This document shows positions 1 to 33,987 of a stretch of 33,987 nt of DNA, piece by piece. This DNA is from an uncultured Alteromonadaceae bacterium (GTDB taxonomy: Bacteria > Pseudomonadota > Gammaproteobacteria > Enterobacterales > Alteromonadaceae). Within the stretch, counting starts at the first letter, position 1, and every line of letters begins with the position of its first letter. Location: positions 1-33,987 of the forward strand of contig CATMRP010000035.1 in NCBI GenBank assembly GCA_950073835.1, in the 5' to 3' direction. The position numbers and the translations under genes are program-made. The notes below the pieces were generated by a model. It had not been told where the DNA came from. It saw only the letters and a program-made list of their open reading frames with translations, and did not search any database.

Positions 1-76
1 ACCTCCAAGTCATCGACTCACCACCACAATGAATCGAACAGTGCTTTCGCACTACGCGCCATGCCCGGCGCACCAT

Positions 77-104
77 ATAAAAAAGCCACCTCAAAGAGGT
101 GGCT
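77..104 (-). terminator. Rho-independent terminator of the Oar-like TonB receptor gene
   Basis: Read on the minus strand, a perfect 9-bp stem (AGCCACCTC / GAGGTGGCT, positions 84-104) closes a 3-nt loop. It is followed at once by a T-rich run that includes TTTTTT. It begins about 34 bp past the stop codon of the receptor gene and has all the parts of an intrinsic terminator. Confidence 0.85.
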
Positions 105-137
105 CAACCGTCGTGAGTCAACGAGGTTATACGGAAA

Positions 138-3100
138 TCAGAACTTCACACCGACAGCCAGCTGGATACGGCGTGGGTTGTAGTATTGACGTGGCGTACC
201 AAAGTTTTCGTCGACAACATAGGGGTTGTAGCTATAGCCTGTTTGCTTATCGAACACGTTAAAGATATCAGCACGGAAACGCGCGGTGTAACCTTCAACA
301 AATTCCCAGTTTTGCGTATAGCTTAAATCCACCTGCCAGTGACTGGCACCACGGCGGCTACCTGCCGGTTCAGCGAAGCGGCTGGTGCCTGATGAATAAC
401 CATATGGGGTACCATCCCACGCCGTCCAGGCTTCACCCGACTGGAACACAAAGTACGCACCAAACACACCTTCCCAGTCGGCAGTATAAGTACTGATCAC
501 TTTTACTTTATGCGGCTTATCACCAATCATATTACCGTAGCGGTTATCCCATACCATGCGGCCGCGGCCGTCACCGTAGTAAGATGAACCGATAAAGGTG
601 TTGGCATCATTGCCAGCCGTGGTGTTGTCCTGGTCGAAGTTACCGTAATAGTGACTCCACACGTAAGAGGCGTTTACATACCACTTATCATTCTGGTACT
701 CACCTTCGATACTCCATTCCCAGTACTTAGTCTGGCCGCCATCGACTTCAGCAATGACATAAGACGAACCACCCACTTCATCGCGCATGGCGTCGAGGTT
801 AGGAATATACAAACCTTTTTCGGCAATATTGGCTGGCACACCACCGAAATCACCATAGTCGCCGTACAAGCGGGCGCCGTTAGGCATATCTTCCCAGAAG
901 TGGCTACCGTAGCGATAACGTAAGTGCGAGCGAACAAACAGCTCATTAGTTACCATTTTAGTAGTACCAATAGTAAATTCGTCGATGCGACGCGGGCGCA
1001 TATTGTCGGCAAAGAATTTACCTGACGAACCGGGGGCACCACCGGCATCCACAAAGTCACCGTTCTCATCGAAACGAACTAACAGGGTACGACGGGTATT
1101 ACGATCCCAGGAAGCTGCCCGCGCCAGTGAGCTGGCATTCGGGTTGTAGCTGGCATAGTTCGCAAATACGGTAGCCGATTCTTCGTATTCCCAGGTCACC
1201 CCCAAACGCGGCTGGATCATGTCTTTCCAGTCGGTTTTGTACATTTCGTATTTCTCACCCGGTGCCAGCTCGTAGCCTGATACGTTGCTACTGTTTTTCC
1301 TCAGGCCCTGACCATAAAAGGTATCGCGGCTGACTAACAAGCCAATATTATAGGTAAAGTCACCGTGTTCGATTTCATCATTGATTTCAAAATCAATCGA
1401 TTCTGCATAGGACGTGATCGATGACACTGCACTACCATCCTGAACCAGACTCATTTGTTCGATAGATGCTTCATAAAAGACGTTGGTTAAATCCGTGTCA
1501 CCACCATCCGCACCTAAGCCACCGACGTAGCTGATTCGTCCCCAACCATTAGACAGGCGTGACAAGTCTTCTTCCAGTTCAGACCAGCGTGCACCAAAGT
1601 GCAGGAAATGGGTCATGTCACCGGTATAAATTTCAGTATCGAAACCTACCTGGAAAGACTCACGGGCAAAATCCTGATTGTTATAAGTTGGGTATGCACC
1701 AACGCCAGAGCCGCCGCTGAGTTCACCGTCATCACCAACATAACCATACTGAGCAATCAACGGTGCAGCTGAGGCATTAAAAGCATCAATAGCTGCCATT
1801 TCTTCAGCGGTTGCACCCTCCGGATAGTCTCGCAAGCTTGGCACGCCAAAATAACCCATCTGGTCAAGATTGTTGATATCCAGAGAGTCCCCAAGTACAG
1901 GCATAAAACCTAACTCAACGTCCGGACGTGAGCTGCCATCTTCCGAGTATTTGGCATATTTAAAATTCAGACTCGATGTATCACCAAGCAGCCAGGAACC
2001 ATCCACGGCGGTAATTTTAATCTTCGACTCAGACCCCAGCGAAACGCTGTCGGTTTCGAATTCACCGATAGATCCACCAATTTCCTGACGATCAGACACG
2101 CGCTGGCTAACATTCAATAAAATGTCTTCAGTTGGTGCCCAGGTGAGCTTACCGAAATATTCATCACGGGTATTTTCGTAAGATTTCGTTGGCCCATAAG
2201 CGGTTATTTTATTATCGCCGGTCACTTCAGGCCGGAAATACGACCCATAGAAAAACAGCTGATCTTTAAGTATAGGGCCGCTTACAGAGGCAATAATCCA
2301 GCTGCGATCGACATCGCTGATTACGCCATCCACTGGTGTAGACGTAAAACCAGAGTTTTGCAGGCGATATTCCAGGCTGCCATGGAATTCGTTAGTACCT
2401 GATTTCGTTGCAGAGTTTACAGCAAAACCACCGGCCCGATTAAAGCCAATCGCTTTCGCACCACCGCGATCGACAGAAACATACGCAATATCGTGAGTGG
2501 CCGGTTCAGACGATAAATTACCGAACATCGGTAAAGACAGGTCTACACCATCAAGCGCATAGCTGTTATCCACACCTGAGCCACCGGCTGATGGACCAAG
2601 GATACCATTTTCGCTGTACTCCACACCAGGCAGGATTTTCAACATGTCGCGGTAAGACTGACCAATAGGCATATTGGCGATAACGTCTTCGCCAAACGAG
2701 TTAGTCAGCGATGAATCACCTTCGGTAATAATTGCCGTACCGTAAACCTCTATACGCTCTGCCTGTGCAGGTTCAAACGCAAGATTAACCACCGACGCCT
2801 GCTCCAGCAGTACTGTGGTATTGGTTTTACGTACCGAACCATCCGGGAAAGTAAAAGTGATATCGTAATTGCCCGGGATCAGGTAAGGCAGCGTAAATGT
2901 GCCGTCCGGACGGGTAGTTGCCGAACGCGGTTTTGGCATCACATCACTGGTAACAACGACCTGAACACCACTTACTGCTATATCACCGCCAGGCGCTGTA
3001 ACCGTACCTTTAATACTCCCCGTAATCTGCTGAGCCTGAACGGGTGCGCAGATACCTGCAGCCACTGCACCGGCAAACATTACGGCAGCACTAGAGGTTG

Positions 3101-3197
3101 AACGATTTTTCCAGGATTGACGAATTGCCTGACGAATCTGACCAGACAGATACTGCCCGGCAAATTTCGCCTTCATTGACGTGAGTTCCTTATGCAT
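138..3197 (-). CDS. Oar-like TonB-dependent receptor with N-terminal carboxypeptidase-regulatory-like domain
   Basis: This is an outer-membrane TonB-dependent receptor of about 1019 residues. Order of parts: a long basic N-terminus with an export signal ending near residue 55 (APVQAQ), a carboxypeptidase-regulatory-like beta-sandwich at about 58-140 (GSIKGTVTAPGG; ATTRPDGTFTLPYLIPGNY), a plug at about 150-290 (DMLKILPGV; YALDGVDLSLP; GGFAVNSATKSGTNEFHGS), then a long beta-barrel ending in phenylalanine. This architecture is that of Oar-like receptors, which import large ligands or take part in protein secretion; the ligand here is unknown. Two starts are plausible: the ATG at 3197 (AAGGG 8 nt upstream) and the ATG at 3176 (AAGGA 10 nt upstream, protein starting MKAKFAG). 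The gene is monocistronic, with its own promoter candidate and a strong terminator. It has no linked transporter or enzyme that would suggest a substrate. Confidence 0.93.
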   Translation of the reverse strand: MHKELTSMKAKFAGQYLSGQIRQAIRQSWKNRSTSSAAVMFAGAVAAGICAPVQAQQITGSIKGTVTAPGGDIAVSGVQVVVTSDVMPKPRSATTRPDGTFTLPYLIPGNYDITFTFPDGSVRKTNTTVLLEQASVVNLAFEPAQAERIEVYGTAIITEGDSSLTNSFGEDVIANMPIGQSYRDMLKILPGVEYSENGILGPSAGGSGVDNSYALDGVDLSLPMFGNLSSEPATHDIAYVSVDRGGAKAIGFNRAGGFAVNSATKSGTNEFHGSLEYRLQNSGFTSTPVDGVISDVDRSWIIASVSGPILKDQLFFYGSYFRPEVTGDNKITAYGPTKSYENTRDEYFGKLTWAPTEDILLNVSQRVSDRQEIGGSIGEFETDSVSLGSESKIKITAVDGSWLLGDTSSLNFKYAKYSEDGSSRPDVELGFMPVLGDSLDINNLDQMGYFGVPSLRDYPEGATAEEMAAIDAFNASAAPLIAQYGYVGDDGELSGGSGVGAYPTYNNQDFARESFQVGFDTEIYTGDMTHFLHFGARWSELEEDLSRLSNGWGRISYVGGLGADGGDTDLTNVFYEASIEQMSLVQDGSAVSSITSYAESIDFEINDEIEHGDFTYNIGLLVSRDTFYGQGLRKNSSNVSGYELAPGEKYEMYKTDWKDMIQPRLGVTWEYEESATVFANYASYNPNASSLARAASWDRNTRRTLLVRFDENGDFVDAGGAPGSSGKFFADNMRPRRIDEFTIGTTKMVTNELFVRSHLRYRYGSHFWEDMPNGARLYGDYGDFGGVPANIAEKGLYIPNLDAMRDEVGGSSYVIAEVDGGQTKYWEWSIEGEYQNDKWYVNASYVWSHYYGNFDQDNTTAGNDANTFIGSSYYGDGRGRMVWDNRYGNMIGDKPHKVKVISTYTADWEGVFGAYFVFQSGEAWTAWDGTPYGYSSGTSRFAEPAGSRRGASHWQVDLSYTQNWEFVEGYTARFRADIFNVFDKQTGYSYNPYVVDENFGTPRQYYNPRRIQLAVGVKF

Positions 3198-3251
3198 GAG
3201 TGTGACCCTTTTGCTGTTTTTAGTGCGGCTAAATTACCACTTATGGTCAAC

Positions 3252-3280
3252 ATTTAACCCACAGCACGACCACACGTCAA
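3252..3280 (-). promoter_or_regulatory. Sigma70-type promoter candidate for the Oar-like receptor gene
   Basis: On the minus strand, TTGACG (3275-3280) is followed after exactly 17 bp by TTAAAT (3252-3257). The -35 hexamer has 5 of 6 consensus bases and the -10 has 4 of 6. The -10 lies about 55-75 bp upstream of the two possible start codons. The -35 overlaps one copy of a 14-bp direct repeat, so a regulator bound there could act directly on polymerase. Confidence 0.5.
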
Positions 3281-3343
3281 GAATAATTTTTTCTAATTAT
3301 TCACTTTTTTTGAAATATTTTATCTCAGATCAAGAATAATTTT
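3277..3343. repeat. Two 14-bp direct repeats in the receptor gene leader
   Basis: TCAAGAATAATTTT occurs at 3277-3290 and again at 3330-3343, 53 bp apart (about five helical turns). The promoter-proximal copy overlaps the -35 element. Exact 14-bp repetition in a promoter suggests a pair of operator sites, but the tract is AT-rich and the bound factor is unknown. Confidence 0.5.
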
Positions 3344-3670
3344 CTGCTCAAAGCTTCTATTTATTCTGCTCTAATATAAAACTCTCCTTCAGAAATCCCG
3401 TTCATGTCGAAAACTTATTAAAAAATAACCAATGATACAAAATTTAACCAAATAACTTCATAAACTTAAAATTTAAACGGCCACAAAAAACAAGAAGATT
3501 ATTTATATCAATGTGGCGGTTAATCAGCGCTTCATTATTCGTAAACGTGATTAATTATTACGCAGGAATAGGATATTGATAGGAATAAAATATTAATCAC
3601 TCCTAATAAACCGACTAAAATTATTCCAGATTTAGCACGGCCGCCGGGTTGGCTGCCGCGTTTTGAACGC
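3344..3670. other. AT-rich noncoding stretch between receptor and phoX-like genes
   Basis: About 330 bp of strongly AT-rich sequence with no credible reading frame. It holds a 9-bp perfect inverted repeat (GTGATTAAT at 3547-3555, ATTAATCAC at 3592-3600). Inside that is a short direct repeat (AGGAATA at 3564-3570 and 3581-3587). I see no clear intrinsic terminator for the phoX-like gene that ends at 3671. The stretch may carry distal regulatory sites for the receptor gene or be degenerate sequence. Confidence 0.4.
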
Positions 3671-5047
3671 TTAAGCGTTGAGGTGATTCCAGGGGCCCGA
3701 AATCGCCAGGGTTTTGGTGGGTGAATAAATGTTCACAAACAGCGTTTTGCCATCCGGCGAGAAACACGCCCCTGCCAGTTCGGTTTGCAGGGCCAGTTGT
3801 GCAAAAGGATAAACCTCACCGGCTGGCGTTACACCTCTTAAATGATTATCCACAATGGCGGTGTACTGATCTTCACAAATAATCAAATGGCCATTGGGCG
3901 TAACCGTAAGGTTATCACCGAAGTTAAGCAGTTGGCTGTCAGCACTTTCAACAAATAATTGCAAAGCGCCCGGCGCATCGCTTTCTCCCGGGCTACCCTC
4001 GTAAGCAGAAGGTTTGTAAGCCATAACCTGCCCCAGCTTTTTGTGCCCGCCGTTAGTGCAGCAGAAATACAACCGGTCTTCGGCCCAGTGAATGCCTTCG
4101 CCCCGGGCAAATAAAGCGGCACCGGCCTGATACCCTTGCTTACGCAAATCATCTTCGGCGCTGTCGGGCGAAGCGATATCCACCCAGGTAGTATTCAGCC
4201 ACTCGCCCACGGGCATTTCCCGTTTGCTCCAGTTGCGTGAATCAAATTTCGGATAGCCTTTAACCGCCAGCGCCTGCAATTTACCACCAGCGGCCAGATT
4301 GCCATATTCGTTAGGAATTAAGCGATACAGTAAACTATCGCCGCGGTCTTCGGTGAGATAGACGATGCCGGTTTCGGGGTCCACACAGGCCGCTTCATGA
4401 TTAAACCGGCCTAACGCCTTAAGCGGCTTGGCCTCCACCAGTTCGTTTGCGGTGGCGGGGACTTCAAACACATAACCATGGTATTTATTGCCATCATCGG
4501 CGGGTGTATCCACGCTTTCTTCACAGGTGAGCCAGCTTCCCCAGGGAGTAACACCGCCAGAGCAATTTCGTACCGTGCCTACCAGACTCAGGTATTCCTG
4601 CTCTTTGATGCCGGTCTTCGTATTGTAAACAAGCGTGGTGGTACCACCGGGCAAGGCTTCGTTGCGTTCATTGTTATCGTAAGCCAGGGCAGATTTAAAC
4701 GGCGCAGATTGGCCGGGCCCGAATTCAGTTAAATGCTTGGGCTGTAACTCGTGATTACGGATCAATGCAACCCGGTTTTCATCCAATGGTAAACAGCCCA
4801 TCCCGTCGGCGCGATCGGGGACCTGCAAGCCATCATCCATCTTATCGCCGAAAGAGGATAAAACCTGATAAGAAAAGCCTTCAGGTAATGCCAGTATGCC
4901 GTTCGGATCTTCAATCAGCGGGCCATAACCGGCACTGGTCTTCATAGTAATATTGGTTGCAGCCATGGGCTGGCGGAAAAGGCCGCCTGACATACCGGCA
5001 GCTGCCAGAGTTCCTAAGGCGACGGTAAACTGTCGTCGAGTAATCAT
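3671..5047 (-). CDS. PhoX-like (DUF839) phosphatase, Tat-exported
   Basis: The 458-residue protein belongs to the PhoX/DUF839 beta-propeller family, secreted phosphatases that use iron and calcium to release phosphate from organic esters. The N-terminus has a twin-arginine signal (ITRRQF) followed by an alanine/glycine-rich hydrophobic stretch, which fits Tat export of a folded metalloenzyme. Family-like motifs are RNHE at residues 97-100, a GGVTPWGSWLTCEES segment near the middle, NHEAACVDPETG, and a C-terminal FSPDGKTLFVNIYSP. It is shorter than classical PhoX (over 600 residues), so the substrate may differ. A Pho-box-like promoter with canonical spacing lies upstream. The gene has no partner on its strand. 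Phosphatase activity is inferred from family membership. Confidence 0.8.
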   Translation of the reverse strand: MITRRQFTVALGTLAAAGMSGGLFRQPMAATNITMKTSAGYGPLIEDPNGILALPEGFSYQVLSSFGDKMDDGLQVPDRADGMGCLPLDENRVALIRNHELQPKHLTEFGPGQSAPFKSALAYDNNERNEALPGGTTTLVYNTKTGIKEQEYLSLVGTVRNCSGGVTPWGSWLTCEESVDTPADDGNKYHGYVFEVPATANELVEAKPLKALGRFNHEAACVDPETGIVYLTEDRGDSLLYRLIPNEYGNLAAGGKLQALAVKGYPKFDSRNWSKREMPVGEWLNTTWVDIASPDSAEDDLRKQGYQAGAALFARGEGIHWAEDRLYFCCTNGGHKKLGQVMAYKPSAYEGSPGESDAPGALQLFVESADSQLLNFGDNLTVTPNGHLIICEDQYTAIVDNHLRGVTPAGEVYPFAQLALQTELAGACFSPDGKTLFVNIYSPTKTLAISGPWNHLNA

Positions 5048-5084
5048 GATGTTCCTTTGTTTTGCACGACCATTTTTATTTTTT

Positions 5085-5118
5085 ATGCTACCTCGGTAAC
5101 ATGTCTTTAGAATGACAA
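5085..5118 (-). promoter_or_regulatory. Pho-box-like site plus -10 upstream of the phoX-like gene
   Basis: On the minus strand, TTGTCATTCTAAAGACAT (5101-5118) has one near-perfect Pho half-site (TTGTCAT) and one poor half-site 11 bp on. It agrees with CTGTCATAWAWCTGTCAY at 11 of 18 positions. Exactly 10 bp later comes TAGCAT (5085-5090), a 4-of-6 match to the -10. In PhoB-activated promoters the box replaces the -35 at this distance. The weak second half-site lowers confidence, but the location before a phosphatase gene is what would be expected. Confidence 0.45.
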
Positions 5119-5200
5119 AATGGGTGTTGGTTCCTTCCAGACAACGGCGTAAACGCCCAGTACGCTAATTTTGCCGATAAACTACGCGCTACACCGATGG

Positions 5201-6106
5201 CTACTTTTCTTCTTCCAGTAAGCGCATCAGGGTTTTACCCAGTCGAACGTTCAGTGCGCCGGCAGCCACGGCCTCGGCAGAGTTTTCCATTAACTTGGCA
5301 GCCAGTGAGCCACTGAGCTGATTGGTCATCTCATCGGTGGCCAAATCAAAAATGCTCTGCGCGGCCAGGTTCTGGGCAAGGATTTTCATCAGTTTCCAGT
5401 TTCCCGCGGTAGCCGGGCGCAGGCCGTACACTTTGGCCACGCGCTTAATGGTGCGCATACTGATCCATAAAATCATCAGCGACTGAATTAAATGATTCGG
5501 GCTGATAAACGCCATGCTGCCACTGGCCATGGATTCCTTTTTCACCACTTCACTGGCTTTTGTTTTCACCGGCTGTGCCACAAACTGGCGGTACATTTCT
5601 ACAATCTCGGCACTGGAGTGATCGGCCTTTAACAAGCCAGTAAAACGCTTGTAGCATTGTTCGGCATAACTGTGGCGGGTAAACTGGCTGGCATGCAGTT
5701 GTAATGCATCCAGCGTTGCCTGCCTGGCGTCGTTGCGCGCCAGTTCCGATAGTTTTGGCCGGCGATGAATAAACTGCGTCACCTTGCGATAGCCCCGCAC
5801 CTCGCCGAGAGTCATAGTGGATATGCTCAGCACAAAGACACCCAATACTGCGGCCAGCACCGAAGTGGCTACCGGCGAGGAAGCAAAGTTACTTTCAATA
5901 AACGTTACCGCCTCAAACAAGCTGAATCCCACCACACAGCCAATCCCTGAAAGCAGCGCCAGCCACTTAGCAGAAAAGCCCCTGGCGGGCTCTACAACGG
6001 TTAACGGCTCAGCCTCCCGCTTGGCCGGCATGGCATGATCCGGCGGTTGCATATCAATTTCCGTTTGTGTGACTTTGGAGCGATACGTTTTTTCGGTGGT
6101 GCTCAC
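5201..6106 (-). CDS. ycjF: YcjF-like inner-membrane protein (TIGR01620/DUF697)
   Basis: The 301-residue protein is the usual partner of YcjX. A soluble, charged N-terminus (1-44) is followed by two transmembrane helices at about 47-66 and 79-100, and then a largely helical C-terminal region of the DUF697 type (about 190-300). It starts with GTG at 6106, placed 2 bp after the ycjX stop codon, with GGAGG 7 bp upstream, so the two genes form a translationally close operon. The family's molecular function is unknown. In E. coli ycjX-ycjF sits with the psp genes and responds to heat and envelope stress; no psp genes are visible here. Confidence 0.8.
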   Translation of the reverse strand: MSTTEKTYRSKVTQTEIDMQPPDHAMPAKREAEPLTVVEPARGFSAKWLALLSGIGCVVGFSLFEAVTFIESNFASSPVATSVLAAVLGVFVLSISTMTLGEVRGYRKVTQFIHRRPKLSELARNDARQATLDALQLHASQFTRHSYAEQCYKRFTGLLKADHSSAEIVEMYRQFVAQPVKTKASEVVKKESMASGSMAFISPNHLIQSLMILWISMRTIKRVAKVYGLRPATAGNWKLMKILAQNLAAQSIFDLATDEMTNQLSGSLAAKLMENSAEAVAAGALNVRLGKTLMRLLEEEK

Positions 6107-6108
6107 GG

Positions 6109-7488
6109 TTAGTCCTCCAGTAGATACTGAAACAGCCTGTCCAGGCCATTGCCATTTAAAATACGCGCCAGATGATCCCTGGGCACACCTGCCGGTAACG
6201 CCGGGTAATGTTCATCAGCAGGCATGGCTTTCAGCGAGTCGGGTAACGGCTCGAAGGTCGCTTCCATATAGCGCCCTTCGCTGTTTACGTAGCGCAGAGC
6301 CTGCTCATTTGAACCGGCATCGGTGGCCTGAATAGCCGACACCAGAAAGTGTTCAAACTGGATTTCGTCTTTATCCAGCTGGGCCGTTGCCCCCCGGGTT
6401 ACATCTTTCAGCAGCGCCAGCAAGTTGTCTTTTTGCGCCGCTGGAATGAGGTCGCTTTTAGTGGCCACAAAAGCCACTTTGGCAATTTTTTGCTGGCGCA
6501 ACAGATGGCGTTGCACCCAGCCCGGATCGCCATACACAAAGGTTTGCGCCAGATTACTTAAGGTTTCCCGCAGCTGATACAGGTGGCTCTTACTGTGGTT
6601 TAAGCCCTCGAACAGATCCACCAGAATGATCTGCTTATCTGTCTCACGAAACGTACTTTGTTTTAATGCCGCCAGCCAGTTCTTCTGGAACACCTCAAAA
6701 TGATGGGTAAAGCGCTGGGTCCAGGGGCTGGATAGATCGCTGCTGATCCGCGACGGCAAGGGCGTAAAGCCGTATTCCTGCCAGTCGAAGCCAGAGCCGG
6801 GAATAAGAAAACTGCCCGGTTGAAGCATAGAGATGCCCTGAGCTTTGGCAGCCAGCAGATACTCGCGGTATTTACTGACCAGCAAATTAATCGCATCGGG
6901 AGTTGGCGGCTGTTCAAAATCAAATCCGCTCACCGCTTCATGCCAGTCTTTAGCAAACTGATTCTGCGGCTCATTCATTTGCTGCGCCCAGGCGGAATCC
7001 GACCATTGGGTAAAGGTTTTATCCAGCATGGGCAAATCGGTGAGCCACTCGCCGGGGTAATCAATAAACTCAAATACGATATCGGTGAACGGCAGCAGGT
7101 ACTTTTTAACGCCATGGGTCTGGCGCAGCCGCACGGTTAACTGAAACCCAGCCACCGATTCGGTAGCCGGCGGCCATGCGCCCTGTTCCAACGCCGCCAT
7201 GTGCTCTTCTACCGGGAATTCAGGCAGATCGCCCAGCGGCTCCACCCACATGTTCTCAACCAGATCCATAGGCAGGTAACGGAGCAACGGCAGACACTGA
7301 TACTGCTGCTCACTGCGGTACTTTAAGATGGTCATCAGGCTGGTAAACAGCATGGATTTACCACTGCGGCTTAAGCCGGTAATGGTAAAACGGTGGCGCG
7401 ACTGCATAAACCATTCGGCAAATTGTGCCGAGCCGGCATCAGACGCCCGTCTGACCGGTTTAAGCACACTGTCCAGCAAGTTTCGCAT
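6109..7488 (-). CDS. ycjX: YcjX family P-loop GTPase-like stress protein
   Basis: The 459-residue protein matches the YcjX/DUF463 family in length and layout. A Walker A motif, GLSRSGKS, lies at residues 38-45 in the context HRFTITGLSRSGKSMLFTSL. Other typical segments are FEFIDYPGEWLTDLPML, an ILVDLFEGLNHSKSHL strand that may play a Walker B-like role, and VAFVATKSDLIP, close to a nucleotide-specificity T/NKxD motif. Family members bind GTP and are stress-induced, but their cellular job is unknown. It is the first gene of a two-gene unit with ycjF. About 100 bp separate it from the upstream M24 peptidase gene on the same strand, so it probably has its own promoter. Confidence 0.88.
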   Translation of the reverse strand: MRNLLDSVLKPVRRASDAGSAQFAEWFMQSRHRFTITGLSRSGKSMLFTSLMTILKYRSEQQYQCLPLLRYLPMDLVENMWVEPLGDLPEFPVEEHMAALEQGAWPPATESVAGFQLTVRLRQTHGVKKYLLPFTDIVFEFIDYPGEWLTDLPMLDKTFTQWSDSAWAQQMNEPQNQFAKDWHEAVSGFDFEQPPTPDAINLLVSKYREYLLAAKAQGISMLQPGSFLIPGSGFDWQEYGFTPLPSRISSDLSSPWTQRFTHHFEVFQKNWLAALKQSTFRETDKQIILVDLFEGLNHSKSHLYQLRETLSNLAQTFVYGDPGWVQRHLLRQQKIAKVAFVATKSDLIPAAQKDNLLALLKDVTRGATAQLDKDEIQFEHFLVSAIQATDAGSNEQALRYVNSEGRYMEATFEPLPDSLKAMPADEHYPALPAGVPRDHLARILNGNGLDRLFQYLLED

Positions 7489-7588
7489 GGTAGTCCTCCC
7501 GCCCCTTTATCCTGCTAATCCCTGAATGTATTACTTAACGTGGGTGGCTTTGCAATCAATATCAAGCTTTTGCCACACTTTGTTACAG

Positions 7589-8800
7589 TTACAGCCCAAA
7601 GGGGTTATCGATGGACTGAGCCGGTTGGGTAAACCAGCGCGGGCCGTCCTCTGCCATATAAAAATGGTCTTCCAGGCGGATCCCGAACTCGCCAGGTACC
7701 ACTATCATTGGCTCATTACTAAAGCACATGCCGGGAGCTAATGGCTGCGGATTGTCTTTAACCAGATAAGGCCATTCGTGGATATCCATGCCAATGCCAT
7801 GGCCGGTGCGGTGAGGTAATCCCGGCAAATCGTAATCAGGTCCAAGGCCAGCACTTTCCAGACTAACCCGGGCCGCAGCATCAACGTCACCACAGGGCGA
7901 GCCATTGGCCGCCGCAGCAAACGCCGCCAGTTGCGCGTCTTTTTCGGCCTGCCACAGGCGGGCCTGTTTTTCGCTGGCCCCACCAAAAGAATAGGTGCGG
8001 GTAATGTCTGACAGGTAGCCATGTAACTTACAACCGGTATCGATAAGCACCAGATCGCCCGGTTTTAATACCTGAGGATCTTTTACGCCATGGGGAAAAG
8101 ACGTTGCTTTGCCAAACAGCACAATACAAAAATACGAGCCGCTGGCCCCCACTTTTTTATGCGCTTCATGAATAAACTGTTCTACCTCGGTGGTGGTGAT
8201 CCCTTCATGTAATATACTGGCGGTGGCCTGATGAACTGCGAGCGTCATATCCATGGCACGCTGAATTAGCGCCAGTTCGCTGACAGACTTATGCATACGG
8301 CAATGGGCTGTTACGCCACTGGCGTTAATGATTTCGAGATCCGGCATGGCTTTATTAAAACCATCGACAATAAAAAACGCGGTGGCTTCATCCACGCCAA
8401 AAATATCGCCACCGCTCAATCCGGCATTCTTTAATACCTCAGCAACCAGCGCATAGGGGCTCTCATGCTCCTGCCAACCCACAATGCTACCGGCCATCAC
8501 CTGACGCTCCGACAGCGAGTCAATCTCAAACAAAGGAGCAATATACACTACCTCACCACTGGCAGGCAGAATAGCGCCTACCAGGCGTTCACTGGCATAC
8601 CAGTCCATGCCGGTGAAATAGCTCAGATTGGTGCCGGCATTAAGATAAATGGCTGCAATCTGATGCTCACGCATGTAGCGTTGTGCTTTATCGATACGGC
8701 TGGTGTATTCGGCTTTATCTACCGGGCGGGTGTCTTTTGTCATGTCGGTCAATGTCGCCAGTGCCGACGCTTTGCTTGCCCCGCCTATACCTTTTTGCAT
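7589..8800 (-). CDS. M24 family Xaa-Pro aminopeptidase/dipeptidase-like metallopeptidase
   Basis: The 403-residue protein has a creatinase-type N-terminal domain (about 30-165) and a pita-bread M24 catalytic domain (about 170-400). All five metal ligands are visible: D254 (VLIDTG), D265 (LSDITRT), H334 (RTGHGIGMDIHE), E363 (FSNEPMIV) and E377 (IRLEDHF). It is therefore probably an active two-metal cytosolic peptidase acting on X-Pro bonds. No signal peptide is evident. The start at 8800 is well supported, with AGGAG 6 bp upstream of ATG. It is divergent from the DUF885 lipoprotein gene, and the shared 207-bp region holds a 16-bp palindrome. Family members that cleave other amide bonds exist, so the substrate is uncertain. 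Confidence 0.88.
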   Translation of the reverse strand: MQKGIGGASKASALATLTDMTKDTRPVDKAEYTSRIDKAQRYMREHQIAAIYLNAGTNLSYFTGMDWYASERLVGAILPASGEVVYIAPLFEIDSLSERQVMAGSIVGWQEHESPYALVAEVLKNAGLSGGDIFGVDEATAFFIVDGFNKAMPDLEIINASGVTAHCRMHKSVSELALIQRAMDMTLAVHQATASILHEGITTTEVEQFIHEAHKKVGASGSYFCIVLFGKATSFPHGVKDPQVLKPGDLVLIDTGCKLHGYLSDITRTYSFGGASEKQARLWQAEKDAQLAAFAAAANGSPCGDVDAAARVSLESAGLGPDYDLPGLPHRTGHGIGMDIHEWPYLVKDNPQPLAPGMCFSNEPMIVVPGEFGIRLEDHFYMAEDGPRWFTQPAQSIDNPFGL

Positions 8801-8887
8801 GCCTTTCTCCTGTGAAACATTCAGGCTTTCAGATAGCGCTCACTATAACTTATGCGCCGGGCCGGCGACAGGCAGCCACCGGGGAAT

Positions 8888-8903
8888 TGGTCTACCTAGA
8901 CCA
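8888..8903. promoter_or_regulatory. 16-bp palindrome, possible operator between divergent peptidase genes
   Basis: TGGTCTA-CC-TAGACCA is a perfect inverted repeat with 7-bp arms around a 2-bp centre. It sits roughly midway in the shared upstream region of the M24 peptidase gene (start 8800) and the DUF885 lipoprotein gene (start 9008). Its length and symmetry suit a dimeric GntR- or TetR-type repressor. It resembles the TGGT/ACCA core of FadR/PdhR-type sites but with a longer centre. Confidence 0.45.
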
Positions 8904-9007
8904 GCAGCCTGACGGTTTCCTCTCGCTCAGGGCATTTCACTGAGGCAGTATGAGTAAGGTACGATAGAATAAATAATATCCGCATATAACAACAACAGGA
9001 GACTCTG

Positions 9008-10816
9008 GTGCTCACAGCTCAATCCCCCAACCCAGTAAAAATAGTCGCTTTATCGGTAATGATGGCGTGCTCGGCCATTGGTGTAACGGCTTGCTCTTCT
9101 ACCTCTTCGCCGTCAGCTACCCCCAGTGTGGTTCAGAATACCGCCGACAGCCGCTTTGCAGCATTGTATGAGGCGGAGTGGGCGTGGCGCCAGAATAAAG
9201 ACGCTACCGACGAGAACAGTCATACCACCAGCGCGCCGTCGAGCCTGCCGGATGTCAGCTTAGCTACCCAGAAAAACCGCCTTGCCCGATGGCAGGAGAC
9301 CCTGGCACAGCTCGACGCAATCGATGTAGAGGCGTTATCGGAAACCAATCAAATCAACTACGCGGTGTATCGCCTGCAAATTGAAAACCTGATTGCCGAC
9401 CAGCAGTTTAAAACCTACGAAAAGCCATTACTGGGTGATACGGCGTTCTGGAGCAACCTGGCCTATATCACCCGTGAAACCTTTCATAGCGAGCAGGATT
9501 TCGAGAATTACATTCAGTGGCTGCAAGACATGCCGCGCTATTTCGATCAGCAGATTGCCAATATGAAGCTTGGCCTGGCGCGTAAGTTTACGTTACCGAA
9601 GATTTCCTTACAGGGCCGCGATGCATCAGTGATCTCGGTTATCGAAGCGAAAGGCGCGGATAACATGTATTTCAAGCCGTTTAAGAAAATGCCTTCCCGC
9701 TTAAGCGAGGAAAAACAAGCGCAATTGCAGGCCAAAGCCAAAGCCGCAATCGCCGAGTATGTTATTCCGGCTCATCAGACATTGCTGACCTTTTTACAGG
9801 AAGACTACATTCCGAATGCTCAGCCTTCGATTGCCGGTTATGACCTGCCCGATGGCAAAGCTTATTATCAGGCGCAAATTAAGAAATATACCACGCTGGA
9901 TTTAAGCGCCGAGGAAATCCATCAGATTGGTTTGGATGAGGTCGCCAGGATCCGTCAACGCATGCACGAAGTAATGGTTGAGGTAGGTTTTGATGGCGAC
10001 TTGCAGGCCTTCTTAACCTTCCTGCGCACCGACGAACAGTTTTATGTTGATACTCCACAAGCACTGCTCGACCGCGCAGCCTGGACTGCCAAGGAATTTG
10101 ATGGCGTTGCAGACCAGTGGTTTGGTCACCTGCCCCGCAAACGCTTTGCCATTATTAAGGTCCCAGACGATATTGCGCCGTTTTATACCGCGGGCCGGGG
10201 CGGCCCGGGCACCTATTGGGTAAATACCTATGATTTACCCTCTCGTCCTCTGTACTCACTGCCGGCACTCACGCTACATGAATCTGCTCCGGGCCATGCG
10301 TTCCAGATGCCATTATCACTGGAAAACAACGCCATTCCAGAATTCCGCCGTAAGAGCTATATCTCGGCTTTCGGTGAAGGCTGGGCGCTGTACAGCGAGT
10401 TACTAGGGGAAGAAATGGGCCTTTACCATACCCCGTATGAGGTGTTTGGTATGCTTAGCTACCAGATGTGGCGAGCGGCTCGCTTAGTGGTTGATACCGG
10501 CATCCATGCCAAAGGCTGGACCCGTAAAGAGGCGCAGGACTTTATGAAAGAGAACACCGCGCTGTCGATTCATGAAATCACCACCGAAGTAGACCGCTAC
10601 ATTGCCTGGCCTGGACAGGCACTCTCCTATTATCTTGGTCAGATGGCGATTATTGAGTACCGCGCGCGAGCAGAAGAGGCTCTTGGTGAGCAATTCGATA
10701 TTCGCAACTTCCACGACATGATCCTGCAAATGGGCTCGGTTCCGTTGTCAGTTCTGGAAGAGCGAGTTGATAAGTTTATCGCCGAAGGCGGCCCATCGCC
10801 CTATAAAACAAAGTAA
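9008..10816 (+). CDS. DUF885 family metallopeptidase-like lipoprotein
   Basis: The 602-residue protein starts with GTG at 9008, with AGGAG 7 bp upstream. Residues 10-28 are a lipoprotein signal with lipobox VTAC (C29), so it is probably tethered in the envelope. The rest is a single DUF885 domain. Its hallmark HESAPGH (H424, E425, H430), the family's HExxxGH metal site, is followed by AFGEGWALYSELLG near 454-467, which should supply the third ligand. Family members are zinc carboxypeptidase-like enzymes related to M32/M3 folds. It is divergent from the M24 peptidase, so both may serve peptide catabolism. The low-complexity Ser/Thr stretch after the lipid Cys is a linker. Confidence 0.88.
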   Translation: MLTAQSPNPVKIVALSVMMACSAIGVTACSSTSSPSATPSVVQNTADSRFAALYEAEWAWRQNKDATDENSHTTSAPSSLPDVSLATQKNRLARWQETLAQLDAIDVEALSETNQINYAVYRLQIENLIADQQFKTYEKPLLGDTAFWSNLAYITRETFHSEQDFENYIQWLQDMPRYFDQQIANMKLGLARKFTLPKISLQGRDASVISVIEAKGADNMYFKPFKKMPSRLSEEKQAQLQAKAKAAIAEYVIPAHQTLLTFLQEDYIPNAQPSIAGYDLPDGKAYYQAQIKKYTTLDLSAEEIHQIGLDEVARIRQRMHEVMVEVGFDGDLQAFLTFLRTDEQFYVDTPQALLDRAAWTAKEFDGVADQWFGHLPRKRFAIIKVPDDIAPFYTAGRGGPGTYWVNTYDLPSRPLYSLPALTLHESAPGHAFQMPLSLENNAIPEFRRKSYISAFGEGWALYSELLGEEMGLYHTPYEVFGMLSYQMWRAARLVVDTGIHAKGWTRKEAQDFMKENTALSIHEITTEVDRYIAWPGQALSYYLGQMAIIEYRARAEEALGEQFDIRNFHDMILQMGSVPLSVLEERVDKFIAEGGPSPYKTK

Positions 10817-10825
10817 CGCTGCATA

Positions 10826-10862
10826 AGGCGAGAGCCGGCACGAAACCAGCCGGCTCTCGCCT
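10826..10862 (+). terminator. Strong GC-rich hairpin after the DUF885 gene
   Basis: A perfect 14-bp stem (left arm AGGCGAGAGCCGGC at 10826-10839, right arm 10849-10862) closes a 9-nt loop, starting 10 bp after the stop codon. No T-run follows, so it is not a textbook intrinsic terminator. It may protect the 3' end or work with the second hairpin downstream. Confidence 0.45.
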
Positions 10863-10910
10863 GCGTGACAGCCGGAACAAAGGCAAATTCAGCAAGCGTG
10901 GTATTTTCAG

Positions 10911-10940
10911 AGCCCATGGTAGAACGTCTGGGGGCTTTTT
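10911..10940 (+). terminator. Possible intrinsic terminator
   Basis: AGCCC (10911-10915) can pair with GGGCT (10932-10936), followed by a five-base T-run. The stem is short and the loop long, so this is weaker than the hairpin before it. It lies in the 245-bp gap before the methyltransferase gene, where I otherwise see only probable promoter sequence. Confidence 0.35.
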
Positions 10941-11061
10941 GTGGGCATTAATTAGTCTGGTAAAAACGTTGCATTTCTGGCTAATAACTATACTCTGTAA
11001 TTCCTTCGTTTCGTCATTTATCCATGATAGCTGGCTAAGCGCTCATTAATGAGACGGCCAA

Positions 11062-11718
11062 ATGACAAACCTGCGATTAAGTTACCAAACCATTGAGTTT
11101 GGCAAAATAGATATTCACCTCTGCACGTTACGCAATAAACAAGAATTCCACGACCCGCAAGGCATTGCCGAAGCGCTGGGCATTTGTTCCGCGTCCTGGC
11201 CCATGTTCGGCGTTGTCTGGCCATCAAGCCTGGTGCTGGCGCATCATATTTGTAACTATGATATTGGCTCAAAACGGGTATTAGAAATTGGCTGTGGTAC
11301 AGCTCTGAGTAGTTTATTGCTTAACAAACTGCACGTAGATATCACTGCAACCGATTATCACCCTGAAGTTGAGACCTTTCTTAACCGAAACTCAAAGCTT
11401 AACGGCGACACCCCTATTCCCTTTGAGAGAACCGGCTGGGCAGACAATAATGACAGCTTAGGTCGTTTCGATTTAATCATTGGTAGCGATCTATTGTATG
11501 AAGATGAACATATAGGCTTACTGTCGAGCTTCATACGGGACCATTCAAACCCCGCATGCGAGGTCATCATTGTCGACCCTGGCCGGGGAAGGAAGAACAA
11601 GCTGGCGAAAAAAATGCGTGAAATCGGCTATTTATTTTCATTCTCCAAACCTGAAAGTAGCTACTCTATAGACACTAATTTCAAAGGCCATATTCTACGA
11701 TTTGTGCGTACCGAATAG
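11062..11718 (+). CDS. Class I SAM-dependent methyltransferase (METTL21/family-16-like)
   Basis: The 218-residue protein has a seven-beta-strand methyltransferase fold. SAM-binding motif I is VLEIGCGTALSS near residues 74-85, and an acidic strand-2 end follows in ITATDYHPE. The motif IIGSDLLYE near 140-148 resembles the (D/N)xxY motif of the METTL21/EEF2KMT group, whose members modify protein lysines. The segment WPMFGVVWPSSLVLAHHI before motif I also fits that group. The protein is soluble with no signal. A protein substrate is likely by analogy but cannot be named. It stands alone, convergent with the S41-like gene. Confidence 0.8.
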   Translation: MTNLRLSYQTIEFGKIDIHLCTLRNKQEFHDPQGIAEALGICSASWPMFGVVWPSSLVLAHHICNYDIGSKRVLEIGCGTALSSLLLNKLHVDITATDYHPEVETFLNRNSKLNGDTPIPFERTGWADNNDSLGRFDLIIGSDLLYEDEHIGLLSSFIRDHSNPACEVIIVDPGRGRKNKLAKKMREIGYLFSFSKPESSYSIDTNFKGHILRFVRTE

Positions 11719-11771
11719 CCCCATATCCCAGGCACGGGCTTTTGGTGGTATGAGTTAAGCTCTCCGCTGGT

Positions 11772-11820
11772 AGCGTAAGCGATTGAAGAAAAATAAAAGC
11801 CCCGCAATGCTTACGCTTTT
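11772..11820. terminator. Hairpins between convergent genes
   Basis: A 9-bp perfect inverted repeat, AGCGTAAGC (11772-11780) and GCTTACGCT (11809-11817), is followed on the plus strand by TTTT. An alternative stem, AAAAGC/GCTTTT (11795-11820), ends on the minus strand in a T-rich tract. The overlapping pair could terminate transcription from both the methyltransferase gene and the S41-like gene. Confidence 0.45.
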
Positions 11821-11850
11821 GGTAAACCGGCTGCCAGTTATTTTTATTCA

Positions 11851-12786
11851 CTACAAAGCAACGCGTGCCAGTTTAAGCGCTACAGACATCGCTTGGTCAG
11901 CGTCAGTTTGCACATCCGGTATAACGCCGCTGTTTTTCCAGCTACCGCCGGTTTGCGGATGTTGCAGCTCAGCGTAAGCCATCACCAGGCTTAAATGCTC
12001 ACTGAGTTTCTCGACAGTTGTCATATAACCCAGGCCAATGGTTGGCATACCCACGATAGTAGCCCGGTCGGCTTGCTGTAATGTAAAAGCGACAAACTCC
12101 CAGGAGCCCGCAATAAAAGGCGATGTAACAATAAACAAAGGCGTATCACCCGGGACAGGACTCGCAACTTGTTGTGCCAACAAAGGCGTGCGTTGCTGGT
12201 GAGCAAGAGTCACCATCGAAAGCGGCTGCCCCACCGGCATAAAATAACTCAGAACATGTTGCGAGAGCGGCAATGAACTCATCCCGGCGCTCCTCAGATC
12301 GATCACAATAGCCTGACTGTCTGATAAAAACGCCATGGCTTTATCAACTTCTGCCTGCCACTGCTCATCAAATAAATCACCATCGACAGCCAGGTAGCCA
12401 ATTTCGCCTTCCAGCATTTGCGTTTGAAGTGCACCGGGTAGCTCATCGGTCCCCATCTCGGTACCGCTTAGTCCGGACTGCCAGTGCAGTTCGAAGTTGG
12501 AATCCTGGCTTACTGAGTAGAGCATGGACTCCAGTTTGATTTTCAGGCGGCCAAAAGAAAACGGGCCGTTCAGTTCACCTCGCTGCAGCGCATTGTTAAG
12601 CAGCTCAACCGTGTCCTGACGTGCGTCGTCACGAATATACTCCTTCTCAACCACAGCAATGAGTTGCGCTACTGCACTTTGCACTTCCTGCTCGGAAAGT
12701 AATGGTTCGTCCGCCCCGAATGCAGACGTTAGCCCATCAAGGTGTAAAATAAATACCAGGAGTAAAATGCGTATAGCGAACGTCAC
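11851..12786 (-). CDS. S41/IRBP-like secreted protein with degenerate active site
   Basis: The 311-residue protein starts with GTG at 12786 (AAGGA 8 bp upstream) and has a signal peptide of about 24 residues. The body follows the S41 (tail-specific/IRBP-like) peptidase plan: a helical N-terminal region (30-90), a strand IGYLAVDGDLFD, IVIDLRSAGMS (about 160-170), then FIVTSPFIAGSWEF (218-231) and RATIVGMPTIGLGY (241-254). In active relatives these last segments carry a T-x-S-x-G-E-E-F nucleophile motif and VGE-T-x-GG. Here the serine position aligns with A226 and the glutamates are replaced by W229 and M246. LRxNxGG is also lost. It is probably a non-catalytic S41 relative, perhaps a binding protein. 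It is divergent from the helicase gene. Confidence 0.65.
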   Translation of the reverse strand: MTFAIRILLLVFILHLDGLTSAFGADEPLLSEQEVQSAVAQLIAVVEKEYIRDDARQDTVELLNNALQRGELNGPFSFGRLKIKLESMLYSVSQDSNFELHWQSGLSGTEMGTDELPGALQTQMLEGEIGYLAVDGDLFDEQWQAEVDKAMAFLSDSQAIVIDLRSAGMSSLPLSQHVLSYFMPVGQPLSMVTLAHQQRTPLLAQQVASPVPGDTPLFIVTSPFIAGSWEFVAFTLQQADRATIVGMPTIGLGYMTTVEKLSEHLSLVMAYAELQHPQTGGSWKNSGVIPDVQTDADQAMSVALKLARVAL

Positions 12787-12941
12787 CGGCTGATTCCTTT
12801 ATAGTTGCCTATTCCATAAGTTGGTCTTAAGTGCCCGCTTTCAATACGTGGTGAATAAAAACAGGTATCAGGTTATAAACTACAACTAAGCTGCCAACCT
12901 TTAAAGTGCTACACTAACGCGGTCTTTCTTAATCAGTAGCG

Positions 12942-14198
12942 ATGTCAGTTATGCGTTTTTCCGACCTGGGGCTGCAAACCCAATTGTTGGCCACCCTTGA
13001 TGAGCTTGGTTATCAAACGCCAACGCCCATTCAACAGGCTGCCATACCCGAAGTACTGGCCGGGCGTGACGTACTGGCCGGTGCACAAACCGGTACCGGC
13101 AAAACCGCGGCTTTTGCACTGCCGTTAATTCAACGTTATCTGACTGACCAAAGCCCCCACAATGCCATTCGGGTGTTAGTGCTTACCCCAACCCGCGAGC
13201 TCGCCCAGCAGGTCCATCAGAGCTTTGTTGCCTACAGCCAGGATACCGGCCTGCGCTGTGTGGTGGCCTACGGCGGGGCAAGTATCAACCCACAGATTGA
13301 AGCCTTAAAGCAGGGCTGTGAGGTAATGGTAGCCACCCCCGGTCGTTTACTGGAGTTGGTTATCAAGGAGCTAATTGACCTGAGTACCCTGCAAACACTG
13401 GTACTCGATGAAGCCGACCGGATGCTGGATATGGGCTTTATTATCGATATTAAACGCATCCTCAGGCACCTGCCAGAAGAACGCCAGACGCTGTTTTTCA
13501 GTGCCACGTTTAACGATGAGGTATTTGCCCTCAAAAACACTCTGCTCAAGGATCCGGCACTCATTGAAGTGGCCGAAAGGAACACCGCTGCCGCGCAAGT
13601 TGAGCAGCGCATTTACGAAGTGGACAGTCACAAAAAAGCAGCTCTGGTGGCATACCTGATTGGTGCTAACAACTGGCAACAGGTGCTCATTTTTACCCGT
13701 ACCAAGCAGACTGTAGATGCCCTGGCTAAGGAGCTTGGTAAAGATGGGATAACTGCCTCAGCAGTTCATGGCGACAAAGCGCAAGGCGCCCGTGAGCGTG
13801 CACTGGAAGCCTTTAAAACCGGTCAGGTGCGCGCATTGGTAGCCACCGATGTGGCAGCGCGTGGCCTCGACATTCAGCAGTTACAGTATGTCATCAACTA
13901 TGAGCTTCCCTACAACGCCGAAGACTATATCCACCGCATTGGTCGAACCGGCCGAGCGGGATTAGCCGGACTGGCAGTGTCGCTGGTTGCCCATAAAGAA
14001 AAGTACCTGCTCGAGGGCGTTGAAAAGCTCACCGGCGAACATTTTATCCCTCAGTGGGTGGAAGGCTTCGAACCTAACCCAACAGCACAGGAAAGCGCGG
14101 GCAATACCCGACGCAAACCGTCGAAAAAGTCTCTGCGCGCGAACGCCCTTGGCCAGCCTGGCAACAAAGGCAGGGCCGGCAAGCGACGCCGCCGTTAA
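12942..14198 (+). CDS. rhlE: DEAD-box RNA helicase, RhlE-like
   Basis: The 418-residue protein has the full DEAD-box core. Visible are an N-terminal FSDLGL plus Q motif (TPTPIQQAAIP), Walker A AQTGTGKT (48-55), PTRELAQQ, GG, TPGRLLEL, DEAD (156-159), FSATF (186-190), VLIFTRTK, VATDVAARGLDI and HRIGRTGR. The short arginine/lysine-rich tail (about 375-418) would add nonspecific RNA binding. RhlE proteins unwind short RNA duplexes and act in ribosome assembly and RNA decay with the degradosome. The subfamily call rests on the motif style and basic tail and is less certain than the helicase call. ATG at 12942 or at 12951 could be the start. Confidence 0.9.
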   Translation: MSVMRFSDLGLQTQLLATLDELGYQTPTPIQQAAIPEVLAGRDVLAGAQTGTGKTAAFALPLIQRYLTDQSPHNAIRVLVLTPTRELAQQVHQSFVAYSQDTGLRCVVAYGGASINPQIEALKQGCEVMVATPGRLLELVIKELIDLSTLQTLVLDEADRMLDMGFIIDIKRILRHLPEERQTLFFSATFNDEVFALKNTLLKDPALIEVAERNTAAAQVEQRIYEVDSHKKAALVAYLIGANNWQQVLIFTRTKQTVDALAKELGKDGITASAVHGDKAQGARERALEAFKTGQVRALVATDVAARGLDIQQLQYVINYELPYNAEDYIHRIGRTGRAGLAGLAVSLVAHKEKYLLEGVEKLTGEHFIPQWVEGFEPNPTAQESAGNTRRKPSKKSLRANALGQPGNKGRAGKRRRR

Positions 14199-14218
14199 GG
14201 CTTTTGAATATATAAAAT

Positions 14219-14251
14219 GCCAAATCCGCAGGTTTGGCGGCCGTGTTTTTT
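14219..14251 (+). terminator. Intrinsic terminator after the helicase gene
   Basis: GCCAAA-T-CC pairs with GGTTTGGC around a GCA loop (14219-14238), with one bulged T. Seven bases later comes a run of six T. It lies 20 bp past the helicase stop codon and before the MATE gene. Confidence 0.5.
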
Positions 14252-14297
14252 GCCTGGCGGCGCGGTAGTATAGCCCGTCTTTTGTTGCGGAGCTCGC

Positions 14298-15722
14298 ATG
14301 GCCCATTCATCACAACTGCTCACCGGCCCAATCCATAAAGCGCTACTTTCGCTCGCCATTCCCATAGTGATCAGCCAGCTCTTACAATCTGCCTATCAAC
14401 TGACCGATGCGTTTTGGGTAGGTCGACTGGGCCCGGCTGAAGTTGCCGCCGTATCGATCAGTATGCCGGTGACCTTTCTGGTGATTGCCATTGGCGCGGG
14501 GCTTGCCATGGCAGGTGCTACACTGGCCGCACAGTACATGGGCGCCGGGCGCAAGGAAGAAGTCGACAAAGTCTCGGCACAAACGCTATTGATGGTACTG
14601 GTGGTCTCTACGGTACTTGGCACCTGTGGGTATTGGTTGTCGCCCTATTTTCTGACTCTGCTGAAAGTTGAACCCGAGGTGTACAGCAACGCCCTGAGCT
14701 TTATGCATGTCTCTTTCATCGGGGTGATTTTTGTATTTACCTTCAATATGTTTCAGGCCCTGATGCGGGGCATTGGAGAGGTGCGCATTCCGCTATTGAT
14801 TGTGCTTGGCACCGTGCTGCTTAATCTGGTGCTCGATCCTTTGTTTATCTTTGGGTATGGCAGTTTTACCGGTTTAGGCGTTACCGGCGCAGCCCTTGCT
14901 ACTCTGGTTACCCAGGCTCTGGCCGCCATAATGGGCATTGGAATTTTGCTCAAAGGCCGCCATGGCATTCATGTTCGGTGGCACTACTTTATTCCCGATT
15001 ACCGGTATATTCGCCGTGCCTTCTTCCTGGGCATTCCCGGCTCGGTGGATCTCTCCGCCAGGGCCCTTGGGCAAATTATAATGTCCTTTCTGGTAGCCAG
15101 CTTCGGTACTGTGACCATAGCTTCTTACGGTGTGGGCAATAACATACTGATGTTTGTAACGATTCCGGCACTGGGCCTGGGTATGGCCATCTCTACCCTG
15201 GTTGGGCAGAATCTCGGCGCCGGGCAGCTTGAGCGTGCTTCGCAAGCAGCAATTACCGGTACCATCTGGGGCTTCGTGTCACTGACGGTAGTTGGCATTT
15301 TAAGCTATTTGCTGGCCCCGCAAATCGTCGCATTTTTCGTGCCTGAACAGCCTGATGTGATCGCCACCGGCGCTCAGTTTGTTAAGGTTATGGCACTTAC
15401 CTGGGGTGGCATGGCTGTGCAGGTATGCATTACCGGCGCATTCCGGGCGTCCGGCAATATGATGAACGCCATGGTATTGTCACTACTCTCGCAATGGATG
15501 TTTTTGTTCCCTATTGCATTTGTCTTATCGAAACACACAGAGCTCGGTAAAGCCGGTATCTGGTGGGCCTTTGCGGCTACCAACATCCTGATTGGTATTG
15601 TGAGTGTTTGCTGGCTTGCCCGGGGCAGTTGGAAGCACACCAGACTCACTCAGCAAAAGCAGGAAGTACTGCACGTTACCGAAGAAACGCTACGTGAGTC
15701 AGATGATCAGTATTACCCCTAA
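14298..15722 (+). CDS. MATE family efflux transporter
   Basis: The 474-residue integral membrane protein has about twelve hydrophobic helices in two homologous halves. The N-terminal half carries the family signature LLSLAIPIVISQLLQSAYQL with D-AFWVGRLGPAEVAAVSIS, and AGATLAAQYMGAGR ends the second helix pair. The second half repeats the pattern (GLGMAISTLVGQNLGAGQ). MATE proteins expel cationic drugs or metabolites in exchange for Na+ or H+; the substrate is not readable. The start ATG has GGAG 5 bp upstream. It follows the helicase terminator, so it is probably transcribed separately. A symmetric hairpin separates it from the convergent phosphatase gene. Confidence 0.9.
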   Translation: MAHSSQLLTGPIHKALLSLAIPIVISQLLQSAYQLTDAFWVGRLGPAEVAAVSISMPVTFLVIAIGAGLAMAGATLAAQYMGAGRKEEVDKVSAQTLLMVLVVSTVLGTCGYWLSPYFLTLLKVEPEVYSNALSFMHVSFIGVIFVFTFNMFQALMRGIGEVRIPLLIVLGTVLLNLVLDPLFIFGYGSFTGLGVTGAALATLVTQALAAIMGIGILLKGRHGIHVRWHYFIPDYRYIRRAFFLGIPGSVDLSARALGQIIMSFLVASFGTVTIASYGVGNNILMFVTIPALGLGMAISTLVGQNLGAGQLERASQAAITGTIWGFVSLTVVGILSYLLAPQIVAFFVPEQPDVIATGAQFVKVMALTWGGMAVQVCITGAFRASGNMMNAMVLSLLSQWMFLFPIAFVLSKHTELGKAGIWWAFAATNILIGIVSVCWLARGSWKHTRLTQQKQEVLHVTEETLRESDDQYYP

Positions 15723-15729
15723 AAAGGTA

Positions 15730-15757
15730 AGCAAGCGGGTTTTAGACCCCGCTTGCT
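15730..15757. terminator. Bidirectional terminator between MATE and phosphatase genes
   Basis: A perfect 10-bp stem (AGCAAGCGGG / CCCGCTTGCT) with an 8-nt loop sits between convergent stop codons. On the minus strand it is followed three bases later by five T, so it is strongest for the phosphatase operon. Confidence 0.7.
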
Positions 15758-15764
15758 GAGTAGC

Positions 15765-16847
15765 TTAATCCAGATATTGTGCTTTTAAACGGGCGATATC
15801 TGTGTCACTCACATTCAGTTCTTCTCTGATAAAGGCATCAATAGAACCTGATTGGGTTTCCATTTCAGTGAATGCGGCATTGAGATAGCTCTCGCGGGTG
15901 CCCATCAGCGCACCAATGGCTTCTTTAGGCAGCCGGGCCAGCATGGCCATTGAGGCATCTTGCTTGTGCTCCTTGCCTCGCTCCTGATGGCCGCCCATTA
16001 AATCAGCCGGGCGCAGGATTTGTTCTGACAGCACGTAATCCTGCATGATTACGTCTTTTTCTACGCCCAGCGCATAAAGGATAAGTGCAGCAGCAACACC
16101 GGTTCTGTCTTTACCAGCGGTGCAATGGAACAACAGTGGTTTATCATCAGCAACCAATTCGGCAAACATGGCTTTGTAGTGGTTTTTTTGCTGATTCAGT
16201 AATCCCGGATACATACCGGCCATCACCTGCTCCATGTCTTGTTCGGTAACCCGGCCTTCAGCAAACATTTGTTTAAAGGCTGAGCTATCAAAGTCCAGTT
16301 GGTAGTCCCAGGTCATATGATTAATGTCTCCGGCCTGCCATTGCGTGAGTTCATTCTGGCGCTCGCTGTTACCGCGAAAATCTACCACGGTTTCAATATC
16401 CAGTTCACTTAACATGGCGTAATCGGCAGCATCAAGATTATGCAGAGCCCCCGAGCGATAAAGCTTGCCCCACTTAACCCGGCGTCCGTCAGCGGTTTCA
16501 TAGCCGCCCAGATCGCGAAAGTTACGGCCGCCATTGAGGTTAAGTAACCGTGAACGTACTTGGGTTTGCTCACCCTGCTGCTCGGTAAAGGTAAACGTAT
16601 AACGGTCCTGAGTCGGCGCCATCCACTGCAGTGAGGCCACACCATTGTTCAGCTTATCTGAAATTAAAATCGTTTTATCACTTCGTTCGCCCTGTGCGGT
16701 CACCGAAACGGATTTAGCCGACTGCCAGTTTAAAACATAGTGACCGCTATCCCGGTCAACAGTGACTTCTGCATTCAGCGCCAGGGCATTAAAACTCATG
16801 GTTAATGCGGCGGTTACAACAGATATTACTCCAGTAAATTTCTTCAT
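15765..16847 (-). CDS. Secreted tyrosine-phosphatase-like protein (Y_phosphatase3/IphP type)
   Basis: The 360-residue protein has a signal peptide (1-23), a beta-sandwich-like region (about 25-105) and a Y_phosphatase3 domain (about 105-345). The domain opens with NGGRNFRDLGGYETADGR, typical of this family, and carries the P-loop HCTAGKDRTG with catalytic C242 and R248. Such enzymes hydrolyse phosphotyrosine, phosphoinositides or other organic phosphates through a phosphocysteine intermediate. Exported to the periplasm, it more likely releases phosphate from an imported ester than signals. It is the last gene of the unit, 55 bp after the TonB receptor, whose promoter region has a Pho-box-like site, which supports a nutritional role. 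GGAG stands 7 bp before the ATG. Confidence 0.85.
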   Translation of the reverse strand: MKKFTGVISVVTAALTMSFNALALNAEVTVDRDSGHYVLNWQSAKSVSVTAQGERSDKTILISDKLNNGVASLQWMAPTQDRYTFTFTEQQGEQTQVRSRLLNLNGGRNFRDLGGYETADGRRVKWGKLYRSGALHNLDAADYAMLSELDIETVVDFRGNSERQNELTQWQAGDINHMTWDYQLDFDSSAFKQMFAEGRVTEQDMEQVMAGMYPGLLNQQKNHYKAMFAELVADDKPLLFHCTAGKDRTGVAAALILYALGVEKDVIMQDYVLSEQILRPADLMGGHQERGKEHKQDASMAMLARLPKEAIGALMGTRESYLNAAFTEMETQSGSIDAFIREELNVSDTDIARLKAQYLD

Positions 16848-16859
16848 AATAAGTCTCCG

Positions 16860-16880
16860 CGGGCTGCCAACGGCAACCCG
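16860..16880 (-). other. Intercistronic hairpin between receptor and phosphatase genes
   Basis: On the minus strand CGGGTTGCC pairs with GGCAGCCCG (nine pairs, one G-T) around a GTT loop. It lies 22 bp past the receptor stop codon and just before the phosphatase ribosome-binding site. No T-run follows, so it is more likely an RNA-stability or partial-attenuation element than a full terminator. Confidence 0.5.
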
Positions 16881-16902
16881 TATTGGTGGTTATAAATTAG
16901 GG

Positions 16903-19437
16903 TTAGTAGCTCAGGCGTAAGCCAACTAAGAAACGACGGCCATAACTTTCAGACTGATTCACCGTGTTGTTACCGGCATAACGTAAATCCGTTTCATCGG
17001 TGAGGTTGTTGGCATTAAAATAGAGTGTGGCCGATACCGGGCCGGTGAGATCTTCGGGCAGAATGTATTGCACATTGAAATCCAGACGACTTTGCTCCCC
17101 CCAGTATTCACTTGGATCTTCAATAGGTGAGATCCATTCGTCGCGATACTGGTAGTTCAGCCGGGCAGATAAGCCATAATCTTCATAAAACAACGAGGCG
17201 TTATAAATAAGATCAGACGTGCCGGGTAAATCCAGCGTATCGCCCTGAATAGTCTGAAATTCTGATTCAACGAAGGTAGCGTTAACGCTAATTCCCCAGC
17301 CCATCAGCGCCGGTACAAAATCTTCGGCCATGGCAATCAGATTCAGCTCGATACCGGTTATTTTTCCGTCGGAGCCGTTTACCGGACCGGAAAGCTCCCA
17401 GGTTTCGCCAGCTTGACCGCCGTAGATAGCGCCATCAACGTTTTGCACGTCGGTGTAGATGACGTTATCAACAAAACGGCTGAATACCGATGCAGAGGCT
17501 ATACTGGCCGGTGCAAAGTAATATTCCAGCGTCCCATCCAGACCATAAGACTCTTCGGCTTCCAGTGACGGGTTACCGCCGCTAACCGTGGCGGGTGTTG
17601 TGGTTGGGTTAATACTCGCGGCCGCACGCCATTCCTGATAGTTCGGTCGGTTTACGCCAGTTGAGAACGACAGTCGGGCAATGGTGTTTTCATTGATATT
17701 GTAGTTTAAGTGTGCACTCGGCAATACGTTGATAAAGTCATCACTGTAGTCCACCGGGTTTTGCTCACCGGTTTCACTGTCGATAAGGGTACCAACAGAG
17801 GAGTAATCCGTTTGTTCTACACGTACGCCATATACAACGTTACCCCAGTTAAACTGCGAGTCCATCATGGCATACACTGCCGTGATGTCTTCTTCAATGT
17901 GGGTACGCTCATCGGCCGATGCTGCCGGGAATAACTCGGCCCCCGAGGCTTCCCAGGCTGCACGCAAACCGGTATTGTCCCAGTAGTTGGCATTAATGCT
18001 ATTGGAAGTATTGGATTCCCAGCGTTGGTTAGTCAGAAAGCTGTTTACATCCAGGGAGGTTCCACCGAAAGCCGGGATAAAAGCCAACACGTCAAATTCT
18101 ACCAGGTTCTCGCCTTTTGCTTCGCGCTGATTATATTCGCCGCCTATGGATAGTGTTGAAGGTAACCCCAGGAACGACATATCCTTACTGGCATCCAGCT
18201 TGATTTTATCCGCATCAACGTTCAGCGGTGAATTGATCTTATAAGCATAGGTTGAAGTGGGCCCATAGACGATTTCATCGACAGGCGTTGCCGACGTAAT
18301 GATAGGATCTTCAATGTTAGTAATATCCAAGTCGACCAGGTGAATATCAGCTTCATAACCGTTCAGAAAATCTAATCCCGACTGGTAAATGATGGGCAGT
18401 TGCGATGCAAATTCGGTGGCAGTGAAATTATAGCGTAGCGCCACATCCCAGCCCGCTATCAGAAAGTCACTACCCAGTGTGGTGGTTTGCGTTGAGTTGC
18501 TGTACTCACCGTCTTGTAACAGCCGATTAATGTAAACCGGTGCATTTTCTACTACCGGCCCCACCGGCGAAGTAGCAAAGTTAAACACGTACTGATTTCG
18601 CTGCTCTAAATCGGTAAATTCAGAATACAGGCTAGACACAAAGAACCGCGTGCCATTGCCCGAACGATACTCAAGTCGGCCACCGTAGGCTTCATCTTCA
18701 CGGGTTATTTTATAACTGCGCATATCAATGCTGTTAACCGCGCCATCTGCAGTTAAATCATATTCGCGGTTATCGGTAATCTGCTGACGGCTGTTTTTTG
18801 AATAAAACGCCATGATGCCGAAGTGGTCGTTAGAAAAAGACAAACGTGAGCCCAGCTTCTCCACGTCGCCGCCACCCAATTGTTGCTCGCCCATGCCCAC
18901 ATCAAGGTCGGCTGTAAAGCCTTCACGGTCGAACGGGTTAAAGGTTTCGATATTGACGTACCCGGCCACGGCCTCACCGGTCATTGACGGCAGTACGGCT
19001 TTATTTACCTCAATGCGACGGGTAATCACCGATGGAAACGAGTCAAAGCGTGGGATTCGGCCATTTTCAGCACCCGGTACATCTATGCCATCAAAGCCAA
19101 TAGCCGTGTAACGAAAAGGCATGCCCCTGAAGTTGATATAACGTGCCTGCCCCTGATCCCGTTCGATGGCCAGGCCGGGCACCCGACCAAGCGAGTCCGC
19201 CAGGTTTTGATCAGGAAAACGGCCAATGGTATCGGCAGCAATGACTTCCATCACATTGGATGCCACACGCTTGGCTTCGATAGCCGCCGTTTGGCTGTCT
19301 TTAATGGGTGAGGCTAATGCAACGACCTCTTCGATTTGCTGACTATCATCCTGGCTCATCTGCTGAGCATCTGACGAGGGTACAAAAAGGCCCAGTGCGG
19401 CCATTACCGAGACGGTAAGATAACAACGTGGTTGCAT
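16903..19437 (-). CDS. TonB-dependent receptor (TonB-Xanth-Caul/TIGR01782-like)
   Basis: This is an outer-membrane active importer of about 844 residues. A signal peptide ends near SDAQQ. The plug shows the subfamily pattern IGRFPDQNLADSLGRVPGLAIERD, then YINFRGM and TAIGFDGIDVPG. A barrel of over 600 residues follows, ending RFLVGLRLSY with a C-terminal aromatic. I chose the ATG at 19437, which has GGAG 6 bp upstream; a longer frame exists from TTG at 19449. TIGR01782 receptors usually import complex organic nutrients. Here the gene has an upstream Pho-box-like site and is followed 55 bp later by an exported phosphatase. An organophosphate ligand is a reasonable inference. It lies 125 bp downstream of the membrane winged-helix-like gene on the same strand. 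Confidence 0.92.
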   Translation of the reverse strand: MQPRCYLTVSVMAALGLFVPSSDAQQMSQDDSQQIEEVVALASPIKDSQTAAIEAKRVASNVMEVIAADTIGRFPDQNLADSLGRVPGLAIERDQGQARYINFRGMPFRYTAIGFDGIDVPGAENGRIPRFDSFPSVITRRIEVNKAVLPSMTGEAVAGYVNIETFNPFDREGFTADLDVGMGEQQLGGGDVEKLGSRLSFSNDHFGIMAFYSKNSRQQITDNREYDLTADGAVNSIDMRSYKITREDEAYGGRLEYRSGNGTRFFVSSLYSEFTDLEQRNQYVFNFATSPVGPVVENAPVYINRLLQDGEYSNSTQTTTLGSDFLIAGWDVALRYNFTATEFASQLPIIYQSGLDFLNGYEADIHLVDLDITNIEDPIITSATPVDEIVYGPTSTYAYKINSPLNVDADKIKLDASKDMSFLGLPSTLSIGGEYNQREAKGENLVEFDVLAFIPAFGGTSLDVNSFLTNQRWESNTSNSINANYWDNTGLRAAWEASGAELFPAASADERTHIEEDITAVYAMMDSQFNWGNVVYGVRVEQTDYSSVGTLIDSETGEQNPVDYSDDFINVLPSAHLNYNINENTIARLSFSTGVNRPNYQEWRAAASINPTTTPATVSGGNPSLEAEESYGLDGTLEYYFAPASIASASVFSRFVDNVIYTDVQNVDGAIYGGQAGETWELSGPVNGSDGKITGIELNLIAMAEDFVPALMGWGISVNATFVESEFQTIQGDTLDLPGTSDLIYNASLFYEDYGLSARLNYQYRDEWISPIEDPSEYWGEQSRLDFNVQYILPEDLTGPVSATLYFNANNLTDETDLRYAGNNTVNQSESYGRRFLVGLRLSY

Positions 19438-19469
19438 GAAATTCTCCAACGCATAATAAAGTTGCGGCG

Positions 19470-19503
19470 AGTCTGCAAAACCTCAATGACAACCATGTGA
19501 CAG
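19470..19503 (-). promoter_or_regulatory. Pho-box-like site upstream of the TonB receptor gene
   Basis: On the minus strand, CTGTCACATGGTTGTCAT (19486-19503) is two direct half-sites, CTGTCAC and TTGTCAT, 11 bp apart. It matches the Pho-box consensus CTGTCATAWAWCTGTCAY at 14 of 18 positions. The hexamer 10 bp downstream is CAGACT (19470-19475), a poor -10 (3 of 6), which is the weak point. The box is about 50 bp upstream of the start codon. Confidence 0.6.
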
Positions 19504-19522
19504 GGATATCTGAAACTAAAAT

Positions 19523-19532
19523 GAGATATCTC
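19523..19532. promoter_or_regulatory. 10-bp palindrome upstream of the Pho-box-like site
   Basis: GAGATATCTC is a perfect palindrome 20 bp upstream of the Pho-box-like site, and GATATC recurs at 19505-19510. It could be a second operator in the receptor promoter. The tract is AT-rich, so chance is possible. Confidence 0.25.
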
Positions 19533-19562
19533 TAAAATTGAAAAACACTTATATTCAATGAG

Positions 19563-20738
19563 TTATATTATTTTAAATTTTTCTTTCGGCGCTTGAATCC
19601 GATACAGATAGCGCAGTGACGTTTGCTCTCTTTGCCCTTCAAATAAGAAAGGTGAGGCCAATTCTTCGCCTAAAGCAGCTATCATTTCGTCTTTAATTTT
19701 ATTGCGATTCTGGTCTAACTTTTTAGCGGTCAGTCCGTTGCGGGCGAGATCGTTGATGGCCTTTCCATGGCCACCATATTGCTCCATTAAGTCAATCAGT
19801 TCTGCGGCCAGTTCGTGATCAGCTTTTGTCGTAATAGGGTTAAGCACCCAGCCGTCTTCACACTGCATACGCTTTTGCGCGTACCACAGGTAGTAGTAAT
19901 AAGGCGTAGCCGTTAGCTTAATTTCGATGCCTTTAATAGTAAGCAGCTGGTTTGCAGCATCAAAACACAATTGTTCAGGTAAGCGAAATGCATTGTGGAA
20001 TGCTTGTTCTTCATCTTTAAAGCGGGTAAACAGCAAGCCGAGCCAGGCCAATTCCCGTTGGGTTAGATGATTCAGTTGGAAACGCTTTACTAACACCAGC
20101 CATTGACTGTGTGCAAATCCAGCTAAGGGGGGATAACCAATGAGGGTTTCGATTATGTCCCTCACCTGTTCATTGGCAACAGCAACTTCCCTGGCTTCTT
20201 CACGCGTTAACCCTAATCGCTGCCAGTAAGTGATCCGGGCTGCCAGCCGTTGGCACACTGGCGCGGGGATATATTGCAGCACAACGAACAGGATCACCGC
20301 TAGTAAAAACTGGCTCCCTGCTAAAGTACTCCAGCGAATACTGCAATCCAGTGCACCGCTGTAACTTAAGTGATGGTAGGGATCATCCAGTGATAAACGA
20401 AAAAACAGTAATTGACGCCAGTGCTCAGTATTACTTAATGGCGCGGTAGCGGCTAAATTAGTCACCTGGCACTGGCCAAGTACCGTCAGCGGACTTTGCG
20501 GCCGCACCTGCTCAAGGGCATGGCGGATTTTAGCCACAATAAAGCCGACCGCTTCATCATCCATGTTGCCGGAGTAGATTTTATTCGGCGTCAGCGAATC
20601 ATAAGTCACACCGTAGTGTTCCTTAATGGAAGTTAATAGTGTCCATTTCGACCAGGCCAGCGACACCATACACAACATTAAGCCGGTCAGAATCACCCCA
20701 ATGAGCTGCTTGGTAGTCAATCGTTTCATTACTGACAT
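19563..20738 (-). CDS. Membrane-anchored protein with cytoplasmic winged-helix-like C-terminus
   Basis: I do not recognise this 391-residue protein as a named family. Two hydrophobic helices (about 12-29 and 138-157) enclose a periplasmic region of about 105 residues with C90 and C132. The remainder (158-391) should be cytoplasmic. Residues about 254-382 resemble an OmpR/PhoB winged helix: an N-terminal beta-hairpin (LCFDAANQLLTIKGIEIKL), the helical YYYYLWYAQKR, and a C-terminal helix LDQNRNKIKDEMIAALG leading to a wing ending RYLYRI. This would be a ToxR-like one-component regulator with reversed domain order. It follows the binding-protein-like gene, with a 10-bp overlap, or TAATG stop-start sharing if it starts at the ATG at 20729. 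The fold is inferred, not demonstrated. Confidence 0.6.
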   Translation of the reverse strand: MSVMKRLTTKQLIGVILTGLMLCMVSLAWSKWTLLTSIKEHYGVTYDSLTPNKIYSGNMDDEAVGFIVAKIRHALEQVRPQSPLTVLGQCQVTNLAATAPLSNTEHWRQLLFFRLSLDDPYHHLSYSGALDCSIRWSTLAGSQFLLAVILFVVLQYIPAPVCQRLAARITYWQRLGLTREEAREVAVANEQVRDIIETLIGYPPLAGFAHSQWLVLVKRFQLNHLTQRELAWLGLLFTRFKDEEQAFHNAFRLPEQLCFDAANQLLTIKGIEIKLTATPYYYYLWYAQKRMQCEDGWVLNPITTKADHELAAELIDLMEQYGGHGKAINDLARNGLTAKKLDQNRNKIKDEMIAALGEELASPFLFEGQREQTSLRYLYRIQAPKEKFKII

Positions 20739-21550
20739 CCCGACTGCGACGTCTCAACCGAGATTAAGTTTAGGATCCTGGTTAAATACTCAACTATGGG
20801 ACTCAGCGCGTCGGCCAGTTCACACCGAACCTTATCGGGAAGGTCATTGGTTACAAACAGGGTGGCGCTATTCCGATCGGTAATTTTAACACTGTGCAGC
20901 CCATCCTCCCTGCCGTTACGAAACACAGCTATGGTACTGATCATATCGACTTCGCGATTGTCAAAGGCTTCGTACAACGAGTAATTATCAGCATAATAAT
21001 GTATATCAAGGTCATCTATATTACTGGAACGCGCCTTTAAATCCTGTAACGGCAACAAGTAGTGTGTGTGACTCAGGTTATCTTCTACCAGGCCAATGCG
21101 CTGGTTAGCCAGTGTAGAAAAGTCGATAGCCTGATGGCTAAACCAGAACACTGAAAACCCATCAAAGGAAATAATCGGCGAGTAGAGCAGCGAAAAATGC
21201 GGTACCAGCCCTTTCAGGCTGTGCTCGCGCCCCATAATCACCTCAAAATCCTGATTCAGAATATTTACCGCCGTCACGGTTTCGCGGGGTTGCCATGACA
21301 AACGCACGCTACCGTAGTGTTGTTGTATTACCGGTGAGTTACACAGTGACCCGGTGATCTTATGAGCCTCGATAGGCATGTAGACCTGTATGCTAAGTTG
21401 CGATGTTAACCCTGATCCGGTTTGGCACTGCACCTCATTGAGTGGGCCTATTTGTAAAGGTGATGTCTGATGGCGGGTTAGCAACAGGTCAGCCGCCACC
21501 GTTCCGATAACACAACAGCAAATTATCAAGACATAGTGAAAGCGCGACAT
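20729..21550 (-). CDS. Periplasmic binding-protein-like (PhnD/PstS-type fold) protein
   Basis: The 273-residue protein has one N-terminal hydrophobic segment (5-22, with CCC at 11-13), serving as signal or anchor. The body looks like a type 2 periplasmic binding protein of the PhnD/phosphate class. DFSTLANQRIGLVEDNLSHTHYLLPL (143-168) resembles the strand-helix that grips the ligand. DNYSLYEAFDNREVDMIST (188-206) matches the usual final lobe motif in which a helix with xxGxVDA is followed by a strand. Cysteines at about 42, 70, 223 and 272 could form disulfides. No ABC permease or ATPase is nearby. Tight coupling to the membrane winged-helix-like gene suggests a sensor subunit, not a transporter component. 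A Pho-box-like promoter precedes it. Confidence 0.6.
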   Translation of the reverse strand: MSRFHYVLIICCCVIGTVAADLLLTRHQTSPLQIGPLNEVQCQTGSGLTSQLSIQVYMPIEAHKITGSLCNSPVIQQHYGSVRLSWQPRETVTAVNILNQDFEVIMGREHSLKGLVPHFSLLYSPIISFDGFSVFWFSHQAIDFSTLANQRIGLVEDNLSHTHYLLPLQDLKARSSNIDDLDIHYYADNYSLYEAFDNREVDMISTIAVFRNGREDGLHSVKITDRNSATLFVTNDLPDKVRCELADALSPIVEYLTRILNLISVETSQSGCQ

Positions 21551-21580
21551 GAAGACTAGACAGTAGAGAACCCAGCCATA

Positions 21581-21614
21581 AGTTTATGATGATTAGGTGA
21601 CAACTTTGTGACTG
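21581..21614 (-). promoter_or_regulatory. Pho box and -10 of the binding-protein-like/winged-helix-like operon
   Basis: On the minus strand, CAGTCACAAAGTTGTCAC (21597-21614) differs from the E. coli phoA Pho box, as I recall it, at only 2 of 18 positions. Its two half-sites are 11 bp apart. Exactly 10 bp downstream lies TAAACT (21581-21586), a 4-of-6 match to the -10, about 30 bp before the start codon. This is the layout of a PhoB-activated promoter. Confidence 0.7.
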
Positions 21615-21647
21615 TCCACATTACGCGTTGTTACTTTGTGACTGTCC
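21603..21647. repeat. 15-bp direct repeat: tandem operator with a partial second Pho box
   Basis: ACTTTGTGACTGTCC occurs at 21603-21617 and 21633-21647, a 30-bp period. Read on the minus strand, the distal copy forms CAGTCACAAAGTAACAAC (21627-21644), in which the first half-site is intact and the second degenerate. The pair lies in the divergent region with ridA and could affect both directions. Confidence 0.75.
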
Positions 21648-21737
21648 TGATCGCACGATGTCAGGCTATTTTTACTGGCCTTGTGCCGCGACTTTTGTAC
21701 AATCACGTCAACTGATATCCAGGCTAAGACTAAATTA

Positions 21738-22100
21738 ATGAAAATCCACCGTATTACCCCCACCCAGCGTTGGTCAGACATCACCGTTTTTAACGGCATT
21801 GCCAACTTTGTTGAAGTACCTGAAACAGACCAAGTTCTGGAAATTGAAGGTCAGGTCAGCGCTATTTTTGCCCAGGCAGAGGCTTCTCTGGCTTTGATCG
21901 ACAGCGATAAGTCGCGCATTCTGAGTGTGACGATATACATTACCGATTTTAGCCTGGTCGACCGCCTGAATGCCGTGTGGGATGCCTGGTTCGATGAGGG
22001 CACAGCACCAAGCCGCGCGTGCGTGAAAGTAGAACTGGCCGACCCGGACTGGCTGCTGGAAATGGCCTTTACCGTGGCTGCGGGCGAAGCCTATTTATAA
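21738..22100 (+). CDS. RidA/YjgF family protein
   Basis: The 120-residue protein has the RidA (YjgF/YER057c/UK114) fold. Motifs include VSAIFAQAEASLALIDSDKSRILSVTIYITD in the middle and APSRACVKVEL with the arginine that binds the substrate carboxylate. A glutamate-bearing LLEMAFTVAA strand ends the fold. RidA enzymes hydrolyse reactive enamine/imine intermediates; the SRACV context and LEMAF variation place it outside canonical RidA, so activity is uncertain. The start is ATG at 21738, which matches the family N-terminus, although its ribosome-binding site is weak; a longer frame begins at 21681. It is divergent from the binding-protein-like operon and has no evident functional link to it. 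Confidence 0.85.
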   Translation: MKIHRITPTQRWSDITVFNGIANFVEVPETDQVLEIEGQVSAIFAQAEASLALIDSDKSRILSVTIYITDFSLVDRLNAVWDAWFDEGTAPSRACVKVELADPDWLLEMAFTVAAGEAYL

Positions 22101-22102
22101 GC

Positions 22103-22134
22103 CTTTAGGGAGCGGTTTCGGCCGCTCCCTAAAG
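22103..22134. terminator. Hairpin between convergent ridA-like and acyl-CoA synthetase genes
   Basis: CTTTAGGGAGCGG pairs perfectly with CCGCTCCCTAAAG (13 bp) around a 6-nt loop. It fills almost all of the 39-bp gap between convergent stop codons. T-runs are short on both sides, so efficiency is unclear, but position and stability suggest a shared bidirectional terminator. Confidence 0.65.
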
Positions 22135-22139
22135 TATAA

Positions 22140-23780
22140 TCAGCTTTCTTTCACCTGATTACGCAACACAAATTTCTGAATTTTACCGGTGGACGTTTTC
22201 GGTAGCTCACCGAATACGATTTTCTTTGGCACTTTAAAACGTGCCATATTGTTGCGGCAAAATTCGATTACCTCGTCGGCGCTTACCTGCATACCATCCT
22301 TGAGCTTAATAAACGCGGCGGGCACTTCTCCCCACTTTTCATCCGGCTGAGCCACTACGGCCGCTTCAATAATAGCCGGGTGGCGATAAAGCACGTCTTC
22401 TACCTCGATACTCGATATATTTTCCCCACCGGAGATAATAATGTCTTTAGAACGATCCTTAATTTCAACATAACCGTCGCGATGCCACACAGCCAAATCA
22501 CCGGAGTGGAACCAGCCGCCAGCAAAGGCATCTTCGGTAGTTGAAGGATTTTTTAAATAGCCTTTCATTACCACGTTGCCGCGCATTAAAATTTCGCCCA
22601 CGGTTTTACCATCCTGGGGTACCGGCTCCAGGCTAGCGGGGTTGGCTACCATGATGTCTTCCTGCATAGGCACCTTGACGCCCTGCCGTGCTTTCTTTCT
22701 GGCCTTCTCTTCAATCGGTAGCTCGTCCCACTCGTCGTGCCAGGCACATACTACACAAGGGCCGTAGGTCTCGGTTAAGCCGTACACATGGGTGACTGCA
22801 AAGCCCATTTCTTCCATGCCCTGAATAACCGCTGCCGGTGGTGCCGCACCTGCCGTCATTACACTCACCTGATGCTCAATGCCCTGCTTTAACTCATCCG
22901 GTGCATTGTTGAGCATATTCAGCACGATGGGCGCACCGCAGAAATAGTTCACCCCGTCTTCTTTGATGGCATGGAAAATCGCATCAGGGCGAACATGACG
23001 CAGGCACACACTCACGCCGGCATTGGCGGCGATGGTCCACGGAAAGCACCAGCCATTGCAGTGGAACATGGGTAACGTCCACAAATAACGGGGGTGCGGC
23101 GCCATATTCCACGACACAATATTGCTTACCGCATTAAGGTACGCGCCACGGTGGTGATACACAACGCCCTTGGGATCGCCGGTAGTGCCCGACGTATAGT
23201 TAAGCGTAATAGCATCCCACTCATTATCAGGCAGCGACCACTCATAACCGGCCGCATCGCCACTGGCAATAAACGCCTCGTAGTCCATTTCGCCAATCAG
23301 TTCGCCGCCTTCGTAGTAGGGGTCATCAATATCAATCACTAACGGCTTTTTGCTGAGCATCTTTATCGCTTTGCTAACCACGTCGGAAAACTCGCGGTCG
23401 ACAACCACTACCCTGGCCTCACCATGCTGCAAGATAAACGCGATGGCTTCGGCATCAAGGCGAATATTAACGGCGTTTAAGACCGCCCCGGTCATCGGCA
23501 CGCCGAAGTGAGCTTCAAACAGTTCAGGTAAGTTGGGCGAGATAAACGCCACGGTGTCGCCCTTGCCGATGCCCCACTGGGTAAGTGCACTGGCCAGCTG
23601 TTGGGTGCGATCATAAGTCTCGGCCCAGGTGCGGCGGGTCTGCTGATGAATCACCGCCAGATGATTGGGATACACCGCCGCGGTTCGTTTGATAAAAGAC
23701 AACGGGCTTAAGGCCGCAAAGTTAGCCGGGGTCTGGTCGAGTCCTAGCGCGTAGGGGTTGTGATGATGTGTAGGGTTCAT
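22140..23780 (-). CDS. AMP-binding acyl-CoA synthetase
   Basis: From the ATG at 23780 this is a protein of about 546 residues of the adenylate-forming (ANL) superfamily. Motifs in order: LNYTSGTTGDPKGVVYHHRG (P-loop A3), HVYGLTETYGPC (A5), GWFHSGDLAVWHRDGYVEIKDRSKD (A7/A8) and PKTSTGKIQK with the catalytic lysine near the end. It activates a carboxylic acid to an acyl-AMP and then an acyl-CoA in the cytosol. Sequence style resembles the medium-chain/DmdB-like group; the exact acid is unknown. The 23780 start has AAGGA 5 bp upstream and avoids a 15-residue extension that would cover a PsrA-like operator. It is divergent from the DUF3237 gene. Confidence 0.9.
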   Translation of the reverse strand: MNPTHHHNPYALGLDQTPANFAALSPLSFIKRTAAVYPNHLAVIHQQTRRTWAETYDRTQQLASALTQWGIGKGDTVAFISPNLPELFEAHFGVPMTGAVLNAVNIRLDAEAIAFILQHGEARVVVVDREFSDVVSKAIKMLSKKPLVIDIDDPYYEGGELIGEMDYEAFIASGDAAGYEWSLPDNEWDAITLNYTSGTTGDPKGVVYHHRGAYLNAVSNIVSWNMAPHPRYLWTLPMFHCNGWCFPWTIAANAGVSVCLRHVRPDAIFHAIKEDGVNYFCGAPIVLNMLNNAPDELKQGIEHQVSVMTAGAAPPAAVIQGMEEMGFAVTHVYGLTETYGPCVVCAWHDEWDELPIEEKARKKARQGVKVPMQEDIMVANPASLEPVPQDGKTVGEILMRGNVVMKGYLKNPSTTEDAFAGGWFHSGDLAVWHRDGYVEIKDRSKDIIISGGENISSIEVEDVLYRHPAIIEAAVVAQPDEKWGEVPAAFIKLKDGMQVSADEVIEFCRNNMARFKVPKKIVFGELPKTSTGKIQKFVLRNQVKES

Positions 23781-23796
23781 GGGTATCCTTATCGCA

Positions 23797-23813
23797 TTCA
23801 AACAAGTGTTTAA
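23797..23813. promoter_or_regulatory. PsrA-like operator upstream of acyl-CoA synthetase
   Basis: TTCAAACAAGTGTTTAA is a near-palindrome with the core CAAAC-N4-GTTT typical of PsrA, the fatty-acid-responsive TetR repressor of many gammaproteobacteria. It lies 17 bp upstream of the preferred acyl-CoA synthetase start. The match is to my recollection of the consensus. Confidence 0.45.
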
Positions 23814-24033
23814 TTTATTCCCCATATTAGACTCTTGTTTAAGCTAAGCAAACTAGCCGATGGTCTTATATCAGTGCGTTTTGATATTTGGTGGTAATCA
23901 ATCTTGCAGAAACTGACAAATTGAAAGAGAAGCGTCCAATTACAGAATATAGGCTAGCCAGACTTTTTAGGAAGCATTACTATCCAGCATTAATTTACAC
24001 CCTATTAACATAATCATTGGATATCAACCAGCT

Positions 24034-24555
24034 ATGCGTATTTTGTTAGTTTTGCTTTCCCTTATATCAGCTTTTCCAGCGATGGCAGATGAACTGGCCA
24101 GGCCGGAGCTGGAGTTTATTTTTAAGGCCTTTGTTACCCTGGATGAACCCCATGAACTGGGCAACACCAAGTACGGTAAGCGCCGGATTATCGGCATTAA
24201 TGGCGGCACCTTTAAAGGGCCTCTAATGCAGGGTGTGGTGCTCGATGGTGGCGCTGACTTGCAAACGGTGCGGGCCGATGGCACCGCCGATCTGGTGGCC
24301 AAATACAGCTTGAAAACTGATGATGGCCGCGTTATTTATATCCAGAACTCGGGGATTCGTACTGCATCGCCAGAAGTACTCGCCAAACTGGCCAAAGGTG
24401 AGGCGGTTCCCTCGTCGGAGTATTACATGCGCACCGCTGCCACACTGGAAGTTAACGAAGACAGTCCTTATGCGTGGTTAAATAAAAGCGTGATCATTGC
24501 TACCGGCCGGCGTAATGCCGACAGCGTAGAGCTGGATTATTATCGGGTTAAATAA
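24034..24555 (+). CDS. DUF3237 family protein with signal peptide
   Basis: The 173-residue protein has a cleavable signal (about 1-18, ending PAMA) and a single DUF3237 domain. Recognisable segments are LEFIFKAFVTLDEPHELG, KRRIIGINGGTFKGPLMQGVVLDGGADLQTVRADGTADL and RTAATLEVNEDSPYAWLNKSVIIATGRR. The domain is a small beta-barrel of unknown function; some members lie near aromatic or terpenoid catabolic genes. Export to the periplasm is less usual for the family. It is divergent from the acyl-CoA synthetase gene with about 250 bp between their starts. A shared pathway is possible but not shown. Confidence 0.8.
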   Translation: MRILLVLLSLISAFPAMADELARPELEFIFKAFVTLDEPHELGNTKYGKRRIIGINGGTFKGPLMQGVVLDGGADLQTVRADGTADLVAKYSLKTDDGRVIYIQNSGIRTASPEVLAKLAKGEAVPSSEYYMRTAATLEVNEDSPYAWLNKSVIIATGRRNADSVELDYYRVK

Positions 24556-24560
24556 ATCGC

Positions 24561-24578
24561 GGGGCGATGTGTCGCCCC
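24561..24578. terminator. Hairpin between convergent DUF3237 and lipoprotein genes
   Basis: GGGGCGA pairs perfectly with TCGCCCC around a TGTG loop, 5 bp after the DUF3237 stop codon. There is no T-run, so termination is plausible but not certain. Confidence 0.4.
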
Positions 24579-24600
24579 AGCATATCAACGTTGGTGTCGG

Positions 24601-25077
24601 CTAGCTTTCGTCCGCCTCTTCGCCTTCAAGCTGCTGTTCTTTTAGCTCAAGCACTTTGACTTCCGCTTTAATTTGTTCGCGTAGCTTATCGTGCTGATCT
24701 CTGGTGAGCGGGTAGATTTTGTTGATATAGCATTTAAACGGCAACGAGTCGGGGGTGTAGATAAAGTCGGTCCCTTCACTGAGCGAGTTGCCAAATCGGC
24801 GGTGCAACAAAATACCCGGCGCAAAGGCAATTTCATTACAGCGGGGCACCAGTTTCACCAGGTAATGACGCATGGGAGAACTGCGTAATATCAGGTACTC
24901 ATCGCTGAGTTCGGCGTAACTGTCGAGCCGAAAGGCACTGATAGTATGGTCGCGCTCAAGGGATTCATCCGCCACAAACTGCTCCACCAGGTTTACCATT
25001 TCGTTGTTGGTTAAACGCGGCGTTGCACACCCGGCCAACATCAGTACTGCCATCGCTAAAAGCCCATATCGCTTCAT
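24601..25077 (-). CDS. Small lipoprotein, DUF6491-like
   Basis: The 158-residue protein has a lipoprotein signal with lipobox LAGC (C17). The mature part resembles DUF6491 proteins: ISAFRLDSYAELSDEYLILRSSP, then YLVKLVPRCNEIAFAPGILL and a final strand CYINKIYPLT, with two conserved-looking cysteines. The C-terminus (about 130-158) is a charged helix rich in Lys and Glu. Function is unknown; such proteins are envelope lipoproteins common in gammaproteobacteria. It is divergent from the ThrE-type exporter gene. Confidence 0.65.
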   Translation of the reverse strand: MKRYGLLAMAVLMLAGCATPRLTNNEMVNLVEQFVADESLERDHTISAFRLDSYAELSDEYLILRSSPMRHYLVKLVPRCNEIAFAPGILLHRRFGNSLSEGTDFIYTPDSLPFKCYINKIYPLTRDQHDKLREQIKAEVKVLELKEQQLEGEEADES

Positions 25078-25093
25078 AATATCCCCTTTTGAA

Positions 25094-25125
25094 ACAGGTT
25101 TACTTTACAGGTTCGACAACCTGTA
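25094..25125. promoter_or_regulatory. Triple ACAGGTT operator-like cluster
   Basis: ACAGGTT occurs at 25094-25100 and 25107-25113, and in inverted form (AACCTGT) at 25118-25124. The last two form an inverted repeat with 8-bp arms (TACAGGTT-CGAC-AACCTGTA, 25106-25125). The cluster lies immediately upstream of the lipoprotein gene (start 25077) in the region shared with the ThrE-type exporter. Confidence 0.45.
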
Positions 25126-25227
25126 CACCGAATAATTCCTTGTTTATCAGTTGCCACCTAATAGCCTAGCACGCCTGGCTTAACTAAACCTGAACGTATA
25201 TGAGTATTACTTAGAAACCAACAGCTT

Positions 25228-26529
25228 ATGCTGCTATTATTGAATACATTGCAGCAATCACCAACGCACCACTCATACAGAGACAGGATAAAGAGACAGC
25301 CATTGGACACCAGAGAGTTTATTCAGATACGCCGGTTTATTCTTAAACTGGGTAAAATGCTGCACAAATACGGTACACCGGCCTTCCGCCTGGAAGCCTA
25401 CTTAACTGAAGTGGCCCGTTATCTGGGTGTGCATGCCTCGTTTATCTCTACGCCTACGTCGTTATCGGTGGTTATCTGGAGTGATCGCCACGAAGAAGAA
25501 TACAGCCATAATGCGCGCCTCAACCCTGGTGAGCTGGATTTAAATTCGTTGTCACTCACCGATGAGCTGGCTAACCTGTTGTTATCCGGTCAGGTAACCC
25601 TTGAAGAAGCTGACCAGCGATTAACCGAAATTGACGCCATGCCCAGCCCCTACGGTAAGCTCATCACCGGCTGCTCTTATGGCCTTTCAACTGGTGCTTT
25701 CGGCATGCTGATGGGCGCCAGCTGGTCGGAAATATTCTGGTCCGGTTTGTTTGGCTTTGTAGTGTATTTCTGGGTGCTTTGGTCGGAACGCTCTAAGCGC
25801 GTAGCCCTGATGCTCGAACCGGTCATTGCCTATGTGGTGGCCTTTCTAGCCTGCGTGGCGAGCCGCTTTTTTGATCCGGGCATTAATATTCCCATCATTA
25901 TTCTGTCATCGGTGATTATCTTCGTGCCGGGTCTGGCGCTGACGATGGGGCTTGCCGAGCTCTCCTCGCGCAATATGGTGTCGGGCACAGCGCGTATCAT
26001 GGACGCCATGATGCAGCTGTTTAAACTGTATTTTGGTGCGTTTCTGGGCGTAGCGACAGGCTTTAGTTTGTTTGGCGAAAATACCTATGCACCGGCTGAA
26101 TCCCTGCCTTACTGGTCAACCTGGCTGGCCGTAGTGTTGCTGGGCTTTGGCCTGGTAGCCATTTTTCGCACCCGGGCAAAACATATTCCCTGGGCACTGG
26201 CCGCCGCATTGATTGGCTATAGCGCCACTGCGCTAAGCTCTGATTTCCTGCCGCAGAATGTCGGTAGCTTTGTGGGGGCGTTTACACTGGGGATTTTTGC
26301 CAACGCCTTTACCCGCATTGCCAATCAGCCCGCCACTATTGTGGCCATGCACGGCCTGATTGTGCTGGTACCGGGCTCTAAAACCTATATCGGGCTGAAT
26401 TCTTTTGTCTCGGGTCAGGATTTCGTGAATGCCGATCACATCGGCCAGGACGTATTTTTGATTTTTATGTCACTGGTTGCCGGACTCATTTTTGCCAACG
26501 TGGTGTTTCCCACCAAAAAAGCGCTTTGA
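25228..26529 (+). CDS. ThrE-type threonine/serine exporter (fused YjjP-YjjB)
   Basis: The protein of up to 433 residues joins a ThrE N-terminal domain (DUF1212/YjjP part) with a YjjB-like membrane domain. The soluble start carries GKMLHKYGTPAFRLEAYLTEVARYLGVHASFISTPTSL, typical of the family, and about ten hydrophobic helices follow. ThrE proteins export L-threonine and L-serine or small dicarboxylates using the proton-motive force. The start is unsure: ATG at 25228 has no clear ribosome-binding site, and TTG at 25303 is an alternative that would begin just before the conserved region. Its stop lies 2 bp from that of the convergent response-regulator gene. Confidence 0.82.
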   Translation: MLLLLNTLQQSPTHHSYRDRIKRQPLDTREFIQIRRFILKLGKMLHKYGTPAFRLEAYLTEVARYLGVHASFISTPTSLSVVIWSDRHEEEYSHNARLNPGELDLNSLSLTDELANLLLSGQVTLEEADQRLTEIDAMPSPYGKLITGCSYGLSTGAFGMLMGASWSEIFWSGLFGFVVYFWVLWSERSKRVALMLEPVIAYVVAFLACVASRFFDPGINIPIIILSSVIIFVPGLALTMGLAELSSRNMVSGTARIMDAMMQLFKLYFGAFLGVATGFSLFGENTYAPAESLPYWSTWLAVVLLGFGLVAIFRTRAKHIPWALAAALIGYSATALSSDFLPQNVGSFVGAFTLGIFANAFTRIANQPATIVAMHGLIVLVPGSKTYIGLNSFVSGQDFVNADHIGQDVFLIFMSLVAGLIFANVVFPTKKAL

Positions 26530-26531
26530 GG

Positions 26532-27182
26532 CTAGCCAATAATCCCCAGCTCAACGGCGCGCAGCACGGCGCGGGTGCGGTCGCGGGCATCAAGTTTGGC
26601 CAGTATCGTCGACACCTGATTTTTTACCGTACCCTGGGATTTAAACAGCGCCCCGGCGATTTCTTTATTACTGCACCCGGATGCCATTAAACGCAGGATT
26701 TCCTTTTCTTTGGCCGACAGCGGTTCAACCAGTGTCGGGCCGTTGGGCGCGTTATTTAAGCCTTGCAGACTATTGATCAGGGTATTGGTGATAGCAGGTT
26801 GAATTAACGACTCACCATTATGCACTGCCTCAATACCGTCGACCAGGGTTTCCAGCGACACGTCTTTTAGCAGGTACCCTTTGGCACCGGCACTGAGCGC
26901 CCCCATTAAACTCTCATGGTCGTCAAAGGTGGTGAGCATGATAGTGGGCAGCAGGGCGCCATCCTGCTTTAAACTATTGAGAAGTTCTATGCCTGTCATG
27001 CGTGGCATGCGGATATCCAGCAGCATCACATCCACGCCATCGGCGTTGGCTTGCAGCCAATCGCGGGCCTCGGCGCCGTCGTTGGCCTGCCCTACTACTT
27101 CCACTTTGTCGGATAATGCCAGCAAGCTACATAGCCCTTGCCGCAATAGCTGTTGGTCGTCTACTACCAATACGCGAATCAT
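26532..27182 (-). CDS. NarL/FixJ-family response regulator (DesR-like)
   Basis: The 216-residue protein has a receiver domain (1-120) with acidic pocket D8/D9, phosphoacceptor D56 (MLLDIRMP) and the switch lysine in GYLLKDVS. A LuxR-type helix-turn-helix follows (about 152-216; LSAKEKEILRLMASGCSNKEIAGALF). It is the second gene of a histidine kinase operon and overlaps the kinase by 4 bp (ATGA). An inverted repeat in front of the kinase is a natural candidate target. Its domain pattern matches DesR/LiaR-type regulators of membrane or envelope state. Confidence 0.92.
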   Translation of the reverse strand: MIRVLVVDDQQLLRQGLCSLLALSDKVEVVGQANDGAEARDWLQANADGVDVMLLDIRMPRMTGIELLNSLKQDGALLPTIMLTTFDDHESLMGALSAGAKGYLLKDVSLETLVDGIEAVHNGESLIQPAITNTLINSLQGLNNAPNGPTLVEPLSAKEKEILRLMASGCSNKEIAGALFKSQGTVKNQVSTILAKLDARDRTRAVLRAVELGIIG

Positions 27183-28366
27183 CCTGGCTCCGGTATCATC
27201 AACAGGGTATAAAAGCCCCGGGGGCTGGCGTTAAACTCTGCGCTGCCGTTGAGCTCGGCAACACGCTCCTTAATACCGGTTAAACCATTGCCGGCTTGAA
27301 ACTCACCGGCAGTGCCGTTATCGGTAATTTCGGTAACCAATTGATGTGCCTTGCGGCTTATCTCAATGTTAAGTTTACTTGCTTTGCCGTGGCGGATGCT
27401 GTTGGTCAGGCTTTCCTGCACACATCGCAGTATCGTGGTCGCCTGCAACAGACTTAGTTCAGATAAATCGCCCTCACAATGAATGGTCACCGCTATCTTA
27501 CCCTGCAAGGGGGCAATCAATTCATTCAGCGCCTGCAACAAATTCAAAGAACCGTATTCACGCATGTCTGATACCGCCTCCCGCACATCAGACAGTAACA
27601 GCCTGGCAATACTTAAGCACTGATCAATGGGCGGGCGTTGTTCAGGCGAGACCGTGCGTGAGGCCACCTGCAAATGCAAAGAAAGCGCCGTAAGATGATG
27701 GCCCACCAGATCGTGGATGTCACGAGCGATGCGAGTGCGCTCATCCTTACGACTGGCCTGCTGCATCAGGTCCTGTAATGCCCTGAGCTCGCGGTTGGCC
27801 TGCTCGGCCTGCTCCCGGGCCACTTCCGCCTGCTTGCGACTTTCCATCATCATTAGCGAGAACAAATTGAAAGTCCAGAACAGGATTGCGGTTAACCACA
27901 ATCCATCGGTTTGTTCCCACACCTGAGCGAACACCAGCCACGGCATTGCCGACCATAAAGGCGATAACCACAGCGAGCGCCGGTAAGGCATAAAGTAGGG
28001 CAATTGCCCGGACCAGATAACCAGTAAAATAGCATTAAAATTAAACGGACTGGTCACGAATGATGCCAGTACCAGCAGGTACTCAATAACCAGCAGCGCT
28101 ACTCTGACCATAGTATCGTGGCGGTAAGGCTTCTCGCGGGTGACAAACAGGAATGTCAGGGCAAACAGCACAAATATCGCCAGCGTAGCAAACAGATTTA
28201 CCGGCCCGAAACGACTGGAGTCGCTCATTAACCAAACATTCGCTGCTGCCACAACGGCAATAGTGATGATTGCCACCAGCAACTCAGCTTCAATTTTAGG
28301 GAAGTATTTTTTCATACCTGCCAGTATTGGCGAATCCCCGCACAATTGGAATAGGCCAAAAGTCAT
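27179..28366 (-). CDS. Sensor histidine kinase, HisKA_3 family (DesK-like)
   Basis: This kinase of up to 395 residues has about six transmembrane helices in residues 27-173 with very short loops. A coiled-coil linker follows (about 175-205), then the HisKA_3 box DERTRIARDIHDLVGHHL with phosphoacceptor H218. The HATPase domain has its N-box in CVQESLTNSIRHG and its G-box in GNGLTGIKERV. The lack of a periplasmic domain implies sensing within the membrane, as in DesK. The start may be the ATG at 28315 (protein MKKYFPK), since the longer N-terminus overlaps an operator-like inverted repeat. Neither start has a strong ribosome-binding site. It is transcribed with the response-regulator gene. Confidence 0.88.
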   Translation of the reverse strand: MTFGLFQLCGDSPILAGMKKYFPKIEAELLVAIITIAVVAAANVWLMSDSSRFGPVNLFATLAIFVLFALTFLFVTREKPYRHDTMVRVALLVIEYLLVLASFVTSPFNFNAILLVIWSGQLPYFMPYRRSLWLSPLWSAMPWLVFAQVWEQTDGLWLTAILFWTFNLFSLMMMESRKQAEVAREQAEQANRELRALQDLMQQASRKDERTRIARDIHDLVGHHLTALSLHLQVASRTVSPEQRPPIDQCLSIARLLLSDVREAVSDMREYGSLNLLQALNELIAPLQGKIAVTIHCEGDLSELSLLQATTILRCVQESLTNSIRHGKASKLNIEISRKAHQLVTEITDNGTAGEFQAGNGLTGIKERVAELNGSAEFNASPRGFYTLLMIPEPG

Positions 28367-28386
28367 CTTTTATCTTGTGACTTTTG
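28357..28386. promoter_or_regulatory. Inverted repeat between two-component operon and membrane-protein gene
   Basis: CAAAAGTCA (28357-28365) and TGACTTTTG (28378-28386) are perfect 9-bp inverted arms around 12 bp, so half-site centres are 21 bp apart, two helical turns. It sits between the divergent kinase and membrane-protein genes and is a good candidate site for the LuxR-type regulator. Confidence 0.55.
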
Positions 28387-28448
28387 CCACTACGGCTAAC
28401 CAACCTTACCCGGTAGTCTGCTTAACACAAGGTAAAGGAGATTTGGTT

Positions 28449-29210
28449 ATGCACTATGTTCAACAAGGTTTACTGTATTTACATATATTCACCGGGGGTT
28501 TAGGACTGCTGTTATTCTGGCTGCCGATTTTAGGTCGTAAGGGCGGCTTTAACCATCGACGGTTTGGCATTTACTTCCGCCGCACCATGCTCACTTCTAT
28601 TATCAGTGGCGCTATACTGGCGCTTTTCTGGATTATAGTGCCCACCATGGGGCATCCGGAATTGCTGGACAACCCTACAGCCATTCCTTATTTTCAGCGT
28701 TTTGGTGCCTTTTTAGTGCACTTGGGCCTGGTGATGTTTACTTCGTTAGTGGGTGGGCAATGGGCCCTTGAAGCTAAGCACAACCGAGAGTTGCTGCGCA
28801 CTCCGACTCGTGTTGCACCGGCTGCATTACTGGTTTTCACCAGCATTGGCTCAGGCTATATGGGGATTAGGTACGAGCAGGTATTAATGATGGTGTTTGC
28901 ACCGCTCGGTCTGATGATTGCCTGGGGTCAGTTACGTTTTATTTTTGCTAAAGAAGTCGAGCCAAAAGCCTGGCTGGTAGAACACCTTTCCGGCTACATT
29001 GGTACCGCTATTGGCGCTTACACTGCCTTCTTTGCTTTTGGTGGGCGCACCCTGTTCAGTGACATTGGTGCCTGGCAGTATGCTTTTTGGATCCTGCCCG
29101 GTGTGATTGGCAATATTGCCGTGGTTTTACTGGCACGCAAATACCGCGTCGCGCCAGCCAGCTCGCCAGTATCCACGGCATCACTTAACGTGCCTGCGAA
29201 GCAGCCTTGA
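28449..29210 (+). CDS. Polytopic membrane protein (DUF2306-like)
   Basis: From the ATG at 28449 the protein has 253 residues; AAGGAG 8 bp upstream supports this start over a longer frame from 28140 that runs antisense to the kinase. About seven hydrophobic helices are visible. The first carries YLHIFTGGLGLLLFWLPIL, then RRFGIYFRRTMLTSIISG, reminiscent of DUF2306-type proteins. The function is unknown. Its position across an inverted repeat from a DesK/DesR-like pair suggests that the pair controls it. Its stop codon overlaps the 3' end of the convergent TPR lipoprotein gene by 26 bp. Confidence 0.75.
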   Translation: MHYVQQGLLYLHIFTGGLGLLLFWLPILGRKGGFNHRRFGIYFRRTMLTSIISGAILALFWIIVPTMGHPELLDNPTAIPYFQRFGAFLVHLGLVMFTSLVGGQWALEAKHNRELLRTPTRVAPAALLVFTSIGSGYMGIRYEQVLMMVFAPLGLMIAWGQLRFIFAKEVEPKAWLVEHLSGYIGTAIGAYTAFFAFGGRTLFSDIGAWQYAFWILPGVIGNIAVVLLARKYRVAPASSPVSTASLNVPAKQP

Positions 29211-30549
29211 GCGCCGTAACCCGATTACGTGCAGTGCCATATTCAAAATAATTGATTACGCCCAGGTCGATAATCCGTTGCCAGTAGCTATCGGCCTGTT
29301 TTTGCTGCCCGTTTTCGATGTGATGCAATGCCGCTACGAACAATGCTTCGGTTTGTTTGCATCGATCATCTGCCGCTGTCATTAACTGGGCTTCATTAAT
29401 ATTGCCCTGGGCAAATGCCAGCATCTGCTGTTGCCATTCATCCAGTTCAATCGTGGTACCTAACACACTTAACAACTTATCCCGATTTTCCGGATCACCG
29501 GTAATAGCGGCGCTGTAGGCACCGTAAATCACCCCATAGGCTGAAGCATCTTCCAGTGTACTGAAGGTATTTGCCAACCGGGCAGCCTGTTGCCAGTTTT
29601 CGGCCGAGATGCTCGAATAGAGCTTAGTTAGCACAATAAGCTCGTTTTTCTGTTGGCTCTCGTCGCCAACAAAATTGTCTATTTTATCGAGTCGGGTATC
29701 CCATAAATACAGTTCGATTAAAAAGTCCTGATAAGACTGATCCAACTCTGCCGCCTTTGCAGCGGCAAAGATGGCTAACGGATATTTGCCGCTCAAACGA
29801 AAGGTGTCGGCAAGCTGCGACTGAAAAAAGGCTTCGTCGGGCGCCATTTTTGTAAGTGTGCGAGCATTTTCGACTAGCGCAGGGAAAGCGTAATCCACGT
29901 CACTATGACACATCTGCTGCATTACATAGCTGCTGCGATAATGGATAAGATCAGACAGAACCTCAACGGCTTCTTCATTGTGCTTACGGGCGGCTTGCAT
30001 AACGTAAGACGCCAGTTCTACTTTATCTGCCTGGTAATAATGCCTGGCCAGCTCCAGATAGGCATTCATAAAAAACGGATTATCCTGCAGGCTTTGCTGC
30101 AGTACGGCAACCTTGTCTGCGCCTTGCAAATCGTTAAGCAGATAATTGAGGTAGATCGGCGGAGCTAAATCGAGCCTGGCCAGGAACGGGTGCTCTTTAT
30201 AGAACGCTTGCCACTTTGATTGGTCGTACTGACCTTCAACAAAGGCAAGTTGCAGATTAATCCGATAATAGTGATAAGCAAAAAAGCGCTCTGATGGCGC
30301 AACTTTGAGCCCTTTTTGCAAATTATTTTCCAGCCGCTTAAACAACGCAAAATCCGGCTCTTTATCAAATGTATCTAATTGGTACTGCACCAACTCTCTG
30401 AGTGCCAGTGAATCATTCGGATATTGGCTGACCTTTTCTTGCAGTCTGGTTTCTGCAGACACCAACTGTGGGCTGTCAGGCTCGGTGGATGCACAGCCGT
30501 TAAGCAGGCCAATACACAACAACAGTGTCACAGGGAGAAATGACTTCAT
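29185..30549 (-). CDS. TPR-repeat lipoprotein
   Basis: The 454-residue protein has a lipoprotein signal with lipobox LNGC (C19). The rest is almost all helical with TPR-like repeats (for example NPFFMNAYLELARHYYQADKVELASYVMQAA, and FFQSQLADTFRLSGKYPLAIFAAAKAAEL). It is probably a scaffold in the envelope; no enzyme motif is seen. It begins 21 bp after the DUF3857/transglutaminase gene on the same strand, so the two form an operon and probably work together. The function of the pair is unknown. Confidence 0.75.
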   Translation of the reverse strand: MKSFLPVTLLLCIGLLNGCASTEPDSPQLVSAETRLQEKVSQYPNDSLALRELVQYQLDTFDKEPDFALFKRLENNLQKGLKVAPSERFFAYHYYRINLQLAFVEGQYDQSKWQAFYKEHPFLARLDLAPPIYLNYLLNDLQGADKVAVLQQSLQDNPFFMNAYLELARHYYQADKVELASYVMQAARKHNEEAVEVLSDLIHYRSSYVMQQMCHSDVDYAFPALVENARTLTKMAPDEAFFQSQLADTFRLSGKYPLAIFAAAKAAELDQSYQDFLIELYLWDTRLDKIDNFVGDESQQKNELIVLTKLYSSISAENWQQAARLANTFSTLEDASAYGVIYGAYSAAITGDPENRDKLLSVLGTTIELDEWQQQMLAFAQGNINEAQLMTAADDRCKQTEALFVAALHHIENGQQKQADSYWQRIIDLGVINYFEYGTARNRVTALKAASQAR

Positions 30550-30570
30550 GCTTAATTCCTTTTAACCTGT

Positions 30571-32769
30571 TTAATACTGATAGCCTAAGGCTTCTGCACG
30601 CTTAAAAGCAGACTCTGATAGCTCATCATTGCCCTGGAAGCCCTGCGCAATCCCCAGTAAAAACTGTACTTCACCGTTATCTGCATGGTCACCGGCCAAT
30701 CCCTCAATGTAACTAAGGGCTTCGTCAAATCGGCCATTATCGAGCAACGAGCGGCCATGGGCTATTTGCTCTGGCAGGCTTTGAGGCTCTGTTTCTTGTA
30801 TTGCTGAACCGGTACGCTCAAAAACATACAAACTTTCACTGTCTTTTTGAAACGCGTCGACGGCATGATACAACTCAGCATACTCACTCACTGATATAGT
30901 TTGTGCATTTAAAACAAAGGTCGACTTACTCACTACCTCACTGTCGCTCATATCGGCACTGTGGGTAATTTCAAAAAACGGATTCTGGTAATTTTTCGCC
31001 TGCCCCTTATAGGTAAGCTTGGCATCTGCCCAAGGCGCAGGATAGGTTGAGGTGACGTTTACCGTAATCGGAATTTGAATAAACAGGCTTTGATGCCGCT
31101 CCGCCGGCGGCTGCATGGATGCAAAGCCGGTAAACACCTTGAGGATCTGTGCATTTTGAAAAGTGAAATGAAAACGTTCAATTTCTTCTGTCACTTCCAG
31201 CAGATTGTTAAACTCCCCCCTAAGCACGAACGGAGTGGCGATGTCAGCCGGGTCTGTAGCGGTATACGAGGTTAACCGGTTTTCGTGAACAAACGGCGCC
31301 AGTATTTGTTCGGCTACCGCCCGTTTCTCAGGTGAGAACTGATAGTAGTTACGCAGGTTTGTTTCGACCTGACCGGTAAACGTCATGGTGACCGTTACAC
31401 CCATGGCGTTATCATCCAACCGGTAGTCAATGGCAACATTGGCTACATTATCTTCGGGTTGGATTGCCGGAATGGTCTTCAGCGCCCCGCCCTGACCATT
31501 AACCACGAAGGTCTGCTGATTTGCCAGCAGGGCACTCAATCCAGGGAAAGCGCCTGTAGTGCCGCTGGTGTCGAGCCAGTAGCCACCGCTCTGTGTGACT
31601 ACATAAGTAATCATATGATTAAAATTAAGTGTCGCCACTTCGTTATACACTTCACTTCCGGTATAAGTGTTGACTAGCGTTGGATAAGCCTCAACGCCAC
31701 CCAAACGTAGCAAGGCAACAATCAGAGTAGTCTGGTCCTTACAGTCGCCATAGGCATTTTGCAAAACTTCTGCAGCAGTGTGAGGCTGGTAACCGCCACG
31801 ATTAACATGCGCGCCGATATAGCGTATGTTTTTCTGTATATATTCGAACACCGCGCGCACTTTTTCCGCTTCGGTGGTTAAACCACTAAAAAGTTTGGTG
31901 GCGAGCGCCTTAACCTTGCTATCAGGCTCATCGACACCGCTTAGCGCTGGCTCAAGCAACGTTGAGTACCAGTTATCTATGGCTTGCCAATTGTCCATCG
32001 TGGAGGCGTAAATTGTTGGCTGCATGCTATCGATGGGTGGCATACCAGATTCTGTGGTAATGGAGTCCAGGTTATTCAATTGCCAAACATATTCGATGGT
32101 GTCTGTCGTTTTAGTAACTTGCGGCTGCAAATCAGTATTGCGGTTTTTAAAGGTGAGCGGCATATCAGCAGGCACACTGAGCTGAACCCTGGAAGTTAGC
32201 ATAGGGTCTGTTCTTACCCAGTTTTTTTGCGGCAAAAACTTGATATAACGAAAGCCCAGAAGCGCTGACCATTGATTATCGATAATCGGCGTAATTTGTT
32301 CTTCACTAAACTGATATTCAATAATGTTACCGACTTTGAGTTGTGGTACAGCAAACTCAATACGCTTCATATCGTCCAGGTAATCATCACTGTTAGCGGC
32401 TACTTCGGAAATAGCATCCGGTTGCATTTCGTATACTTCGCCACTCGCCGTGATCACGCGAGCAAAATCAATTTTACTGGTGTGGTAATAAGCGTTATAC
32501 GTTGTTACCAGTTTTGAATAATCGGAAACCGCTTCTTCGTTAGTAAGGTAGATGGCGCGATAGTATCGGGCTTTTTCCAGGCGTTGTTCATTCACCTCGA
32601 TTTCGTTCAATCGGCTAAGTAGCACTGCTCCTTTGTCTGCAAACCGAGCCGCATCTGCTCTGAGCGATAACAGTGTGTCTACGTCGGGTCCAATGCTTGG
32701 TGCTGCAGCCATTGCACCAGAACAACAAAAACACAAAAAAGCAATCAATATACGGACTTTTACTACCAT
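30571..32769 (-). CDS. DUF3857 and transglutaminase-like protein with TPR tail
   Basis: The 732-residue protein has a signal peptide (about 1-22). A DUF3857 domain follows (about 60-235; TYNAYYHTSKIDFARVIT, IEFAVPQLKVGNIIEYQF). A transglutaminase-like domain (about 275-405) keeps the catalytic triad: C343 (AYGDCKDQTTLI), H385 (NFNHMITYV) and D400 (GYWLDTS). After a beta-rich region the C-terminus (about 665-732) holds TPR-like helices. Such proteins are exported and may crosslink or cleave amide bonds; substrates are unknown. AAGGA stands 7 bp upstream of the ATG. It heads a two-gene unit with the TPR lipoprotein gene and lies 46 bp after eutC. Confidence 0.85.
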   Translation of the reverse strand: MVVKVRILIAFLCFCCSGAMAAAPSIGPDVDTLLSLRADAARFADKGAVLLSRLNEIEVNEQRLEKARYYRAIYLTNEEAVSDYSKLVTTYNAYYHTSKIDFARVITASGEVYEMQPDAISEVAANSDDYLDDMKRIEFAVPQLKVGNIIEYQFSEEQITPIIDNQWSALLGFRYIKFLPQKNWVRTDPMLTSRVQLSVPADMPLTFKNRNTDLQPQVTKTTDTIEYVWQLNNLDSITTESGMPPIDSMQPTIYASTMDNWQAIDNWYSTLLEPALSGVDEPDSKVKALATKLFSGLTTEAEKVRAVFEYIQKNIRYIGAHVNRGGYQPHTAAEVLQNAYGDCKDQTTLIVALLRLGGVEAYPTLVNTYTGSEVYNEVATLNFNHMITYVVTQSGGYWLDTSGTTGAFPGLSALLANQQTFVVNGQGGALKTIPAIQPEDNVANVAIDYRLDDNAMGVTVTMTFTGQVETNLRNYYQFSPEKRAVAEQILAPFVHENRLTSYTATDPADIATPFVLRGEFNNLLEVTEEIERFHFTFQNAQILKVFTGFASMQPPAERHQSLFIQIPITVNVTSTYPAPWADAKLTYKGQAKNYQNPFFEITHSADMSDSEVVSKSTFVLNAQTISVSEYAELYHAVDAFQKDSESLYVFERTGSAIQETEPQSLPEQIAHGRSLLDNGRFDEALSYIEGLAGDHADNGEVQFLLGIAQGFQGNDELSESAFKRAEALGYQY

Positions 32770-32815
32770 CCTGAAATTCCTTGTAGAGGCGATCTGTTCT
32801 GATGCTACCAGTTTT

Positions 32816-33649
32816 TCAGCGTTGTGTGGAAGTTAATAAGAAAACCCGCTCATTTTGTTCACCACTTAACAGGTTGTCTTCAGAACGGTCTTTTAACCCT
32901 ATACCGGTTAATTGTCTGGCACGGGCGTTTTCCATTAAATACAGGCAACGGGCGGCAGCTTTTTCCGGAGTAAGCCCTTCCGGCCGCACATTTGAAATGC
33001 AATTGCGTTTGCCATCATCACAGCCTGGCTTTGGCTGCCAGGTAAGGTAGATCCCCAGGCTATCCGGCGAACTTAAGCCCGGCCGCTCACCTATCAATAC
33101 CACCACCATTTGTGCATTGAGCGCCAGGGCAATGTCGTCACCGATGGCGACCCTGCCCTGTTCAACCACCGATACCGGTGCCAGGGTCCACGCTGGCTGG
33201 CTGGTTTCCAATTGAGTCAGTAAAGCCGTTAAAAACGGTACGCTTTGCTGCATTACCGCAGTGGCTGAGAGCCCATCGGCAATAACAATAGCCAGATCAA
33301 ATGGTTCTTTTTCACGCAGATTTTGCAAAGAGTAAGTACTTGCTTCACTGAGTTTTCGGCCCAGATCAGGACGCTGTAAATACACCAGACGGTCCTCCGC
33401 CTCGCTCTTAACGCCGTGGAGTGTTAACGGTTGTTGATGATAGCTCAGCGCTGCCAGTTGCCCGCGTAACAGTTCGCCATTTAAAGGACTGTGTACCGCA
33501 TCAATGGCCTGGGCATGGGCCAACTGAAATTTTAGTAACTCACTGGTAGGCAGGCTGGTACCGGCCCGGCCTAGCCCTATCCGTGCTGAGGTTAGCTCGC
33601 GCAACTGTTGCCAGTTATCGGTGTGCAGGTGTTGCTCCTGGTTACTCAT
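32816..33649 (-). CDS. eutC: Ethanolamine ammonia-lyase small subunit
   Basis: The 277-residue protein matches EutC. It has the N-terminal LTSARIGLGRAGTSLPT, HAQAIDAVHSPL, a DLAIVIADGLSATAV segment, GDDIALALNAQMVVVLIGERPGLSSPDSLGIYLTW, and CISNVRPEGL before the end. With EutB it forms the adenosylcobalamin-dependent lyase that converts ethanolamine to acetaldehyde and ammonia. It overlaps eutB by 4 bp (ATGA), indicating translational coupling. It is slightly shorter than the E. coli protein (about 295 residues), mainly at the N-terminus. No microcompartment genes are visible in the window, in keeping with a simple cytosolic eutBC system for nitrogen supply. Confidence 0.95.
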   Translation of the reverse strand: MSNQEQHLHTDNWQQLRELTSARIGLGRAGTSLPTSELLKFQLAHAQAIDAVHSPLNGELLRGQLAALSYHQQPLTLHGVKSEAEDRLVYLQRPDLGRKLSEASTYSLQNLREKEPFDLAIVIADGLSATAVMQQSVPFLTALLTQLETSQPAWTLAPVSVVEQGRVAIGDDIALALNAQMVVVLIGERPGLSSPDSLGIYLTWQPKPGCDDGKRNCISNVRPEGLTPEKAAARCLYLMENARARQLTGIGLKDRSEDNLLSGEQNERVFLLTSTQR

Positions 33650-33987
33650 CGCTTACCTCCGTCATGTGGCAGTGCCGAGGCAAACCGGCCCGGAAGTTTA
33701 TCGGCCAGTAGCTGATTGCCGCTGTCGGTGAAGATCTTCTGCTGTTTCAGCCAGGCATCAAATTCCGGCGCCGGGCGAGCGCCAAATAGCTGGCGAATAT
33801 ACAAAGCATCATGAAACGACGTGGTCTGATAGTTCAGCATGATATCGTCTGAACCCGGAATCCCCATAATAAACTGGCATTGGGCGCTGGCGAGTAAGGT
33901 GAGTAGATTGTCCATGTCATTCTGGTCGGCCTGGGCATGGTTGGTGTAGCAAATATCGCAGCCCATGGGTAAACCTAACAGCTTGCC
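33646..33987 (-). CDS. eutB: Ethanolamine ammonia-lyase large subunit (3' end only)
   Basis: Only the last 113 codons and stop lie within the window; the gene continues beyond 33987. The frame reads GKLLGLPMGCDICYTNHAQADQND, then FIMGIPGSDDIMLNYQTTSFHDALYIRQLFGARPAPEFDAWL, which is the conserved C-terminal part of EutB. This subunit holds the active site and most of the cobalamin contacts. The stop codon overlaps the eutC start in ATGA. Confidence 0.95.
   Translation of the reverse strand, partial: GKLLGLPMGCDICYTNHAQADQNDMDNLLTLLASAQCQFIMGIPGSDDIMLNYQTTSFHDALYIRQLFGARPAPEFDAWLKQQKIFTDSGNQLLADKLPGRFASALPHDGGKR

Follow-up and report, generated by a model that had tools for sequence, protein, structure and literature searches.

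A putative, previously undescribed sensor and membrane-bound gene switch within the bacterial phosphate-starvation response

A conserved gene pair and the phosphatase genes downstream

The window, by which we mean the whole 33,987-nucleotide stretch of Alteromonadaceae DNA that was analysed, carries on its minus strand two neighbouring open reading frames of 273 codons (20729-21550) and 391 codons (19563-20738). They overlap by 10 bp, and M4 of the 391-aa frame is an alternative possible start which, judging by the sequence, would create a TAATG overlap; the tight coupling claimed in the first-pass annotation is thus borne out. The first gene encodes a periplasmic binding protein with a type II fold and an N-terminal membrane anchor, a sensor candidate on the basis of its structure model, Foldseek matches and pairing. 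The second encodes a putative regulator which comprises a first transmembrane segment (TM1), a periplasmic domain, a second segment (TM2), a cytoplasmic helical region (residues 163-251) and a predicted C-terminal winged helix (257-390). Directly downstream of the regulator gene, also on the minus strand, are the genes of a TonB-dependent receptor of the TIGR01782 family (16903-19449; translation probably begins four codons further in, at an ATG, by comparison with L008) and of a tyrosine-phosphatase-like enzyme (PF13350, Y_phosphatase3; 15765-16847) with an intact HCTAGKDRTG motif and a signal sequence recognised by eye. Both are presumed target genes.

The comparison covers 25 distinct gammaproteobacterial loci. 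Duplicates were counted once (L037 is L018, L089 is L013, and L002/L005 and L003/L006 are L008 and L009), and two regulator-like matches were left out: L042, a CARF NE0113 protein that lacks a binding-protein gene, and the orphan fragment L050 of G409, 76 aa long. The binding-protein gene lies immediately 5' of the regulator gene in 24 loci; in the remaining locus, L039, only 162 bp of contig precede the regulator, too little to show the upstream gene. This order is kept across six named families, and the pair is a conserved unit. Among the 14 neighbourhoods compared, no gene family besides the pair itself is common to more than 7, so that no transporter accompanies the pair as a rule, in agreement with the earlier remark that no ABC permease or ATPase is found with it. 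With respect to a mobile-element origin, the regulator was compared with plasmids and phages, and no match reached E <= 1e-5; a fold search among viral proteins yielded nothing of use.

Secreted-phosphatase genes (the cargo) follow 3' of the regulator in all 25 loci, and they belong to three unrelated families and folds: SurE-type enzymes (15 loci), a TonB receptor with a tyrosine-phosphatase-like enzyme (8) and tandem alkaline phosphatases (2). Cargo was assigned with profiles built from the members, and four PF13350, one SurE and three alkaline phosphatase proteins were checked with Pfam. The first-pass annotation had proposed a phosphorus-containing ligand and, as a check, co-occurrence with TonB receptor and phosphatase genes. 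The three unrelated phosphatase folds strengthen the former idea; the latter is borne out, with phosphatase genes in all 25 loci and the receptor in the 8 named above. In the genus of the window, the phosphatase is present in exactly 3 of 59 genomes, the same 3 that carry the regulator; outside the genus, G083 has a 38%-identical phosphatase and the regulator is absent.

Predicted structures and sequence relationships of the two proteins

The 273-aa protein has a single hydrophobic segment, at its N-terminus, and its predicted structure is a two-lobe type II fold (pLDDT 82). PtxB, ArrX and XAC2383 are among its binding-protein matches in Foldseek (E 2e-7 to 5e-6), and these matches also include many amino-acid binding proteins, one of which is the top match. 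This favours the anchored protein of PhnD/PstS-like fold described at first. Sequence similarity is low: PF12974 is found at E <= 0.1 in 5 of 13 members (best 0.0017) with no match in the window protein, and the best PDB sequence match is XAC2383 at E 0.14. According to PMC5908839, the oxyanion site of AioX/PhnD contains Ser-x-Ser. It resembles Ser160-x-Thr162 of the window protein, with positions assigned by motif and not by superposition; Ser160 is kept in 24 of 24 binding proteins, as is Ser or Thr at position 162, and Arg89 and Arg108 are invariant. The oxyanion-binding His has no conserved counterpart among the 24. Considering the fold, the conserved Ser-x-Ser/Thr and the partner genes, the candidate ligand would be phosphate or an organophosphate.

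The same data bear on another reading, in which the binding-protein-like partner senses no ligand and instead helps the regulator to fold or to stay stable, while the regulator would answer to something else. ToxS does this for ToxR. The strict pairing in all 24 readable loci would suit a structural partner equally well, and the low similarity to phosphonate-binding proteins and the lost ligand His agree with it; against this, Ser-x-Ser/Thr, both arginines and the two-lobe fold are all kept, and we regard a purely structural role as unlikely.

In the regulator, hydropathy places the hydrophobic segments at about residues 7-25 and 144-162, and the structure model has helices at 9-49 and 136-156. 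Two transmembrane helices around a periplasmic domain with two cysteines had been described before; for the window this holds, with Cys90 and Cys132 situated between the segments, but the cysteine pair is no general feature, as L013, L018, L043 and others are without it. The two expected segments are seen in 21 of 25 relatives, of which L016 has a third; L015, L019 and L045 have one, and in L017 the second is misplaced. No kinase or receiver domain is found in the regulator by Pfam.

The first-pass annotation had placed an OmpR/PhoB-like winged helix at residues 254-382 of the regulator. A winged-helix topology is indeed predicted at 257-390, with pLDDT of 86-97 per block of ten residues, and it fits the OmpR/PhoB fold (N-terminal beta sheet, three-helix core, C-terminal hairpin wing) apart from an extra helix at 308-320. 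Foldseek matches to OmpR-type domains are weak, with a best E of 0.33, and are interleaved with unrelated folds; BaeR, SaeR, AdeR, YycF and GlnR recur in the list, all at E > 0.3. The sequence family, on the other hand, did not stand. Trans_reg_C (PF00486) has no match in hmmscan of 13 regulator members, a PDB sequence search with the regulator gives no OmpR/PhoB-family match, and hhalign against 17 Trans_reg_C/OmpR-type domains of the same genome gives a probability of 0.2, a negative result; an eighteenth domain, L058, was excluded on account of its out-of-frame translation. Membership of the OmpR/PhoB sequence family is therefore rejected. The PDB search did return the ATP synthase b-subunit and PilA, both confined to the transmembrane and helical stretch and read as membrane or coiled-coil resemblance. 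Nor does the regulator belong to the ToxR/CadC family, since its putative winged helix is C-terminal and follows two transmembrane segments.

Profile comparison revealed kin elsewhere. At the level of sequence, the sole demonstrable kinship of the C-terminal domain is with the CRISPR-associated CARF NE0113 proteins: L042 was found using the pair-only alignment at E 7e-14, and hhalign of the domain against CARF NE0113 gives a probability of 97.8 and E 9e-13. There were 7 hits outside the pair, one of which, L085, corresponded to no ORF. Neither TIGR02584 nor PF09623 has a match in the regulator, which shows no N-terminal CARF domain, and the C-terminal domain alone is common to both. CARF NE0113 proteins have been predicted independently to regulate transcription (PMC4012209).

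A conserved palindrome and its spacing from Pho boxes

The gap between the regulator gene and the cargo contains a conserved palindrome with consensus TTTAGAGATATCTCTAAA, an operator candidate which in the window reads AGAGATATCTCA within TTTTAGAGATATCTCATTTT (19522-19533, minus strand). Of the 25 gaps, 24 have its core with at most 2 mismatches (Markov control mean 0.3) and all 25 with at most 3 (control mean 2.3). The palindrome was first spotted by eye and tested afterwards; the objection of after-the-fact choice is answered by ranking all 4,096 12-bp palindromes, among which this one comes first with a count of 24, and the next scores 18. At <=1 mismatch, the 14-mer TTTAGAGATATCTC occurs once in the 4.9-Mb genome, and so does its reversed control, which shows that other copies are absent but not that there is an excess. 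Two further 2-mismatch cores occur inside the window, at 10353 and 15881, and none at <=1 mismatch was found before the pair itself in 8,400 bp. The TonB receptor gene had been named as the possible target, and the palindrome before it supports this; the whole phosphatase operon, however, looks like the target.

Two 7-nt direct repeats with a 4-nt spacer, the arrangement of a Pho box, were found at both promoters of the window. The box CTGTCACATGGTTGTCAT (19486-19503, minus strand) precedes the TonB receptor gene, is an exact match and lies 24 bp from the palindrome centre, while CAGTCACAAAGTTGTCAC (21597-21614, minus strand) precedes the binding-protein gene with 1 mismatch. Not one of 100 shuffles of the window reaches two matches. 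Scored with hand-chosen weights on a Pho-box consensus, the boxes stay below 10.5 upstream of the binding-protein gene in 6 of 24 loci and in 8 of 25 regulator-cargo gaps. The distance from the palindrome centre to the best-scoring box of each gap, boxes below 10.5 included, is 24-26 bp in 22 of 25 loci. From the stop codon to the palindrome it ranges from 4 to 62 bp. An RNA terminator was rejected as the meaning of the palindrome by inspection, since it is not G+C-rich and no T run follows it in the window, and also because its spacing from the stop codon varies more than that from the Pho box. PhoB is present in the genome, where one of four exact Pho-box matches stands before the gene of a PhoX phosphatase. 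The circuit, too, seems to be controlled by PhoB.

Pho boxes usually adjoin the -10. With the main palindrome upstream of the box, the geometry is the one expected of co-activation, and this position suggests an activating sign. The sign cannot be read from sequence, and the regulator might conversely repress the phosphatase operon through the palindrome, with a ligand such as abundant phosphate keeping it on the DNA. A weaker second copy, TCAGATATCCCT (19502-19513, minus strand; 3 mismatches), lies exactly 20 bp further on in the window, and second copies 20 bp on are also present in L008, L013, L014, L019 and L041. Counting spacings of 20-22 bp at <=3 mismatches, L018 and L043 join these to give 8 of 25 loci, and in all 8 the second copy abuts or overlaps the Pho box, where a bound protein could block PhoB. 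Given the regular position of the main palindrome, we take repression to be unlikely. In L019, the pair stands between two cargo operons, and the palindrome and a box-like sequence (the second box by eye) precede both.

It is more doubtful still that an unrelated DNA-binding protein binds the palindrome and that the C-terminal domain of the regulator has another role, in protein contacts or with RNA. Pfam recognises no DNA-binding family in this domain, and the comparison with OmpR-type domains does not either. Yet the motif accompanies the pair in every locus at <=3 mismatches, no other gene family occurs in more than 7 of the 14 neighbourhoods, and PMC4012209, cited above, predicts that the CARF NE0113 proteins, which have the same domain, regulate transcription. 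The remaining possibility, ordinary neighbour genes that have no part in regulating the phosphatase operon, is negligible: a gene order kept across six families, three replaceable cargoes and one conserved palindrome speak against it, and the 25 loci reject a chance neighbourhood.

Proposed mechanism and comparison with known systems

We consider it probable that the pair is a two-gene, kinase-free transmembrane system that governs one adjacent secreted-phosphatase operon and is nested in the Pho regulon. Under phosphate starvation, PhoB would switch on the pair through the box before the binding-protein gene. The anchored binding protein would probe the periplasm for a ligand that bears phosphate, be it phosphate itself or an organophosphate usable by the phosphatase, and, as we infer from the strict pairing, convey its state to the regulator by way of the latter's periplasmic domain. 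From co-conservation we infer that the C-terminal winged helix binds the palindrome; there, 24 bp upstream of the second Pho box, the regulator would aid PhoB in activating the TonB receptor/phosphatase operon. The outcome would be a feed-forward AND gate of phosphorus hunger and the right substrate. We also lean towards a wider reading, an undescribed family of pairs in which a PhnD-type anchored sensor acts directly on a membrane-held activator that has a DNA-binding domain as in CARF proteins and its own palindromic operator. With PhoB 24-26 bp away an AND gate would result, by which marine bacteria would make a phosphatase only if they lack phosphorus and its substrate is at hand, and the enzyme would be exchangeable while the gate is kept.

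Transmembrane transcription regulators are already known, for example ChiS with its binding protein, and the pair would be a variant of these. ChiS derives from a hybrid sensor kinase. In Vibrio cholerae, the chitin-binding protein CBP is thought to activate ChiS, a membrane-retained DNA-binding regulator, by direct contact (PMC11856585). The likeness is a periplasmic binding protein paired with a membrane-retained regulator, whose DNA binding is presumptive in our case; here, by contrast, the regulator has neither a kinase nor a receiver domain in Pfam, its partner is a PhnD-like binding protein anchored in the membrane, and phosphatase operons are presumably what it controls. ToxR/ToxS, TcpP/TcpH and CadC share with the pair a membrane-tethered winged-helix regulator, as predicted here, and for ToxR and TcpP a small partner is encoded next door. 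ToxR/CadC-type regulators carry an N-terminal Trans_reg_C winged helix and then one transmembrane segment, whereas the winged helix predicted here is C-terminal after two such segments, with Trans_reg_C undetected. AioX/ArrX with AioS/ArrS, and other PhnD-like sensor binding proteins, use a PhnD-fold protein with a Ser-x-Ser oxyanion motif for sensing, not transport (PMC5908839), as is proposed for the pair. However, AioX acts through a histidine kinase and its response regulator, while the partner here is itself the putative DNA-binding protein, and His192 of AioX has no conserved counterpart in the binding proteins of the pair.

With the PhoR/PhoB Pho regulon the pair shares secreted phosphatases as presumed targets and Pho boxes at both window promoters; it is no homologue of PhoR/PhoB and would add a further layer of control, specific to one operon and with a palindrome of its own. 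Secreted phosphatases decide the recycling of organic phosphorus by marine bacteria. In textbooks PhoR/PhoB alone controls them, a system that senses hunger and not substrate. A dedicated sensor-switch atop PhoB, if true, would explain substrate-specific induction of phosphatases and would be a compact, kinase-free route from a binding protein to DNA. The finding supplies named proteins, an operator candidate and a promoter geometry, all open to direct testing. The CARF NE0113 proteins (TIGR02584/PF09623), which have the homologous C-terminal domain, combine it with a CARF domain at the N-terminus and are linked to CRISPR, while here it belongs to a membrane protein encoded in a phosphatase operon; the pair offers a lead on the role of this domain in them.

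The gene pair and its distribution

Both genes of the pair lie on the minus strand of the window, the binding-protein gene as an ORF of 273 aa (20729-21550) and the regulator gene as an ORF of 391 aa (19563-20738). Their overlap is 10 bp long, or TAATG if the fourth codon of the regulator is taken as its start. They are followed, on that strand, by genes for a TonB-dependent receptor (TIGR01782 in NCBIfam; 16903-19449) and for a tyrosine-phosphatase-like protein (PF13350 in Pfam; 15765-16847), in which the HCTAGKDRTG motif is intact and a signal sequence can be made out by eye. For the pair proteins of the window, Pfam gave no family at E <= 1 for either, while NCBIfam gave no match for the binding protein and a single chance-level entry (E 0.12) for the regulator. 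A Rid-family (PF01042) gene at 21681-22100 is divergent from the pair, with a Pho box in between.

The regulator was found in 4 of the 98 nearest genomes (own genome counted), in 7 of 394 genomes sampled from the order and in 8 of 99 genomes of one genus; in the class sample, the matches were in 2 of 369 genomes, namely its own and one that is not a true member. With a four-sequence alignment as query, the species-genome collection (84,980 genomes) yielded 12 loci, a lower bound since the scan runs on two short peptide patterns and thus misses divergent members. Plasmid and phage records contained no match to the window regulator at E <= 1e-5. After duplicates were removed, 25 distinct loci with a full regulator were obtained; families represented among the named carriers are Alteromonadaceae, Colwelliaceae, Pseudoalteromonadaceae, Vibrionaceae, Cellvibrionaceae and Spongiibacteraceae. 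The binding-protein gene is directly upstream of the regulator in 24 of these loci; for the remaining locus, L039, the contig stops 162 bp ahead of the regulator. The pair is a conserved unit.

The binding protein of L013 (L013:8532-9248) has 238 aa, fewer than its relatives, and its gene is separated from the regulator by 119 bp; it may be broken or misread. In the genome with the full pair L041, an orphan fragment of 76 aa from the C-terminal domain was also found (L050:8826-9056); it has no palindrome within 4 kb, its neighbouring genes do not match the cargo profiles, and it is probably a remnant.

Exchange of the phosphatase cargo

The genes downstream of the regulator, on the same strand, are a TonB receptor and a PF13350 phosphatase in 8 of the 25 loci, a SurE-type protein in 15 and two tandem alkaline phosphatases in 2. 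These types were assigned with profiles built from the loci themselves, and Pfam was checked on four PF13350 proteins (window, L010, L012, L019), one SurE (L014) and three alkaline phosphatases. By eye, most cargo proteins start with what resembles a signal sequence. Because the three cargo types require 3 and 2 changes on the trees of the two pair proteins (the minimum possible is 2), the phosphatase, of three unrelated kinds, has been exchanged while the pair was kept. In locus L019 (4551-11619), the pair is located between two cargo operons, with SurE downstream and a TonB receptor and phosphatase divergently upstream.

Of the 59 genomes in the genus of the window, 3 have the phosphatase (E <= 1e-30), and these are precisely the regulator carriers; the chance of this coincidence is about 3e-5 if the two are independent, a figure that ignores kinship. 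Outside the genus, a phosphatase of 38% identity occurs in genome G083, which lacks the regulator, and genome G072 has the regulator with SurE instead. In 14 of the 15 SurE loci (e.g. L014:4673-5317), the gene after SurE encodes a small protein, in most cases with a lipoprotein-like start; the two members of this group run against Pfam (L014, L016) had no family at E <= 0.01. The TonB receptor of L041 (L041:8177-9322) has 381 aa, is shorter than its relatives and may be broken or misread.

The palindrome and the Pho boxes

A palindrome with consensus TTTAGAGATATCTCTAAA, a candidate operator with its left arm more conserved than the right, sits in the gap between the regulator stop codon and the first cargo gene. 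Its 12-bp core is found in 16 of the 25 gaps at <=1 mismatch, in 24 at <=2 and in all 25 at <=3, compared with first-order Markov control averages of 0.015, 0.34 and 2.27. Of the 4,096 possible 12-bp palindromes the core has the highest count, 24 gaps against 18 for the runner-up, itself a near relative. Eight loci have a second, mostly weaker copy 20-22 bp further on, and in L012 an extra palindrome at <=1 mismatch turns out to lie in the gap proper after assignment of the start codon. With up to 2 mismatches allowed, the core is found 3 times in the window (0.44 expected); apart from the gap site, these are 2-mismatch matches at 10353 and 15881. The 14-mer TTTAGAGATATCTC has a single match at up to 1 mismatch in the whole genome, an exact one at the gap site; because its reversed control also occurs once, the count shows the absence of a second site rather than an excess.

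The Pho-box pattern YTGTCAYNNNNYTGTCAY, with at most 1 mismatch allowed in the window, matches twice: one match (19486-19503) precedes the TonB receptor gene and the other (21597-21614) the binding-protein gene; none of 100 window shuffles reached two matches. The two-heptamer layout of the Pho box and the CTGTCAT motif agree with published descriptions (PMC4415409). Exact matches number 4 in the genome (control 0), located in the window, before a PhoX phosphatase gene, before a 122-aa ORF and, for the fourth, too close to a contig end for assignment to a gene; PhoB is present in this genome. A Pho-box score >=10.5 was reached in 17 of the 25 gaps (Markov control 0.8; the other 8 below) and in 18 of the 24 regions upstream of the binding-protein gene (control 1.1; the other 6 below). 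From the palindrome centre to the best box the distance is 24-26 bp in 22 of 25 loci, whereas from the stop codon to the palindrome it varies from 4 to 62 bp. In L019, the divergent receptor gene is preceded by a palindrome with 2 mismatches and, about 25 bp on, a box-like sequence (by eye), so that palindrome and box-like sequence precede each of its two cargo operons.

Outside the gaps (494 kb of locus sequence), matches at <=1 mismatch lie only inside the regulator gene of four loci from one genus. These are exact copies of TTAGAGATATCTCTAA within the coding sequence (L039:477, L047:9791, L048:8519, L049:8838), about 250-315 bp from the regulator start, and are possibly an operator for autoregulation.

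The two proteins and a candidate mechanism

In the model of the binding protein (pLDDT 82), an N-terminal helix precedes a predicted type II binding fold. Among its Foldseek matches, at E 2e-7 and weaker, are PtxB (phosphite), ArrX and the ATP-bound XAC2383, and equally amino-acid binding proteins, one of which is the top match; TM-scores on the query are 0.35-0.53 among the 50 matches listed. The best PDB match by sequence is XAC2383 (E 0.14). Cys42, Cys70, Arg89, Arg108 and Ser160 are invariant in all 24 binding proteins, position 162 is Ser or Thr in all 24, and Asp157 is kept in 23. By motif, this D-x-x-S-x-S/T stretch corresponds to the Ser161/Ser163 oxyanion site described for AioX and PhnD (PMC5908839); for the His of this site, no conserved equivalent is seen among the 24.

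For the regulator, the model (pLDDT 86) predicts a long helix that runs through the first membrane segment, then a mixed periplasmic domain, and a second membrane helix joined by a helical linker to the C-terminal domain. This last domain is predicted to have three short strands, four helices (277-292, 308-320, 325-334 and 338-356) and a wing of two strands. OmpR/PhoB DNA-binding domains recur in Foldseek, none below E 0.3 and with unrelated folds interspersed, and sequence profiles do not support membership in the OmpR/PhoB family. The pair-only alignment A3 found L042 (8968-10185; E 7e-14), a CARF NE0113 protein (TIGR02584) beside Cas6 and a Card1-like gene. With an hhalign probability of 97.8 (E 9e-13), its C-terminal domain is, judged by sequence, homologous to that of the regulator; Pfam and NCBIfam models on L042 stop at about the start of this domain. 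A phylum sample of 398 genomes was searched with an alignment including L042, a choice that favours finding its kin, and 11 proteins matched. The pair accompanies 4 of them; among the other 7, 5 reach the TIGR02584 cut-off, L088 has a match that falls below it, and L085 is the remaining one. A review of CARF proteins predicted a role in transcription regulation for the NE0113 family (PMC4012209).

What the loci show is strict pairing, phosphatase cargo, a conserved palindrome and its steady spacing to a Pho-type box. In the mechanism that we propose, PhoB would drive the pair and the phosphatase operon, the anchored binding protein would read a phosphate-bearing ligand and pass its state to the regulator across the periplasm, and the C-terminal domain of the regulator would bind the palindrome and activate with PhoB. 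Because the main palindrome sits upstream, activation would be favoured, without being proved, over repression.

In the open-licence literature, the titles and abstract starts among the matches listed had nothing on this pair or its candidate operator, and the core string was found in one paper only, on pig pathogen detection. A word search of PMC10269533, which surveys transmembrane transcription regulators, found no occurrence of PhnD, phosphonate, SBP or solute binding. Functionally, the nearest described case is ChiS, a transmembrane regulator whose activation is thought to occur through direct contact with the chitin-binding protein (PMC11856585).
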